Both the position numbers and the translations under genes were made by a program. From NCBI RefSeq assembly GCF_900119735.1, contig NZ_FPJW01000003.1:248001-312000 (forward strand): a stretch of 64,000 bases of DNA, read 5' to 3'. Within the stretch, counting starts at the first letter, position 1. Every line of letters begins with the position of its first letter. This document shows positions 1 to 64,000 of the stretch, one piece after another. The notes beneath the pieces are model-generated. The model ran no database searches and was not told the DNA's origin. It saw only the letters and a list, made by a program, of their open reading frames with translations. The DNA comes from Marinospirillum alkaliphilum DSM 21637. GTDB taxonomy: Bacteria > Pseudomonadota > Gammaproteobacteria > Pseudomonadales > Halomonadaceae.

Positions 1-1
1 G

Positions 2-961
2 GATGCCGGACATCAGGTGTTGGTATTGCTGAATCGGCGTGGTTTTGCGCCAGTGCTGATGTGCCCTTCCTGCGGTTGGATTGCCGGTTGCCTGCAGTGT
101 GATGCGCGCATGACCTGGCACCGTGAACCGGCCAGGCTTCATTGCCACCACTGTGACGCTCGTCAACCGATTCCCCAGCAATGCCCAAAATGTGAACACC
201 CCGAACTGGTGCCGCTGGGTGCCGGAACCGAGCGAGCGGAAGAAACCCTACAGGCGCGCTTCCCGCAGATGCCAGTGATCCGGCTGGATCGTGACAGTGT
301 CCGTAACCGTAATGATCTGGATCTCAAGCTGGATCAGATTGCCCGTCAGACCCCGGCAATACTGCTGGGCACCCAGATGCTGGCCAAGGGCCATCACTTT
401 CCGGCGGTGACGCTGGCCACGGTACTGGATGCTGATCATGGCCTTTATTCCAGTGATCCCCGCGCCATGGAGCGCACCGCGCAACTGCTGATTCAGGTGG
501 CTGGTCGGGCCGGTCGGGCAGAAAACTCCGGAGAAGTGATCATCCAGACTCACCACAGTGATGATCCACGCCTGGAGCGTCTGTGTGTTGAGGGTTATGA
601 AGCGCTGGCACTGGAGCTGCTGGAAGAACGCCGCCGCAGCCAGTGGCCGCCCTATGGGCATCTGGCACTGCTGCGTGCCGAAGCACATCGGCGAGAAGCG
701 GTCGAAACACTGATGTTGTGTCTGGCAGAACAGGCACGCCACTTGAAAGCAGAAGATGCTGATCCGCTGACCTTGTTAGGACCGGTGCCGGCCCCGATGG
801 AGCGGCGTCAGGGGCGCTATCACATGCAGTTGTTGTTGCATTCGGTGAAACGTGCACCGATTCACCGAATGCTGGCACGCCTGCTTCCCTGGCTGGAAGG
901 GTTGCCGGAAGCGCGACAGGTGCGCTGGTCAGTGGATGTTGACCCGGATGACCTGTTCTGA
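2..961 (+). CDS. priA: Primosomal protein N' (PriA helicase), 3' part only
   Basis: PriA is the replication-restart helicase that recognises stalled forks and reloads DnaB. The reading frame is open from the first bases, so the gene starts upstream of the window and about 319 C-terminal residues are seen. Visible landmarks are the LNRRG motif, a zinc-binding region with paired cysteines (CPSCG, CLQCD, CHHCD, CPKC), the helicase stretch LLGTQMLAKGHHFPAVTLA with DADHGLYSSD after it, and QVAGRAGRA (helicase motif VI). The C-terminus ends in DVDPDDLF, as is usual. In Pseudomonas priA lies near argS; here a minor pilin operon follows about 100 bp downstream on the same strand. Confidence 0.96.
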   Translation, partial: DAGHQVLVLLNRRGFAPVLMCPSCGWIAGCLQCDARMTWHREPARLHCHHCDARQPIPQQCPKCEHPELVPLGAGTERAEETLQARFPQMPVIRLDRDSVRNRNDLDLKLDQIARQTPAILLGTQMLAKGHHFPAVTLATVLDADHGLYSSDPRAMERTAQLLIQVAGRAGRAENSGEVIIQTHHSDDPRLERLCVEGYEALALELLEERRRSQWPPYGHLALLRAEAHRREAVETLMLCLAEQARHLKAEDADPLTLLGPVPAPMERRQGRYHMQLLLHSVKRAPIHRMLARLLPWLEGLPEARQVRWSVDVDPDDLF

Positions 962-1065
962 AAAATACTGTTCCATGATGTTTGTCAGACGTTTCTTTAT
1001 CTTGCTTGTGTGACAATAGGTGAATATAGTTAATCAGACGATTTCAAACTTTGCAGGGACGAATT

Positions 1066-1611
1066 ATGCTTCCCGCCTCTTCTTTGACGCTCAGGCACCG
1101 GCAGAAAGGATTTAACCTGCTGGAACTACTGGTGGTTTTGGCACTGGTAGGCATCATTTTTGGCATTGCCATGCCAGCAGGCCAAGGCATGCTTGATCGC
1201 AGCAGGCTGACCGCTGCCACCAATGAAGCCTATAGCGCACTTCTTTATACCCGCAACGAAGCGAGCCGCCTGCGTCAGGAGCATCGGCTCTGTTTTATTG
1301 CTTCGGCAACTGCAACAAGTTGTGGAACAACACCAGCCAGTTTTATGGGGGTTTTCAGTGTGCCGACAACAGGTACACCCCTGCGCGTCAAGGTGTTCGA
1401 GCTGACACCTCAGGCCACTTTCTCTTTTTCTGGTGTAAGTAACCACCAGTTGAGCTTTCAAGCCCTGGGCAATCGCCAGCCAGCAGCAACAGCTGGAACC
1501 CCTGTGTTTATTGAGGTTCAAGTGGGTGCTGCCAATACCCGGCAGGTAGAAGTCTGTTTTAATGGCCGTGTGGTGATCCGCCAGGCCAACGGAACAAGTG
1601 AGTGCCAATGA
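1066..1611 (+). CDS. fimT: Type IV pilus minor pilin, FimT/GspH-type
   Basis: Minor pseudopilin of the type IV pilus, about 181 residues. A short basic leader ends at the prepilin peptidase site KGFNLLELLVVLALVG, with glycine before the cleaved bond and glutamate at mature position 5, followed by one hydrophobic helix. The C-terminal part is the beta-rich GspH/FimT domain. ATG 1066 was chosen because AGGGAC lies 7 nt upstream; a TTG at 1051 is in frame but has no better ribosome site. It is the first gene of a tight operon and overlaps pilV. FimT and FimU cannot be told apart by eye. Confidence 0.85.
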   Translation: MLPASSLTLRHRQKGFNLLELLVVLALVGIIFGIAMPAGQGMLDRSRLTAATNEAYSALLYTRNEASRLRQEHRLCFIASATATSCGTTPASFMGVFSVPTTGTPLRVKVFELTPQATFSFSGVSNHQLSFQALGNRQPAATAGTPVFIEVQVGAANTRQVEVCFNGRVVIRQANGTSECQ

Positions 1612-2111
1612 TGAAACGTGTAACCCAACATCAACAGCAGGGCTTTACCCTGATTGAAGTGCTGGTGGCAGGCGTCATTGTGGTGATTGGCCTGATTGCC
1701 ATGGTCACTTTGCAGGTGCGGGGGCAGCAGCAGGCATTCGAGGCCCATAACCGCAACATGGCCGCCATGATGGCTCAGGACATGGCTGAGCGCTTGCGGC
1801 TGAATCTTTGTTATCTGGCGATTGAAGATGAAGCCCAGATGAATGCTTTGATTGGTAGTGATATGGATGACTTTCTCAGCAGGATACGCACAGGCTGGGC
1901 GAGTGATCACCTGACAGGTACCCGCAGCGGCTGGACAGCGGTTTTGGTGGCTGATTACGAAGATGCCAATGCAGGAAATACAGCAGCCAAACGCCAAAAA
2001 ATAGAAGAAAACCGCTACTGGCGCTTTGATTTCTCAATTAACTTTAACAATCCAGCCAATACCATTATTCATCAGTCCCTGGTGGTGGAGTATCGCAATG
2101 CTTGCAACTAA
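1608..2111 (+). CDS. pilV: Type IV pilus minor pilin PilV
   Basis: Minor pilin that helps prime pilus assembly. The N-terminus carries QGFTLIEVLVAGVIVVIGLIAM, a class III signal sequence with glutamate at mature position 5. The segment after it (QQQAFEAHNRNMAAMMAQDMAERLR) matches the PilV pattern in which an A..MA..LA.D..ERLR helix follows the membrane segment. About 167 residues. The start overlaps the fimT stop (ATGATG at 1608-1613), indicating translational coupling. GTG 1602 is a possible alternative start. Confidence 0.87.
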   Translation: MMKRVTQHQQQGFTLIEVLVAGVIVVIGLIAMVTLQVRGQQQAFEAHNRNMAAMMAQDMAERLRLNLCYLAIEDEAQMNALIGSDMDDFLSRIRTGWASDHLTGTRSGWTAVLVADYEDANAGNTAAKRQKIEENRYWRFDFSINFNNPANTIIHQSLVVEYRNACN

Positions 2112-2724
2112 TGCGAAACCCCAGCAGGGGTTCACTCTTGTAGAGCTGTTGGTGGCCCTGGCTGTAGGTGCACTGTTGCTTACGGGGATTGCCAGCAGCA
2201 TTGCGGCCATCACCCGCGCCCAGACTACCGTGCGGGCTTATGAAGACATTCAGGAAACCCTGCGCTTTGCCAGCGGGATGATGCAGCGGAGTATTCGTGC
2301 CGCTCAGCAGGTTGCTAGCGTATCAGCAACCCAGGTGACGTTAAGTCGTGTCTCAGGCGGCAATACGCTGGATTGCCATGGAGCAACGCGTGCTGCAAAT
2401 GCGACCTGGACAGAAACCTACCTTATTAACAGTAATAACCTGGAGTGTCGGCTGGATAATGATACATCGGGGGTGATCGTGGCCTTTGGTGTCTCAGCTC
2501 TGGCGTTAGAGTGTGCCTTGCATTCATCCGCAGCATACGATTCCAGTGACTGGGAAGATGGCATTATTGAGTATGAAAGCTGTGGCAGTGTGACTGCAGG
2601 CAATGTGATCGGTTTGAATGCCACCCTGACCTTGACAGCCCGGCCGCCGCTTGCAGCAGGGTTTCAGCATGGCTTTTCAACTGTACTGCGTGCACGCCAA
2701 TCAGAACTGGCTAGTGGACCCTAG
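2098..2724 (+). CDS. pilW: Type IV pilus minor pilin PilW
   Basis: Minor pilin of about 208 residues with cleavage motif QQGFTLVELLVALAVGALLLTG and the PilW-type continuation (RAQTTVRAYEDIQETLRFASGMMQRSIRAAQ). PilW acts with FimT/U, PilV, PilX and PilE in the pilus-tip priming complex. The start at ATG 2098 overlaps the end of pilV by 14 nt, and the signal peptide begins a few codons later. The frame is open further upstream inside pilV, but that part has no pilin character. The middle carries several cysteines, as in secreted minor pilins. Confidence 0.85.
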   Translation: MLATNAKPQQGFTLVELLVALAVGALLLTGIASSIAAITRAQTTVRAYEDIQETLRFASGMMQRSIRAAQQVASVSATQVTLSRVSGGNTLDCHGATRAANATWTETYLINSNNLECRLDNDTSGVIVAFGVSALALECALHSSAAYDSSDWEDGIIEYESCGSVTAGNVIGLNATLTLTARPPLAAGFQHGFSTVLRARQSELASGP

Positions 2725-2767
2725 GCAGACGTTTTGCTTTTGCCTGAGCGCTTCCGGAGGTGGTGGT

Positions 2768-3901
2768 ATGAAAATTTCCCGGCTTTATCAGCAAAAAGGC
2801 ATGGTGCTGGCGCTGGCCTTGTTGTTCATGCTTTTTGTGGTGGTGGTTGTGGTCACCTCCATCGATCGCACGGGCACTGAAGATCGTATGGCAACATCAG
2901 CCATGCATCGGCCCAGTATGGAATCAGCCTTGGATGCAGCACTTAGCCGGGTGCGCAGCAGGCTGGCGGAAAGTGACTGCCGTAAAACCACTCTGCAAGC
3001 CTCATTTGAGTGTGTGCGCGACACCTTTGCTTCAGAGGCCAGTCTGCTGGCTTTTCTGAATCTTGATGGGAAGGGGTCGGTGGCGCAGAAGCACACCTAT
3101 ATGACCAGCCCACAGGTTTATTACTGGTTGGACTCCAGTGTCATTGAAGACCCTGCCAAGCCTTGTACTGGTGCCAGCAGCAATCTGGGTGATTTCTGTC
3201 GTATTCGTCTGGTTGCCGGTAGCCAGGTGGGAGCAGATTTGAGTAATCCGGTGGCACGTTTGTTGGCGGCTACCCAATTTGTGATTCAGGTGCCGCAGTT
3301 CCCGCCGGATTCACCAGTGAATGACCTGCTGGATATGCTGGAAGACCAGGTGGTATTCCTGAATAGTGTGCCGACCACTACGCAGCCCCAGAAAAGTAAC
3401 ACCATCGGTGGCAAAAAGGTTGCAGATCTGATTGCCAGTGACTTCCAACAGGCAGATCTTTCAGCAGGAAGTACAGTCGATCAGGTCTTGAATATGGACC
3501 CTGCCAGCCTCGGGTTGCCAGTCATTACGCTTAACAGTAACACCAACCCGACCTTCCCGATGAGTAGCTTGACTGGTGCAGCGGTCATGGTGGTTGAGGG
3601 TACAGGTACAGTGACCTTCACTCAGAGCACCACTTACCCAGTCATTCTGCTGATGAAGGAAGCTGGGTCACTGACCATCAATACTACGGGCAGCAACAGT
3701 ATTCGCGGGGTTTTTGTTGCGCCCTATTCAAACGTGACCAGTATGCCCGGTACTCCTCAGACCGGCTTGTCGATCATTGCAGCCAACCTGCATTTCGGCT
3801 CCAGTACCGATCTGGATGGTTTTGATGGTGAGTATGGTTTTGAGAACACCGTAAATACGGTGTACAGCTCGGAAGCGCCAGACTTTGACTTTGCTTTTTA
3901 A
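2768..3901 (+). CDS. PilX-like minor pilin, large form (copy 1)
   Basis: About 377 residues. The N-terminal leader ends KGMVLALALLFMLFVVVVVVTSIDRTG, which resembles a prepilin peptidase substrate without the usual glutamate at position 5, a feature of PilX. The region after it (EDRMATSAMHRPSMESALDAAL) aligns with the PilX segment that follows the membrane helix. The C-terminal part (IRGVFVAPYSNVTS and following) looks like the beta-helical domain found in large PilX-like pilins, DUF7305 by recollection. GGAGGTGGT lies just before ATG 2768. It is followed 18 nt later by a paralogue. It could carry adhesin function at the pilus tip; that is inference. Confidence 0.72.
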   Translation: MKISRLYQQKGMVLALALLFMLFVVVVVVTSIDRTGTEDRMATSAMHRPSMESALDAALSRVRSRLAESDCRKTTLQASFECVRDTFASEASLLAFLNLDGKGSVAQKHTYMTSPQVYYWLDSSVIEDPAKPCTGASSNLGDFCRIRLVAGSQVGADLSNPVARLLAATQFVIQVPQFPPDSPVNDLLDMLEDQVVFLNSVPTTTQPQKSNTIGGKKVADLIASDFQQADLSAGSTVDQVLNMDPASLGLPVITLNSNTNPTFPMSSLTGAAVMVVEGTGTVTFTQSTTYPVILLMKEAGSLTINTTGSNSIRGVFVAPYSNVTSMPGTPQTGLSIIAANLHFGSSTDLDGFDGEYGFENTVNTVYSSEAPDFDFAF

Positions 3902-3919
3902 CTTTCAGGCAGGTGGGTT

Positions 3920-5050
3920 ATGAATTATCAATACAAACAACAAGGCGGCTTTATCCTGGCCCTGGCCTTATTGATGATGCTGTTTGTTGGCGTGATTGTT
4001 GTATCTTCCATCGACCGTACAGGTGCGGAGCAGCGTGTTGCGACCTCTACAATGCATAAACCCAGCCTGGAAAGTGCTGCTGAGGCTGGTATTTATAGGG
4101 CGCGCACTCGTGTGAGTGGCAACCCTGATTGTCAAACTGGAGGCATGCAAGGACAATGTGAGTGTAACTGGAATAAGTTGAATGACGAGGAAGATCTCAA
4201 GGATTTGCTTGATCTTGCTGGTTACGGGGTTGTTTCAGCAAAGATGCTTTACTCGAGTTCAAACAATCAGCCTGAAATTCGTTGGTGGGTCGACTCTCAG
4301 CATCCGAGTTCTATGAGTTATTGTGCTACAAACAATAGGTTAAGTTTTGTTGTTTCAGCACTTCAGGGGTTAGACACTAATGTCATGTCAGTTTTTCAAA
4401 TGCGGACAAATGTTAGCTTTGTCCCTGATCCTGATTCAGGGTTTGATGATTTTTATAAAAATAGAGGTTTGATGACTGTGCAGCCGATGCAGTGTGATAA
4501 CCAAGCGCAAGTATGTGATAAAGGTAATGGTAATGATTGTAACTCGGCTAATAGTGTTGACCTGCCTTGTAGTGATATAAAACCGGGTAATATACTGAGT
4601 GCAAGTGAGCGGGAGATGCTTAAGGATCACTTTGATAATCAGCGGTCTGCGAGCTACAATATCTCACTGACATCAAATGTATCGTTAAATCTTCCTGGCT
4701 CTTACTCTGTGGCTCCTGGAGCAAATAAGATTGTAACACTTTATGTTGCTGGAAATAGCAGGCTTACGATTAATCAAAGCAACACGGATTATTTTTACAA
4801 TATAATTGTTGCTGATGGTTATAGTCCGCAAATTGTTCTTGGTACAAACGGGCAAACCAATTTGTTTAATGGTTTTATTTATGCTCCATCGTCAAATGTA
4901 AGTATTGAAAATGGTAAGGCTGCAATTGCTTCAATTGTGGCTGATAGAATCCATCTAAATAACGCTGCAGATCTTTATCTGGTTGATCAGAATGATGTGG
5001 TCCCAAATGAGAAAGTCATTGCTGATTTTGCAATAGATTACAGCTTCTGA
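3920..5050 (+). CDS. PilX-like minor pilin, large form (copy 2)
   Basis: About 376 residues and clearly paralogous to the preceding gene over the first 70 residues (GGFILALALLMMLF, SSIDRTGAEQRVATSTMHKPSLESA). The rest has diverged, sharing mainly a late motif of the form F-(I/V)-(Y/A)-AP-(S/Y)-SNV. From about 4150 the DNA is visibly more AT-rich and uses A/T-ending codons far more than the flanking genes, suggesting either import or rapid diversification of the exposed domain. It has AGGCAGGTGG before ATG 3920 and is the last gene of the pilin operon. The usual pilY1 and pilE are not found after it. Confidence 0.7.
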   Translation: MNYQYKQQGGFILALALLMMLFVGVIVVSSIDRTGAEQRVATSTMHKPSLESAAEAGIYRARTRVSGNPDCQTGGMQGQCECNWNKLNDEEDLKDLLDLAGYGVVSAKMLYSSSNNQPEIRWWVDSQHPSSMSYCATNNRLSFVVSALQGLDTNVMSVFQMRTNVSFVPDPDSGFDDFYKNRGLMTVQPMQCDNQAQVCDKGNGNDCNSANSVDLPCSDIKPGNILSASEREMLKDHFDNQRSASYNISLTSNVSLNLPGSYSVAPGANKIVTLYVAGNSRLTINQSNTDYFYNIIVADGYSPQIVLGTNGQTNLFNGFIYAPSSNVSIENGKAAIASIVADRIHLNNAADLYLVDQNDVVPNEKVIADFAIDYSF

Positions 5051-5077
5051 TTTTTCAATTATAAGAGAAAGCTAATA

Positions 5078-5105
5078 GCCGGTTTAATCACCGGCCTTTT
5101 TGCTT
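5078..5105 (+). terminator. Rho-independent terminator of the pilin operon
   Basis: GCCGGT (5078-5083) pairs with ACCGGC (5090-5095) around a 6-nt loop, followed by CTTTTTGCTTTTT. It lies 27 bp after the second pilX-like stop. The stop codon of the convergent ygiQ gene (5088-5090) falls in the loop and first base of the 3' arm, so the two operons share this end. Confidence 0.8.
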
Positions 5106-7352
5106 TTTCATTTTAGTTTTGTTTTTTGTGTACCCCTTATCCCTTGGTGGTAACCCGGTGTGCTGGGTCAGCACTGGCTTGGTACCTTTTTTGAAGGCTT
5201 CTGCTTTAGCGGTGCCCTTGATCGGGTCGGTCGGGGGAATCAGGTGTTTTTTGCCATAACCGATCAGGTCGGCACGGCCCATGTTTTTTAAAGCTTCACG
5301 CAGCAGTGGCCAGTTTTTCGGGTCGTGGTAACGCAAAAAGGCCTTGTGCAGGCGGCGCTGGCGCTCACCCTTGATGGCATCCACCTTGTCACTCTTGTAG
5401 TTGACCTTGCGCAGCGGGTTGCGCTCGCTGTGGTACATGGCGGTGGCAGTGGCCATGGGTGAGGGGTAAAACGCCTGCACCTGGTCAGCCCGGAAGCCAT
5501 TGCGCTTCAGCCAGAGCGCCAGATTCATCATGTCTTCATCAGTGGTGCCGGGGTGGGCGGCAATGAAGTAGGGAATCAGGTACTGCTCCTTGCCGGCTTC
5601 TTTCGAGAACTTGTCGAACAGCTGCTTGAAGCGGTCATAACTACCAATGCCCGGCTTCATCATTTTTGACAGGGGCCCTTCTTCGGTGTGCTCCGGTGCA
5701 ATCTTGAGGTAACCACCCACGTGATGGGTGACCAGCTCTTTCACGTATTCCGGAGACTCCACTGCCAGGTCATAACGCAGGCCGGAGGCAATCAACACCT
5801 TTTTGATGCCGGGCAGGGCGCGGGCTTCGCGGTAGAGTTCAATCAGTGAAGAGTGATCGGTGTTCAGGTTCTGGCAGATGCCGGGATAAACACAGGAAGG
5901 TTTACGGCAGGCAGCTTCAATTTCCGGGTCCTTGCAGGCCAGTCGGTACATGTTGGCGGTGGGGCCACCCAGGTCGGACACCACGCCAGTGAAACCCTTG
6001 ACCTGATCCCGCATGGCTTCGATTTCACGCAAGATAGAGCCTTTGGAGCGGTTCTGGATGATGCGCCCTTCGTGTTCAGTGATGGAGCAGAAGGTGCAGC
6101 CACCAAAACAGCCGCGCATGATGTTGACGGAAAAGCGGATCATTTCCCAGGCCGGGATGCGGGCATCACCATAAGCCGGGTGAGGAGCACGAGCATAGGG
6201 CTGGTCAAACACCGCATCCATTTCTTCTGTGGTCAGCGGAATCGGTGGTGGGTTGACCCACAGATCCTGTTCACCGTGTTTCTGTACCAGTGCCCTGGCA
6301 TTGCCGGGGTTGGTTTCCAGGTGCAGCACCCGGTTGGCGTGGGCATAAAGTACCGGATCTTTGGCCACCTTCTCAAAGCTGGGCAGGCGAATCACCGTGT
6401 GGTCGCGCCCTTCACCACGCACCAGCTTTTCCAGGCGCTTGCGTTCGGCAGCCTGTTCGGCAGTCAGCAGTTCCAGCGCTTGTTCGGTCTGTGCGTCCAG
6501 CAGCGGGTCTTGTTGTTGTGCGCCTTTTTGTTGCTCGATGGCGCAGGCAGCCGTGTCCTGGGTGTTCACATAGGGGTTGATGATCTGATCCACGCGTCCG
6601 GGACGATCCACGCGGGTGGAGTCAATTTCCAGCCAGTCTGCGGGGGTATCCTTGCGGATGAAGGCCGTGCCACGCACATCGGTGATCCGCGAAACAGGTT
6701 CGCCCTGGGCAATGCGATGCGCCACTTCCACCAGTGCCCGTTCGGCGTTGCCATACAGCAGGATGTCGGCTTTGGCATCCAGCAGGATGGAGCGGCGTAC
6801 CTTGTCCTGCCAGTAGTCATAATGGGCAATACGCCGTAATGATGCTTCGATGCCACCCAGTACAATCGGTACATCACTCCAGGCTTCCTTGCAGCGCTGG
6901 GTGTACACCAGGCTGGCGCGATCCGGGCGTTTGCCTGCTGTGCCGCCGGGGGTATAGGCGTCATCAGAGCGAATTTTGCGATCGGCCGTGTAGCGGTTGA
7001 TCATGGAGTCCATGTTGCCGGCGGTCACACCAAAAAACAGCTCGGGTTTGCCGAGTTTCATGAAGTCGTTTTTGGATTGCCAGTCTGGTTGAGCAATGAT
7101 GCCGACCCGGAATCCCTGAGCTTCCAGGGTGCGCCCGATCACCGCCATGCCAAAAGACGGGTGATCCACATAGGCATCCCCGGTCACCAGAATGATGTCG
7201 CAACGATCCCAGCCGAGTTGATCCATTTCCTCCCGACTCATGGGCAGAAAAGGCGCAGTACCAAAGCATTCTGCCCAGTATTTTGGGTAGTCAAAGATCT
7301 TGCGTGTGCTGGCAGGTGAGGTATTGGCGTGTGTGGCAACAGGTGCAGGCAT
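5088..7352 (-). CDS. ygiQ: YgiQ family radical SAM protein
   Basis: About 754 residues, the usual length of the YgiQ (UPF0313) family of uncharacterised radical SAM enzymes. The N-terminal part has the family pattern [25 protein letters not shown]. The radical SAM Cx3Cx2C motif is [10 protein letters not shown] near residue 413. It is followed by [18 protein letters not shown] and [15 protein letters not shown], also typical. The C-terminus is lysine-rich. No substrate is established for the family. It is monocistronic, convergent with the pilin operon, and divergent from the barrel gene at 7466. The ribosome site before the ATG is weak. Confidence 0.93.
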
Positions 7353-7465
7353 GGGATATCCGGGGTGCAGCAGAAGGGAAATTGATCTGGATCATTTTAC
7401 CTGATCCGGGGTGAAGCGTCAGTGAAAAAGCGGTATGCTGCCCCGAGTTTTTCTGGAGAAGTGTT

Positions 7466-8023
7466 ATGCCTCGTTTCAATTGCTGTCTTCGATTCATTGG
7501 TTCCGGGTTATTGCTGATCGGTATGGCGCTGCCGGCTGTTGCCGCATCTGATGTAGCCACCCTGGCCGGTTTGCGCTTTAGTCAGGCCAGTGCGGATTTC
7601 AGTGGCATCAAGGATGATACTGGTACAGGTGTCGGGGTAGTGCTCGGTGTCAGTTATCCCACTTTTAGGGTGGTGGCTGACCTGAATCTTTACAGTTGGG
7701 ATGAAGTGAATACACGAACCATTCATGCCAGTTATGAGCGTCTATGGCAGGTTAGTGGTGATTGGCAGGCGTTTGCAGGTGTATTTGGTGGCGTAGTGGA
7801 TCTGGAGCTGGGCTCCGCACTGCGTGGCAAGGATGACTACCAGTCCGGCTTGTCCGGTGGAGTGCAGGCTGGGGTACTGTATCCTCTGGGTCGAGGCTGG
7901 CAACTGGAAACGGGTGTGAGGTACAACCACTTCAGTGTTGAAATATCCAGCCCGGCGCTGGACGAGGATGTTCGATTAAACAGTCAGGTTGAAGTTTTTG
8001 TGGTGCTTAACTTTTCATCCTAG
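7466..8023 (+). CDS. Outer-membrane beta-barrel protein, unknown role
   Basis: About 185 residues with an N-terminal signal peptide (hydrophobic core GSGLLLIGMALPAVAASD, cleavage probably after AVA). The rest shows alternating hydrophobic strands rich in glycine and aromatic residues (VGVVLGVSYPTFRVVADLNLYSW, GGVQAGVLYPLGRGWQLETGVRY) and ends in VVLNFSS, close to the terminal aromatic that marks BAM substrates. That supports a small outer-membrane barrel of about 8 strands, but I do not recognise the subfamily. GGAGAAG precedes ATG 7466. Its TAG stop lies in the CTAG that flanks the inverted-repeat element immediately downstream. Confidence 0.72.
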   Translation: MPRFNCCLRFIGSGLLLIGMALPAVAASDVATLAGLRFSQASADFSGIKDDTGTGVGVVLGVSYPTFRVVADLNLYSWDEVNTRTIHASYERLWQVSGDWQAFAGVFGGVVDLELGSALRGKDDYQSGLSGGVQAGVLYPLGRGWQLETGVRYNHFSVEISSPALDEDVRLNSQVEVFVVLNFSS

Positions 8024-8172
8024 GAAGCCCAAGGAACGGCTGATTAATGTGATGAGCGCAGGTCAGGCAAGGCGAAATTGATCGAAAAAGCGGAGTTTAC
8101 ACGTAGTAAATGAGTATTTTGAGATCAATTTCAACGCGGCATGGGCAAGTGCAATAATTAATCAGTGGCTTC
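8024..8172. mobile_element. MITE-like inverted-repeat element, copy A
   Basis: A 149-bp non-coding element flanked by CTAG on both sides (8020-8023 and 8173-8176). Its right end, read inward, is GAAGCCACTGATTAAT; the left end is GAAGCC, about 9 extra bases, then GCTGATTAAT. The interior is a long imperfect palindrome, including GAAATTGATC against GATCAATTTC. The copy at 26754-26892 aligns along its length at high identity by eye and in the same orientation. No transposase is encoded. The 4-bp YTAR-type duplications and the terminal repeats suggest mobilisation by an IS5-like transposase; that family assignment is inference. Both neighbouring genes terminate in the two CTAG copies. Confidence 0.78.
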
Positions 8173-9036
8173 CTAGAAGAGGAAGCCGACCTTAACACCC
8201 ACCCACGAAGGCTCCGCTGTATAACCGCTGCCTGGCTCAAAGCGTTGGTAGGCTGGGCTGTAAACCAGTTGAGTATAAGCACCTGTGACGGGTTCATCAT
8301 CACCAAATGCGCGATTGATCCGTGCGGAAAGGCTGCCTGCCGGGTTCAACAGGAACAAGGTGGTATTGCCCAGTGCCCGTGACCCCATCAGTTCGTTTTG
8401 GTTGGCCTTGATACGCTGTTCCCAGGTGAAAAAGGCTTCACCCACCACGGAGCCAATCAAGGGAGTGACAATCAGATCTTGTTTTGAGGGGATTTCTGCC
8501 AGAGCTTCAATACCCATTTCCCACAGGAAGGTGGACATCGCGAAGGAGTAAGCCCCTGATTCTAAAGGGGTAAGCCCCTGATTCCTGGCAACAACATAAT
8601 AAGCAGCACCAAAATACGGATGGCCAATGTAGTTCACCGGCCATTCATCCTGATCCCAGACCGGCCCTGCCTTGTTGTTTTCAATCCATTTGTCACCGAG
8701 ATTACTGAAAGTCATCTCGCTACGATCCCATTTGGAGATGTTTTCAGGCATCACAAACAGCACCGCCATGATGCCCAGCGACATGATCCCGATATTTCGG
8801 GTTTCCCGGATCATGCGGCGGGATTTTGACATTTCGGTTTGAGTGGATGGTTCAGATTCCTGTTGTAATGCTGCGAAAGCTGGCGTGTAAAGCTGAGCCA
8901 GGTGCTGACAGGCCAGGCTGTGACAGATCAGGTTGGCTGATGTTTCAGTATGCGGGTGAGCATTGCTGATGTTGGCCAGAGCCAGGGTAGGCAAGCAAAA
9001 AAGAGCCAGTAGAAGAAGGAGTCTTCCTGTCAGCAT
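8173..9036 (-). CDS. DUF3943-type exported protein
   Basis: About 287 residues. A signal peptide (MLTGRLLLLLALFCLPTLALA) is followed by a low-complexity linker, a hydrophobic segment (IGIMSLGIMAVLFVM), and a conserved core: WPVNYIGHPYFGAAYYVVAR, then S.AYSFAMSTFLWEMGIEA, then KQDLIVTPLIGSVVGEAF. This HPxxGaxYY / WE / D..TP..G...GE pattern is what I know as DUF3943, a probable envelope protein family of unknown function. The C-terminus VGVKVGFLF ends in phenylalanine like an outer-membrane barrel. A direct duplication of 14 bp (TAAGCCCCTGATTC, starting near 8549 and 8570) lies inside the gene. The stop codon lies in a CTAG flanking the MITE-like element. Confidence 0.66.
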   Translation of the reverse strand: MLTGRLLLLLALFCLPTLALANISNAHPHTETSANLICHSLACQHLAQLYTPAFAALQQESEPSTQTEMSKSRRMIRETRNIGIMSLGIMAVLFVMPENISKWDRSEMTFSNLGDKWIENNKAGPVWDQDEWPVNYIGHPYFGAAYYVVARNQGLTPLESGAYSFAMSTFLWEMGIEALAEIPSKQDLIVTPLIGSVVGEAFFTWEQRIKANQNELMGSRALGNTTLFLLNPAGSLSARINRAFGDDEPVTGAYTQLVYSPAYQRFEPGSGYTAEPSWVGVKVGFLF

Positions 9037-9093
9037 AGCAAGAACCAGTCCAGATAATAGGTCGATAAATTGCCGCTGATTGTAGCATAGGGA

Positions 9094-9121
9094 AAAAAAT
9101 AAGGGCGGCCTGTAGCCGCCC
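9094..9121 (-). terminator. Terminator of the CsrB-like sRNA
   Basis: On the minus strand GGGCGGC and GCCGCCC (plus positions 9103-9109 and 9115-9121) form a 7-bp all-GC stem with a 5-nt loop, followed by TTATTTTTTT. It points toward the DUF3943 gene, which starts 57 bp further on, so that gene needs its own promoter or is reached by read-through. Confidence 0.8.
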
Positions 9122-9370
9122 GCGGGGTTCCATTATCGCGTTCCATGCTGACAACCCATCCTATGGTTGTTTCCTTCAATTGATCCGGTTGATCCTCAAC
9201 CTATGTGCCAATCCTTGCCTTGGTTCTCCAGAACCCGTCCTGATGCATTCCTGTCTGGCCTTCCCGGCCTCCCTTGACCTGCACCCTTACATCCTTTTAT
9301 CCCTGTCATCCTGTGTCCTGCTCCCTGATGACGAACACAGATTAACAGCTTTCCAGGGCTTGGGAAGGGG
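9094..9370 (-). ncRNA. CsrB/RsmZ-like regulatory sRNA (CsrA-sequestering)
   Basis: This fills most of the 657-bp stretch without a gene. Read on the minus strand, 9129-9355 holds about 18 GGA triplets where 3 to 4 are expected by chance, mostly as CAGGA, CAGGGA, AAGGA or TAGGA. Several sit in hairpin loops: GGTTG-AGGAT-CAACC (9188-9202), GGTTC-TGGA-GAACC (9223-9236), GGCC-GGGAA-GGCC (near 9258-9270) and CAACC-ATAGGAT-GGGTTG. The transcript would end in an intrinsic terminator at 9094-9121. This is the architecture of CsrB/CsrC/RsmY/RsmZ RNAs, which titrate the translational regulator CsrA/RsmA. The 5' end is approximate and no promoter or GacA box was identified. No convincing protein is encoded on either strand. 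Confidence 0.75.
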
Positions 9371-9647
9371 CTGAAAGTGCCTGACATAAACAAGGTAGTT
9401 GATCTTTATTGTTAAAGTTCAATGAGATATGGTTTTTATTTGATTGGAATCAAGGAAATCAGGCAGTAAATCTGTGCATTGCATTCAGCAATGTATGCAA
9501 ATGCGTACAAGGTTGTGAGTGGCATGCACGCATTGGACTCTCACATACCAGCAGCATGGGAAAAGAAAAAAACCTAAGAGTGCGAAATCCATCACATTTT
9601 TTACCGCTTATACCAGATGGTAGATGTTGCGTGCTGACCATCGGGGC

Positions 9648-9693
9648 AGGATACCCATCGTCTGATTGATAACAACCACGATGGGAACTGAAA
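9648..9693 (+). promoter_or_regulatory. 5' leader with AGGAT motif and SD-sequestering hairpin
   Basis: AGGAT (9648-9652) is followed by CCCATCGT (9654-9661), an exact inverted repeat of ACGATGGG (9678-9685). The right arm contains the GGGAA used as ribosome site for ATG 9694, so folding would hide it. The same layout precedes the paralogous barrel gene at 12288. Both the AGGAT and the GGGA in the ribosome site resemble CsrA contact sites. Control by CsrA is inference. Confidence 0.55.
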
Positions 9694-10353
9694 ATGAAAA
9701 AACAAGTGATGGCAGTGGCAGTGGCGGGCATGATGAGCTGGGGTGTGGCCGGTGCATCCAGCTTTGATGGCATCTATGCGGGTGTATCGCTGGGAAGCTT
9801 CAGTACCGAGATGAGCGCAGATGTTGTTTTTAATGGCAATAATGTAGTCAATGAGAAGGGTAAGTCTGGATCTGGTTCTGCCTTGGGCTTGCTGGCCGGT
9901 TATGGTCAGAGTTTTGATCGTTTTTATGTGGCCGGTGAGTTTAATTATCGCTCTGGCATGGGTGATTCAACGGCTGATGTCGATATGAGCGGCCCCGGCA
10001 AGTTTAAAAATGAGCTGGGACAAAGTTTTTCCATTGCTGTGCTGCCTGGTTATCTGGTGAGGGATGACCTGCTGGTTTATGGACGCTTGTCTTATGGCCT
10101 GACAGAATCAGACGTCAAAATTGTACAGGGTGGTAATACAGTTTTTGATTATGGGGCTGCATTAACAACCACAGGTTTTGGTGTCGGTGCCAGTTATGCT
10201 GTTTCTGAGCAGTTGCTGGTGCGAGGAGAGGTTCAGACTTTAAGCTCATCGAATGCCGAGTTTAAAACAGCTCAAGGAACTGATACTTTGGCTGTGAAAT
10301 CTGAAAAAATTTCCACCACGGGTTTTGAGTTGAGCCTGCTTTATCGTTTCTGA
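9694..10353 (+). CDS. Outer-membrane beta-barrel (opacity-like), module copy 1
   Basis: About 219 residues. Signal peptide MKKQVMAVAVAGMMSWGVAGA is followed by SSFDGIYAGVSLGSFS and repeated amphipathic strands with glycine/aromatic alternation (GLLAGYGQSFDRFYVAGEFNY, LLVYGRLSYGLTES, TGFGVGASYAVSEQLLVRGEVQ). It ends FELSLLYRF, a typical barrel C-terminus. The pattern fits small 8-stranded surface-antigen/OmpA-type barrels. It is paralogous to 12288-12986 (same signal peptide, same start of the mature part, same last nine residues). It is convergent with a PAS-LuxR-hydrolase regulator, an arrangement repeated for the second copy. Role unknown. Confidence 0.78.
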   Translation: MKKQVMAVAVAGMMSWGVAGASSFDGIYAGVSLGSFSTEMSADVVFNGNNVVNEKGKSGSGSALGLLAGYGQSFDRFYVAGEFNYRSGMGDSTADVDMSGPGKFKNELGQSFSIAVLPGYLVRDDLLVYGRLSYGLTESDVKIVQGGNTVFDYGAALTTTGFGVGASYAVSEQLLVRGEVQTLSSSNAEFKTAQGTDTLAVKSEKISTTGFELSLLYRF

Positions 10354-10394
10354 TTGGTAAAGTACCCTGCAGCCTGAAGTGTACAGCGAACTTG

Positions 10395-10424
10395 CCCATC
10401 CCTTTGCGGGGGTGGGTTTTTTAT
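10395..10424 (+). terminator. Terminator after barrel copy 1
   Basis: CCCATCC (10396-10402) pairs with GGGTGGG (10409-10417 region, one G-T pair) and is followed by TTTTTT. It stands between the two convergent genes, 40 bp after the barrel stop. Confidence 0.65.
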
Positions 10425-12118
10425 TATCCAGATGGTGTACTGATGCCTCTACCCTGATTTATTTCCGCCAGGGTTTGATAGATTTGCTCGCTATGGGACA
10501 GTGCCAACGTCAGACCGGCATTTTTAATGATGCGGATGTCGGCTGCGGGCTGGAGTTGCCGGAAGATGTCCAGGGTGCGTACTGGGGTGGTGGTATTGTG
10601 ATCACCATGCATCAGCACAACAGGGCAGGGTGCAAGCGAAAACAGGCTGCTCCAGTCTTTTAGCATCATCTTCAAGTCCACTTCAAATCCCGCCCCTAGC
10701 TGGTTCAGGTAGAAGGAGTAACAGCCGATGACGCCGCTACGATGCTGATTGCGCTGGATCACCTGTTGATCCTGGTGGATGCCTTCAAAAATCACTTCAG
10801 TCCAACGTTCAGGGCCCAGGTGTCGGGTGCGTACCATTAACAGACGAATCATCAGGCGGGCCAGCCAGGGAGCATGGCGAGCGGCCTGAATAAAAATCGC
10901 CTGATGTGCTGGCATGGCATTGATCTGTTCCAGTCGTTGGAAGGGGGGGGCCGCTGAGATGGCCAGGATGCCCTTGATACGTTCGGGGGAGCGGCAGGCC
11001 AGAGCAAGTGCAGGAATCAATCCGGCTTCATGGGCCAGGAGGGTGACCTGTTCCAGCTGTTGATCATCCATAAAGGCCAGTAGATCGTTGATCTGGCAGT
11101 CCAGCACATCTTCACTTCTATTGGGCAGTTGAGTACGACCATAACCCGGCCGCTCGATGGCAAAAACATCCAGATGATGCTTGGTTGCGGCACTGCGGTC
11201 GATTTCATATTCCCCTGCACCAAAAGAGGGGCCATGCAGCATCAGTATCTTCTGACCTTGTGGGTCACCAAAACGACGCCAGCCAATACGCCGTTGAGCG
11301 CGCATGATTTCTCCAACCTGCAGCTGACTGGTGATTGGCAGTCGCGGCATGGATGACGACTGGTTGTTCAGACGGTCGTTAATGGCCTGGGCTGCCGCTG
11401 TAGCGGCCAGGGTTGCTGCCTGCAACTGACTGGAAACGCCCATTTTCTGCAAGAGGCTTTTAATTTGCTGGCGCACAGTGGTGACGCTGCGCTGACGTTC
11501 ATCGGCCAGCTGCTCAGCATGCAGTCCGCGAGCAAGACCAGATAGAATTTCGCGTTCACTGGTAGAAAGACCAAACAGTGCCTTAATGGCTTGATCAATC
11601 GATTGTGGCCAGGCGTGCTGCAGCGCTTCCAGTACAAATGCCTGCCATTGAGCGTTGTAACGCCCCATCATGATTAATGGCAGGTTGTCAGCTCGGGATG
11701 CAAGGCGCTGGGTCTTGATCAATGTGGGGCCAGGCACGTTCATCAGTCGCTGATGAAATGCAACGAAGTCCTGACGGCGAATACCCAGTGAAGCCAGGCC
11801 ATCACCGGTAGAAATATGAAACAACTGGGCTGCGGCAGTGTTCAGTGCCAGGATCTGACCCGCTTCATTCAGTGCAATGGCTGGCGCGTTGTGATTGTTG
11901 ATCAGTGTGAAGAGCTGGTCCTGTTCAGCCACCAACTGCTCAATTTCGTGTAATGCTGTTGAAAGTGTCAGTGCTGTTTCTGCTGCCAGGGGTTGCTCAC
12001 CTGCAATCATTGGCATCAGGGCCAAAACAAGCTGATGGAAGGCTTCAGGCTGACTGGCAACAGACCGTACCAATTGATCCAACTGCGCGGATGATAGGTC
12101 GGTAGAGGTTAATGGCAC
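10424..12118 (-). CDS. PAS / LuxR-HTH / alpha-beta hydrolase fusion regulator, copy 1
   Basis: 564 residues. A helical N-terminus leads to a PAS-like region (about 70-130, with APAIALNEAGQILALNTAAAQLF), then a LuxR-type helix-turn-helix (about 183-240: LSTSEREILSGLARGL, TTVRQQIKSLLQKMGV), then an alpha/beta-hydrolase domain (about 275-560: LMLHGPSFGAGEYE, IERPGYGRT). The nucleophile elbow reads A-H-E364-A-G where an active hydrolase has G-x-S-x-G. The expected C-terminal GH is G535-L536. An Asp remains in HGD506. It is therefore probably a transcription factor whose hydrolase fold binds a ligand without turning it over. Having the DNA-binding domain in the middle is unusual for LuxR proteins. 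Its natural target may be the neighbouring barrel genes (inference from the repeated arrangement). Confidence 0.8.
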   Translation of the reverse strand: MPLTSTDLSSAQLDQLVRSVASQPEAFHQLVLALMPMIAGEQPLAAETALTLSTALHEIEQLVAEQDQLFTLINNHNAPAIALNEAGQILALNTAAAQLFHISTGDGLASLGIRRQDFVAFHQRLMNVPGPTLIKTQRLASRADNLPLIMMGRYNAQWQAFVLEALQHAWPQSIDQAIKALFGLSTSEREILSGLARGLHAEQLADERQRSVTTVRQQIKSLLQKMGVSSQLQAATLAATAAAQAINDRLNNQSSSMPRLPITSQLQVGEIMRAQRRIGWRRFGDPQGQKILMLHGPSFGAGEYEIDRSAATKHHLDVFAIERPGYGRTQLPNRSEDVLDCQINDLLAFMDDQQLEQVTLLAHEAGLIPALALACRSPERIKGILAISAAPPFQRLEQINAMPAHQAIFIQAARHAPWLARLMIRLLMVRTRHLGPERWTEVIFEGIHQDQQVIQRNQHRSGVIGCYSFYLNQLGAGFEVDLKMMLKDWSSLFSLAPCPVVLMHGDHNTTTPVRTLDIFRQLQPAADIRIIKNAGLTLALSHSEQIYQTLAEINQGRGISTPSG

Positions 12119-12236
12119 AGTCAGTACCTTATGAATATAGGTTCAGCGGATATTAATGCTCCAGTTTTATTGAGGCAATGCTGAAAATCCGGAATTTGTA
12201 CCACTTGGCGGATTTCTGAATGTTGATCGCCATCGT

Positions 12237-12287
12237 AGGATGCCCATCGTTTGATTGATCCTGAATAGTCATGAATGGGAGCAAATG
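12237..12287 (+). promoter_or_regulatory. 5' leader of barrel copy 2, matching that of copy 1
   Basis: AGGAT (12237-12241), CCCATCGT (12243-12250) and TTGATTGAT match the leader at 9648-9670 nearly base for base. CCCAT (12243-12247) can pair with ATGGG (12275-12279), whose last bases are part of the GGGAG ribosome site for ATG 12288. Patchy similarity to the first leader extends some 40 bp further upstream. The 169 bp between regulator 1 and this barrel gene must hold both divergent promoters, but I could not place boxes with confidence. Confidence 0.52.
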
Positions 12288-12986
12288 ATGAAAAAGCAAT
12301 TGATGGCAGTGGCAGTGACAGGGCTTATGAGCTGGGGTGTGGCGGGTGCATCATCTTTTGATGGAGCTTATGCCGGGGTGTCGTTGGCAAGCTTCAGCAT
12401 TGACAGTGAGGTTAAGCTGACAGACTTCAGCCAGCCTGAAGATAATGCCACAACCAAAAGCAAGGCAGGAAGTGCAACTGCCTTGGGTTTGCTGGTTGGT
12501 TACGGCAGGACGTTCGGTCAGTTTTATCTGGGTGGAGAGTTTCAATATCGTTCAAAGCTGGGTGTTGCTACCGGTAAGGAAGAGAATCATCCTGAGTGGT
12601 CGAATTTCGTCAAGGTAAAGACAGAGCTGGGGCAGAGTTATGCGCTTGCCATTATTCCGGGTTACCTGGTGATGGATAATCTTCTGGTTTATGGTCGTCT
12701 CACCTACGGTTTGACTGAGGCGGAGTCACAGTGGGAAGGCTCTGATGGGGGTGGTGACTATGCCCGGTACAGCTACGCGGGAGCTTTGCAGACGATGGGG
12801 GCTGGACTGGGTGTAGATTATGCTGTTCTGGATCAGTTGCGTATCCGTGCCGAGCTTCAGAGTGTCAGGGCGTCCGGTTTTGATGTGTTGGACGCCTGGG
12901 ACGCGGCTGGAAATATCGGTCGAAAAGTTGAAACTGACAAAATTGTCGCCACAGGTTTTGAATTAAGCCTGCTCTATCGCTTCTGA
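12288..12986 (+). CDS. Outer-membrane beta-barrel (opacity-like), module copy 2
   Basis: About 232 residues and paralogous to 9694-10353: signal peptide MKKQLMAVAVTGLMSWGVAGA, mature start SSFDGAYAGVSLASFSI, and the same ending FELSLLYRF. Internal loops differ in length and sequence, for example the charged insert with GKEENHPEWS, while the strands are kept (GLLVGYGRTFGQFYLGGEFQY, LLVYGRLTYGLTEAE). The start was set at 12288 by alignment with the paralogue and a GGGAG 6 nt upstream; ATG 12285 is also possible. Loop divergence with strand conservation suggests different surface ligands or escape from recognition. Confidence 0.78.
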   Translation: MKKQLMAVAVTGLMSWGVAGASSFDGAYAGVSLASFSIDSEVKLTDFSQPEDNATTKSKAGSATALGLLVGYGRTFGQFYLGGEFQYRSKLGVATGKEENHPEWSNFVKVKTELGQSYALAIIPGYLVMDNLLVYGRLTYGLTEAESQWEGSDGGGDYARYSYAGALQTMGAGLGVDYAVLDQLRIRAELQSVRASGFDVLDAWDAAGNIGRKVETDKIVATGFELSLLYRF

Positions 12987-13031
12987 AGCCCTGCGTTTGG
13001 CATTTACACAATAAAAGAGAAAAAGCAAAAA

Positions 13032-13063
13032 CAAAGCCAGACTTCACGTGAGTCTGGCTTTTT
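13032..13063. terminator. Bidirectional terminator between barrel 2 and regulator 2
   Basis: AGCCAGACT (13035-13043) pairs with AGTCTGGCT (13051-13059) around TCACGTG, followed by TTTTT on the plus strand. On the minus strand the stem is followed by TTTGTTTTTG. It serves both convergent genes; the stop of regulator 2 is at 13062-13064. Confidence 0.82.
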
Positions 13064-14747
13064 AATTTACCAGGGCATGGAACAGATGTTCGGCGTGATC
13101 GATGCACAGGCTCTGCCCTGCGTTCTGCAGTACCTCAAGGGTAATGACGGGATTGTTTGTGATGTAATAACCGGCAATGGCATCTGGTGGAGTGGTGGTA
13201 TTGAGCTGTCCGGTTAACAGTTGGCAAGGTATCTGGATCTTTGGAATTAAATCTGCCCAGTCACTCATTAGCAATTGCATGTCAAGCTCCAGCCCCAGAC
13301 CATGTTGGGTGTAGTTGAAGCTGTAAGCACCCAGTACACCCTGGCGGCTGGTATCCTGCTGCAGCACTTTCAGATCTTGTGAGTCAGGTGCAAATACGGC
13401 CTGAACCCAGTGTTCAGGACCGAGCTTGCGTTTCTGAACCATGCCAAGCCGGATCAACAATCGGGTGATCCAGATTGCGTTGCGGGCAGACCAGAGCATC
13501 ATGCGCTGCGATCTGGGAATGCCATCAAGTCGTGTATCTGCTGGAAAGGGGGTTGATGGTGAAACAGCCAGTAGTTTCAGAAAGCGCTCTGGTTGCTGTG
13601 TCGCCAGCGCCAGCGCTGGGATGATGCCTGTTTCATGACTGAGCAGGGTGACGGCAGGTAGTTCCAGATGATTGAGCAGTGCAAGACAGTCATCTACCTG
13701 GGTCTGCAGCAGATCGCTGTTTCGGGCTGGGGGATGGGTACGTCCATAACCGGGGCGTTCAATGACAAACACATTCAGCCTCGACGCCTGGGCCAGTGCC
13801 CGATCCTGTTCAAACTCTCCGGCACCAAAAAAAGGGCCATGCAGCAGCAGTACAGGTTTGCCTCTGGTGTGACCAAAACGACGCCAACCGATTCTGCGGT
13901 GCCCTCGTTTAAACTCTCCCAGTTGCAGGGAGTGTCTGGAAAACTGGTCAGGCTGGCCATGCGCTGGCAGCAATTGGCGGGTTCTGCTGGCCACTGAAGC
14001 AGCAAGTGCAACGACCTGATTCTGACGATGGGATCCGAGCTTGCTCATGACAGCTTTGATCTGTTGGCGTACAGTTGCTGAAGAGCGTTGGCGTTGTTCA
14101 CTGATCTGTTCGCTGGTCATGCCTTCAGCCAGGCAGGAAAGAATCATGCGTTCTGATGCAGACAGGCCAAAAACTGCCTGCAGTGCGCGGTCGATGGACT
14201 CTGGCCACTTGGACTGGAGTGCTTGTAGCAGGTAAATCTGGTTTTCCTGATGGTAGCTGCCTACCAGAACATTGGTGATGCTGGTTGAATTGATTGGTGT
14301 GGTGTACAGCAATGTTGGCCCATCTATCGTAAGCATGCGCTGCTGAAAGGCCTGAAAATCAGCTTCGGTTATGCCTAGCTGTTCGTGGTTGTCACCTGGT
14401 TTTGCAGAAAAGGCCTGCTCGGCAGCAGTATTGAGAGCCAGAATGATGCCTGCTTCACTCAGCGCCAACGTGGCCGCTGTTGCATGTTGAGTGAGCTGAT
14501 GCAGTCGATCATTCAGTCGTGCCTGATGTTCCACTTCACTGAGTAGTAGTGCCAGTGTTAGTGTGCTTTCAGTATCGAGTCCGTGCGGTGTCAGCGTGAC
14601 TGGTTCCAGATAATCGAGTAGCACCTCGTAGTTTTGGCGGTCATGTATAACGTCGAGAACCAATTGGCGTAATCGAGCACAATCCAGTAGTAGTGTATTG
14701 CTGGATGGCTGATCAGTCTGGGTTGGTGCCAGGGCGTCGGTTAGCAT
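13062..14747 (-). CDS. PAS / LuxR-HTH / alpha-beta hydrolase fusion regulator, copy 2
   Basis: 561 residues, colinear with the protein at 10424-12118: PAS-like region (about 85-140), LuxR helix-turn-helix (about 192-248: LSASERMILSCLAEGM, ATVRQQIKAVMSKLGS), and hydrolase-fold domain (about 285-560: LLLHGPFFGAGEFEQDR, IERPGYGRTHPP). The nucleophile position is again glutamate (S-H-E372-T-G). The acid position reads T-G-Q514 instead of HGD, and the catalytic-His site reads G544-Q545. All three catalytic positions are thus altered, more than in copy 1. It is convergent with barrel copy 2. The next gene upstream on the same strand is slmA, 73 bp away, and is probably unrelated. Confidence 0.8.
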   Translation of the reverse strand: MLTDALAPTQTDQPSSNTLLLDCARLRQLVLDVIHDRQNYEVLLDYLEPVTLTPHGLDTESTLTLALLLSEVEHQARLNDRLHQLTQHATAATLALSEAGIILALNTAAEQAFSAKPGDNHEQLGITEADFQAFQQRMLTIDGPTLLYTTPINSTSITNVLVGSYHQENQIYLLQALQSKWPESIDRALQAVFGLSASERMILSCLAEGMTSEQISEQRQRSSATVRQQIKAVMSKLGSHRQNQVVALAASVASRTRQLLPAHGQPDQFSRHSLQLGEFKRGHRRIGWRRFGHTRGKPVLLLHGPFFGAGEFEQDRALAQASRLNVFVIERPGYGRTHPPARNSDLLQTQVDDCLALLNHLELPAVTLLSHETGIIPALALATQQPERFLKLLAVSPSTPFPADTRLDGIPRSQRMMLWSARNAIWITRLLIRLGMVQKRKLGPEHWVQAVFAPDSQDLKVLQQDTSRQGVLGAYSFNYTQHGLGLELDMQLLMSDWADLIPKIQIPCQLLTGQLNTTTPPDAIAGYYITNNPVITLEVLQNAGQSLCIDHAEHLFHALVN

Positions 14748-14820
14748 GACAGTTCCTTCAGTCAGAGGCCTGCATTTTACCTGTTTTTATCGGGATGTAA
14801 TATCCTGACAAGGTTTTGTA

Positions 14821-15432
14821 TCAGTGCACCAGCCCTTCCGCCAGGTGGGCCCACTGGATGGGCCATTCATGGGTGGGACGACGCCGGAAGTCGCTGCGCA
14901 CAAACTGTACGATACGGCCTTCCACGATGGCCAGCAGCATGCTGGCTGCTGCGGTTGCCGGCAAAGCAACCTTGCGCCCTTCACGGATTTCGGTTTCCCG
15001 CAGCACTTGTTTGATCTGGGTTTCGATGCGATCAAACACCCGGGTGATGCGGTGTCGTAATTCTTCATCTTCACCGACCAGGGCTTCACCGGTCAGCAGA
15101 CGGCAAAGCCCGGGGTTGTGTTCTGCAAAAGCCAGCACCAGTGTGAGCAGGTGCTCACAACGCAGCAGGGTGCCGGTCTGTTCTTTCAGGATCAGGTTGA
15201 TGCGGGTGAACAGGCTTTCCTCGATGAACTCGATCAGTCCTTCGTACATGCTGGCCTTGCTCGGGAAGTGCCGATAAAGGGCGGCCTCGGATACACCGAC
15301 TTCCCTGGCCAGCATGGCGGTGGTGATGCGGCCCTGGTGCTGGTTTTCCAGCATGTGTGCCAGCGCCTGCAGAATTTCATCGCGGCGCTGGGCAGTTTTT
15401 TTGCGTTTTGCGGGCTGCTGCTGTTCTTGCAC
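14821..15432 (-). CDS. slmA: Nucleoid occlusion factor SlmA (TetR family)
   Basis: 203 residues. SlmA binds specific DNA sites and blocks FtsZ ring assembly over the nucleoid. The N-terminal TetR helix-turn-helix is ITTAMLAREVGVSEAALYRHFPSKASMYEGLIEFIE. The C-terminal part keeps the SlmA pattern LTGEALVGEDEELRHRITRVFDRIETQIKQ and IVQFVRSDFRRRPTH. The start is GTG 15432 with only a weak AGG upstream. It is the last gene of the coaBC-dut-algC-argB-slmA string; the gap to argB carries short tandem repeats. Confidence 0.93.
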   Translation of the reverse strand: MQEQQQPAKRKKTAQRRDEILQALAHMLENQHQGRITTAMLAREVGVSEAALYRHFPSKASMYEGLIEFIEESLFTRINLILKEQTGTLLRCEHLLTLVLAFAEHNPGLCRLLTGEALVGEDEELRHRITRVFDRIETQIKQVLRETEIREGRKVALPATAAASMLLAIVEGRIVQFVRSDFRRRPTHEWPIQWAHLAEGLVH

Positions 15433-15464
15433 GTTGGTCTGCCTGTTACCTTCGGTTCTGATGA

Positions 15465-16472
<1,008 letters not shown>

Positions 16473-17852
16473 TCAGAAGTCCAGCGCCAGGCTGGCATCC
16501 ACCTGCTGCAGGGCACTGCGGAAGGTGCTGCTGATGCGCTCCAGAGCTTCTGGAGTGCGGCCTTCAAAACGCAGTACCAGCACCGGGGTGGTGTTGGAGG
16601 CGCGGCATAACCCCCAGCCGTCTTCATAGTCCACCCGGATGCCATCCAGGGTGGTTTTCTGTCCGTCACCAAATTGTCCTTCATTGGCAAGGCGTTGCAC
16701 CAGATCAAATTTGTTTTCGTCGGTAACTGTGACGTTGATTTCCGGTGTGCTCAGGTCTTGCGGGTAACGGCTGAAGAAAGCATCGGCATTCTGCTCCTGG
16801 GCAGAAAGAATTTCCAGTAGTCGCGCAGCGGCATAAAGGCCGTCATCAAAGCCCAGCCAACGCTCACTGAAAAAGATGTGACCGCTCATTTCTCCGGCCA
16901 GCAGGGCACCGGTTTCTTTCATCCGTGCCTTGATCAGGGAGTGGCCGGTCTGCCACATTTCCGGCTGACCACCGGCGGCGGCAATCACCTTGCCGAGGTT
17001 GCCAGTGCACTTCACGTCATAAATGATTTTGGCACCGGGATTGCGACTCAGCAGGTCTTCGGCAAAAGCCATCATCAGGTGATCAGGATAAATCAGGGTG
17101 CCGGAGGGAGTAATCACACCGACCCGATCACCGTCACCATCAAAACCCAGACCCAGATCCGCTTCATTGGCCTGTACGCTGGCAATCAGGTCTTTCAGGT
17201 TTTCCGGTTTGCCGGGATCGGGATGGTGGTTGGGGAAGGTGCCATCAATTTCGGTGAACAGTGGAATCACTTCGCAGCCCAGTTCCTGCATCAGCCGTGG
17301 TGCCAGTTCACCGGCCACACCATTACCGGTGTCCACCACCACTTTTAACGGGCGCTTGAGTTGCACCGATTCAAGGATGGCTTTCAAGTAGTCTTCCCGC
17401 ACATCCGCGGCTTTTTCAAAACCGACGCCGTATTTGAAGTCGGATGCCTGAATGCGACGGTAAAGATCCGTGATGGCTGCACCGGACAGGGTTTCACCCC
17501 CCAGCACACATTTGAAGCCATTGTAGTCCGGTGGGTTATGGCTGCCGGTGACCATGATGCCGGACTGGGTTCCGGCAATCTTTTTGGCTGCATAATAAAG
17601 GGTGGGAGTGGGCACCATGCCAATGTCGATCACATCGCGTCCGGTTTCTGTCAGGCCTTTTTTCAAGGCAGTGATCATTTCCGGTCCGGAGACGCGCCCG
17701 TCACGTGCGACCACCACGGCTGTTTCACCTCGTGCTGCGGCCTCAGAACCCAGTGCCAGGCCGATCTGGTGGACAATTTCGGGCGTGAGGGTTTTACCAA
17801 CAATACCACGGATATCGTAAGCACGGAAAATTGAGGCCGGTACGTCAGTCAT
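16473..17852 (-). CDS. algC: Phosphomannomutase/phosphoglucomutase AlgC
   Basis: 459 residues. It interconverts hexose 6- and 1-phosphates for LPS, alginate-like and other exopolysaccharide precursors. The phosphoserine loop is TGSHNPPDYNGFK with active serine about residue 104. The metal-binding loop is GFDGDGDRVGV, and the sugar-binding EMSGHIFF and C-terminal phosphate-binding RASNTTP follow. The pattern FPNHHPDPGKPENLKDLI is typical of AlgC. It lies between dut and argB as in Pseudomonas. Confidence 0.95.
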   Translation of the reverse strand: MTDVPASIFRAYDIRGIVGKTLTPEIVHQIGLALGSEAAARGETAVVVARDGRVSGPEMITALKKGLTETGRDVIDIGMVPTPTLYYAAKKIAGTQSGIMVTGSHNPPDYNGFKCVLGGETLSGAAITDLYRRIQASDFKYGVGFEKAADVREDYLKAILESVQLKRPLKVVVDTGNGVAGELAPRLMQELGCEVIPLFTEIDGTFPNHHPDPGKPENLKDLIASVQANEADLGLGFDGDGDRVGVITPSGTLIYPDHLMMAFAEDLLSRNPGAKIIYDVKCTGNLGKVIAAAGGQPEMWQTGHSLIKARMKETGALLAGEMSGHIFFSERWLGFDDGLYAAARLLEILSAQEQNADAFFSRYPQDLSTPEINVTVTDENKFDLVQRLANEGQFGDGQKTTLDGIRVDYEDGWGLCRASNTTPVLVLRFEGRTPEALERISSTFRSALQQVDASLALDF

Positions 17853-17901
17853 GCGCGGGTCACTCCATTAAAAGGTCATTTATTTGCTTGTCTGGTCTGG
17901 T

Positions 17902-18363
17902 TCAGTGGCGTCCGGAGCTGCCGAACCCACCGGCACCTCGCTCACTGGCAGCAAAGTCTGTCACCACTTCCAGTTGCACCTGAACCACCGGTACAACAAC
18001 GTACTGGGCCAGGCGCTCGCCGGGTTCCATGGTGAAAGGTTTCTGGCTGCGGTTCCAGACCGAGATCATCAGTTCACCCTGGTAGTCTGAGTCAATCAGG
18101 CCGACGGTGTTACCCAGAATGATGCCGTGTTTGTGGCCCAGGCCGGAGCGGGGCAGGATCACGCCGGCCAGCCCCGGATCAGCCAGATGGATGGCCAGCC
18201 CGGTGCGGACTAAATGTGTTTCACCCGGCTGGATCACCAGGGCTTCGTCCAGCAATGCACGCAGATCCATGCCAGCAGAACCCTCGGTGGCATAGGTTGG
18301 TAAAGGAAGGCTGTCGCCAAGGCGAGGGTCAAGCAGTTTGACCGCAACTTTCGGGTGATTCAT
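17902..18363 (-). CDS. dut: dUTP diphosphatase
   Basis: 153 residues. The trimeric enzyme cleaves dUTP to dUMP, keeping uracil out of DNA and feeding dTMP synthesis. All five motifs are present: [35 protein letters not shown] and the C-terminal [10 protein letters not shown]. Its start overlaps the coaBC stop by 4 bp, implying translational coupling. Confidence 0.97.
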
Positions 18364-19604
18364 GGCTGTTGTTGTTCCTTGTAAAAAGTCAGTAACTCCA
18401 GCAGCAGCTGGCGGGCGAGCTGCTGTTTGCTGTTTTGAGGCAGGGGGCGGATTTCAGTGTGTTCACCCTTGCGCAGCAGTAGGGTGACGCGGTTGTCATC
18501 GCTGCCAAAACCGATGCCGGGATCACTGACATCGTTGGCCACAATGGCGTCGAGGTTTTTGCGCAGCAATTTGTCTTGTGCATAACCTTCAACGTTCTGG
18601 GTCTCGGCTGCAAAGCCGACACAGAAAGGACGCGGTGAGCCAGTTGCCATCTGCGCCAGAATATCGGGGTTTTTCACCAGGGTCAGGGTCATGGCATCCT
18701 GACCGGATTGTTTTTTGATCTTGTGCTCAGCCACCTGCTCAGCACGATAGTCAGCCACGGCGGCGCAGGCGATGAACAGGTCGGTTTGGTTACGCCGGGC
18801 TTCACAGGCTTGCAGCATTTCCTCTGCGGTGGTGACCGGGAGGCATTGCACCCCGGCAGGCACAGCCAATTGCACTGGCCCGGAAATCAAATGTACTTCG
18901 GCACCCAGTTCTGCTGCTGCCGCTGCCAGTGCATAACCCATCTTGCCGGAGCTGTGATTACTGAGATAACGCACCGGATCCAGGGGTTCACGGGTGGGGC
19001 CGGCAGTGATGGTGATACGCAGCCCGGTAGCCGGTTGTACCGTGTTGTTGGTTGCAGTGGCAAAGTGCTGCTCAATCCAGTGCAGCAGGGTTTCCGGTTC
19101 CGGCATGCGACCGGGCCCGACATCACCGCAGGCCTGCTCACCGGATTCAGGTGGAATCAGGGTGTAACCCAGTTGAGCCAGCAGGCTGGCATTATGCTGA
19201 GTGGCGGGGTGTTGCCACATGCCCTGGTTCATGGCTGGCGCCAGATGCACCGGTGCCGGTGTGGCCAGACACAGGGTGCTCAGCAGGTCGTTAGCCAGGC
19301 CACCCGCCAGGCGTGCCATCAGATCAGCACTGGCCGGGGCAATCAGTATCAGGTCAGCCCAGCGGGCCAGTTCGATGTGGCCCATGCCGGCTTCGGCTTC
19401 CGGGTCCAGCAGGGTGGTATGAACCGGATGCCCGGTCAGCGCCTGGAATGTCAGGGGTTGTACAAAAGCCTGGGCGCCATCGGTCATCACCACCCGCACT
19501 TCTGCTCCTGCCTTGACCAGCAATCGTGCTAAAAAGGCAGTTTTGTAAGCAGCAATTCCACCGCTGACACCCAGCAGCAGACGTTTGTTGGTAAGCCCGG
19601 TCAT
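18360..19604 (-). CDS. coaBC: Bifunctional phosphopantothenoylcysteine decarboxylase / phosphopantothenate-cysteine ligase
   Basis: 414 residues. It carries out two steps of coenzyme A synthesis. The N-terminal flavin decarboxylase half (CoaC, about 1-190) has [44 protein letters not shown] and APAMNQGMW, with [13 protein letters not shown] near its end. The C-terminal ligase half (CoaB) has [29 protein letters not shown] and KNPDILAQM. It is the first gene of the minus-strand operon and is divergent from radC across 224 bp. Confidence 0.96.
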
Positions 19605-19828
19605 GGTTGGTTCGACCCCCTTGGTTAAAGGACGCTAACCTTATCATGTTTCCTGTTTGTCTGAGAAATACCGGGCCATGAATGCTTTGTTGTTTCCGGT
19701 CAGTCCCTGTTACGCCGCAGACAAAAGGCTGATCTGGATCGGCAAATGCTGCTGGGCTGACGGCAGATGAAAGGCAGGGCGGTGGGTGTGGGGTTATCAC
19801 CGGCTTTTTTACATGGAGGCAGCAACGC

Positions 19829-20503
19829 ATGGGTATCAATCACTGGCCAGAAGATGAGCGCCCGCGGGAGAAACTCTTGCAACGTGGTGCCGCAGCCTTG
19901 TCGGATGCCGAGTTACTGGCAATTTTTTTGCGCACCGGTGTCAGCGGCAAGAGTGCCGTTGATCTGGCGCGACACCTGTTGCAGGCGTTTGGTGGGCTGC
20001 GTCCTTTATTACAAGCGGATCAAAAAGAGTTCTGTCAGCATCTGGGCCTGGGACAGGCCAAGTTTGCCCAGTTGCAAGCGGTGCTGGAAATGGCTCATCG
20101 CCATCTGGAGGCTGAATTGAAAAGGGGCGAAGGCTTGACCAGCCCGGAAGCTGCCGGGCGTTACCTGAAGCTGCAGCTGCGTGATTTACCTCATGAAGTT
20201 TTTGCCTTGTTGCTGCTGGATAATCAGCACCGGGTGCTGCATTTTGAAATCCTGTTCCGTGGCACGCTGGATGGCGCATCTGTTTATCCGCGTGAAGTGG
20301 TGAAGCTGGTGCTGGCGCACAATGCCGCTGCGGTGATTTTTGCACACAACCACCCTTCCGGCATTGCTGAACCCAGCAAGGCCGATGAGCTGATTACCCG
20401 GCGTTTAAAAGAAGCGCTGGCGAGTGTTGATGTAAGGGTATTGGATCATCTGATTATTGGAGATGGAGAACCTGTGTCTTTTGTTGCCCGAGGTCTGCTA
20501 TAA
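19829..20503 (+). CDS. radC: RadC/JAB-domain protein
   Basis: 224 residues. Two N-terminal helix-hairpin-helix segments ([31 protein letters not shown]) are followed by a JAMM/MPN+ metalloprotease-like domain with the zinc motif HNHPSG and a downstream SKAD. The historical link to DNA repair has been questioned and the real substrate is unknown. GGAGG stands 9 nt before ATG 19829. Chromosomal radC next to rpmB-rpmG is the conserved gammaproteobacterial arrangement. Confidence 0.95.
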
Positions 20504-20504
20504 T
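20499..20504 (+). promoter_or_regulatory. Probable -10 box of the rpmB-rpmG promoter
   Basis: A perfect TATAAT overlaps the radC stop codon. The -35 region about 16-17 bp upstream is poor (TCTTTT). Its position, 114 bp before rpmB, fits a ribosomal protein promoter. Confidence 0.45.
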
Positions 20505-20617
20505 GCCGCAGCTTTTTTTCCCGGATGGTACGAGCTTGTTTGCAGGCTGCCTTTCTGGTATAAAGGCGCCCTTTCATTTTCCATCACCTGCGCCCTTAGA
20601 TTGACTGGAGGCATACA

Positions 20618-20854
20618 ATGTCCATGGTTTGCCAGGTTACCGGCAAAAAGCCGCTGACCGGAAACAATGTTTCCCATTCGCAGCGTAAAACGCGTCGTCG
20701 TTTTCTGCCGAATCTGCACGTTCACCGTTTCTGGGTTGAGTCCGAGAAGCGTTTTGTAAAACTGCGCGTATCCACCAAGGGTCTGCGCATCATCGACAAG
20801 CAAGGTATCGACCAGGTTCTGGCCGATATTGCCAAGCGCGGCGAAAAGGTCTGA
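20618..20854 (+). CDS. rpmB: 50S ribosomal protein L28
   Basis: 78 residues, the usual length. [38 protein letters not shown] and the C-terminal IAKRGEKV match L28. ACTGGAGG lies before ATG 20618, and that start matches MS-x-VCQVTGK of other L28 proteins. It forms an operon with rpmG, 33 bp downstream. Confidence 0.98.
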
Positions 20855-20887
20855 GCTTCGGCTTGACCCTACACTGGAGCAGACAAC

Positions 20888-21043
20888 ATGCGTGAGAAAA
20901 TCAAACTGGTATCCAGCGCCGGCACCGGCCACTTCTATACCACGATGAAAAACAAGCGTAACACCCCTGAAAAACTGGAACGCAACAAGTACGATCCGGT
21001 CGTTCGCAAGGTTGTTGCGTACAAGGAAGCCAAGATCAAGTAA
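20888..21043 (+). CDS. rpmG: 50S ribosomal protein L33
   Basis: 51 residues, read directly from the sequence: [20 protein letters not shown], then [20 protein letters not shown], then [11 protein letters not shown]. This is the cysteine-free (zinc-independent, C-minus) form, as in E. coli, so no zinc-responsive swap is expected for this copy. CTGGAGC precedes the ATG by about 8 nt. A terminator follows 20 bp after the stop. Confidence 0.97.
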
Positions 21044-21063
21044 TTGATGGCCTCCTTATACTG

Positions 21064-21100
21064 AAAAAACCCGGTCTGCGCAGGTGGCCCGGGTTTTTTT
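21064..21100 (+). terminator. Terminator of rpmB-rpmG
   Basis: AACCCGG (21068-21074) pairs with CCGGGTT (21089-21095), flanked by A6 on the left and T7 on the right. It ends 50 bp before mutM. Confidence 0.85.
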
Positions 21101-21149
21101 ATGCCCGTTTTTCATCTGCAGGCGGCATTTAAAAAGAGGTGTGTTGCAC

Positions 21150-22007
21150 ATGCCTGAGTTACCCGAAGTCGAAACCACCCGTCGAGGCATAGCGCCCTGG
21201 CTGGAAGGGCGTTGCATTGAGCAGTTGCAGGTGCGTCAGCCGCGCCTGCGCTGGCCGGTGCCGACCGATCTGTCGGAGCGCGTGAAAGGACTGTTGATTG
21301 CACCTTTACAGCGGCGTGCCAAATACCTGTTGATGCCCTTGTTACAGGCTGATGGGCAGGATGCCGGCTGGGGACTGATCTGGCATCTGGGTATGTCGGG
21401 CAGCTTGCGTTTGGTTCCAGCCAGTGAAGCCTGGAAAAAACACGACCACATTGAATTGCAGCTGACTGCTTTGCCGGGTGATGTTGAACCACCGTTGCGC
21501 TTGCGTTACCACGATCCACGTCGTTTTGGTGCGCTGCTGGATTATCAGGGGCAGGCGACATCGCATCCCTTGTTGCTGAAGCTGGGGCCGGAGCCGCTGG
21601 ATGCTGCTTTCACGGCAGAGGGCCTGTATCAAGCCTCCAGAGGCCGCAAGATGCCGGTCAAGTTATTCATCATGGATAATGCTCAGGTGGTGGGTGTGGG
21701 TAATATCTATGCCAATGAAGCCTTGTTTAAAGCTGGCATTGACCCGCGTCGCCCTGCCGGGCAAGTCAGTCTGGCGCGGTATCAGAAACTGGCAGTCATT
21801 ATTCGTGAGGTGCTGGCTGCAGCGATTGCTCAGGGCGGCACAACACTCCGTGACTTTGTCGGTGGTGATGGCCAGCCTGGTTATTTTGCCCAGCAGTTGG
21901 ACGTTTATGGGCGTGCAGGGCAGGCCTGCAAGACCTGTGGGCGCACCCTGAAAGAGGTGAGGCTGGGACAACGCAGCAGTGTATTCTGCAGCCATTGCCA
22001 GCGTTGA
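21150..22007 (+). CDS. mutM: Formamidopyrimidine-DNA glycosylase
   Basis: 285 residues. It excises 8-oxoguanine and other oxidised purines by a bifunctional glycosylase/AP-lyase reaction. The start at ATG 21150 gives the required N-terminal [13 protein letters not shown], with catalytic Pro2 and Glu3; an upstream in-frame start would destroy it. Other landmarks are [12 protein letters not shown], the H2TH region [21 protein letters not shown], and the C-terminal zinc finger CKTCG...FCSHCQR. Confidence 0.97.
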
Positions 22008-22072
22008 TGCGACACCGGCCAGGCTTCTGTTAAGATAGCGCGATTCCCATTTTGAACTGAAGGATGGCACTG

Positions 22073-22441
22073 ATGAGTTATATGGCCCTGAAACACCTGC
22101 ATCTACTGACCATTGTGATCAGCCTGCTGCTGTTTGTGACTCGTGGTGGTTTTGCCCTGCTGGGTGCCCAGTGGATTCACCGTAACTGGATTCGTATTCC
22201 TGCTCACCTGAATGACACCCTTTTACTGCTGGCTGCTCTGGGGCTTTGTTATCACCTGGCACAGTGGCCTTTCTACAACTCAGCCTGGCTGACTGCCAAG
22301 GTAGTCGGTTTGGTGGCTTATATCCTGCTGGGCACAATTGCCATCAAGCGTGGCAAGTTGTGGGCTTTTGCCTTGTCGCTGGTGATCTTTGTGTACATCG
22401 GTTGGGTAGCGGTCAACAAGGTTCCCTTCCCCGGCTTCTGA
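22073..22441 (+). CDS. SirB family inner-membrane protein
   Basis: About 122 residues with four predicted membrane helices. The opening MSYMALKHLHLLTIVISLLLF and the WLTAKVVGLVAYILLGTIAIKRG segment are typical of the SirB2 family, named from a Salmonella locus but of unknown molecular function. ATG 22073 was preferred over 22064 because AAGGA is about 10 nt upstream of the former and directly abuts the latter. It is on the same strand as mutM, 65 bp downstream. Confidence 0.8.
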   Translation: MSYMALKHLHLLTIVISLLLFVTRGGFALLGAQWIHRNWIRIPAHLNDTLLLLAALGLCYHLAQWPFYNSAWLTAKVVGLVAYILLGTIAIKRGKLWAFALSLVIFVYIGWVAVNKVPFPGF

Positions 22442-22486
22442 ATGCAGCAATACTGATTTGATAACTCTCTTGTCTGGAAAACAACA

Positions 22487-23023
22487 ATGAAAATCACCTA
22501 TACCTGGACTCAATCCCAGTTCATCCGCCTGGCACTTTACGACTATGAGCTGGGTCCGCAGCGCCTGCGCAGTAAACTCACCATGGCGCTGGTGATTGTT
22601 ACGCTGGCTGCCTTGCTGCTGAATAATCTGTATCACCGTAACTTTGAGTTCTCCATCTGGGACCTGGTGCTGGTGGCTGTCGGTCTGTGCTGGTATGCCC
22701 TGCGTGGCAGCATCATGGTGCGCATGTTCACCCGCTCCTTCAAGCGCTCCGGCATGGAAGGGCTGGAACTCAACTTTGATGTGAAAGAAGAAGGCATCAA
22801 CATTCAGGTGACTGATCGCCCACAACAGCAACTGGAATGGGGCCAGATCAAGCGTGTGATTCGCACCCGTGACGGTTTTCTGGTTTATCCGGGTCCCATG
22901 TGGTTTCCGGCCGCCAAACTGGAAGATGGTGCGACCACTGAAGAGCTGGCAGCTCTGCTGCAGCGTAAGGTAGAGGATTATCAGGATCAGCGTCAGCATC
23001 AACTGAAACTGAAAGACGATTGA
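22487..23023 (+). CDS. YcxB-like membrane protein
   Basis: 178 residues. Two membrane helices (LTMALVIVTLAALLL, WDLVLVAVGLCWYAL) are followed by a cytoplasmic part with EEGINIQVTDRPQQQLEWGQIKRVIRTRDGFLVYPGPMWFPAAK. The pattern of two helices followed by a W..I....t.dg.l.y.....i.P compact domain is that of the YcxB-like family, of unknown function. The C-terminus is glutamine-rich. It lies 15 bp before gcvH and is probably cotranscribed. Confidence 0.62.
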   Translation: MKITYTWTQSQFIRLALYDYELGPQRLRSKLTMALVIVTLAALLLNNLYHRNFEFSIWDLVLVAVGLCWYALRGSIMVRMFTRSFKRSGMEGLELNFDVKEEGINIQVTDRPQQQLEWGQIKRVIRTRDGFLVYPGPMWFPAAKLEDGATTEELAALLQRKVEDYQDQRQHQLKLKDD

Positions 23024-23038
23024 TTAAAGGTTAAAGCC

Positions 23039-23425
23039 ATGAGTCAGGAATTGCGTTTTTGTGCCACCCACCAGTGGGCGCAGCGGGAAGGTGCCAACCG
23101 TGTGCGGGTTGGCATCAGTGAGCATGCTGCTGAAGCTCTGGGTGACATTGTTTATGTTGAATTGCCCGAACCAGGCAAGCAGTTTCATGCCGGTGATGTG
23201 ATCAGTGGTATTGAATCAGTCAAAACCGCATCAGAAATTCAGTCACCGGTTTCCGGTCACCTGGTGGAGTGCAATCAGGCGCTGGATGCAGCACCGGAAC
23301 TGCTGAACGATGCACCACTGGAAACCTGGGTGTTTGTGCTGGAGTGTGATCCGGCCGAACTGGACGAAGAGTGGCAGGATCTGATGGATGCACCCACCTA
23401 CGCCACCCTGCTGGAAACTCTTTAA
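23039..23425 (+). CDS. gcvH: Glycine cleavage system H protein
   Basis: 128 residues. This lipoyl carrier shuttles the aminomethyl group between P and T proteins. The lipoylation site is K62 in GIESVKTASEIQSPVSG. GDIVYVELPEPG and PWVFVLE-like ETWVFVLE are also typical. gcvP and gcvT are absent from the window, so this is either a stand-alone copy or the carrier for a system encoded elsewhere. Stand-alone H proteins can also act in lipoate relay. Confidence 0.94.
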   Translation: MSQELRFCATHQWAQREGANRVRVGISEHAAEALGDIVYVELPEPGKQFHAGDVISGIESVKTASEIQSPVSGHLVECNQALDAAPELLNDAPLETWVFVLECDPAELDEEWQDLMDAPTYATLLETL

Positions 23426-23448
23426 GCCCCGTTTGCCTGGATATTGCC

Positions 23449-24645
23449 ATGACGCTTGAGCGCCTGCGCCTGAAAAAAAATGCTGACCGTCGCCTGAAAG
23501 CAGGTCACCTGTGGATCTACTCCAATGAGGTGGATACTGCTGTCACGCCTTTAAAAGGCCTGCAACCCGGTGAGCAGCGCCTGGTGGAAAGTGCCAGTGG
23601 CCAGCCGCTGGGCGTGGCTTATGTTCATCCCAACAATCTGATCTGTGCGCGTCTGATCAGTGAAAAGCCGGATCAGTCTCTGGACCTGGCCTTGCTGAAA
23701 ACCCGCATCCGTCAGGCACTGACATTGCGCGAAACCTTTTACCAAAAACCCTTTTACCGACTGGTTTACGGTGAAAGTGACCTGTTGCCGGGTTTGATTG
23801 TGGATCGTTTTGATGCCGTACTGGTGGTGCAGCTGAATACCGCGGGCATGGATGCATTAAGGGATGAAGTGCTGCTGGCCCTGCGTGAAGTTATCCAGCC
23901 ACAGGCCATTGTCTGGCGTAACGACGCTGGTGCCCGTCAGCTGGAAGGTCTGGATGCTGAAGTGGGCCTGGCCTGGGGTGAATTGCCGGATCAGGTGCTG
24001 GCCGAAGAAAATGGCTGTGTGTTTGATGTGCCGGTGTTGGATGGTCAGAAAACCGGTTGGTTTTATGATCATCAGCCGAACCGGGCAGCTTTGTTGCCGC
24101 TGGTGAAAGGCAAAAGGGTGCTGGATGTGTTTTCCTACCGGGGTGCCTGGGGTATGCCGCTGGCCAAAGCCGGTGCCCGTGAGGTGGTGTTCCTGGATGC
24201 ATCGGCTGCAGCACTGGAAGGGGTGCAATTGAACGCTGCACTGAATGGTGTGGCGGATCGTGTTTCGACCCTTTGTGCGGATGCTTTTGAAGGCTTGCAA
24301 CAATTGCAACAGGCCGGTGAACAGTTTGATCTGGTGATTCTGGACCCACCCGCTTTCATCAAGCGCAAGAAAGATCAGGGGCCGGGTGAACATGCCTATC
24401 AGCGCCTGAACCGGGAAGCCATGAAACTGCTGCCACCGGAAGATGGTTTGTTGCTGTCCGGCTCCTGCTCCATGCACCTGGCGGAAGAGCGCCTGCAAGA
24501 CCTGGTGCGTATTGCTGCACGACGTCAGCAACAAATGGCACAACTGGTCTGGCGTGGCGGGCAGGGTGCGGATCACCCGGTGCATCCAGCAATTCCAGAA
24601 ACCCGTTACCTCAAGGCCTTGTTGTTCCGTCTGGTCAGCCAGTAG
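23449..24645 (+). CDS. rlmI: Class I SAM-dependent rRNA methyltransferase, RlmI type
   Basis: 398 residues. It probably makes m5C1962 in 23S rRNA. An N-terminal PUA domain (RRLKAGHLWIYSNEVDT; G.PLGVAY.HPNNLICARLIS) is followed by RETFYQKPFYRLVYGESDLLPGLIVDRF and a Rossmann methyltransferase (VLDVFSYRGAWGMPLAKAGA, FDLVILDPPAF). The catalytic cysteine motif reads SGSCSMHL. ATG 23449 gives the family-typical N-terminus; the ribosome site is weak (GGAT). Confidence 0.92.
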   Translation: MTLERLRLKKNADRRLKAGHLWIYSNEVDTAVTPLKGLQPGEQRLVESASGQPLGVAYVHPNNLICARLISEKPDQSLDLALLKTRIRQALTLRETFYQKPFYRLVYGESDLLPGLIVDRFDAVLVVQLNTAGMDALRDEVLLALREVIQPQAIVWRNDAGARQLEGLDAEVGLAWGELPDQVLAEENGCVFDVPVLDGQKTGWFYDHQPNRAALLPLVKGKRVLDVFSYRGAWGMPLAKAGAREVVFLDASAAALEGVQLNAALNGVADRVSTLCADAFEGLQQLQQAGEQFDLVILDPPAFIKRKKDQGPGEHAYQRLNREAMKLLPPEDGLLLSGSCSMHLAEERLQDLVRIAARRQQQMAQLVWRGGQGADHPVHPAIPETRYLKALLFRLVSQ

Positions 24646-24655
24646 GATCTTGCGC

Positions 24656-25105
24656 ATGTGGGATTTACCAAACCCTTTTGTGTTCGAGCTGACGGTACAA
24701 CCTGATGCCATTGACCACTATGGCCATGTCAATAATGCCGAGTACCTGCGCTATATCGAGCAGGTGAGCTGGAAACATTCCAATCATCTGGGTTTGACCC
24801 TGGCAGACTACCAGCGGCTGGATCGGGCGATGGTGGTGGTGCGACATGAAATTGATTATCTGGCACCGGCTTTTGAAGGCGAAACGCTGCAGATTGCCAC
24901 CTGGATTGTTGGATTTGATCAGCGTTTCACCCTGACGCGCCGTTTTCAATTGTTGCGCCCGGCCGATGGCAAGACCCTGATGCGCGGGCGCACCCATTTT
25001 GCTTGTGTAGCGCTTTCAACCAGCAAACCCAGGCGCCTGCCTGAAGAATTTGTGACGGTTTATCTGCCTGCTTTAATTCGGGAGAAGGACGTGGTGCAGG
25101 GATGA
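24656..25105 (+). CDS. Acyl-CoA thioesterase, hotdog fold (YbgC/FadM type)
   Basis: 149 residues. The motif DHYGHVNNAEYLRYIEQ carries the hotdog-thioesterase Asp/His pattern, and the pattern AFEGETLQIATWIVG, RFTLTRRFQLL fits the 4HBT family. It would hydrolyse acyl-CoA esters; chain length cannot be predicted. The start ATG 24656 gives a standard-length protein 10 bp after rlmI. Its stop overlaps the next start (ATGA). Confidence 0.85.
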   Translation: MWDLPNPFVFELTVQPDAIDHYGHVNNAEYLRYIEQVSWKHSNHLGLTLADYQRLDRAMVVVRHEIDYLAPAFEGETLQIATWIVGFDQRFTLTRRFQLLRPADGKTLMRGRTHFACVALSTSKPRRLPEEFVTVYLPALIREKDVVQG

Positions 25106-25914
25106 AAGTTTACCTTTATCTCAATCCGCTGCAGTTGGATGTGCTGCGTCATGCGCGCTTACACTTGACTGCTTTGACTGACCTGCCAGACCCCTGGCAG
25201 AACAATGCCCGCATGATTCAGCGTCAATCGATCCGCATCAGTGAAGCAGAGTTCCAGAAAGAGCTGGAGCGTCAGTTCAAGGCACTACCTACCCAGTTGA
25301 AGGGGTTGATGACCTGGGAAGACTTCAAGATTGAAGCCCAGAAAAAGCGCCCGAAAATTGAAGAGCAGATGAAAAAGGGACGGCAGGGCAAACCCACGGT
25401 GCTGCCCAATCCGGAAGCCTATCAAGAGCTGGGTTTGTGCCGCTTTTTCACTCGCGCAGATAATCCGCTGCTGTGGGATAGGTATGCTGACCAGCATCGT
25501 GGTGTGGTGTTGGAGCTGGACACCAGCTATCCGGGTTTTAACAGCAAGAAGCAGGTGCTGCGTCCGGTGGTGTATGGTCAGCCACGCCCGCAGGCGGACC
25601 ATCCGATGAAACCCTTTCCGGCACTGTTTCATCGGGCTGCGGAATATGCCAGCGAAGAAGAAATTCGCCTGATTCGCCCTCTGGCTGAAGCCAAAAACAA
25701 CAAGCCACTGGCCAATGGCAAGCTGGTGTATTTTTACCCCTTCCCACCGCGTGCGGTCATGTCAGTGACTCTGGGTGTCAATGCAACAGAAGATACCCGT
25801 GAACAGGTCAATCGTATTCTCAACTACGACATGAAATACAAACCTGGCCGCCCGCTGCGAGAAATACTGCTCGACCCGGATCAGTTCAAGTTGCATATCC
25901 GTGGTACGCTGTAA
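25102..25914 (+). CDS. DUF2971 domain protein
   Basis: 270 residues. The segments LHLTALTDLPDPWQNN, GLCRFFTRADNPLLWDRYADQHRGVVLELDT and YASEEEIRLIR match DUF2971, a family of unknown function often found near defence or mobile genes. The usual N-D-P-F-E-like early motif is altered here to LPDPW. ATG 25102 overlaps the thioesterase stop by 4 bp, so the two are probably translated together. Confidence 0.75.
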   Translation: MKVYLYLNPLQLDVLRHARLHLTALTDLPDPWQNNARMIQRQSIRISEAEFQKELERQFKALPTQLKGLMTWEDFKIEAQKKRPKIEEQMKKGRQGKPTVLPNPEAYQELGLCRFFTRADNPLLWDRYADQHRGVVLELDTSYPGFNSKKQVLRPVVYGQPRPQADHPMKPFPALFHRAAEYASEEEIRLIRPLAEAKNNKPLANGKLVYFYPFPPRAVMSVTLGVNATEDTREQVNRILNYDMKYKPGRPLREILLDPDQFKLHIRGTL

Positions 25915-25973
25915 TAAGTCAGACTAACATGGGAAATGACGTGTGTATTAGTCATCAACCAGAGGGTTTGCAG

Positions 25974-26321
25974 ATGACACGCCAGAAGACACTCGATCAG
26001 CATACCGCTGAAGCAGTTCAACGCTTTCTGAGTTTGCTCCAGAAACGTTATGATCTTGCCGGTGCCATAGTGTATGGCAGCCGTGCTCGTGGCACTTTTC
26101 GACCGGATAGTGATGCCGATCTGGCGGTATTGTTGAATGGTGAGCATCAGCGCTTTTTACCTGTAAAGCTGGATATGGCTGATATTGCTTTTGATGTGCT
26201 GCTGGAAACCGGCATTCTCATATCACCGCTACCACTTTGGCTTGATGAGTGGCAGCACCCGGAAACCTACTCCAACCCAGCGTTACTCAAGAATATTGTT
26301 CAAGAGGGGATACCCGTTTGA
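25974..26321 (+). CDS. MNT-type nucleotidyltransferase (antitoxin-like)
   Basis: 115 residues. The minimal nucleotidyltransferase motif is GSRARGTFRPDSDADLAVLL, giving the GS...D-x-D active site. A further DIAFDVLL follows. Such MntA-like proteins AMPylate and so neutralise partner HEPN toxins. ATG 25974 was chosen because AGAGGG lies about 9 nt upstream, while the earlier ATG 25929 has none. It overlaps the HEPN gene. Codon use resembles neighbouring genes. Confidence 0.83.
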   Translation: MTRQKTLDQHTAEAVQRFLSLLQKRYDLAGAIVYGSRARGTFRPDSDADLAVLLNGEHQRFLPVKLDMADIAFDVLLETGILISPLPLWLDEWQHPETYSNPALLKNIVQEGIPV

Positions 26322-26737
26322 ATCGAGATCCCTTATCCATTGACGTCCTGATGGCAAAGGCAGAAACAGCCTGCTCTTCCGCTCGGGTTTTGCTTGAGTT
26401 GGGTGATGTAGATGGTGCTTCCAACCGTGCCAATTACGCCATGTTTGATGCAGCGCGAGCCGCTTTGCTGGCATCAGGTGAAGGGGCTGTTGGTCCTGCT
26501 GATCCAGGTCGAACGCACAGTGGTCTGATCGGCGGTTTTGGTCTGCATCTGGTCAAAAGCGGGAAGGTGTCCAGAGAGATGGGGCGCCTTTTGAATCGGG
26601 CGCATGAAATACGCCAGGTTGCAGACTACAAGGCAGAGTCTGTTGAGCTGGAAGATGCAAGAGAGTTGGTGGATCAAGCTGAAGTATTCGTGGGAAACAT
26701 GCGGGCGGCGTTTTTACCAGACTCACCCGCGTCATAA
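26318..26737 (+). CDS. HEPN domain protein, partner of the MNT gene
   Basis: About 139 residues, all helical. NRANYAMFDAARAALLASG, GRTHSGLIGGFGLHLVKSGKVS and RAHEIRQVADYKAESVE follow the PF05168-type HEPN pattern (RA.YAMF.AARA, HSG, R..ADY). A classical R-x4-6-H RNase motif is not obvious, so nuclease activity is uncertain. No ATG is near the front. TTG 26318 overlaps the MNT stop and has AGAGGGG 8 nt upstream; ATG 26351 is the alternative. The pair looks like an MNT-HEPN (type VII) toxin-antitoxin module. Confidence 0.78.
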   Translation: MNRDPLSIDVLMAKAETACSSARVLLELGDVDGASNRANYAMFDAARAALLASGEGAVGPADPGRTHSGLIGGFGLHLVKSGKVSREMGRLLNRAHEIRQVADYKAESVELEDARELVDQAEVFVGNMRAAFLPDSPAS

Positions 26738-26753
26738 GATGAAAGCAGGTTAA

Positions 26754-26892
26754 GGAGCCGCTGATTAACGTTACGAGCGCAGGTCAGACAAGGCGAAATT
26801 GAACGGAAAAGCAGAGTTTACACGAAGTAAATGAGCATTTTGAGGTCAATTTCAACGCAGTATCACCTAGCGTAGTCGTTAATCAGGGTTTC
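26754..26892. mobile_element. MITE-like inverted-repeat element, copy B
   Basis: A 139-bp element flanked by TTAA on both sides (26750-26753 and 26893-26896). The left end GGAGCCGCTGATTAACG and right end read inward GAAACCCTGATTAACG are imperfect terminal repeats. The interior matches copy A (GAGCGCAGGTCAGACAAGG, GAGTTTACACGAAGTAAATG, TCAATTTCAACGC). It encodes nothing. The right-hand TTAA supplies the TAA stop of hisF, read on the minus strand. Confidence 0.78.
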
Positions 26893-27666
26893 TTAAAGGC
26901 GCATTTCAATACCCTGCTCAGCCATGAAGCGCTTGGCTTCCGGCACGGTGTGCTGACCGAAGTGGAAAATACTGGCAGCCAGCACGGCATCAGCTCGGCC
27001 CTGTTTGACACCATCGACCAGATGCTGCAGGTTACCGACACCACCTGATGCAATCACCGGCACATGCACGGCATCCGAGATGGCGCGGGTCACACCCAGG
27101 TCAAAACCGTTTTTGGTGCCATCCCGGTCCATGCTGGTCAGCAGCAATTCACCGGCACCCAGTTCCACCATTTTCACCGCCCACTGCACGGCATCCAGAC
27201 CGGTGGCCTTGCGGCCGCCATGGGTGAAAATTTCCCAGCGGTTCACTTCGCCCGGTGCGGAAACCTTCTTGGCATCAATTGCTACCACAATGCACTGGCT
27301 GCCAAAACGCTCGGCGGCTTCCTGTACAAATTCCGGGTTGGTTACGGCTGCGGTGTTGATGGACACCTTGTCGGCACCGGCATTCAGCATGCGGCGAATG
27401 TCTTCACAGGTGCGGATGCCACCACCCACGGTGAGTGGAATAAACACCTGACCGGCAATTTCTTCCACCATTTCCACGGTGGTGCCGCGATCTTCGTGGC
27501 TGGCAGTGATGTCCAGAAAGGTGATTTCATCAGCGCCCTGGTCGTTGTAGCGTTTGGCCACTTCCACCGGGTTGCCGGCATCACGGATGCCGACAAAATT
27601 CACGCCTTTCACCACACGACCCTTGTCCACATCCAGACAGGGAATAATGCGTTTAGCCAGTCCCAT
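26893..27666 (-). CDS. hisF: Imidazole glycerol phosphate synthase, cyclase subunit
   Basis: 257 residues. With HisH it converts PRFAR and ammonia to IGP and AICAR. Landmarks are [22 protein letters not shown] (catalytic Asp11), [44 protein letters not shown] (catalytic Asp near 130-180 region) and [10 protein letters not shown]. The start MGLAKR at 27666 is 1 nt after the hisA stop. The stop codon lies within the target duplication of the MITE-like element, so the protein end is intact. Confidence 0.97.
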
Positions 27667-27667
27667 C

Positions 27668-28396
27668 TTATTGATCCGCCATGCGCTGGGCTTCAGCCAG
27701 ATCCAGGGTGCCTTCATAAATGGCACGGCCGGTGATGGCGCCGATGATGCCCTGATCGGCCACTTTCAGCAGTCGTTCAACATCACCCAAGTCGGTCACA
27801 CCACCGGAAGCAATCACCGGCAGACCACCCTGTTGTGCCAGGTCGACGGTGGCTTCCAGGTTCACACCCTGCATCATGCCATCACGGCTGATATCGGTGT
27901 AAACAATGCTGGATACGCCATCATCAGCAAAACGCTTGGCCAGATCGGTGGCCTTGATGGAAGAAACCTCGGCCCAGCCATCAGTGGCCACCAGGCCATC
28001 TTTGGCATCCAGACCCACAATGATGTGGCCGGGGAACAGCTTGCACATTTCGGTGACAAACTCGGGCTCTTTCACCGCCTTGGTACCGATGATCACCCAC
28101 TGCACACCGGCTTGCAGGTAATGCTCAATGGTGGCTGCAGTACGAATGCCACCACCGATCTGGATCGGCAGGCCGGGGTTGGCGCGGGCAATGGCAGTCA
28201 CTGCATCACCATTCACCGGCTGGCCATCAAAGGCACCGTTCAGGTCCACCAGGTGCAGGCGGCGGCAGCCTTCCTTCACCCAGCGTGCGGCCATTTCAAC
28301 CGGGTCATTGCCGTAGCTGGTGGAGTCTTCCATGCGGCCCTGTTTCAGGCGCACACACTGACCGTCTTTCAGATCAATCGCGGGGATAATCAGCAT
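27668..28396 (-). CDS. hisA: ProFAR isomerase (HisA)
   Basis: 242 residues, a (beta/alpha)8 barrel. It performs the Amadori rearrangement of ProFAR to PRFAR in histidine biosynthesis. [19 protein letters not shown] includes catalytic Asp8; [34 protein letters not shown] and [14 protein letters not shown] (catalytic aspartate) are all present. It is followed immediately by hisF. Confidence 0.97.
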
Positions 28397-28422
28397 TGTT
28401 GAGAGGTTCCAGTTTTTGAAAA

Positions 28423-29073
28423 TCAGGGTTTCCAGTTCAGGAAATTTTCCAGCAGTTTCAGGCCGGCAGTGGCACTTTTTTCCGGGTGAAACTGCACTGC
28501 GGCAACGTTATCAGCCGCCATGGCAGCATCCAGTTGCACCGGTCCGTAATCACAGCGGGCCAGCACCTGGTCGCGATGGCTGGCCTGAACATAATAACTG
28601 TGGACAAAATAAAAGCGCTCAGCATCCGGAATGTCCTGCCATAACGGATGTTGCAGCAGCGGGTGAACCTGGCTCCAGCCCATGTGGGGCACCTTCAGGC
28701 GCTCACCACTGGCATCACGCAGGTCGTTGCCGAAAAACTTCACCTGACCGGCAAAATGGCCAAGGCAGGGTACACCGCCATTTTCCTCGCTGGATTCCAT
28801 CAGCGCCTGAAAACCAACACAGATGCCCAGAAAGGGTTTGCTGCTCAGGCATTCACGGATCACTGGAATCAGGCCGGTCTTGTCCATTTCTGCCATGCAG
28901 TCACGGATGGCACCCACACCAGGCAGAATCACCCGTTCAGCCTTGCGGATCAGCTCGGGGTCGGATGAGATGGCAACACGCTGCTGACCGGCAGCAACCT
29001 TTTCCAGCGCCTTGTGGGCTGAGTGGAGGTTGCCCATGCCGTAATCAATGATCACAACATCCGGTTGCATCAC
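28423..29073 (-). CDS. hisH: Imidazole glycerol phosphate synthase, glutaminase subunit
   Basis: 216 residues, a class I glutamine amidotransferase that supplies ammonia to HisF. Motifs: [26 protein letters not shown], the nucleophile [12 protein letters not shown], and QFHPEKS with the His-Glu pair. Its start overlaps the hisB stop by 4 bp. Confidence 0.97.
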
Positions 29074-29663
29074 AGCACTCCCTTGGTGGAAGGCATCTGC
29101 CCGGCCATGCGTTCATCAGCGGCCAGTGCCATGCGCAATGCACGACCAAAGGCCTTGAAAATGGTTTCAGCCTGGTGGTGGGCGTTAAAGCCCTTCAGGT
29201 TGTCGATGTGCAGGGTCACCATGGCATGGTTCACAAAGCCCTGGAAAAACTCCCAGAACAGCTGAGTGTCCAGGCTGCCGATGTTGGCGCGGGTGAACTC
29301 CACATTCATGGACAGGCCGGGGCGGCCGGAAAAGTCGATCACCACGCGTGACAGGGCTTCGTCCAGCGGCACGTAGGCATGGCCGTAACGCACCATGCCT
29401 TTTTTGTCACCCACCGCCTGGGCAAAGGCCTGGCCCAGGGTGATGCCCAGATCCTCCACGCTGTGGTGGTCATCAATGTGGCGATCCCCCTTAAGCTCAA
29501 TCTCCATGTCAATCAGACCGTGGCGAGCAACCTGTTCCAGCATGTGGTCCAGAAAACCGATGCCGGTGTTGCAGACAAACTTTCCGCTGCCGTCCAGGTT
29601 GATGCTAACCTGAATCTGCGTCTCCAGGGTGTTGCGGCTGACACTTGCCGTGCGTGCATTCAT
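29070..29663 (-). CDS. hisB: Imidazoleglycerol-phosphate dehydratase
   Basis: 197 residues, the monofunctional form (no phosphatase domain). It dehydrates IGP. The metal-binding repeats are [41 protein letters not shown] and [19 protein letters not shown]. It is first in the hisBHAF operon. Confidence 0.97.
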
Positions 29664-29700
29664 GGGGTGTTTTTGCCTGTATCAATTCTGCGATTACGAG

Positions 29701-29706
29701 ATTATA
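29701..29706 (-). promoter_or_regulatory. Probable -10 box of the hisBHAF promoter
   Basis: TATAAT on the minus strand, 38 nt before the hisB start. The -35 region is not convincing. No his leader peptide with consecutive histidine codons is seen before hisB. Confidence 0.45.
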
Positions 29707-29802
29707 ACAGTTGAGTCGTGGAAAGGCAGTGCAGCAGTTTTTATGCTTCTTATAGAAATGGTCTAAAATGCAATATCCGGATAACAAAAAAGGAATACTG
29801 CC

Positions 29803-30246
29803 ATGCCCGTAGCGCTGATACAGGCGGATGCCACAACCCTTGCAGATCAACCTGCATGGCGGTGTGATCTGGAAAAGATTTATTCCGAGGCTGAACCCAT
29901 GCGTCGTACGCTGGATGGTGAGCCCATGGATGCCCCCTTGTTCATTGATACGGCTCTGGGGCTGCAAGGTAACTGGTTTGCCGGTGCACTGTTTAATGAT
30001 CACCTGATCGGTGCCGTATTGGTGAGCATGTCCGATGAGGAATGGCAACTGCGTCATCTGTGTGTGCGTGAAGTCACCCGACGCCGTGGCGTGGGAACAC
30101 GCTTGATGGCCTTGGTGGCATCCATGGCGCGTGAGCAGGGATTGCGGGTGAGGGTGCCGGATACCGGTTTAACCATGGCTGATCAGAAGCTGGTTTGTCG
30201 TCTGGGTTATGTGCCCTGTCCTGAGCGGGGTTTTATTCTTGAGTGA
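29803..30246 (+). CDS. panM: PanM/PanZ-type acetyltransferase
   Basis: 147 residues, GNAT fold. LRHLCVREVTRRRGVGTRLMALV is nearly the same as the acetyl-CoA loop of enterobacterial PanZ/PanM, and the N-terminal DLEKIYSEAEP matches its DLQKIW motif. PanM promotes self-cleavage of aspartate decarboxylase PanD and, at high CoA, inhibits it, tuning pantothenate synthesis. panD is not in the window. AAAAAGGA stands 8 nt before the ATG. Confidence 0.8.
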   Translation: MPVALIQADATTLADQPAWRCDLEKIYSEAEPMRRTLDGEPMDAPLFIDTALGLQGNWFAGALFNDHLIGAVLVSMSDEEWQLRHLCVREVTRRRGVGTRLMALVASMAREQGLRVRVPDTGLTMADQKLVCRLGYVPCPERGFILE

Positions 30247-30267
30247 TGATGAGTCAGGGGATGCAAC

Positions 30268-31029
30268 GTGGGATTGACGCTGGTGGTTACACAAACTGAA
30301 AAGGTCGATCCTGCACGCCTGTGTGAAGACTGCAAATACCGGGATAGCTTGCTGGCAAAGGCTGGTTGCCAGCCGGGTGATGCCTGTATCAGGATTGAAA
30401 GTGGTCGCCAGATCGATCGTTTCCTGCAGCGTCATCCCGAGCTGGCTGAGCAGTATCTTGATGATCCTTTCTGGGAGCGGCGTGCCATTGCGGTGCGTTG
30501 GTCTCCTGCGCATCGTGCCATTGAAAAGGTTGCTGATGCGGATGAAACCGTACGCCGTTCGGTGGCTACTCGCCTGAAAGGTGAGGATCTGCTGTTGCTG
30601 GCAGCTGATCCAGATCGTGAAGTGCGCATCACGGTCGCCAGTCGCCTGCCACCCACCCTGCTGAATCGCCTGTTGCATGATGTTGATTATGCTGTGCGCC
30701 TGCAGGTTGCTCGTCGTTTGCCGCCGGGGCAGTTGATGAAGATGGCAAGGGATGAAGACCTGACGGTTCGCAAGGAAGTGGCGCGGCGCTTACCCCCTTT
30801 TGCCCTGCGACTGATGGCTGAAGATGAGGAACCTGAAATTCGTCGTACCGTGACATCACGCATGCTGCCGGAAGAAGCCTGTAGCATGTTGAAAGACAGT
30901 GACTGGAGTGTGCGGGCAACTGCCGTGTTGCAAGTGCCTTTGGCAGCATTAAAGCCGATGCTGGATGACCCGGAACCGGATGTTGCACAACTGGCCAGGG
31001 AGCGCCTGAATGCCGAAAGCAAGGACTGA
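30268..31029 (+). CDS. LRV (leucine-rich variant) repeat protein with N-terminal Fe-S cluster motif
   Basis: 253 residues. Four cysteines (C19, C22, C34, C40 in CEDC...AGCQPGDAC) form the Fe-S motif described for the Azotobacter LRV protein. They are followed by about seven 24-residue helical repeats of the form VR..VA.RLP...L..L..D.D (DREVRITVASRLPPTLLNRL, YAVRLQVARRLPPGQLMKM and so on). It is probably a protein-binding scaffold with a redox cluster; no partner is known. The only sensible start is GTG 30268, with AGGGG 7 nt upstream. It overlaps mtgA by 20 nt. Confidence 0.83.
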   Translation: MGLTLVVTQTEKVDPARLCEDCKYRDSLLAKAGCQPGDACIRIESGRQIDRFLQRHPELAEQYLDDPFWERRAIAVRWSPAHRAIEKVADADETVRRSVATRLKGEDLLLLAADPDREVRITVASRLPPTLLNRLLHDVDYAVRLQVARRLPPGQLMKMARDEDLTVRKEVARRLPPFALRLMAEDEEPEIRRTVTSRMLPEEACSMLKDSDWSVRATAVLQVPLAALKPMLDDPEPDVAQLARERLNAESKD

Positions 31030-31870
31030 GCGCAACAAGGGCAAGGGCGGTATCTGGCGGCAGCGTTTAAAGCGTGGTTTGTGGTTGCCGGTGCATTGGT
31101 TTAATCGTTTTGTTTATCTGCTGGGCCTGATCACTCTGGTGGTGCTGCTGACCGGTGCCACGCTGGTTGGTGCCTTCTTTTACAGCCTGCCGAATGTTGC
31201 CGGGCAATCCTTTGCTGATTTGCAGCAACAAGCCGAACAGCGCGTGCAGCAACGCCTGGAAGTAAAAGATGCCCATTACCGCTGGACACCCCTGCGGGAG
31301 ATCAATCGTGATTTGATGTATGCGGTGGTGATGGCCGAGGATGCACGCTTTTTTCAGCATCGGGGTCTGGATTATGATGCCCTGCTGGATGCCTTTATCA
31401 CCAATCTACGGCGCGGCCAGACCAGCTTCGGTGGCAGCACCATCAGCCAGCAGACCGTAAAGAACCTGTTTCTGACGCCGCAGCAGAGTTATTACCGCAA
31501 ATTGCAGGAAGCGGTGTTAACACGTCGCCTGGAGCAGCATTTTTCCAAAAACCAGATTCTGGAGCTTTATCTGAATCTGGCAGAGTTCGGGCCGGATATT
31601 TATGGTGTGGATGCGGCAGCCCGCTATTATTTTGGCAAGGCACCTGTCCGAATCAATGCTGCTGAAGGAGCATGGCTGGCGCTTTTGTTGCCCAGTCCCC
31701 GGCGTTACCACTATAGCCTGTTCCAGAATCGCAATGTCACCCCGGCCATGCAGCGCAAATATCGCAATGTCCTGCAGGGCATGCGCCAGGCCAATTACAT
31801 CTCGCAGACACAGTACAATCGCTACCTGCCGATGATCAATCGCAGTGACTGGCCGGAACGCCGTCCCTGA
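31010..31870 (+). CDS. mtgA: Monofunctional peptidoglycan glycosyltransferase
   Basis: 286 residues. It polymerises lipid II glycan strands at the inner membrane. One N-terminal membrane helix (FVYLLGLITLVVLLTGATLVG) is followed by the GT51 domain: VVMAEDARFFQHRGLDY with catalytic Glu near 110, FGGSTISQQTVKNLFL, RKLQEAVLTRRLEQHFSKNQILELYLN, YGVDAAARYYFGK. Length is somewhat above the E. coli protein because of a longer N-terminus and a C-terminal tail. Confidence 0.95.
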   Translation: MPKARTERNKGKGGIWRQRLKRGLWLPVHWFNRFVYLLGLITLVVLLTGATLVGAFFYSLPNVAGQSFADLQQQAEQRVQQRLEVKDAHYRWTPLREINRDLMYAVVMAEDARFFQHRGLDYDALLDAFITNLRRGQTSFGGSTISQQTVKNLFLTPQQSYYRKLQEAVLTRRLEQHFSKNQILELYLNLAEFGPDIYGVDAAARYYFGKAPVRINAAEGAWLALLLPSPRRYHYSLFQNRNVTPAMQRKYRNVLQGMRQANYISQTQYNRYLPMINRSDWPERRP

Positions 31871-31958
31871 CGGGTGACTTTTGCCTTCCTTCCTTGGATA
31901 ATGGCAGGTTATTCATTTTCCCTTTGTTGAACCCGAATGCCAGGTCCGTTTCCCTAAC

Positions 31959-33656
31959 ATGAAAGCTTTTATCAGCGAGCAACTCAGCCAGATCATCAAC
32001 CAGCTCAAGGCCAGTGGCCAGTTGCCGGACGATTTCCAGCCCCGCATCCAGATCGACAACACCAAAGACAAGGCGCACGGTGATCTGGCCACCAATCTGG
32101 CATTGATGGCCGCCAAACCGGCAGGCAAAAAGCCTCGTGAACTGGCCGAACAGGTTGTCAGTCTGCTGCAGGCTGATGCCGGCTTCATGCAGCAGGTCAG
32201 CAAGATGGAAATTGCCGGCCCCGGCTTCATCAACTTTTTCCTGTCGCAGGGCGCACTGACTGCAGTGGTGGGGCAGGTGTTGTCTGAAGGTGCCCGTTTT
32301 GGTCAGAGTGATACCGGTCAGGGTGAAAAGGTGCAGGTGGAGTTTGTATCTGCCAACCCGACTGGCCCCCTGCACATCGGTCATGGTCGCGGTGCCGCTG
32401 TGGGTGATTGCCTCTGCCGTCTGCTGCAGGCCACCGGCTGGGATGTGACCCGCGAATTTTATTACAACGATGCCGGTGCCCAGATCAACAATCTGGCCCT
32501 TTCGGTGCAGGCACGTGCCCGTGGTCTGGGGCCGGAAGATCCCAGCTGGCCAGAAGACGGTTATCGGGGTGATTACATCCAGGAGGTGGCCCGTTCCTAC
32601 ATGGCCGGTGACACAGTGGTTGCAGATGACCAGCAGGTTAAGGGTGAAGCTGACCCTGAGAACACTGATGCCATCCGCCGTTTTGCCGTGGCATTTTTAC
32701 GCCGCGAGCAGGATCTGGATTTAAAAGCCTTTGGTGTGGCGTTTGATGTGTACTTCCTGGAGTCTTCCCTTTACAGCGAGGGGCGGGTGGAGGCAGCAGT
32801 AGAGCAACTGATTGCCAATGGTTACACCTATGAAGAAGGGGGCGCCCTGTGGTTGCGCACCACCGATTTTGGTGATGATAAAGACCGGGTCATGCGCAAG
32901 ACCGATGGCGGTTACACCTATTTTGTACCGGATGTGGCCTACCATCTGAACAAATGGCAGCGTGGCTTTAAAAAGGTCATCAACGAACAGGGTGCGGACC
33001 ACCACTCCACCATCACGCGTGTTCGCGCTGGTCTGCAGGCGCTGAAGGTGGATATTCCTGAAGGCTGGCCGGATTATGTCTTGCACCAGATGGTGACGGT
33101 GATGCGTGGCGGCGAGGAAGTGAAAATCTCCAAGCGGGCCGGCAGTTATGTCACCCTGCGCGATCTGATTGATGAAGTGGGTTGTGATGCCACCCGTTAT
33201 TTCCTGGCGGCACGTGCCCCCACTTCACAGCTGACCTTTGACATTGATCTGGCTCGCTCCCAGACCAATGACAACCCGGTGTATTACATTCAATACGCCC
33301 ATGCCCGCCTGTGCAGTGTGGCGCGTCAGGCGGAAGAAAAAGGTTATGGCTGGAATGCTGAAGCGGCTCAGGCTTGCCTGGATCAACTGAATACCGATCA
33401 GGAGCAGGCGGTGCTGAATCTGCTGGCGCGTTTCCCGGAAGTGGTTGCCACTGCAGCGCGTGAACTTGAGCCGCACCAGATTGCCCAATACCTGCGAGAT
33501 CTGGCTGCAGCCATGCACTCCTGGTATAACGCCCATCAGTTCCTGGTGGACGATGAAGCGGTGAGAACCGCTCGCCTGGCATTGGCGGCAGCAACCCGTC
33601 AGGTACTGGCCAACGGCCTGGACCTGCTGGGTGTCAGCGCACCCGAATCCATGTAA
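31959..33656 (+). CDS. argS: Arginyl-tRNA synthetase
   Basis: 565 residues, class I. The signature [20 protein letters not shown] contains the HIGH motif. Other landmarks are [54 protein letters not shown] (in place of a strict KMSKS) and a C-terminal helical anticodon domain with HAR.CSV.RQ. The upstream 88 bp contains no clear ribosome site close to the ATG. It is followed by the SPOR gene and hslVU as in Pseudomonas. Confidence 0.98.
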
Positions 33657-33686
33657 GCAAGTTGCCTCAGGGCAGGAGAGATCATC

Positions 33687-34376
33687 ATGGCGCGCGATTT
33701 TGCCAGTCGTCAGCTTAAAAGGAATCAGCCGGACGCCGCCGCGGAAACCATGCGTTCACGCGGTGCGGTGCCCAAAGCTACGGAAGAGGTTGCTCCCACG
33801 GCCAGTGACCTCTGGAGTCGCCTGCCGGGCTGGGGGTGGCTGGCAGTGGGTCTGGTGGCAGGTTTTCTGGTTGCCCAGTTAACCCGACCTTCGGCACCCA
33901 CACCACTGGAAGCCCGGCCACCGGTGACCGAAAAAAATGCCACGGTGGTCAGTAGCCCTGCTAGCACTGCGCAGCCAGCAGCATCAGCAGAACGGCCGCC
34001 ACAGCCGCGCTTTGATTTTTATACCCTGCTGCCGGAAACCGAAGTGATAGCCCCCAAGGTTGAGGCTTATCAGTCCACGCCACGTGAAGCAGAAGACCTG
34101 CCACGATTCATGTTGCAGGTCGGCTCTTTCCGGGCACGCAGTGATGCTGCACGCCTGGAAGAGCGACTGAAAACGCTTGGTTTTGATCGTATCCGGGTCA
34201 ACCCGGTGGAAACGGCCAGTGGTGATGTCTGGCACCGGGTACAAGTCGGCCCTTACCAGGATCGCCGCCTGCTGGCCCGTGCCCAGGATGACCTGGCCAG
34301 GGCTGGACTCGAATTCATGCTGTTGCGCCTGCGTGATGAACCCACAGCACAACCAACAACTGCAGCACCAGAATAA
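33687..34376 (+). CDS. SPOR-domain membrane protein (FtsN-like)
   Basis: 229 residues. A basic cytoplasmic N-terminus, one membrane helix (about 50-66, WLAVGLVAGFLVAQL), a proline-rich periplasmic linker, and a C-terminal SPOR domain (about 140-222, FMLQVGSFRARSDAARLEERL ... VWHRVQVGPYQDRR). SPOR domains bind denuded septal glycan, so a role in division is likely. Position between argS and hslV is that of the gene annotated as FtsN-like in pseudomonads. GCAGGAGAG precedes the ATG. Confidence 0.87.
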   Translation: MARDFASRQLKRNQPDAAAETMRSRGAVPKATEEVAPTASDLWSRLPGWGWLAVGLVAGFLVAQLTRPSAPTPLEARPPVTEKNATVVSSPASTAQPAASAERPPQPRFDFYTLLPETEVIAPKVEAYQSTPREAEDLPRFMLQVGSFRARSDAARLEERLKTLGFDRIRVNPVETASGDVWHRVQVGPYQDRRLLARAQDDLARAGLEFMLLRLRDEPTAQPTTAAPE

Positions 34377-34389
34377 TTAAGGAGCACAG

Positions 34390-34910
34390 ATGACCACTAT
34401 TGTGTGTGTGCGTCGTGATAACGAAGTCGTCCTGGGTGGCGATGGCCAGGTCTCGCTGGGTAATACCGTGATGAAAGGCAATGCCCGCAAGGTACGCCGC
34501 TTGTATCATGACCGCATTCTGGCCGGTTTTGCCGGTGGTACAGCAGATGCCTTCACCCTGTTTGAGCGTTTTGAATCCCAGTTGGAAAAGCATCATGGCC
34601 AACTGGTGCGGGCTGCCGTGGAAATGGCCAAAGACTGGCGTACCGACCGTGCACTGCGCCGTCTGGAAGCCATGCTGGTGGTGGCTGATGAAACTGCCAC
34701 CCTGTGCATCAGCGGCACCGGTGATGTGGTGGAACCGGAACATGGCGTACTGGCCATCGGCTCCGGTGGAAACTATGCCTTGGCTGCCGCTCGTGCCCTG
34801 CTGGAAAACACCGAACTGTCTGCCTATGAAATTGTGGAAAAAAGCCTGCAGCTGGCAGGGGATATCTGTGTCTTCACCAACCATCAGATGACCATTGAAG
34901 GCCTGAAAAA

Positions 34911-34914
<4 letters not shown>
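34390..34914 (+). CDS. hslV: ATP-dependent protease subunit HslV
   Basis: 174 residues. Proteolytic dodecamer of the HslUV protease. The N-terminal threonine [28 protein letters not shown] is the nucleophile after removal of Met. [17 protein letters not shown] and [17 protein letters not shown] are typical. AAGGAGC precedes ATG 34390; the stop overlaps the hslU start. Confidence 0.98.
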
Positions 34915-36236
<1,322 letters not shown>

Positions 36237-36250
36237 TGCAGGAAACCCTT

Positions 36251-36661
36251 ATGTTGCAACCGACTGACCAGCGTGCACCTCAGCCGAATCGGGTGCACTA
36301 CAGTAAAACCCGTCATTGCCTGGAGCTGGGTTATGCCGATGGCCAGGCGCTGGAGCTCCCAGCAGAACTGTTGCGGGTGTTGTCTCCCTCTGCTGAAGTG
36401 CAGGGGCATGGCAACCCAAAACTGCAGTTTGGCAAAAAAGACGTGAAAATCTGGAAAATCGAGCCGGTTGGTCGTTATGCACTGAAAATCAGTTTTGATG
36501 ATGGCCACGACTCAGGGCTTTTTACCTGGGATTACCTCTGGCACCTGGGGCAGCATCGTGAGCAGCTCTGGCAGGATTACCTGAACCAACTGGCTGCTGC
36601 TGGTGAAAGCCGTGAACCCCGACTCATTCCCTTGTTTACCGATGCAGGAAAAACCTCATGA
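36251..36661 (+). CDS. DUF971 (gamma-butyrobetaine hydroxylase-like N-terminal) protein
   Basis: About 136 residues. [63 protein letters not shown] fits the DUF971 fold, the small domain found at the N-terminus of butyrobetaine hydroxylases and alone beside hslU in many Proteobacteria. Function unknown, possibly linked to Fe-S or ubiquinone metabolism. ATG 36251 has AGGAAA upstream; ATG 36236 overlapping the hslU stop is the alternative. It overlaps ubiE. Confidence 0.85.
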
Positions 36662-37413
36662 CCCAGGAAAAACAGAACACCACCCATTTTGGTTACCAGC
36701 AGGTGCCGGTGGATGAAAAGGTCAAGCGGGTGGCCGGGGTCTTTGACTCGGTAGCCAGTAAATACGATCTGATGAACGACCTGATGTCCATGGGAGTGCA
36801 CCGCCTGTGGAAAAAATTCACCATTGAGTTGTCCGGTGTGCGCAAGGGGCATCAGGTGCTGGATATTGCCGGTGGCACGGGCGATCTCACCATGCAGTTT
36901 TCCCGCCTGGTGGGTGAGGAAGGGCAGGTGATACTGGCAGACATCAACGCCTCGATGTTGAAAGTGGGCCGGGATCGACTGCTGGATCGGGGTTATGGTG
37001 GCAATATCCGTTTTGTGCAGGCCAATGCTGAGTGCCTGCCGTTTCCAGACAATCATTTTGATGTGGTCACCATTGCCTTTGGGCTGCGTAATGTCACGGA
37101 CAAGGACAAGGCACTGCGCGACATGACCCGAATCCTCAAGCCGGGTGGTCGCCTGCTGGTGCTGGAGTTCTCCAAACCCACCAATCCGTTGATGACCAAG
37201 GCCTATGATCTTTATTCCTTCACCGCTCTGCCTTTAATGGGCAAACTCTTTGCCGGTGACAGCGACTCTTACCGTTACCTGGCTGAGTCGATCCGCATGC
37301 ACCCGGATCAGGATACCCTGAAGGGCATGATGGAAGCGGCCGGGCTCAGTGAAGTGGAGTACCACAACATGACCTCCGGTGTGGTTGCCCTGCACCGTGG
37401 CATCAAGCTGTAA
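36658..37413 (+). CDS. ubiE: Ubiquinone/menaquinone methyltransferase UbiE
   Basis: 251 residues. C-methylates demethoxyubiquinol and demethylmenaquinol. [42 protein letters not shown] (SAM-binding motif I) and [34 protein letters not shown] are diagnostic. First of ubiE-ubiJ-ubiB. Confidence 0.97.
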
Positions 37414-37434
37414 TTCCGGAGCCTAGAGACCCTT

Positions 37435-38073
37435 ATGGCCCTTCCCCTGAGTCTGCTGGCCGGACTGGAAAGTCTCATCAACCCCCTGTTGCGTCAGGCT
37501 GTTGCACGTGAAGGTGCGGCGGCTGCAGCCCTGCAGGAATTACATGGCTCGCTGCTGGAGCTGCGTGTCACCGGGCTGGATGTGCAGGTGCAACTGCAGG
37601 TGAACCACGAAGGACTGAGCCTTTATCGTCAGGCCGATGTTCAGCCTGATGCCTGGATGGAAGCCAGCCCGGCGTCTTACCTGAAAATGGCAACTCGCCC
37701 CGATGCCTCAGCGGTGTTATTCAGCCCGGAAGTACAGATTGGTGGCGACACTCGCAAACTGGAGTTGTTACAGGATCTGATGTCCGGTCTTGGTCTGGAT
37801 GCTGCAGAGTTAATCCATCAGTTCACCGGGCCATTGCCACTGGCTTTACTCCAGTCTGGAATGAGTCGTTTACTGGGTTTTGGTCAGCGCTTCAGCCAAA
37901 GTGCCGGGCAGGATCTGAAGGATTATCTGGACGATGAAACCGGCCTGTTGCCGGGTCGCAACAGCCTGCATCTGCTGGAGGATGCACTGGGTGAACTGCG
38001 TCTGGACGTTGATCGGCTGGAAGCCCGCATCCGGCTGCTGGAGCAGACCGGAAACAAGACTGGAGAGCATTGA
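37435..38073 (+). CDS. ubiJ: Ubiquinone biosynthesis accessory factor UbiJ
   Basis: 212 residues. SCP2-type lipid-binding domain at the N-terminus (LLRQAVAREGAAAAALQELHG, SPASYLKMATRPDASAVLFSPEVQIGGDTRKLELLQDLMSGL) and a C-terminal coiled coil (LGELRLDVDRLEARIRLLE). UbiJ scaffolds the cytosolic ubiquinone-synthesis complex with UbiK. It lies between ubiE and ubiB, as is standard. Confidence 0.93.
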   Translation: MALPLSLLAGLESLINPLLRQAVAREGAAAAALQELHGSLLELRVTGLDVQVQLQVNHEGLSLYRQADVQPDAWMEASPASYLKMATRPDASAVLFSPEVQIGGDTRKLELLQDLMSGLGLDAAELIHQFTGPLPLALLQSGMSRLLGFGQRFSQSAGQDLKDYLDDETGLLPGRNSLHLLEDALGELRLDVDRLEARIRLLEQTGNKTGEH

Positions 38074-39711
38074 GTGGGACGTTTTTATCGTGCCTTGCGT
38101 ATTACCTGGGTGGTGGTCCGTTACCGCCTGGATACCCTGATTCCGCAGGAACGCCTGCCCTGGCTGCTGGTGCTGTTGCTCAGGCTTAACCCCATGCGGC
38201 TGATCCCCGTAGGCAGATACACGCGTGGTGAACGCCTGCGACTGACCCTGGAGGAGCTGGGCCCGATTTTCATCAAGTTTGGCCAGATGCTCTCCACCCG
38301 GCGTGACCTGCTGCCATCGGATGTGGCTGATGAGCTGAAAAAACTCCAGGACCAGGTGCCCCCTTTCCCTGCTGAGCTGGCGCGTAAAACCATCGAACAC
38401 TCCTTGCGCATGCCTGTGGCGGAAGCCTTTGCAGAGTTTGGTGCCGAGCCGCTGGCTTCTGCTTCGGTGGCCCAGGTGCACACCGCCCGGTTGCATACCG
38501 GAGAAGAGGTGGTGGTGAAGGTGATTCGTCCGGGCATCAAGCAGGTGATCCGCAAGGACATCCAGCTGCTGTACATGCTGGCCAGATTAACACTGAAACT
38601 GGTGCCCGATGCCCAGCGCCTGCATCCGGTGGAAGTGGTGGCTGATTATGAAGTCAGCCTGATGGATGAGCTGGACCTGCAGAAAGAAGCCGCCAGCACG
38701 TCGCAGTTAAAGCGCAACTTTCAGAATTCTCCCCTGCTTTATGTACCGGCCATTCACTGGTCCTTCACCCGCAGGAACCTGATGGTGCAAGAGCGGATTT
38801 ACGGGGTGCCGGTGGCCGAAGTGGAAACCCTGAAAGCCCGTGGCGTGAACATGAAAAAGCTGGCCGAGCGCGGAGTGGAGATTTTTTTCACCCAGGTGTT
38901 CCGGGACAACTTTTTTCACGCCGACATGCACCCTGGCAATATTTTTGTGGACACCAGCCTTCCTGAAAGTCCGCGCTACATAGCCATTGACTGCGGTATT
39001 GTCGGTTCGCTGAGCATGGAAGACCAGAACTACCTGGCGCGCAACCTGCTGGCATTTTTTGAGCAGGACTATTACGAGGTGGCCAGGCTGCACATCGAGT
39101 CTGGCTGGGTGGGTGAAGGAACCCGTGCCAATGAATTTGCTGCCGCCATTCGGGCGGTGTGTGAGCCCATTTTTGAAAAACCCCTGAAAGACATCTCTTT
39201 TGGTCAGGTGCTGCTGGGATTATTCCAGACGGCCCGACGCTTCAACATGGAAGTGCAGCCACAGCTGGTGTTGCTGCAGAAAACCCTGTTGAACATTGAA
39301 GGCCTTGGTCGCCAGCTTTATCCCGATCTGGACCTGTGGACCACCGCCAAACCCTTTCTGGAAAACTGGATGAAACAGCGTGTAGGCCCCCGTGGCATCC
39401 TGTTAAAAGCCAAGGAAAAACTGCCAGACTGGCTGGAGCAGATTCCTGAGCTGCCGCAACTGGCTCACGAAGGGTTAAGTCAGTTCCGCAACTGGCAACA
39501 GGATCATCTGGAACAACGTCGCCTGCTGCGTGACATGCGCGATGAAATGATTGCCGGGCGGCGGCGTAATGGGCAGTTGTTGCTGGCTGTATTGCTGTTG
39601 TTAATGGCACTGGTTTCTGGTGTCGGCGAACAGCTGCTTCCGCTGTTACAGGGTGATTGGCAGCCCTGGGTGTTGGGTGGCATTGGTTTGTTATTACTGC
39701 TGCGACGTTAG
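38074..39711 (+). CDS. ubiB: Ubiquinone biosynthesis kinase-like protein UbiB
   Basis: 545 residues. Atypical kinase/ATPase: [20 protein letters not shown] (KxGQ motif), [36 protein letters not shown] and [10 protein letters not shown]. Two hydrophobic segments at the C-terminus anchor it in the membrane ([29 protein letters not shown]). The start is GTG 38074 directly after the ubiJ stop, with GGAG upstream. Confidence 0.97.
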
Positions 39712-39787
39712 GTGGCTGGTCGGCTCCGGCGCTTTCCGTTATGCTTGGCCCCCTGTTCTGAAAGCAAGTGATAAAGGTTGGATTGGC

Positions 39788-40120
39788 ATGGCAGATATCC
39801 TGCAGCAATTGGCAGCAACGCTGGAAGCCCGTAAGCAGGCTGATCCGGGTAGCTCTTATGTGGCCCAGTTGCATCACAAGGGATTAAACAAGATCCTTGA
39901 GAAGGTGGGTGAAGAAGCCACAGAAACCTTGCTGGCCGCCAAGGATGCAGCCATCAGTGGCAAGCCGGATGAGGTGATTGCGGAAACGGCCGATCTCTGG
40001 TTTCATTCACTGGTTATGTTGTCTCACCTGAATATCAGCCATCAAGACGTACTGAATGAGCTGGCACGACGCATGGGGCTTTCCGGTCTGGAGGAAAAAG
40101 CCAGCCGCAGTGCCCAATGA
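39788..40120 (+). CDS. hisE: Phosphoribosyl-ATP pyrophosphatase
   Basis: 110 residues. Second step of histidine synthesis. [19 protein letters not shown] and [17 protein letters not shown] contain the acidic metal-binding residues of the MazG-like fold. It usually has hisI just upstream in pseudomonads (ubiB-hisI-hisE-tatABC), but here only 76 bp separate ubiB from hisE and no hisI is present. Confidence 0.95.
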
Positions 40121-40166
40121 AATGACAAGAACACGCAAACACTATTGAGTTAAGCAGGAGATCATC

Positions 40167-40430
40167 ATGGGTTTTGGCGGCATTAGCATTTGGCAACTTC
40201 TGATTGTTCTGGGCATCATCATCCTGATTTTTGGAACCAAAAAACTGCGTTCACTGGGTAGTGACCTGGGTGGTGCTGTAAAAGGCTTCAAGTCCGCCAT
40301 GAAAGATGGTGAGAAGGAAGCCGAAGCAGAAGACCTGAAAAAGGATGCAGCGAATCTGAACAAGGTTGAAGAAAAAGGTCCGATTGACGTCAAATCCACC
40401 CGCGTTGACCAGGAGCAGGAGCGCAAGTAA
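40167..40430 (+). CDS. tatA: Twin-arginine translocase subunit TatA
   Basis: 87 residues. The N-terminal helix [36 protein letters not shown] has the canonical FGxKKL hinge and amphipathic helix; the tail is charged. It polymerises to form the Tat translocation site. GCAGGAGATC precedes the ATG. Confidence 0.96.
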
Positions 40431-40442
40431 GCGCCCATTGCC

Positions 40443-40793
40443 ATGTTTGATATCGGCTTTTTTGAACTGCTGCTGATCGGTATCGTGGGTCTGCTGGTAC
40501 TGGGTCCGGAGCGTCTGCCGCAGGCAGTACGCACGCTGGGTCTATATATCGGCCGTATCCGCAAGGCCGTGTCAGGTATTCAGCAGGAGGTCAATGAACA
40601 GCTGCAACTGGAAGAAATGCGCCAGCGCCTGGCCGAGCACGAGCGCAAGGTTCGTGCAGGCCTGCTGGATGTGGAAAAGGAAGTCGAAAACCAGGTGAAC
40701 ATGGAATCGGGTGCTGATGCACAGCAACCTGTCGAGCCAGTAAAAGAGCAGGCCGAAACCCCTGTATCCAGGTCTGAGGACAAGCCTTCATGA
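40443..40793 (+). CDS. tatB: Twin-arginine translocase subunit TatB
   Basis: 116 residues. [41 protein letters not shown] is the TatB signature (Glu in the helix and LGPERLP). A long charged amphipathic helix and a variable tail follow. Works with TatC as the signal-peptide receptor; its end overlaps tatC by 4 bp. Confidence 0.96.
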
Positions 40794-41578
40794 GTCAGAT
40801 GGATCAGCAGCCTGATCGGAATCCGGATCAGAACATGCAGGAACCAGTGGCACCGGCGGGCCATGCCCCGCTTGTTGAGCATCTGATAGAGTTGCGTGAC
40901 CGTCTACTGCGTATTGTGGTTTCAGTATTAATTGTATTTTTGGCGCTTTTTTATTTTGCCAATGATATCTATCTTTTTATATCTGAACCCTTGCGTGCAA
41001 TACTGCCAGAAGGCACCAATATGATTGCCACAGAAGTGGCATCACCTTTTTTAACGCCATTTAAACTGACTTTATTTACTGCTTTTATAGTCAGTGTTCC
41101 CTATATTCTATATCAGATCTGGAGTTTTATTGCGCCAGGTTTATATGAACATGAAAAAAAGCTGGCCTTTCCATTGCTGGCATCCAGCATCATCCTGTTT
41201 TATGCCGGTATGGCCTTTGCTTACTATGCTGTGTTTCCCCTGTTGTTTGCATTTTTCACCGCTGCAGCACCTGAGGGGGTGGCGGTGATGACAGACATCA
41301 ATGCCTACCTGAGTTTTGTGCTGAAACTGTTTTTTGCTTTCGGTCTGGCCTTTGAAATCCCTGTGGCCACAGTGCTGCTGGTGATGGCGGGTGTCACCAG
41401 TGTGGAAACCCTGTCCTCCAAACGGATGTATGTGATCCTGGGTTGTTTTGTGGTTGCCATGCTGCTGACGCCACCTGATGTGTTTTCACAGACGCTGCTG
41501 GCTGTCCCGATGTGGCTGTTGTTTGAAGTGGGAATATTGATTTCGCGCTTGCTGCCAAAGCGTAAGGCTGAAGAATAA
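40790..41578 (+). CDS. tatC: Twin-arginine translocase subunit TatC
   Basis: 262 residues, six membrane helices. [17 protein letters not shown] (E-LR motif), the [29 protein letters not shown] periplasmic/helix-3 region and [13 protein letters not shown] are diagnostic. The 5' half (about 40915-41150) is notably AT-rich compared with its neighbours, although the protein is conserved; the codon choice is unusual but the gene looks functional. Confidence 0.96.
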
Positions 41579-41600
41579 AACACCTTATTACAAATAAAAA

Positions 41601-41636
41601 CAATAAACCCGGCTTATAGTCGGGTTTATTGTTTTA
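41601..41636 (+). terminator. Terminator of the tatABC operon
   Basis: CAATAAACCCG (41601-41611) pairs perfectly with CGGGTTTATTG (41621-41631) around a 9-nt loop, followed by TTTT. It lies 22 bp after tatC. Confidence 0.85.
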
Positions 41637-41696
41637 CATCAATTGTAGATGTCTGCCTGCCTGAGATACATTGGATTCACAGGACATGAATTTCCA

Positions 41697-42476
41697 ATGG
41701 AGTCGTCAATGGTTGAAAGCAGTCGTGTGTTGTATGAGGATGATGAACACCAGTACGTCTGGTTTGGCTGGGAAGACCCTGACTGTGAAGATAGCCTGGT
41801 GCAGTCCAATCAGGTGCTGGTGATCAATCAGGATCAGGGTTATCTGTTTGATCCTGGTGGTGCCTTCATTTTTTCCGAGGTGGCAGCAGAGGTCAATAAA
41901 TACCTGGCGCTGGATCAGATACGCTATTTGCTCGCTACACACCAGGATCCCGATGTACTTTCCTCCGTTACCCTTTGGCTGAAAGCCACTCATGCACGTT
42001 TGCTGGTTTCACGCCTGTGGATCCGGTTTGTCTCTCACTTTGGTTTCAGCGATAACAGCCGTCTGATTGCCATTGAAGACAAGGGCAAAATGATCAAGTT
42101 GCCTGCGGGTGGTGAGATCATCTTGTTACCCGCTCACTTTTTACACAGTGAGGGTAATTTCTGTTTTTACGATAGCCGTTCAAAAATCCTGTTTACTGGT
42201 GATATTGGTGCTGCTGTATTCCCCAAGGGGGAGCGTTACCTGATGGTGGAAGACTGGGACAAACATCTGGCTTACACCGAAGGTTTCCACAAACGTTACA
42301 TGGGTAACAATCAGGCCTTGCGCAAATGGGTGGCGATGGTGCGTCAATACCCCCTGGAAATGATTGTTCCTCAGCATGGTGCCATTATTGGCAAGGAACA
42401 CATTCCTGCTTTTCTGGACTGGCTGGAAAATCTGCAGTGTGGCACAGACCTGCTGGATGAGTTTTACGGTTTTTAG
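41697..42476 (+). CDS. Di-iron metallo-beta-lactamase-fold (ODP-type) protein, copy 1
   Basis: About 259 residues. The fold motif is ATHQDPDVLSSVTLWLK (metal-binding HxDxD), with later ligands in LPAHFLHSEGNF, LFTGDIGAAVF and MIVPQHGAII. The pattern THQDPDV and SRLWIRFVSHFG matches the oxygen-binding di-iron (ODP) family related to flavodiiron proteins but without a flavodoxin domain. It is probably an O2 or redox sensor rather than a hydrolase. ATG 41697 was preferred by alignment with the next gene; ATG 41649 and 41709 are possible. The flanking paralogue and HD-GYP gene suggest a sensory set. Confidence 0.78.
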   Translation: MESSMVESSRVLYEDDEHQYVWFGWEDPDCEDSLVQSNQVLVINQDQGYLFDPGGAFIFSEVAAEVNKYLALDQIRYLLATHQDPDVLSSVTLWLKATHARLLVSRLWIRFVSHFGFSDNSRLIAIEDKGKMIKLPAGGEIILLPAHFLHSEGNFCFYDSRSKILFTGDIGAAVFPKGERYLMVEDWDKHLAYTEGFHKRYMGNNQALRKWVAMVRQYPLEMIVPQHGAIIGKEHIPAFLDWLENLQCGTDLLDEFYGF

Positions 42477-42556
42477 GGTGCATAACCTGTGGGGCAGATG
42501 CCCTGAAGCGGATACAACAAGAAGACATGGATTGATTGACAGAGGAGCCTGCCGGG

Positions 42557-43348
42557 ATGACAACGCATCTGGAAGACAACCGCCTGCTGTATGAAGATGA
42601 TGAGCATCAGTTTGTCTGGTTTGGTTGGGAGGAAGAAGAGGGCTCAGACTCTTTTGTGCAAACCAATCAGTGCCTGATCATTAATCAGGACCAGGGTTAT
42701 CTGTTTGATCCAGGCGGTACTTATGTTTTTCATCAGGTTCTGGAGCAGGTGACGCGTTATCTGCATCCGCGCCAGATCAATACACTGATTGCCACCCACC
42801 AGGACCCGGATGTCTGTTCTTCCGCACCCTACTGGATGAAAGCAACCGATGCCAAGTTGCTGATTTCCCGTTTGTGGCTTCATTTTGTATCGCATTTTGG
42901 CCTGGATGAACCAGAGCGTGTGGTGCCCTTGCCGGATCGGGGTGCCAGATTGCGTTTGCCCAGTGGCGATCACCTGCTGTTATTACCAGCTCATTTTTTA
43001 CACAGTGAAGGGAACTTCAGCATTTTTGATGAGCGCTCCGGCATCCTGTTCAGCGGTGACATTGGGGCATCCATCTTCCCGAAGGGTAAGCGTTCTTTAT
43101 TGGTTGAGGATTTTGAAGCACACCGTGCATTCATGGAGCCTTTTCACAGGCGGTATATGCACTCCAATGCGGTGTGTCGCCACTGGGTTGCGCAGATCAG
43201 GGCTCTGCCGCAACCGGTGAAGATGATTGTGCCGCAACATGGATCGATGTTTCAGGGGGAGCAGGTGGAAAACTTCCTGTCATGGTTTGAAACACTCCAG
43301 TGTGGAGGTGATTACCTGCAGGCCATCTACACTGATCAACCCGTTTAA
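42557..43348 (+). CDS. Di-iron metallo-beta-lactamase-fold (ODP-type) protein, copy 2
   Basis: 263 residues, paralogous to the preceding gene over its full length: LLYEDDEHQFVWFGWEE, LFDPGGTYVFHQV, ATHQDPDVCSSAPYWMK, LPAHFLHSEGNFSIFDE, LFSGDIGASIFPKGKRSLLVEDF, IVPQHGSMF. All metal ligands are kept in both copies. GAGGAGCC precedes ATG 42557. A tandem pair with kept active sites suggests either a heterodimer or different affinities for the same ligand. Confidence 0.78.
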   Translation: MTTHLEDNRLLYEDDEHQFVWFGWEEEEGSDSFVQTNQCLIINQDQGYLFDPGGTYVFHQVLEQVTRYLHPRQINTLIATHQDPDVCSSAPYWMKATDAKLLISRLWLHFVSHFGLDEPERVVPLPDRGARLRLPSGDHLLLLPAHFLHSEGNFSIFDERSGILFSGDIGASIFPKGKRSLLVEDFEAHRAFMEPFHRRYMHSNAVCRHWVAQIRALPQPVKMIVPQHGSMFQGEQVENFLSWFETLQCGGDYLQAIYTDQPV

Positions 43349-43385
43349 ATTTCCCTGGATGGCAGTGTGACTGCAAGGATGTCAT

Positions 43386-44594
43386 ATGTTTTTGCGCGAT
43401 TTTGAACTATCCAGAATCATGCCGGAACACCTGAAGGTGGACCACCCGGTACCCTGGCCCATTTACGACGAATTCGGCAAGTTGTTAATGGCCAAGGGGG
43501 CCGTTTTGCGTTCCGAACGTCAAAAGGAAATTCTGGCAAGGGTGGGGCTGTTTGCCCGTGAAGCCAATCCAGAGCCTGAGGCAGAGGTTCCACAGCCCGT
43601 GCGTTTTCGGCGCAAGGTGAACCCTTTTAATGAGTTTGATGAGCTGTGCCTGAAGCTGGAAGCAGTTTTTACGCTGATGGAGGCGGAAAAACGCCCTAAC
43701 CCCGGCATCATCAAAAAACGTGTGTATGAAATCTGTACCACGCTGCAGGGACTGGTGGAATACGATGCTGATGCGTTGCTGGGTGCTGTGCATCTGGCGG
43801 ATCAGTTTCCCTACCATGTATTGCACCCCATGCAGATTGCAGTGCTGTCAGAGTTGATCATGGATCGCTTGCAGGCAGAACAGGCGGTGCGCCTGTCCGT
43901 TCTGGCTGCCGCTTTAACCTGTAACCTGGCCATGAACCCGTATCAACAGCGCCTGCATCAACAGCGCACGCCGCTGAATGATCAGCAACGGCGAGTGATT
44001 AACCGTCATCCCTTGCAAACACGTCAAAGTCTGGAAGAAGCAGGTGTTGATGACTTGTTGTGGTTGGAGTTGGTGGCTCAGCACCATGAAAAACTGGATG
44101 GCAGTGGTTATCCGCTGGGTTTGAGTGGTGATCAGATTCGCCGTGAAGCGCGCATTCTGGCTCTGGCCGATGTTTACAGTGCGATGGTGACACCAAGGCC
44201 CTATCGCAATCCGATCAAACACAAGGATTCACTCAGGGATATTTTCACCCAGCGTGGCAGTAAGTTTGATTCCAAACTGACGCTGCTGTTTCTGAATGAA
44301 TTGGGGGTTTACCCACCGGGTGTGTATGTACGGTTGAATAATGGTGAGCTGGCCGTGGTGATCGGGCGTACACCAGACCCACGCTCACCCCTGGTGGCGA
44401 GCATCCGCAAGCCCAGTGGTGATTTGTTTTTGTCACCCAGACGCCGGAATACCGGTTCAGAACAGTTTGGTATTCGCAGCGCCTGTAACGTGAATGAAAG
44501 GATCAAGATCAACCCGGCCACCCTGTGGGGCATTAATGCCATTCGGGTGAATGTGATGCCGGCTGACCTGTCCGGCATCTCGGATCTGATCTGA
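43386..44594 (+). CDS. HD-GYP-related protein lacking the HD dyad
   Basis: 402 residues. The N-terminal region (PIYDEFGKLLMAKGAVLRSERQ) resembles the leader domain of many c-di-GMP proteins. The GYP half is intact: AQHHEKLDGSGYPLGLSGDQI (residues 232-250) and ARILALADVYSAMVTPRPYRN. Where an HD-GYP enzyme has LHDIGK, this protein has ALTCNLAM, so H-D is replaced by T178-C179. Metal binding and phosphodiesterase activity should be impaired. It could be a c-di-GMP-binding or regulatory pseudo-enzyme. It follows the two ODP genes by 37 bp on the same strand and may be their output partner. Confidence 0.8.
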   Translation: MFLRDFELSRIMPEHLKVDHPVPWPIYDEFGKLLMAKGAVLRSERQKEILARVGLFAREANPEPEAEVPQPVRFRRKVNPFNEFDELCLKLEAVFTLMEAEKRPNPGIIKKRVYEICTTLQGLVEYDADALLGAVHLADQFPYHVLHPMQIAVLSELIMDRLQAEQAVRLSVLAAALTCNLAMNPYQQRLHQQRTPLNDQQRRVINRHPLQTRQSLEEAGVDDLLWLELVAQHHEKLDGSGYPLGLSGDQIRREARILALADVYSAMVTPRPYRNPIKHKDSLRDIFTQRGSKFDSKLTLLFLNELGVYPPGVYVRLNNGELAVVIGRTPDPRSPLVASIRKPSGDLFLSPRRRNTGSEQFGIRSACNVNERIKINPATLWGINAIRVNVMPADLSGISDLI

Positions 44595-44603
44595 ACCGGT
44601 TGA

Positions 44604-45278
44604 TCAGCTCAGATCCAGTACCTTGTCGACCAGCTTGAAGATGCCATCCCGCGCTTCGGTGATCCGGCTGGCAAGCATGTAAGCCGGCGTGCTGACCACC
44701 TTGTGGGTGTTATCAACAATGATCTCGTCCACTCCACAGGTCTTGTGCAGGCCGCCCATGGCAATCAGGGCTCCTTCCACGCCAGGGTCACTGCCTACAG
44801 TGCAAAGAATGCCCGGCGCAACCAGTTTGGCAGTAATGGCCGGTGCAATACACATCAGGCCGATGGGTTTACCTGCTTTGTGGAATGCCTGCACAAACTG
44901 GCGTACATCGTTGCGCACTTCACACTCGGCACCCTCGGAAGCAAAGGTGGAGAAGTTTTTGGCCACACCAAAACCGCCGGGCAGAATCACTGCATCATAG
45001 TCATCCGGGCTGGCCTGGCTCAGCTCCAGAATATCGCCTCGGGCCAGACGGGCGGCTTCCTGCAGGATGCTGCGTGAAGCACTTCCTGACTCGCGGCTGT
45101 CTTCAACTTCCTCGCCGCTGGCATGATCCACCACATGCATTTGCAGGGCATCCGGTGCAATACAACGGTATTCAGCATCACGTTCATCCAGGCGCAGCAG
45201 GGTCAGGACGCTTTCATAAATTTCGGCACCGTCAAAGACACCGCAACCGGACAGCAACACGGCTACTTTTTTCTTCAT
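44604..45278 (-). CDS. elbB: ElbB (DJ-1/PfpI superfamily glyoxalase-like)
   Basis: About 224 residues. KKVAVLLSGCGVFDGAEIYESVLTLLRL, DYDAVILPGGFGVAKNFSTFA, the nucleophile elbow PIGLMCIAPAI and GGLHKTCGVDEIIVDNTHKVVSTPAYM are the ElbB pattern. Family members show weak glyoxalase activity and were linked to isoprenoid synthesis. ATG 45278 has GGAGAAG upstream on the minus strand; ATG 45290 is an alternative. Divergent from hemB. Confidence 0.92.
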   Translation of the reverse strand: MKKKVAVLLSGCGVFDGAEIYESVLTLLRLDERDAEYRCIAPDALQMHVVDHASGEEVEDSRESGSASRSILQEAARLARGDILELSQASPDDYDAVILPGGFGVAKNFSTFASEGAECEVRNDVRQFVQAFHKAGKPIGLMCIAPAITAKLVAPGILCTVGSDPGVEGALIAMGGLHKTCGVDEIIVDNTHKVVSTPAYMLASRITEARDGIFKLVDKVLDLS

Positions 45279-45304
45279 GATCTTCTCCATCCTGTTGTTT
45301 TTGA

Positions 45305-46471
<1,167 letters not shown>

Positions 46472-46509
46472 GTTTGACTAGTGAGGCATTCAAAGCAAGG
46501 ATATGGCAG

Positions 46510-48744
46510 ATGACTGACACCAAGGCAACACCTGTACCCGCAACAACTGAAGCGGTGGATACCCCGGCTACTGATGAGTCCACCCAGATAACCCAGGCCA
46601 GTGCCCAGCGTGCTCCCCTGCGAATTAATCAGAGCAAGACCGGTGTGCGTCGTCGCAAATCGGATGATAGTATTGATCTGGATGCCCCGGACCTCTACTT
46701 CAATCGGGAGTTGTCTCACCTGCAATTTAATATCCGGGTATTGGAGCAGTCGCTGGATGCCAGCCATCCGCTGCTGAACCGCCTGCTGTTCCTGCTGATT
46801 TTTTCCAGCAACCTGGACGAGTTTTTTGAAATTCGGGTTGCCGGTCTGCGTCGTCAGGTGGCACTGGATCGGGAAAAATCCGGTGTGGATGGCATGCGTC
46901 CCAGTGAAGTGTTGAAAGAAGTTTCACGCATCTGTCATGAGCAGGTGGAGCGTCAGTACAAGATCCTCAACGAAGTGCTGATCCCGGCACTGGAAGACAA
47001 CCAGATACGATTTATCCGCCGTGATCAGTGGACTCGCCAGCAGACCGCCTGGGTGGAAGACTTTTTCAACAATGAAATTCTGCCGGTGATCAGCCCCATT
47101 GGTCTGGACCCGTCACATCCCTTCCCGCGTCTGGTCAACAAGAGTCTGAACTTCATTGTATCGCTGGAGGGTAAGGATGCCTTCGGTCGTGAAGGCGGCA
47201 TGGCCATTCTTCCGGCACCACGCTCCCTGTCACGCCTGATCCGTATTCCTGATGAGCTGTGTGAAGGTGGTGACAACTTTGTGTTCCTGTCCTCGATGAT
47301 TCATGCCCATGCTGAGCTGTTGTTCCCCGGCATGAAGGTCAAGGGATGTTACCAGTTCCGCATCACCCGTAATGCTGACTTGAGTGTGGACTCCGAAGAA
47401 GTGTCGGATCTGGCCAGTGCCCTGCGTGGTGAGCTGCTATCCCGCCGTTATGGTGATGCAGTGCGCCTGGAGGTGGCCGACAATTGTCCGGATGAGCTGG
47501 TCGCTTTCCTGTTGAAACAATTTAACCTGACCGAAGAAGAACTCTACCGGGTGAATGGCCCGGTGAACCTGAATCGCCTGATGGCGGTGATGGGGCAGGT
47601 GAATCGTCCGGATCTGCAATATGCACCCTTTACACCGGGTTTGCCGAAGTTGCTGCGCAAGGATGCCGGTTCAATTTTTAATGCCATCCGCCAGGGTGAC
47701 ATCCTGCTGCACCACCCCTTTGAAAGTTTTTCGCCGGTGGAAGACCTGCTGCGGGAAGCCGCCAGTGACCCCGATGTGGTGGCGATTAAACAAACCCTCT
47801 ACCGCACCGGCGCTGATTCCAACATTGTGAATGCACTGGTGGAAGCTGCCCGAAATGGTAAAGAGGTAACCGTTGTCATTGAGCTGCGGGCACGCTTTGA
47901 TGAAGCAGACAACCTGACACTGGCCAGTCGTTTGCAGGAAGCTGGTGCCATTGTGATTTACGGCGTGGTGGCCTACAAAACCCACGCCAAGATGATGCAC
48001 ATTCTGCGGCGGGAAAGTGGCCGATTGCGCCATTATGCCCACCTGGGCACCGGTAACTACCATGCCAAGACTTCGCGCCTTTACACCGATTATGGCCTGC
48101 TGACTTCCAATCAGGACCTTTGTGAAGATGTGCACAAGGTGTTTTTGCAGCTGTGTGGCATGGGACAGGTGTTGAACATGCACAAGCTGTTGCATGCACC
48201 CTTCACCTTGCACAAACGCCTGGTGGAAATGATCGAGCGGGAAGCTGAAAATGCTGCTGCCGGTAAAAAAGCCCGCATCATCATCAAGACCAACTCCATC
48301 ACCGAACCCAAACTGATCAAGGCACTGTACAAGGCCAGTCAAGCCGGTGTTGAAATTGACATGGTAGTGCGAGGCATCTGCTGCCTGAAACCGGGTGTTC
48401 CCGAGGTGTCGGAGAATATCCGGGTGCGTTCCATCATCGGGCGTTTTCTGGAGCACACACGGGTGTTCAGCTTCCACAATGATGGCAAGGAAGAGATTTA
48501 TTGTGCCAGTGCCGACTTTATGGAGCGCAACATGTTCCATCGTGTGGAAACCTGTTTTCCGCTGCTGGAAACCCGGTTGGCCAACCGGGTGCGCAAGGAT
48601 CTGGAAACCTATCTGCTGGATAACTGCCAGAGTTGGGAGCTGCAGAGTGATGGTTCCTACCTGCTGAACTCACCCGGTGAAGGCAAGGGTGAAGTCAGTG
48701 TGCAGGAAACCCTGCTGGATGCTTATGCCGAGAAGGTCAGCTGA
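46510..48744 (+). CDS. ppk: Polyphosphate kinase 1
   Basis: 744 residues. Reversibly transfers ATP gamma-phosphate to polyphosphate. YFNRELSHLQFNIRVLEQSLD, SSNLDEFFEIRVAGL, HPFESFSPVEDLLREAASDPDV, ELRARFDEADN, HLGTGNYHAKTSRLYTDYGLLTSN (phospho-acceptor histidine) and NMFHRVETCFP are diagnostic. The N-terminus has a non-conserved Thr/Ala-rich extension of about 60 residues. AAGGA is 8 nt before ATG 46510. Downstream of hemB by 38 bp, as in pseudomonads. Confidence 0.97.
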   Translation: MTDTKATPVPATTEAVDTPATDESTQITQASAQRAPLRINQSKTGVRRRKSDDSIDLDAPDLYFNRELSHLQFNIRVLEQSLDASHPLLNRLLFLLIFSSNLDEFFEIRVAGLRRQVALDREKSGVDGMRPSEVLKEVSRICHEQVERQYKILNEVLIPALEDNQIRFIRRDQWTRQQTAWVEDFFNNEILPVISPIGLDPSHPFPRLVNKSLNFIVSLEGKDAFGREGGMAILPAPRSLSRLIRIPDELCEGGDNFVFLSSMIHAHAELLFPGMKVKGCYQFRITRNADLSVDSEEVSDLASALRGELLSRRYGDAVRLEVADNCPDELVAFLLKQFNLTEEELYRVNGPVNLNRLMAVMGQVNRPDLQYAPFTPGLPKLLRKDAGSIFNAIRQGDILLHHPFESFSPVEDLLREAASDPDVVAIKQTLYRTGADSNIVNALVEAARNGKEVTVVIELRARFDEADNLTLASRLQEAGAIVIYGVVAYKTHAKMMHILRRESGRLRHYAHLGTGNYHAKTSRLYTDYGLLTSNQDLCEDVHKVFLQLCGMGQVLNMHKLLHAPFTLHKRLVEMIEREAENAAAGKKARIIIKTNSITEPKLIKALYKASQAGVEIDMVVRGICCLKPGVPEVSENIRVRSIIGRFLEHTRVFSFHNDGKEEIYCASADFMERNMFHRVETCFPLLETRLANRVRKDLETYLLDNCQSWELQSDGSYLLNSPGEGKGEVSVQETLLDAYAEKVS

Positions 48745-48800
48745 ACCTGCCGGATGGATCATGCTAGACTGGTCCATACATTTATTTGACGGAGCAAGGT

Positions 48801-49121
48801 ATGGACCGGAAAGCTATCCCGCAACAGGCAGGCTTGTGCTGGATTCGCCCGGAGCAGTGGCAGAGACTACTGGAAGTGGCAGAAGATCGTGACCGGCTGG
48901 AAAAAAGCTGGGAAGAATGGCAGGCCAAAAGCCTGGAAATGATCGAGGTGTTTGCCACCCGGAACATTCTGATCCAAAAAGTTGAAGTGGATGTTGAGGC
49001 ATTAATCGACTGGTGCCATCAGCGTGAAAAAACGGTGAATGCCTCAACCCGCGCGGAGTATGTCACCGCGTTGATGATGGAACAGAAAAAAGCCGAAATG
49101 CAGCAGACGACTCGTCACTGA
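48801..49121 (+). CDS. Small hypothetical helical protein
   Basis: About 106 residues. Not recognised. It is mostly helical, rich in Glu, Gln, Arg and Trp (WIRPEQWQRLLEVAEDRDRLEKSWEEWQ), with no signal peptide or membrane helix and one cysteine pair (C13, C72 approximately). GGAGC precedes ATG 48801. Codon use matches neighbours and the frame is clean, so it is likely real. It stands 56 bp after ppk and is convergent with the DUF3087 gene. Confidence 0.6.
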   Translation: MDRKAIPQQAGLCWIRPEQWQRLLEVAEDRDRLEKSWEEWQAKSLEMIEVFATRNILIQKVEVDVEALIDWCHQREKTVNASTRAEYVTALMMEQKKAEMQQTTRH

Positions 49122-49152
49122 TTTTGTGTTCGCGCAATGCAGTGACGGTTTT

Positions 49153-49683
49153 TTATGCCGTAGTACGGTCTTGCAGCTCACTGATCCAGCGGGCATCCAG
49201 CCGTGTCTGGTTCGGGTCCAGGCCTAAGGCCTGCATGCGCTCAGCGGTTTGTTGTTTCTCTACTTTTAACTCCAGCAAGCCGGTGTCATTGCCTTCCAGC
49301 TGGTGCATCTGCTCCAGCGCCAGTTGATAAAAACGCAGAATTTGCAAAGCGCGTGGGTGATCCGTTTCTGCCAGCGGCTTGACCCGGTGCATCACATTGG
49401 TGACCCGCATCAGGTTGCGCTTCAGGTGCCAGCCATACACTGCTTCGCGCATAAAAGGTTGATCCTTCAGATAAAAACGCACCAGCAATAGGGTGCTACC
49501 CAGGCTCAGCGCTACCCCCAGCAGGTTAAGGCGGAAATTATTGCCACCGGGGGTGCCCCATAACAAGACCAGCAGGCTGGATAACAACATGCCGGTGGCT
49601 GCAAAAAGCACAATCAGGATCAGGCTGCTTTTGCGGGTTTGTTGACGGTAGTTGTCAGGGTCCAGCGGCTGTAATTCAAACAT
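49153..49683 (-). CDS. DUF3087-type membrane protein
   Basis: 176 residues. FELQPLDPDNYRQQTRKSSLILIVLFAATGMLLSSLLVLLWG and a second membrane helix (LNLLGVALSLGSTLLLVRFYL) are followed by a cytoplasmic helical domain (EAVYGWHLKRNLMRVTNVMHRVKP, ILRFYQLALEQMHQLEGND). This is the DUF3087 pattern as I know it; function unknown. It is downstream of the DAHP synthase gene on the same strand with a 32-bp gap. Confidence 0.68.
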   Translation of the reverse strand: MFELQPLDPDNYRQQTRKSSLILIVLFAATGMLLSSLLVLLWGTPGGNNFRLNLLGVALSLGSTLLLVRFYLKDQPFMREAVYGWHLKRNLMRVTNVMHRVKPLAETDHPRALQILRFYQLALEQMHQLEGNDTGLLELKVEKQQTAERMQALGLDPNQTRLDARWISELQDRTTA

Positions 49684-49715
49684 GGTTATTCAGTCTTTTC
49701 ATTCAATGAGCCAGT

Positions 49716-50771
49716 TCAGGCGGTTTCAGTTTTTTGTGCTGCCATTCTAACGGCAACGGCCAACTGCTGCAGGCTTTCTGCGGTTGCTTCCCAGCCCAGG
49801 CAGGGATCAGTCATGGATTGACCATACACCCCTTCATCAGCAGTCAGTGACTGCTGACCCGTGACCAGAAAACTTTCCAGCATCACACCCAGAATCGGGT
49901 GGCCCTGTTGCAATTGTTGCCCGATATCCGTCAGTACCTCGGCCTGGCGCTCAGCGACCTTGCCGCAGTTGGCATGGCTGGCATCAATCATCACACGGGG
50001 ATTCAGCCCGGCCAGTTGCAGCGCCTGACTGGCCGCCAGCAGATGTTCACTCTGGTAGTTGGGACCATCATGACCACCCCGCAGTACCAGATGCCCAAAG
50101 GGGTTACCGCTGACTTGTTGCTGAACCAGACGCCCCTGGTCATTAATGCGGGTCATGAATTGTGGCTGGCTGCTGGCTTTGATGGCGTTAACCGCCACAT
50201 CAATGCCGCCATCGGTGCCATTCTTGAATCCCAGTGCGCCGGGCAGGCATGCTGCCATTTCCCGATGGGTCTGGGATTCGGTGGTGCGGGCACCCAGAGC
50301 ATACCAGCTGACCAGGTCATCAAAGTAGGGTGCCAGATGAGGGTTCAGCGCTTCGGTGGCCACCGGTAAACCCAGCGCTGCAACATCCAGCATCAGGCGG
50401 CGTGACACTTCCAGCCCCAGATCCAGTTGTTGGCTGCCATCGCGCAGTGGGTCGTTAACCAGCCCTTTCCAGCCCAGGCAGGTGCGGGGTTTTTCAATGT
50501 AAACCCGCATCACCAGCAGCAGCTCCGGCAAGCGTTGCTGCAATTGCTGCAGGCGGCGGGCGTAATCCAGAGTGGAGCGGCTGTCATGGACGGAGCAGGG
50601 ACCAACCACCACCAGCAGGCGTTGGTTCTGGCCACTGACCACCTGCCGGATGGCCTGGCGCTGCTGGCTGATCTGCTGCTGCAGAGCTGGGGACACCGGC
50701 AGTAACTGGCGCAGGCTTGCCGGGCTGCTGAGCAGCTGTTCACCCGTGGTTTGTTGCATCATGCTGTTCAT
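49716..50771 (-). CDS. DAHP synthase (3-deoxy-7-phosphoheptulonate synthase), class I
   Basis: About 351 residues. First step of the shikimate pathway. LVVVGPCSVHDSRSTLDYARRL, MRVYIEKPRTCLGWKGLVNDP, ARTTESQTHREMAACLPGALGFKNGTDG, VLRGGHDGPNYQ and VMIDASHANCGK are diagnostic of the AroF/G/H family. Which aromatic amino acid inhibits it cannot be read directly. The start is ATG 50771, with AGGA 8 nt upstream; ATG 50786 is inside the attenuator end. A leader peptide rich in Phe, Tyr and Trp plus a terminator precede it, so transcription is probably controlled by attenuation. Confidence 0.92.
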   Translation of the reverse strand: MNSMMQQTTGEQLLSSPASLRQLLPVSPALQQQISQQRQAIRQVVSGQNQRLLVVVGPCSVHDSRSTLDYARRLQQLQQRLPELLLVMRVYIEKPRTCLGWKGLVNDPLRDGSQQLDLGLEVSRRLMLDVAALGLPVATEALNPHLAPYFDDLVSWYALGARTTESQTHREMAACLPGALGFKNGTDGGIDVAVNAIKASSQPQFMTRINDQGRLVQQQVSGNPFGHLVLRGGHDGPNYQSEHLLAASQALQLAGLNPRVMIDASHANCGKVAERQAEVLTDIGQQLQQGHPILGVMLESFLVTGQQSLTADEGVYGQSMTDPCLGWEATAESLQQLAVAVRMAAQKTETA

Positions 50772-50786
50772 CTGAAAATTCCTCAT

Positions 50787-50823
50787 AAAAAAACCCCGGT
50801 GTGGACTGCACCGGGGTTTTTTT
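50787..50823 (-). terminator. Attenuator terminator before the DAHP synthase gene
   Basis: On the minus strand AACCCCGGTG pairs with CACCGGGGTT (arms 50809-50819 and 50791-50801), followed by TTTTTTT, directly before the structural gene. A terminator in this place only makes sense as an attenuator. A palindromic GGGCGCCC (near 50842-50849) and CCTG...CAGG lie between it and the leader peptide and may supply the alternative pairing. Confidence 0.85.
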
Positions 50824-50860
50824 ATGCCTGGGCAGCCACAGGGCGCCCGAAAGACAGATT

Positions 50861-50956
50861 TCAGACGCGTGAGATCCTGCTAAACCAATAGCCATAAAAA
50901 AACACACCAGCTTGTGCCGGTAAGTTTTTCTGTGACTTGAGGTTGGACAGGTTCAT
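50861..50956 (-). CDS. Aromatic leader peptide of the DAHP synthase attenuator
   Basis: 31-residue peptide read on the minus strand. It starts MNLSNLKSQKNLPAQAGV and continues FFYGYWFSRISRV. Residues 19-25 are Phe-Phe-Tyr-Gly-Tyr-Trp-Phe, that is six of seven codons for aromatic amino acids. Ribosome stalling at these codons under aromatic shortage would free the downstream attenuator. AAAGG stands about 9 nt before the ATG. It ends 38 nt before the attenuator stem. The same frame is open further upstream, but that part overlaps the preceding gene and looks non-coding. Confidence 0.82.
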   Translation of the reverse strand: MNLSNLKSQKNLPAQAGVFFYGYWFSRISRV

Positions 50957-51011
50957 GCGTCTGGGCCTTTCAGCAGGCAATGGATTAAAAGTTGCTTCAA
51001 GAAAAACACAT

Positions 51012-51542
51012 TCACTCATTTTCTGCAAGTTTTTCTGCCATGCCCTGTACCGGGTAGAGGGTATAAATGCGAAAAAACTCCTCGCGGGAAAAGGTTTTGA
51101 CCAGGTTTTTGCTGTAGGCAATCTTGCGGTTACGCTGCAGGTCAAAACCCTTGTAACCCAGCAGTTGCAGGCAGTGGGCGCAGACTTCGCGCTGCTGTTC
51201 TTGTTGTGGACCCACTGGCAAGCCACCCGTGCGGCGAGTACTGATCCAGACTGTCTGACTGGCAGACCAGGCATCTGTCACCGGGCACTGGGCCAGATGA
51301 TAATCACCGGCATTTTCCAGGTAGACAACCAGTCGCGTGTTTTTAAGTCCCCAGGTGTGATCAGCAAAACGCTTCAGGCGCGCCAGTGGCAGTTGGCGAC
51401 CTTGCTGATCCAGCTCGGAGCGCTCTTTGCCGGTCAGGTGTTTTTCGGCGTTAAAAAGCTCAAAATGCCCGGTTTTGCGTGCACCCATTGCCAGCCTGAG
51501 TTCACGAAAGGGTTCAAATTCAGTGAAGTCGGGCAGTTGCAT
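51012..51542 (-). CDS. Third gene of the ZorAB-like operon, Cys-containing protein
   Basis: 176 residues. Not assigned to a family. The N-terminus (MQLPDFTEFEPFRELRLAMG) has no signal or membrane helix. The C-terminal third has VCAHCLQLLGYKGFDLQRNRK followed by FSREEFFRIYTLYP; a CxxC pair with LgYkGf and F..eeFF..Y suggests a small zinc-binding domain, but the other ligands are not obvious and I see no HNH or nuclease motif. Its start is 1 nt after the stop of the ZorB-like gene. It is not recognisable as ZorC, ZorD or ZorE. Confidence 0.6.
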   Translation of the reverse strand: MQLPDFTEFEPFRELRLAMGARKTGHFELFNAEKHLTGKERSELDQQGRQLPLARLKRFADHTWGLKNTRLVVYLENAGDYHLAQCPVTDAWSASQTVWISTRRTGGLPVGPQQEQQREVCAHCLQLLGYKGFDLQRNRKIAYSKNLVKTFSREEFFRIYTLYPVQGMAEKLAENE

Positions 51543-51543
51543 G

Positions 51544-52278
51544 CTAAGGGTCCTGCTGCAACGGGCGGCGCTGGTTTTCCAGAATGGCACGAATGCGGGA
51601 ATCAGCATCGGTGCGTACCCGGAACTCCACCCGGCGCGAAAGTTCGGCATTTTCGCTGCCATCCGGGTTGAGCACCGGATGGGATGAGGACAGGCCATTG
51701 GCGGTGAGATTACGTTTTAACCAGTCCTGCTCATGTGCCACGCTGGGCAGGGTGATCACATACTCCAGACCGGAGCGGGTGCGCTCCTGCGACAGGCGCA
51801 TGTTGTTGATATAGGCTTCGTTGGCATCTCTGGCATTGGTCCAGTCACTGGAGGTGTGGCCTTCAATGCGAACTTCTTCGATGTCATCCCGGTAGCGTTC
51901 AGAGGTGATCACCCGCACATAACGCGGGAAAAAGTCCGCCAGGATGGCTTCAAAGGCGGGGCGCAATCGTGCTGAACCCAGTTCAAACAGTACGCCACTG
52001 TCCTGAAAGGTGATGACCAGATCAGGCGTCAGCTGGGCACCCCAGCGCGGCAGGTCATCTTCAAACTCATCCAGCAGGTCCTGATACAGGGCTTCACGCA
52101 GGTCCAGGTAGATTTCGGCCACCTCGCGCATGCGCTCACTTTCCTTCTGTACGATGACCATGAAAATCACCGCCACCAGCAGGAATACCATCATCAGTCC
52201 GGCCATCAGGTCGCTGACGGAAATCCAGTGGGCACCTTCTTCACCGGCCAGGGTTTCTTCTTCCTGATTCTGCATCAT
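51544..52278 (-). CDS. ZorB/MotB-like protein with OmpA domain
   Basis: 244 residues. After a short acidic N-terminus there is one membrane helix, HWISVSDLMAGLMMVFLLVAVIFMVIV, in which D23 would be the ion-carrying aspartate. A helical linker leads to an OmpA-like peptidoglycan-binding domain (VLFELGSARLRPAFEAIL, VRIEGHTSSDW, LSQERTRSGLEYV, ELSRRVEFRVRT). The SDLMAGLMMVFLL motif is characteristic of ZorB in Zorya phage-defence systems. It forms an ion-driven motor unit with the ZorA-like protein. SD GGAGG lies inside the end of the upstream gene. Confidence 0.8.
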   Translation of the reverse strand: MMQNQEEETLAGEEGAHWISVSDLMAGLMMVFLLVAVIFMVIVQKESERMREVAEIYLDLREALYQDLLDEFEDDLPRWGAQLTPDLVITFQDSGVLFELGSARLRPAFEAILADFFPRYVRVITSERYRDDIEEVRIEGHTSSDWTNARDANEAYINNMRLSQERTRSGLEYVITLPSVAHEQDWLKRNLTANGLSSSHPVLNPDGSENAELSRRVEFRVRTDADSRIRAILENQRRPLQQDP

Positions 52279-52283
52279 GCGAC

Positions 52284-53561
52284 TCAGGTCCCTCCGGTTT
52301 TGCTGCTCTTGTCAGTTTTGTCCAGCTGTTCGGCCAGACGCACCAGCTCCCGCAGTTTGTCGGTCAGCGGAGTGTAATCACTGACAAATTTTTCGGACAG
52401 GGCGGCCAGCTGGCTGCCAAAGGTCTGCAGGGCGTGAGTCAGCTCATGTTCCATTGCGGCATCCAGACGGATCAACTGCTGTTCGGTACGATCCAGATTG
52501 CGTTCGGTCTGCTTTTGCTGGCGCAGCAGTTGTTCATCCAGGCGTTTACCCAGCACGTCATTGAGGTTTTCAACACTGTCGGCCACCCGTTTTGCTGAGC
52601 TGTCCATCAGGCGCTGCATCTGCACATGCTGGCGTTCCAGTTGCCCGGCCAGGCCATCGGTGAGGGTGTGAATGCGCTCTTCCAGTTTGGGCAGGCCACC
52701 CCCGGCCTTGTTGACCAGATTGGCCAGCGAGTCCAGGTATTTGCCGAGGGATTCTGACTGCTGCTGCAGGCCGCCCATCACACTGCCGAGGGTTTCCGCC
52801 ACCTCGTTAAAGGCCTGGGTGTGTTCCACCATGGTTTTGTAGGCTTCGGTTGCCTTGTCCAGCACCTGACCATTGGCACGTTGTTCGTTCAGCAGGGCTT
52901 CCAGCTCTTCCTTGTAGTTCTCCTGCCACTGCAGCATCTGGCCCACGGCATCATTCAACTGGCGGAAGTTGTCGCCATACTGGGTGCCGATCTGCTGGTT
53001 AAAGTCAGCCAGCAGTGTTTCCAGGGCACTGATCAGTGCTTTGGAGTTGGCATCAGCCATCTTCTGCTGGTAATCACCGATGCCTTCCCCCAGCTTTTTC
53101 AGGCTGGCTTCCAGGCGTTGTTCATTGGTTTTCAGGTATTCATCTATGCGGGTGAGGCCGGAGTTTTTCAGCAGCAGGCGGATGTCGCCCAGTAGTGTGG
53201 CCAGATCATCCATGGTGGCACCGGTGACCTGTACCGATCCATCCATGCCACGGACATGGTTCAGCACATGGCGCATCTTGATGGTCATGGCACCGAGCAG
53301 TCCGGCGATAGAAGACCAGAAAGCCGTTTTTAAACCTTCAATCAGTTGCGGAACACTGGCTTCCACATCAGCAGCATCAAACTCCATCAGACCCAGCGCC
53401 ACACCAAAAAAGGTGCCGAAGATGCCCACGCTGGTGAGGATAGAGGGTGCGGCATTCACGGTGCGCAGGGAGTAAACCGGACCATGGAAATACACCGTCA
53501 TTGCGGCGATCAGGATGATGAAGAACAGTGTCAGGGGTGAAAAGGCACTCAGCAGATCCAT
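52284..53561 (-). CDS. ZorA/MotA-TolQ-ExbB-like motor protein with long coiled-coil tail
   Basis: 425 residues. Three membrane helices (LTLFFIILIAAMTVYF; PSILTSVGIFGTFFGVALGLMEF; LIEGLKTAFWSSIAGLLGAM) precede about 320 residues of almost continuous coiled coil (SLKKLGEGIGDYQQK, LNEQRANGQVLDKATEA and so on). This matches the MotA/TolQ/ExbB superfamily with a ZorA-type cytoplasmic tail and differs from flagellar MotA (four helices, no tail). In Zorya the tail is thought to transmit ion-driven rotation to an effector. Alternatives are an uncharacterised housekeeping motor. It heads a three-gene operon with 5-nt and 1-nt gaps. Confidence 0.8.
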   Translation of the reverse strand: MDLLSAFSPLTLFFIILIAAMTVYFHGPVYSLRTVNAAPSILTSVGIFGTFFGVALGLMEFDAADVEASVPQLIEGLKTAFWSSIAGLLGAMTIKMRHVLNHVRGMDGSVQVTGATMDDLATLLGDIRLLLKNSGLTRIDEYLKTNEQRLEASLKKLGEGIGDYQQKMADANSKALISALETLLADFNQQIGTQYGDNFRQLNDAVGQMLQWQENYKEELEALLNEQRANGQVLDKATEAYKTMVEHTQAFNEVAETLGSVMGGLQQQSESLGKYLDSLANLVNKAGGGLPKLEERIHTLTDGLAGQLERQHVQMQRLMDSSAKRVADSVENLNDVLGKRLDEQLLRQQKQTERNLDRTEQQLIRLDAAMEHELTHALQTFGSQLAALSEKFVSDYTPLTDKLRELVRLAEQLDKTDKSSKTGGT

Positions 53562-53682
53562 AGGTGTTTTCTGTTCCGGTATTTGATCGTTTTGCCCCGG
53601 TGGACGGTCAGGGATGAAGTTTACCTGTTTGCGGCCCTGATCCGCTACAATAGGGCATCGATTACGTCAGAAGGTGTATTTT

Positions 53683-54552
53683 GTGAACAAAGCCCGACTT
53701 TTTGCCTGGAGCCAGTACCTGCTGCCCCACCACCTCTTGTCCCGCCTGACCGGTGCCCTGGCTGAATGCCGCATCGGCTGGATCAAGAACCTGTTGATTC
53801 GCAAGTTTGTCCAGCGTTTTCAGGTGGACATGAGTGAAGCCTTGCAGGAAGACCTGACTGCTTATGCCAACTTCAATGACTTCTTCACGCGTGAACTGAA
53901 ACCGGGCATGCGGGAGATAGTCGCAGACCCCTTGCAGCTGGCCAGTCCGGCTGACGGTGCCATCAGCGAGCTGGGTGTGCTGGAGCATGGTCAGTTGCTG
54001 CAGGCCAAAGGCATCCGTTACAGCCTGACTCGCTTGCTGGGTGGTGATGTGGAACGGGCCAAACCCTTTATGGGCGGCAGTTTTGCCACCATCTACCTGT
54101 CACCCAGAGACTACCACCGGGTGCACATGCCACTGGATGGTCGTCTGCTGGAGACAATTTATGTACCGGGCCGCTTGTTTTCAGTGAATCAGGCCACGGC
54201 AGATAACGTCCCGGGTCTGTTTGCCCGCAATGAAAGGCTGGTGGCGTTTTTTGAAACCCCGGCAGGCCCGATGGCGCTGATCCTGGTGGGTGCCATGATT
54301 GTGGCGGGTATTGAAACCGTATGGGATGGCCAGGTGGCACCGCCTGCTCGCAAGGTCACCGTAAAGGATTTTTCTGATCCTCAGCCGGTGGTGCTGGAAA
54401 AGGGTGAAGAAATGGGGCGCTTCAAGCTGGGTTCAACCGCCATTATGGTGTTTGGACCGGAGGCCGTGCAGTGGCGTGAAGACCTGCAAAACGGCACCCC
54501 GGTGCGTTTAGGTGAAGCCCTGGCAACACTTGCTGCTACAGGCGGAAAATGA
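53683..54552 (+). CDS. psd: Phosphatidylserine decarboxylase
   Basis: 289 residues. Makes phosphatidylethanolamine at the inner membrane. The autocleavage site giving the pyruvoyl group is LGST in FKLGSTAIMVFG; DYHRVHMPLDG and FNDFFTRELKPG are typical. GTG 53683 has AAGG 8 nt upstream and gives the usual N-terminus; GTG 53674 is also in frame. The 3' end overlaps the convergent MipA-like gene by 17 bp. Confidence 0.96.
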   Translation: MNKARLFAWSQYLLPHHLLSRLTGALAECRIGWIKNLLIRKFVQRFQVDMSEALQEDLTAYANFNDFFTRELKPGMREIVADPLQLASPADGAISELGVLEHGQLLQAKGIRYSLTRLLGGDVERAKPFMGGSFATIYLSPRDYHRVHMPLDGRLLETIYVPGRLFSVNQATADNVPGLFARNERLVAFFETPAGPMALILVGAMIVAGIETVWDGQVAPPARKVTVKDFSDPQPVVLEKGEEMGRFKLGSTAIMVFGPEAVQWREDLQNGTPVRLGEALATLAATGGK

Positions 54553-55303
54553 TTGCACCGAATACACCGCTGATCTGATCCCGTGCCACCAGCGGGCTGT
54601 CACTGACACTGTCCGGCAGCCAGCGGGTGCGGGTTGATAACAACAGGGACGTTGTGGTGTTGAGCTGGTAAGCAAGGGTGACACCAACAGTGTATTGAAT
54701 GCCGGCATCCACCTGATAGGCGGTGCGCTCAGGGGTCAGACCTGTGTGTACTTCGCTGTCACGCACACCATAATAATAATCCAGCAGGTCAGCACTCATC
54801 CAACTGATGCCAGCATTGGGTGTCAGGCTGAGTTCACGACTGATGGGGATGCGGTAGGCATAACCGGCACTGACTTCCTGGCCTTCATGTTTGCCCAGCA
54901 GGTCGGTCACCGCCTTGAGTGAGTACTGGTGCATGCCTTCACGCCAGACCAGACCCAGACCACCATCCAGTGACCAGCCGCGCGTGGCCATCCCCTGCAG
55001 ATAAAGGGAGTCACTGCTGCGGTACCCCTCCAGACGACCGCTGACCAGGGCGCTGAGTGTCAGATTGCTGCGACGGTCGCCGGTTTGCCACAGGTAATAA
55101 CCAGCCTCAATGCCACGAAAATAACCCTTCTCCCCTTCATAACTGATAAAGGCGGGAATGGTGTTGGGATTGCCGCTGACACCGCGATAGGGGCTTTGGC
55201 CTTGTGAAAAGCCGATGCCGGCACCAACACTGGTTTGTGCACTGGCATTGCCGCACAGGGCAAGCAGCAATAACCCGGACAGCCCTGTTAAGGTCAGGCG
55301 CAT
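54536..55303 (-). CDS. MipA/OmpV family outer-membrane protein
   Basis: 255 residues. Signal peptide MRLTLTGLSGLLLLALCGNASA, then a barrel. SVGAGIGFSQGQSPYRGV, PAFISYEGEKGYFRGIEAGYYLW, YRIPISRELSLTPNAGISWMSADLLDYYYGV and TAYQVDAGIQYTVGVTLAY match the MipA/OmpV pattern. It ends in AIIFRL. MipA scaffolds murein enzymes in E. coli and OmpV is a porin; the role here is open. Confidence 0.86.
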   Translation of the reverse strand: MRLTLTGLSGLLLLALCGNASAQTSVGAGIGFSQGQSPYRGVSGNPNTIPAFISYEGEKGYFRGIEAGYYLWQTGDRRSNLTLSALVSGRLEGYRSSDSLYLQGMATRGWSLDGGLGLVWREGMHQYSLKAVTDLLGKHEGQEVSAGYAYRIPISRELSLTPNAGISWMSADLLDYYYGVRDSEVHTGLTPERTAYQVDAGIQYTVGVTLAYQLNTTTSLLLSTRTRWLPDSVSDSPLVARDQISGVFGAIIFRL

Positions 55304-55389
55304 GTTTACCTCTTGTTCATTGATGATGGTTAATCTTCTGGAAGTGAATCAGCTAGAATGCAACAGATTGAATCTTCTGGAAAGGCGTG

Positions 55390-56052
55390 ATGCGTAAACT
55401 GATCAACCGGCTGGTGATGGGATGGTGGTATCTGGTGTTGCTGGTGGCTTTGTCACTGGTGTTGTTACTGGCTGCCAACAGCTGGTTTGTCGGCAAAACC
55501 GCTGACCGGGCCATGAAGCCGGAAAAAGGCTGCGATAACCTGCATGAAGTGGTGCTGGTGTTCGGTACCAGTCAGTTTCTGCGTTCCGGCAGGCCCAATC
55601 CTCACTATTACGGTCGCATTGATCTGGCCGCAGCCCTCTATCATCAAGGAAAAGTTCGCCATCTGCTGCTTTCCGGTGACAACCGTACCCGTTATTACAA
55701 TGAGCCGGGGCGCATGCAGCAGGACCTGTTGGCACGAGGTGTGCCGGAAGAAGCCATGACCCTGGACCATGCCGGGTTCAGCACCTTTGATAGCCTTAAA
55801 CGCAGCCGCGATATTTTTGAGCTGCATCAGATCACCCTGATTACCCAGGGCTGGCATTTACCGCGTGCGCTGTTCATTGCCGACCATCTGGGGCTGGATA
55901 CCCTCGGCTGTGCTGCCGGTGGCCCGGAGTGGAATGCCATGAAGCGCTTGTGGTTAAGGGAAGTGGCGGCGCGGCTGCGTACTTTGGGTGACCTTTATAT
56001 CTGGAAGCGCGAGCCGCGACTGCTGGGTGATCCGGAGCCGATCACCTTATAG
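55390..56052 (+). CDS. SanA/YdcF-type DUF218 membrane protein
   Basis: 220 residues. One N-terminal membrane helix (GWWYLVLLVALSLVLLLAANSWFVG), then a DUF218 domain: VVLVFGTSQFLRSGRPNPHYYGRIDLAAALYHQGKVRHLLLSGDN, DHAGFSTFDSLKRSRDIF and ITLITQGWHLPRALFIADHLGL. This is closest to SanA (vancomycin/envelope permeability in E. coli). ATG 55390 has GGAAAGG upstream. Confidence 0.86.
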   Translation: MRKLINRLVMGWWYLVLLVALSLVLLLAANSWFVGKTADRAMKPEKGCDNLHEVVLVFGTSQFLRSGRPNPHYYGRIDLAAALYHQGKVRHLLLSGDNRTRYYNEPGRMQQDLLARGVPEEAMTLDHAGFSTFDSLKRSRDIFELHQITLITQGWHLPRALFIADHLGLDTLGCAAGGPEWNAMKRLWLREVAARLRTLGDLYIWKREPRLLGDPEPITL

Positions 56053-56056
56053 GGTG

Positions 56057-56488
56057 TTAATGCTGGAACCAGACTTCTGCGGCTGCCAGATGCCCGTCCA
56101 GTTCCTGCAACAGTGTTTTCAGCGTGGGTCCCAGACTGCCAGCATCCTGATGCAGCTCCAGTACAGCGCGCTGCAGTTCCCGCTCATGATCCTGCAGTAA
56201 ATCCAGTGCCACAGTCGCTGGTTCCTGCCACAAGCTGCGGAACTGCTCCAGCAGGTGAGTCAGTCCTTCAATTTCCTGGTCAGCCACCCGCGGCCGCAAC
56301 TGCAATTCATTCATGCCCGCCTTGCGCAAACCCTCCAGCAGTTCTCGGCGCTGTTGCATCATGCTGTCCAGCTGGACGCGGCGACTGGTTTCCGGTAGTC
56401 GCTCACGCATGTCTTCATAAAGATCCAGACTTTCATCCAGCAATTCCAGCACCGTGTTCAGGTGAGCCTGGGTGGTGTTCAGTAACAT
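56057..56488 (-). CDS. Hypothetical four-helix protein
   Basis: 143 residues. Not firmly recognised. It is entirely helical with heptad patterns (HLNTVLELLDESLDLYEDMRERL, TLKTLLQELDGHLAAAEVWFQH). The ending and spacing resemble ferritin-like four-helix bundles of the DUF2383/PA2169 type, but metal ligands are not clear. It has a normal ribosome site (GGAGAAAAG) before its ATG and is convergent with the SanA-like gene by 4 bp. Confidence 0.62.
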   Translation of the reverse strand: MLLNTTQAHLNTVLELLDESLDLYEDMRERLPETSRRVQLDSMMQQRRELLEGLRKAGMNELQLRPRVADQEIEGLTHLLEQFRSLWQEPATVALDLLQDHERELQRAVLELHQDAGSLGPTLKTLLQELDGHLAAAEVWFQH

Positions 56489-56666
56489 AACTTTTCTCCA
56501 TTCATGCTACAGATATAACAAAGCTTCAATTGGAAGTATACGGTTGCTGAGCATGCTTGCTTGCAATATTTGCTGACTTAAAACCTTGCCTTTGATTCTG
56601 GACGTGAGCCAGATACTTACCTACATTTAACAACAAATAACCGATGGATGGGTTCAGGATGACGCC

Positions 56667-58451
56667 ATGAGCTTTTACACCTGCAGTCCGGAAGCAACGG
56701 GCGCCGACAAAGATCTGGTCCGGTTCGTGGAAGAGCGAGGGCCGCAGCCACTGCGGCCCGATCTTTCTGCGCAAAGTTTCAAGGTATTGGTAGTGGATGA
56801 TGATGAAGATGTGCATCTGACCACCCGCCTTGCGCTCAAAGATCTGGATTTTTCTGGCCAGCAGGTCAGCTTTCTTCATGCCTACTCATCCGGCCAGGCC
56901 TTTGCCATGCTGCAGGCTCACCCGGATACTGCCGTTGTGCTTCTGGATGTGGTGATGGAATCCGAGCAGGCCGGGCTGCAACTGGTGCAACGCATCCGTG
57001 ATGAACTGGGGTTGCTGAGCCTGCGCATTATCCTGCGGACTGGACAACCCGGTTATGCCCCACAGCTGGATACCATTGCCCGTTATGATATCAATGATTA
57101 TAAAACCAAGGGCGAGCTGACCCGCGAAAAACTCTTTACGGTGCTGATGACGGCGCTACGCAGTTACAATCTGCTTGAACAGTTACAGCAACTGGCTTAC
57201 CGGGATGGATTGACGGGTTTGCTGAATCGTAACGGCCTGCTGCGTGATTTGGAGCACCACAGCTGCAGTAACTGTGAAAGCCGTGGTCAGCCCCTGCAAC
57301 TGGCGCTGCTGGATATTGATCAATTCTCCATGCTGAATGACACCTTTGGCGCTGAGGTGGGTGATCAGCTATTAAAAACCTTTGCACTGCGCCTGCAGCA
57401 GCCTGGCTGCCTGGCTGCAGCCCGTCTGGGATCTGATCATTTTGCCGTACTCCTGAGCGACCATGCTGACCGATTGCTGGCGGCACCAGCCTTGACGGCT
57501 CCACTGTTATTGAAAGGCATCGAGTATGGATTCAGCTTCTGTACTGGTGTGGCCACCTGCTCACCGGGGCTGAGTGCTGCCGAGCTGATGGGTTATGCCA
57601 GTGTGGCGTTGAAGCGTGCCAAGCGTCAGGGTCAGGGTCAGCGAGTGATATTCACTCAGCAGTTGGTGCAGGACATGCGGCATCATGCACGATTGCTGCG
57701 AGACCTGAAGCAGGATCTGGACAGTGAAGGTCTGTTTCTGGAATACCAGCCCCAGATCGACCTGCGCACTGGCAAGTTGCTGGGTGTGGAGGCGCTGGTG
57801 CGTTGGCAACAGCGCAATGGTCAACGGGTGCCGCCGGATCAGTTCATCGGCCTGGCGGAACAATCCGGACTGATCATTCGTCTGGGTGACTGGGTATTGC
57901 GACAGGCATTAAAAGATCTGCAATCCCTGTTACAGCGAGTACCGGGAATTCGCATGGCAGTGAATGTGTCAGCGGTACAGTTCAATCAGCAGGACTTTGA
58001 ACAGAAGGTGGAGCACTGCCTGTTGCAGCAAGGATTGCAGGGCAGTTATCTGGATCTGGAAATTACCGAGTCCGTGGGTATTCTGGGATCGGATGCTGTC
58101 GAAACCAAGTTTCACAAACTCAAGGATCTGGGCATCACCCTTTCGATTGATGATTTTGGCACCGGCTTTTCTTCCCTTTCCTATCTGGAACGACTCAGTG
58201 CCGATCGCCTGAAAATTGACCGGAGTTTTGTGGCCAAACTGGATGCTTCAGCCTCTGGTCAGCGCATTGCCCAGATGATTATTGGCCTGGGTCAGCGGTT
58301 GAACCTGCAAGTGCTGGCGGAAGGCATAGAAACCGAATCCCAGCTGGAGCAACTGAAGGTGATGGGATGCCATGAAGGTCAGGGATACCTGATTGCCCGT
58401 CCCATGTGTCTGAACGAACTGGAAGGATGGATTGATGCATGGCGTCAATGA
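56667..58451 (+). CDS. Receiver-GGDEF-EAL protein (c-di-GMP phosphodiesterase-type)
   Basis: 594 residues. Receiver domain (about 38-165): VLVVDDDEDVH, phospho-acceptor D94 in VVLLDVVME, and RIILRTGQPGYAP...YDINDYKTKGELT, a pattern of DUF3369-type regulators. A GGDEF domain follows (about 177-320), whose signature is degraded to GSDHF, so cyclase activity is unlikely. The EAL domain (about 335-590) has GVEALVRW, NVSAVQF, LEITES, DDFGTGFSSLSYL and AEGIET, so phosphodiesterase activity is likely intact. It overlaps the histidine kinase gene by 13 bp, indicating a dedicated two-component pair. Confidence 0.92.
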   Translation: MSFYTCSPEATGADKDLVRFVEERGPQPLRPDLSAQSFKVLVVDDDEDVHLTTRLALKDLDFSGQQVSFLHAYSSGQAFAMLQAHPDTAVVLLDVVMESEQAGLQLVQRIRDELGLLSLRIILRTGQPGYAPQLDTIARYDINDYKTKGELTREKLFTVLMTALRSYNLLEQLQQLAYRDGLTGLLNRNGLLRDLEHHSCSNCESRGQPLQLALLDIDQFSMLNDTFGAEVGDQLLKTFALRLQQPGCLAAARLGSDHFAVLLSDHADRLLAAPALTAPLLLKGIEYGFSFCTGVATCSPGLSAAELMGYASVALKRAKRQGQGQRVIFTQQLVQDMRHHARLLRDLKQDLDSEGLFLEYQPQIDLRTGKLLGVEALVRWQQRNGQRVPPDQFIGLAEQSGLIIRLGDWVLRQALKDLQSLLQRVPGIRMAVNVSAVQFNQQDFEQKVEHCLLQQGLQGSYLDLEITESVGILGSDAVETKFHKLKDLGITLSIDDFGTGFSSLSYLERLSADRLKIDRSFVAKLDASASGQRIAQMIIGLGQRLNLQVLAEGIETESQLEQLKVMGCHEGQGYLIARPMCLNELEGWIDAWRQ

Positions 58452-59716
58452 TGCCTGCAATCCTGCTGCTGGCAGCAGGATTGATGCTTGCCATGGTGGT
58501 GATGGAGCGCAATGAACGCCGCCTGAAAAGCAGCCAGACCCGATTGCAAGCCATTTTTGCAACCTCTCCGACACCCCTGCTGGTGGGTTACTGGCAAGGC
58601 AGTGATTATGCCACCGATCAGGTCAACCCGGCTTGGGAGCGCCAGTTTCAGATACCGGCAGCAAAGATTGCCGGCCTGAGTGGCCGGGACTTTTCCTGGT
58701 GGGTGTCTGCACAGGATCGTGCTCGCTTTCTTGAGCAGGCTCACCGGGGAGAGGGCGTCAGTCAGTTCATGGTTTGGTTGCGCCGAATGGATGGCAGCCA
58801 TTTTCTCGGTTCGATATCCTGCCATACCGAGCAGGTTCGCGGGCGGCAGATGATTGTCATGGCCTACGATGATGTCACCCTCAGCTATCGCATGCAGCAG
58901 CAGCTGCAGGAGCTGAATCGCACCCTGGAAGAACGGGTAGCGCGTGCTGCGGATGAGTTAATCCAATCTGAAAAGCTGGCGGCTCTGGGTCAACTGGTCG
59001 CTGGTGTTGCTCATGAACTCAGTACACCGATTGGTAATGCTTTGCTTGCTGCATCCACACTGGAAGCAGAGATCAGACAACTGGAGCAGGCGCATTCACA
59101 AGGACTTCGTCGATCTGATCTGGAGCAGTTTCTGCAGGAAGGGAGCATGAATGCCAGTGTGATGCAACGTAACCTGGAGCGGGCGGTTTCCCTGATTGGT
59201 AGTTTTCGGCAGGTAGCCGTTGACCGAACAACATCCCAAGTCCGCAAATGCAGCCTGCGTCAGGTCACCGATGAAGCCTTGCTGCTGATCCAGCCGCTGC
59301 TGAAAGGATCACCGCATCGCGTGCAGGTGGAGATACCGGAAGACTTGCAACTGGTGACCTGTCCGGGATCGCTGACCCAGATCCTGATCAATCTGGTTCA
59401 GAATGCCCTGTTGCATGCGTTCACTGAGCGGCAATCCGGTCTGATCCGAATTCAGGCATACAGTCTGAATCAGGAATGCCTGCTGGTGGTCAGTGATGAT
59501 GGGTGCGGGATCAGTGCAGACATGCAGCAGCGGGTATTCGAACCCTTTTTCACCACGCGTATGGGACAAGGGGGCTCAGGACTGGGGTTGCACCTGGTGC
59601 ATAATCTGGTGACGGGGGTGCTGGAGGGCCGCATTCGGCTGGTGAGTGAACCCGGTCAGGGTTGCCGGTTTGAGCTGACCATCCCTGGTCTGCAGCAGGA
59701 TGTAATCAGGCCTTGA
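58439..59716 (+). CDS. PAS-domain sensor histidine kinase
   Basis: 425 residues. A short hydrophobic N-terminus (PAILLLAAGLMLAMVVM, possible single membrane anchor), PAS domain (about 35-145), a coiled coil, then LAALGQLVAGVAHELSTPIGNAL with phospho-acceptor H192 and an HATPase domain with NLVQNALLHAF, DDGCGIS, FEPFFTT and GSGLGLHLV. It probably phosphorylates the receiver of the preceding gene. There is no periplasmic sensor. Its end overlaps the convergent kamA-like gene by 11 bp. Confidence 0.92.
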   Translation: MASMMPAILLLAAGLMLAMVVMERNERRLKSSQTRLQAIFATSPTPLLVGYWQGSDYATDQVNPAWERQFQIPAAKIAGLSGRDFSWWVSAQDRARFLEQAHRGEGVSQFMVWLRRMDGSHFLGSISCHTEQVRGRQMIVMAYDDVTLSYRMQQQLQELNRTLEERVARAADELIQSEKLAALGQLVAGVAHELSTPIGNALLAASTLEAEIRQLEQAHSQGLRRSDLEQFLQEGSMNASVMQRNLERAVSLIGSFRQVAVDRTTSQVRKCSLRQVTDEALLLIQPLLKGSPHRVQVEIPEDLQLVTCPGSLTQILINLVQNALLHAFTERQSGLIRIQAYSLNQECLLVVSDDGCGISADMQQRVFEPFFTTRMGQGGSGLGLHLVHNLVTGVLEGRIRLVSEPGQGCRFELTIPGLQQDVIRP

Positions 59717-61076
59717 AAATCAGCGCCTGCTTTTCAGCCTTCATGGCAGCAAAGCCTGCTTCATAAAAGAACTGGTCAGCACCCAGTGCCGGTTCAAGGT
59801 GATTCAGCCAGGTGGCCTGTTCATCATATTTAGCAAAAAATGGCTGTTGCACCCAGTCCGGATTGCGCCCCTGAATAAAGCGCAGCACAAACACCTTTTC
59901 ACCATTGATTTCAGCCACACCCTGAATTTCCACCTTGCCAGGATCGGCTGACATGGATGGTCCACGCGCAGTGCGACATAACCCCGGCACCTGCTGCATG
60001 GCTTCACGGTAAATATCCCAGGCACGTACCAGCGGCACTTCAAAATAATGCCGGGCACCGGTATCCCGCTCCACAAACATGTAGTAGGGAATCATGCCCT
60101 GCTGCACCTGCATCTTCCACATCTTCACCCACTGTTTCGCATCATCATTGATGTGCTGCAGCAAGGGGGCCTGGGTGCGGATTTCAGCACCGGTGGCACG
60201 AATGCGGCGCACCGCCTCGCGGCACACGGGTGTATCCATTTCCTGCCAGTGGTTGAAGTGCGCCATGAAGGCCACGTGTTTACCGGCTGCCACCAGTTCA
60301 CGGAACAGCTGCAGGATGTCGTTGGCATCTTCATCCGTGACAAAACGGTAAGGCCAGAAGGTCAGACTCTTGGAACCGATGCGGATGTTCTGCACATGGG
60401 CCAGTTCTGGCTTCATTAAACCTTCCAGATACAGGCGCAGGTGTTTGGCCTTCATCACCATCGGGTCACCGCCGGTCAACAGCAGATCCGTGACCTCGGT
60501 GTGTTCAGCCAGATAGGCATGCAGGGATTCGGCTTCATTGGATGAGAAGCGCAGATCCTTGTCACCGACAAACTGTGCCCAGCGGAAACAGAAGGTGCAG
60601 TAACTATGACAAACCTGCCCCTGGCTGGGAAAGAACAGCACCGTTTCCTGGTATTTATGCTGCATGCCAGGCAGTGGTTCACCATTCAACAGCGGTAGGT
60701 TCAAGTCCATCTGTCCGGCGGGGTGGGGGTTCAGCTCGGCGCGAATGCGCTCCACCGCTGCCTTTAACTGATCTGCAGGGGCATCCTGCTGCATCAGTTC
60801 AGCCACTTCATCAAAGTGCTCCGGCTTTAACATGCCGCGCTGCGGAAAGGTAAGCTGGAAAATCGGATCATTCGGGACACGGTTCCAGTCGATCAGCTCT
60901 TCAATCACATAATCATTGACCCGAAAGGGCAATACCTGGCTGACCACCTGCATATCAAAGCGCAGGGCTTCCGGTAACTGTTCAAGCTGTGGAATCTTGT
61001 CCAGCTGGCGCTGGGTGTAAACCTTGAAGGGGCGGGCCTCAATGGCGGGAGTGTTGAGTGTGACACGCTGGTTCAT
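59706..61076 (-). CDS. KamA-family radical SAM aminomutase
   Basis: 456 residues. Radical SAM motif is CHSYCTFCFRW (C156, C160, C163). LLLTGGDPMVMKAKHL, RIGSKSLTFWPYRF, HVAFMAHFNHWQE, RTQAPLLQHIND and IPYYMFVERDTGARHYFEVPL fit the lysine 2,3-aminomutase family, but the protein is longer than EpmB and the fully characterised KamA enzymes, and the substrate is uncertain. ATG 61076 has AGGAG 8 nt upstream; ATG 61091 is an alternative. The upstream region has a palindrome ATTTGCAAAT (61159-61168). Confidence 0.82.
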   Translation of the reverse strand: MNQRVTLNTPAIEARPFKVYTQRQLDKIPQLEQLPEALRFDMQVVSQVLPFRVNDYVIEELIDWNRVPNDPIFQLTFPQRGMLKPEHFDEVAELMQQDAPADQLKAAVERIRAELNPHPAGQMDLNLPLLNGEPLPGMQHKYQETVLFFPSQGQVCHSYCTFCFRWAQFVGDKDLRFSSNEAESLHAYLAEHTEVTDLLLTGGDPMVMKAKHLRLYLEGLMKPELAHVQNIRIGSKSLTFWPYRFVTDEDANDILQLFRELVAAGKHVAFMAHFNHWQEMDTPVCREAVRRIRATGAEIRTQAPLLQHINDDAKQWVKMWKMQVQQGMIPYYMFVERDTGARHYFEVPLVRAWDIYREAMQQVPGLCRTARGPSMSADPGKVEIQGVAEINGEKVFVLRFIQGRNPDWVQQPFFAKYDEQATWLNHLEPALGADQFFYEAGFAAMKAEKQALIFKA

Positions 61077-61158
61077 GGTCCGTCTCCTCATGCATCAATC
61101 GGAAATGCATAAATAATGTTTATTCTTTGGGAGGGACTTTTTACAGAAAAAAGCAAAG

Positions 61159-61168
61159 ATTTGCAAAT
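61159..61168. promoter_or_regulatory. Palindrome upstream of the KamA-like gene
   Basis: ATTTGCAAAT is a perfect 10-bp palindrome 83 bp before the start codon. The related core TTTGCA recurs inside the adjacent terminator stem. It is a possible operator, without other support. The rest of 61092-61254 is AT-rich and non-coding. Confidence 0.3.
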
Positions 61169-61195
61169 ATTGCGGCAATAATAGTCTTTGATCGC

Positions 61196-61237
61196 TTAAA
61201 AAAGACCAGAATGCAAAAATATTTGCAATCTGGTCTT
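61196..61237 (-). terminator. Terminator of the MscS-like gene
   Basis: AAGACCAGA (61202-61210) and TCTGGTCTT (61229-61237) form the base of a long stem, extended after an A-A mismatch by TGCAAA and TTTGCA. On the minus strand it is followed by TTTTTT. It lies 18 bp after the mscS-like stop. Confidence 0.85.
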
Positions 61238-61254
61238 CCGGGGCAAATGAATTA

Positions 61255-62082
61255 TTATGAAGCAGTGCTTGAGTGCTGGTAATGATGCACATCCCGCTGT
61301 GGATAGGGAATGGTAATGCCTGCTTCATCAAAGGCCAGTTTGATGCGTTCCATCAGATCCCAGCGCAGTCCCCAGAAATCTTCGGTTTTCACCCACACTC
61401 GCAGGCTTAAATCCACCGAGCTGTCACCAAAGTCCATGATGGCGACCAGCGGTGCCGGGTCTTGCAGTGCCCGTTCATCTTCACTGACCAGTTTCAGCAG
61501 CAGTGCCTTCACCTGACGTACATCATCGTCATAACTGACACCGACCAGAATATCCAGGCGGCGCTGAGGTTCGGACGAATAGTTCACCAGATTGGCGCCG
61601 GTCAGGGCTGAGTTGGGAATCATCACCCGTCTGTTATCCGGGGTTTTCAGGTAGGTGTGCAGCAGGGTCAGTTTTTCAACGCTACCCGCGGTGCCGGCTC
61701 CCTCAATGTAATCACCCTTATTAAAAGGATGCAGTGCCACCAGCAGAATGCCGGAAGCCAGATTCTGAATCGAGTCTTTCAATGCCAGACCCACCGCCAG
61801 ACCCAGGGCACCCAGGGCTGCCAGCAGCGAAGTAGTATTTACTCCCAGTTGTCCCAACACAGCGATAAACAGGATTGCCAGCAGCATGGCGTGGAGGATC
61901 TGGCCCATGAACTGGGCAGCAGTCATGTCAAGCTTACGAGACATGCCGCGTACGGCAAGAACCTTGACATACCTTACTACCATCCAACCAATGACCAACA
62001 GCAGCAAGGCAGGCCAGAGGTTGTCAAAAATGCCCCATAGGCGTTCGGTCAGGGCATTGCTTTCATGCAACAGGTAGTCCAT
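61255..62082 (-). CDS. mscS: Small-conductance mechanosensitive channel (MscS family)
   Basis: 275 residues. Three membrane helices, then the pore helix LLAALGALGLAVGLALKDSIQNLASGILLVALHPFNKGDYIE, with the alternating Gly/Ala pattern of TM3, and a cytoplasmic vestibule (IPNSALTGANLVNYS, SYDDDVRQVKALLLKLV). It opens under hypo-osmotic shock. ATG 62082 has GAGGAG 7 nt upstream and gives MDYLLHESN; ATG 62097 is an alternative. Confidence 0.94.
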   Translation of the reverse strand: MDYLLHESNALTERLWGIFDNLWPALLLLVIGWMVVRYVKVLAVRGMSRKLDMTAAQFMGQILHAMLLAILFIAVLGQLGVNTTSLLAALGALGLAVGLALKDSIQNLASGILLVALHPFNKGDYIEGAGTAGSVEKLTLLHTYLKTPDNRRVMIPNSALTGANLVNYSSEPQRRLDILVGVSYDDDVRQVKALLLKLVSEDERALQDPAPLVAIMDFGDSSVDLSLRVWVKTEDFWGLRWDLMERIKLAFDEAGITIPYPQRDVHHYQHSSTAS

Positions 62083-62206
62083 CAGTTTTCTCCTCAATCA
62101 TGCCTAAACTGGACTACCCTAACATAAGAAGTCGCATTGGTTAAAAACCTGGCTAACAGGTATATTACGCACCAGTGACAATCACCTGCAGCTCCAGAGG
62201 ACATTC

Positions 62207-63802
62207 ATGAGCAATCTCATTGCCCAAATTCTGACCGGCATTCTGCGTGGTATGGGGCTGAAAACCCTCGACCGGCAGTTCCTGTTTTCTTATGCGCTGA
62301 TTTTTTTATTGGCAGCAACAGCCTCGGTTTCGCTCTACATGAGCCTGTCCGTATCACCGGAAACCATTAATGTGGCTGGTGCCCAGCGCATGCTGAGTCA
62401 GAAGATGACCAAAGAAGCACTGCTGATCACTCAGGGAGCCAGCGATCGTGGCACGCTGGATGCCACCATGCGCCAGTTTGAGCAGGCCCATCGGGATCTG
62501 TTGCAGGGGAATCGTGAACGCAACATTACCGCTTTTGATGATCCGGCTATCCGTCAGCAGATGCAGCGGGTTGATCAACTGTGGCAACAGATGAAAACGC
62601 GTCTGGACGCCACCCTGACAAATCCCGGCCAGGACACCATACGCCAACTACAGGATCAATCTGTAACCCTGCTGCGGGAAATGAATGAAGCAGTGGTCCT
62701 GATGACCCGTAAGGCGGAGTCCACGCAGAAGCTGCAGGTGTGGCTGGCGTTTGCCAGCGTCACAGCGATTCTGATATTGGTGGTGTTAGGTCGGGTATTT
62801 GGCATGCGACAGCTGATGGACAATATTCAGGTGTTGCTGAGTGGCATGCACCGTGTGGGTGAGGGCAACTTCACCGGACGCATGAAGGTGGTGCACAAGG
62901 AAGATGAAATTGGCCAGATGTTCACAGCCTACAACCGCATGCAGGATGAAATCGTCAAACTGCTGGAACAGACCAAAATGACCGGTCAGACCACCAACCA
63001 GCATGTGCGGGAAGTGGTTCAAGCTGCGCGCGCCACAGATGAAGGTGTGCGTCAGCAGCATGAAGATCTGGACCAGGTGGCCACCGCCATGAATGAAATG
63101 ACCGCCACCGTTGCCGAAGTTGCCAGCCATGCTGCCAGCGCAGCCGAAGCGGCCGACTCAGCCGATGACCGGGCTCGTAGTGGCCAGCAATTGGTGAACC
63201 GCACCTCTGAGCAGCTTAATCGCCTGTCAGACAACCTTAAACAGGGTGCTGATCGCCTGCATCAACTGCGCGAAGAAACCAATTCTGCCGGTAAGGTACT
63301 GGAAGTGATCACCGCTATTGCCGAACAGACCAACCTGCTGGCACTCAACGCAGCCATTGAAGCTGCCCGTGCTGGTGAAGCTGGTCGAGGTTTTGCGGTA
63401 GTGGCTGATGAAGTACGTAGCCTGGCCAGCCGTACCCGTGATTCGATCGGTGAAATTGAAAACATCATTGCTCACCTGCAGTCTGAAGCCAGCAAAGCGG
63501 CAGAAGCCATGATTCACTATTCAGATGAAGCTTCAGAAAACGTTGGTCAGGTGCAACAGGCCACCGAAGCGCTGGATGCCATTGTGGCTGCCGTGGATAT
63601 GATTCGCGGTATGAACACCCAGATTGCTGCCGCTGCAGAAGAACAACACCAGGTGGCCCAGGATATTGACCAGCGCATTGTGCATATTGCCGGTATTGCT
63701 GATACCAACCGTCGTGAGGCAGAGCGGGTGGTTACTGCCAGTGAGCTGATTGGTAGTGAAGTCAGCCAGCTCAACAGCCAGTTGAGCCACTTTGAAACCT
63801 GA
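62207..63802 (+). CDS. Methyl-accepting chemotaxis protein with PilJ-type sensor
   Basis: 531 residues. Two membrane helices ([23 protein letters not shown] near 26; [18 protein letters not shown] near 180) bracket a periplasmic domain whose [20 protein letters not shown] motif is the PilJ/type IV pili MCP N-terminal pattern, known as nitrate-binding in some receptors. A HAMP domain and a cytoplasmic signalling hairpin follow ([42 protein letters not shown]). It may act in twitching chemotaxis with the pili encoded at the window start, or as a flagellar receptor. No che genes are nearby. Confidence 0.93.
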
Positions 63803-63826
63803 TGCTTCAACCGTGCATCAGGACAA

Positions 63827-63856
63827 AAAAAATCCCGGCATGTGCCGGGATTTTTC
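63827..63856. terminator. Bidirectional terminator between the MCP and HiPIP genes
   Basis: AAATCCCGGCA (63829-63839) pairs with TGCCGGGATTT (63842-63852), flanked by A-run and T-run, so it can serve both convergent genes. Confidence 0.85.
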
Positions 63857-63874
63857 TTTTGCGAGGTCTGAAAA

Positions 63875-64000
63875 TCAGCCTGGCTTTTTAACCCAGGACT
63901 GACACCAGCCTTTGGCTTCAACAGAGTTCTGCGGGAACAGGGCGCAACCATTGTTGGCCGGACGCCAGAACATGCAGTTGTCGCAGTACTGGCCTGCCTG
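63875..64000 (-). CDS. High-potential iron-sulfur protein (HiPIP), 3' part
   Basis: The frame is open to the window edge, and 41 C-terminal residues are seen. They read QAGQYCDNCMFWRPANNGCA and continue LFPQNSVEAKGWCQSWVKKP and G. The four cysteines in the spacing C-x2-C-x9-C-x13-C with aromatic W/F and the KGWC end match HiPIP, a periplasmic [4Fe-4S] electron carrier. The 5' end with signal peptide lies outside the window. Confidence 0.88.
   Translation of the reverse strand, partial: QAGQYCDNCMFWRPANNGCALFPQNSVEAKGWCQSWVKKPG

Follow-up and report, generated by a model that had tools for sequence, protein, structure and literature searches.

Genes and domains of the locus

The window analysed here is a stretch of 64,000 nucleotides from Marinospirillum alkaliphilum DSM 21637. 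The four genes of the original prediction are all present in it, in the predicted order barrel, regulator, barrel, regulator, and in both pairs the barrel gene and the regulator gene downstream of it face each other.

9694-10353, + strand: barrel 1, OmpA-like outer-membrane 8-strand beta-barrel, 219 aa
10424-12118, - strand: regulator 1, GTG start, 564 aa; helical N-terminus, PAS-like domain, LuxR-type helix-turn-helix (HTH), alpha/beta-hydrolase fold
12288-12986, + strand: barrel 2, OmpA-like outer-membrane beta-barrel, 232 aa; ORF open from 12255
13062-14747, - strand: regulator 2, 561 aa; architecture as regulator 1; directly downstream of slmA

Both pairs are paralogous, the barrels being 50% identical (E 1e-68) and the regulators 42% identical (E 2e-143). 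The Pfam models OMP_b-brl/OmpA_membrane match both barrels above the cut-off (OMP_b-brl, 4.8e-11 for barrel 1 and 3.1e-9 for barrel 2). A structure was predicted for barrel 1 only, and this AlphaFold2 model (pLDDT 79.8) matches OmpA in Foldseek with E 5.5e-10. With a signal peptide, read by eye from the sequence, the barrels conform to an 8-strand outer-membrane barrel.

A PAS-like sensor, a central LuxR HTH and a C-terminal hydrolase fold had been proposed for the regulators, and this architecture was recovered, the PAS part being weak. GerE and Abhydrolase_1/_6 exceed the Pfam cut-off in both proteins, and the PAS scores of 18.3 and 13.2 bits fall short of the 22.6 required. The secondary structure predicted for residues 67-165 of regulator 1 follows the order two strands, helices, three strands, which resembles that of a PAS domain. 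The domains of regulator 1 are as follows.

11609-11920, - strand: PAS-like domain, residues 67-170 (Pfam PAS below cut-off; predicted strand/helix order)
11405-11569, - strand: LuxR-type HTH, residues 184-238 (Pfam GerE 2.2e-7; TVRQQ.K in the recognition helix)
10457-11320, - strand: alpha/beta-hydrolase domain with lid, residues 267-554 (Pfam Abhydrolase; Foldseek 9wlv, TMt 0.88)

The Foldseek list for the regulator comprises matches to the hydrolase part, and fold and core sequence (TMt and Pfam Abhydrolase match, respectively) are both those of an alpha/beta-hydrolase. Neither an autoinducer-binding N-terminal domain, as expected of an AHL receptor, nor an N-terminal receiver domain with a phosphorylatable Asp, as expected of a NarL-type response regulator, is among the regulators' Pfam matches to E 0.1. 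Within the HTH, T214-Q218 and K220 (regulator 1 numbering) are invariant in 24 aligned sequences; a distant plasmid relative differs. Mean pairwise identity in the family is 55% for the HTH, 47% for the first half of the hydrolase core, 43% for the lid, 38% for the PAS-like part, 32% for the second half of the core and 16% for the linker. These figures omit the seven aligned rows that were left out of the tree (six class-level matches and one unrelated Thalassolituus hydrolase) and, in addition, two truncated rows.

The locus had been described as a duplicated module. This description suits the barrels and their promoters, which look duplicated, but not the regulators, which belong to different clades. 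In the tree, regulator 1 is sister to the Marinospirillum celere regulator, while regulator 2 groups in an Oceanobacter/Parathalassolituus/Saccharospirillaceae clade. For the pair named in the original prediction, a recent tandem duplication of the two-gene module was rejected as far as the regulators are concerned (common clade, p-AU 9.4e-6). As the regulators are not sister genes, the locus did not arise by simple duplication of a two-gene unit.

The operator, its spacing and the genes it precedes

A palindrome, TTTATACCANNTGGTAGATG, recurs across the regulator loci, and in many cases a -10-like TANNNT stands exactly 21 nt downstream of it. The corresponding features in the window are listed below.

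9611-9625, + strand: operator 1, palindrome TACCAGATGGTA followed by GAT, ahead of barrel 1; no mismatch to the family consensus; the conserved element as a whole spans about 9607-9626
9647-9652, + strand: candidate -10 of barrel 1, CAGGAT, 21 nt after the 15-mer; fits only NANNNT
12199-12213, + strand: operator 2, degenerate TACCACTTGGCGGAT, ahead of barrel 2; differs from the consensus at 2 positions; aligns with operator 1
12236-12241, + strand: candidate -10 of barrel 2, TAGGAT, 22 nt after the 15-mer

Operator 1 is the sole exact ATACCANNTGGTAGAT in the 3.14-Mb genome. A search of this genome allowing 2 mismatches found 10 sites and its control 4, so little weight can be put on weak sites in this genome. 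Operator 2 is a decayed copy of the palindrome. It lies between regulator 1 and barrel 2, which are divergently oriented.

TANNNT is present at the expected position in 18 of 29 aligned sites. The table of 29 was picked by eye, and matches inside clear ORFs, the weaker strand of a single palindrome and some weaker 2-mismatch matches (for example L010 8361, L014 7118, L028 607 and those of L033) were dropped from it. When sites were not hand-picked, 15 of the 27 unique sites with at most 1 mismatch in 34 loci had TANNNT at offset 21, at most one had it at any other offset from 3 to 38, and the background frequency was 0.006. On sequence grounds, about half of the sites thus show the operator at a fixed distance from a -10-like element. 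This spacing places the centre of the palindrome at a predicted -42.5, the position of a class II activator. The aligned sites share no conserved TTGACA, a degenerate ATG being found in the -35 place, and there is little conservation between the motif and the -10.

The operator is nearly confined, in the sets searched, to genomes that encode the regulator. With each palindrome counted once, the 21 hydrolase-type loci contain 16 exact sites (12 loci), 21 sites with up to 1 mismatch (15 loci) and 28 with up to 2 mismatches (17 loci). A reversed-pattern control on the same loci, with both strands counted, gave 0, 0 and 3 sites, and the real motif counted in that way gave 16, 24 and 48. Four of the 21 loci (L015, L016, L021 and L029, two of which are contigs of 3.3 and 5.3 kb) have no site with up to 2 mismatches, and the sole match at this level in L017 falls within the regulator gene itself. 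Genome-wide, the exact 15-mer was found at 24 sites in 16 of the 21 regulator genomes (control, 0); by coordinates 18 of these are inside regulator loci and 6 are outside, three of the latter inside ORFs. A stricter 18-mer form was used for the class and Marinobacter searches. In 369 genomes drawn from the class, it was present only in the window's own, and regulator-like matches (E 1e-30) were found in 7, which indicates that the motif belongs to a closer clade. Among 124 Marinobacter genomes the 18-mer was found in 5, all of them among the 6 with the regulator. The exact motif also adjoins three of four shorter LuxR relatives that have no hydrolase domain (L030-L032), which ties it to the HTH; the fourth, L033, has 2-mismatch matches only.

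A single-sequence scan of genome contigs found no relative, and an alignment-based scan found 23 loci. The regulator is present in 3 of 146 relatives, own genome included, in 6 of the 124 Marinobacter genomes and in 2 of 17 genomes of the Alcanivorax genus that includes L025. In the same two Alcanivorax genomes there is a close barrel (E about 1e-93), recovered with a query alignment that contained those two barrels; barrel matches occur in 10 of the 17 genomes in all, the next being 1.2e-21 or weaker. Both Alcanivorax barrels adjoin the regulator convergently and carry an exact operator, and Marinobacter L020 has a further member of the barrel family, likewise with an exact operator, at a distance of about 5 kb from its regulator. 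The predicted linkage of barrel and regulator therefore recurs outside this locus, but the barrel is not supported as the usual partner. It was rejected as an obligate one, since M. celere has the regulator and no barrel match, and lipoprotein-like cargo is found elsewhere. The operator heads a lipoprotein-like gene, with the signal judged by eye, in 10 of the 20 other hydrolase-type loci (L010-L014, L018, L020, L022, L023 and L027), and these include M. celere from the same genus. No clear operator-gene pair was seen within the fetched locus in 7 of the 20 (L015-L017, L019, L021, L024 and L029). In several Marinobacter, one site is headed by a methyltransferase/ATP-grasp pair, which is a non-envelope target, and no ORF occurs within 400 nt of the Solimonas site.

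Phage cargo was rejected, a search of 50,697 phage records at E 1e-10 having returned nothing, as was plasmid cargo, for which 72,556 plasmid records searched at E 1e-20 yielded a single distant relative (28.7%). The plasmid concerned is predicted to be conjugative. A defence system was also rejected, as regulator 1 and barrel 1, the two proteins scanned, had no PADLOC match to 0.001.

The altered hydrolase active site

The proposal of a "pseudo-hydrolase", that is, a hydrolase fold with a changed active site, was borne out by alignments, the predicted structure and Foldseek. The residues at the nucleophile position are encoded as follows.

11027-11029, - strand: Glu364 codon, regulator 1 (family alignment, alignment with isobutylene epoxide hydrolase, predicted structure)
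13632-13634, - strand: Glu372 codon, regulator 2 (alignment with regulator 1)

This position is Glu or Asp in 25/25 family rows (E 18, D 7). Glu364 lines up with the GHD-motif Asp of isobutylene epoxide hydrolase, which we take to be the nucleophile of that enzyme, and in the model of regulator 1 it is predicted to start a helix (364-376) that follows a strand (358-363). In 22 of 24 readable rows, the acid position is Asn and the general-base His is absent. These are the window's two rows and 20 other readable non-alphaproteobacterial relatives, in which His is replaced by L, Q or M, and they lack the nucleophile-acid-His triad of alpha/beta-hydrolase enzymes. Much of the pocket is conserved in the family despite the loss of the triad. 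The His is kept in two alphaproteobacterial rows and in the Tistrella relative, and from their sequences these members may still be capable of catalysis. The best single match of the hydrolase domain among solved sequences is annotated as an esterase.

Proposed regulation and comparison with known systems

We consider it somewhat probable that the regulators are locally dedicated one-component activators in which the catalytically altered hydrolase domain serves as sensor. The LuxR-type HTH would bind the palindrome TACCANNTGGTA as a dimer centred at the predicted -42.5, touch the degenerate ATG that stands in for a -35 element, and recruit RNA polymerase to the promoter of the neighbouring gene, often one for an envelope protein. 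We infer that the targets are the two OmpA-like barrels here, each paired with a regulator, and lipoproteins elsewhere. As the normal catalytic residues are lost and the pocket and lid largely kept, the hydrolase domain most likely binds a small hydrophobic molecule without turnover, and this molecule would control the activator; another input may come from the PAS-like domain. Some observations count against this reading: operator 2 has 2 mismatches, barrel 1 has CAGGAT and not TANNNT, and conservation is lower in the second half of the hydrolase core than in the PAS-like part.

The same sites could be read as those of a repressor that occupies the -35 region in the promoters of barrels and lipoproteins until a ligand releases it. 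The site overlaps or abuts that region, its core is a palindrome, and in several cases it is found in a divergent region shared with the regulator gene. However, the fixed 21-nt distance to the -10 and the lack of a conserved TTGACA point to an activator-dependent promoter, and a repressor site would presumably tolerate shifts, making repression unlikely. That barrel and regulator are neighbours merely through a shared mobile block, the motif being a relic of common descent of the flanks, would fit the patchy distribution (3/146, 6/124 and 2/17 genomes) and the distant plasmid-borne relative, whose plasmid is predicted to be conjugative. We regard this as improbable, given that the same operator and spacing precede unrelated families (barrels, lipoproteins, methyltransferase) in several bacterial families, with little conservation between motif and -10.

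Two further explanations concern the hydrolase domain. An acidic nucleophile is a feature of epoxide hydrolases and haloalkane dehalogenases, two groups represented among the nearest solved sequences, and the alphaproteobacterial members keep the His, as would suit a working enzyme with an unusual Glu/Asp nucleophile that couples signal hydrolysis to regulation. But all 22 readable rows outside the two alphaproteobacterial ones have Asn as the acid and lack the general-base His, and we think a working enzyme quite unlikely. It is conceivable, with a very low probability, that the domain is a trap, in which the acidic nucleophile would attack an electrophile (epoxide, haloalkane or strained ester) and the protein, lacking the His that would free it from the covalent intermediate, would stay labelled and locked on. 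HaloTag, which has a changed His, is a parallel. Such a trap would act as a chemical alarm usable only once, turning on envelope proteins.

Word matching in the open-licence PMC literature retrieved no description of such a regulator and, among the matches listed, no occurrence of the motif forms TACCAGATGGTA and TACCANNTGGTA; the passages retrieved from PMC6304351 and PMC8547461 describe no such protein. With regulator architecture, predicted DNA target and promoter geometry now given together, the system is testable at once, and further members may be sought by the rule of one regulator clade and one operator with interchangeable, often envelope-protein, cargo.

The window barrels resemble the OmpA transmembrane domain in their 8 strands and predicted fold, but the peptidoglycan-binding OmpA domain is not among their Pfam matches and the OmpA equivalog model scores 25 of 277 bits on a window barrel, far under its cut-off. 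With the class II LuxR/TraR quorum-sensing activators the regulators share a LuxR-type HTH and, by prediction, an inverted repeat centred at -42.5, the position reported for the lux box (PMC3376562). They differ in having no autoinducer-binding domain among their Pfam matches, a central HTH followed by the hydrolase-fold domain, another palindrome, and one exact site in the window's genome, within the regulator locus. The epoxide hydrolases and haloalkane dehalogenases have the acidic elbow residue in common with the regulators, but the gammaproteobacterial rows lack the base His and acid Asp and are fused to a LuxR HTH. Reuse of a hydrolase fold with lid as a receptor, as proposed here, is known from the plant hormone receptors GID1 and DAD2/D14/KAI2, and GID1 is described as hydrolase-derived with the active-site His lost (PMC3531792). 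GID1 keeps Ser and Asp, whereas the window family has Glu/Asp as nucleophile and Asn as acid. The plant receptors act via protein partners and have no fused DNA-binding domain; the regulators described here, if our reading is correct, would be a bacterial example of a hydrolase fold that has become a receptor and is coupled directly to DNA.

Barrel and regulator genes

All four genes were found as originally predicted, in the order barrel, regulator, barrel, regulator and with matching coordinates and strands.

Genes of the barrel and regulator module (window coordinates; families from Pfam)
9694-10353, + strand, barrel 1, OMP_b-brl and OmpA_membrane
10424-12118, - strand, regulator 1, GerE and Abhydrolase
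12288-12986, + strand, barrel 2, OMP_b-brl and OmpA_membrane
13062-14747, - strand, regulator 2, GerE and Abhydrolase

The two barrels are 50 % identical and the two regulators 42 %, and the PAS match in the regulators is below the Pfam threshold. AlphaFold2 predicted an 8-strand barrel for barrel 1 (pLDDT 79.8), with OmpA as the nearest solved fold, and a well-defined structure for regulator 1 (pLDDT 84.6), for which the solved matches were alpha/beta-hydrolases (top TMt 0.88).

The module had been described as duplicated, but a simple duplication was not borne out, as the window regulators belong to different clades. In a tree built from 25 hydrolase-type rows, regulator 1 pairs with that of Marinospirillum celere as its sister (support 98/97) and regulator 2 groups with those of Oceanobacter, Parathalassolituus and a Saccharospirillaceae MAG (97/96); a constrained tree with the window regulators as one clade was rejected (p-AU 9.4e-6). 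Barrel 1 shares 53 % identity with barrel 2 in alignment A4 and 32-33 % with three aligned relatives, and the alignment of the two barrel promoters scored 28 (mean 5.3 and maximum 17 in 1000 shuffles). Because of the tree, these identities and the promoter alignment, the barrel and its promoter look duplicated, and the second regulator is of another origin. As regulator 2 holds the slot behind slmA that is occupied by the single regulator in M. celere, we infer that a barrel 2/regulator 2 cassette may have been inserted between slmA and regulator 1. Two regulators are arranged differently again in three genomes (L010, L017 and L018), as tandem pairs from the same two sub-clades.

Next to the module lie a DUF3943 gene (8173-9036, - strand, E 4.3e-38) and, at 7466-8023, a small ORF that resembles a barrel gene; a search allowing up to 2 mismatches found no operator inside either or between them. 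Elsewhere in the window, PADLOC identified Zorya type II defence genes at 51012-53561 (- strand; ZorA, E 1.6e-107; ZorB, 9.9e-93; a ZorE-like HNH ORF, 1.1e-13) and a PDC-S31 candidate at 25102-25914 (+ strand, 1.8e-16), which has no Pfam family to 0.001. An ORF at 43386-44594, judged by eye to be HD-domain-like, follows a tandem pair of ODP-family metallo-beta-lactamase-fold proteins (41649-43348, + strand).

Distribution and neighbours of the regulator

The regulator is rare, found in 3 of 146 relatives, including the window's own genome (3.14 Mb), at E 1e-20, in 6 of 124 Marinobacter and in 2 of 17 Alcanivorax. An alignment-based scan of genome contigs gave 23 loci, 19 of them (L011-L029) of the hydrolase type. 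The regulators of L015 and L016, two MAG contigs labelled Spirochaetes, are close to those of Marinobacter and Marinospirillum, reflecting either transfer or mis-binning.

Neighbouring genes vary between loci. Same-family barrels adjoin the regulator convergently in Alcanivorax L025 and L026, and one lies about 5 kb away in Marinobacter L020, which also has an FG-GAP_2 neighbour. Among 8 genomes of the window's genus the barrel was found in 1, and M. celere has the regulator and no barrel. Cluster C1/C6 proteins (Pfam Lcl_C, as tested for two M. celere members) are near the regulator in M. celere, genome G095, Saccharospirillum and Thalassolituus. The Oceanobacter neighbour is a surface Ig-like protein and that of Parathalassolituus a 956-aa lipoprotein-like protein (here and below, judged by eye from the N-terminus) with no Pfam family. 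Several Marinobacter loci have a 491-aa lipoprotein-like protein, also with no Pfam family, and a methyltransferase/ATP-grasp pair, with FadL-family porins downstream.

A candidate palindromic operator motif

A DNA motif came to light through a translated stretch that recurs in reading frames ahead of several target genes. With every palindrome tallied once, the 21 hydrolase-type loci (332 kb) contain TACCANNTGGTAGAT as an exact match at 16 sites in 12 loci, at 21 sites in 15 loci if up to 1 mismatch is allowed and at 28 sites in 17 loci if up to 2 are; the reversed pattern, searched on both strands, gave 0, 0 and 3, respectively. In one of the 15 loci, L017, the sole match is inside the regulator gene. 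The aligned sites have the consensus TTTA-TACCA-NN-TGGTA-GATG, and for 16 of 22 in hydrolase-type loci the gene faced has its longest-ORF start 42-112 nt downstream; for the other 6 this start is closer, farther or was not found. TANNNT lies exactly 21 nt past the 15-mer (palindrome plus GAT) in 18 of 29 aligned sites, a hand-picked set, and in 15 of 27 unique sites without hand-picking, where other offsets occur at most once.

In the window's own genome, ATACCANNTGGTAGAT has a single exact occurrence, before barrel 1; relaxing the search to 2 mismatches gives 10 sites (reversed control, 4). The stricter 18-mer was found in 1 of 369 genomes of the class, the window's own; six others there have distant regulator-like matches. 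In Marinobacter it occurs in 5 of 124 genomes, all among the 6 with the regulator (hypergeometric probability ~3e-8, assuming independent genomes, though the five are related), and M. zhejiangensis, the remaining regulator genome, carries a form with 2 mismatches. Among 21 regulator genomes (18 of hydrolase type and 3 without the hydrolase), 16 contain the exact 15-mer, at 24 sites (control, 0), of which 18 are inside regulator loci by coordinates. Three of the other 6 fall in ORFs (L058, L070 and L076), and the remainder head a lipoprotein-like gene on another contig (L061), precede a short-chain-dehydrogenase-like gene, by eye (L053), or overlap a short, doubtful ORF (L064).

The exact motif is also beside three of four shorter LuxR relatives without the hydrolase domain, namely Ferrimonas L030 and L031 and Oceanospirillaceae L032, and is absent beside the fourth, Croceibacterium L033. 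The L030-L032 regulators (~370 aa) share the operator and the regulator family is therefore wider than the hydrolase fusions.

Altered hydrolase domain and proposed activation

In an alignment to solved hydrolases, the nucleophile position is Glu in 18 and Asp in 7 of 25 rows. Of the 24 readable rows, 22 have Asn and 2 have Ser at the acid position; 22 have Leu, Gln or Met in place of the general-base His, which is retained in the 2 alphaproteobacterial rows. Asp and His are also present in a Tistrella plasmid relative. A Thalassolituus hydrolase, unrelated but aligned with the family rows, has the normal Ser, Asp and His. Mean identity is 47 % in the first core half, 43 % in the lid, 32 % in the second core half and 16 % in the linker; HG.xFG, E322, GYG, Q473, G477, W489 and G535 are invariant at the positions counted. 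Because the first core half and lid are conserved and these residues invariant, the domain has probably kept its ligand pocket and is unlikely to be decaying.

On balance, we favour the regulators being locally acting activators with the altered hydrolase domain as sensor. Two points temper this view slightly: the motif is missing beside one of the relatives without a hydrolase domain, and conservation is no more than moderate over half of the hydrolase core. Most likely, a regulator dimer would bind the palindrome and switch on the promoter next to it, depending on the ligand state of the hydrolase pocket or of the PAS-like domain. The pairing of regulators with barrels could go either way: operator 2, the degenerate site at 12199..12213, sits between regulator 1 and barrel 2, while the Alcanivorax barrel converges on the sole regulator found there. 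Hosts in hydrocarbon-using genera, together with the FadL-type porins, give a faint hint of a hydrophobic ligand.

In the literature searched, where most matches were seen as listings, we met no description of a LuxR HTH-hydrolase fusion, its operator or cargo swapping. Both halves have precedents: one-component LuxR activators are known, and so are receptors derived from hydrolases. If TANNNT represents -12 to -7, the palindrome would be centred at -42.5, the position reported for the lux box (PMC3376562). GID1 is a hydrolase-derived receptor without its His (PMC3531792), a loss seen in most rows here as well.
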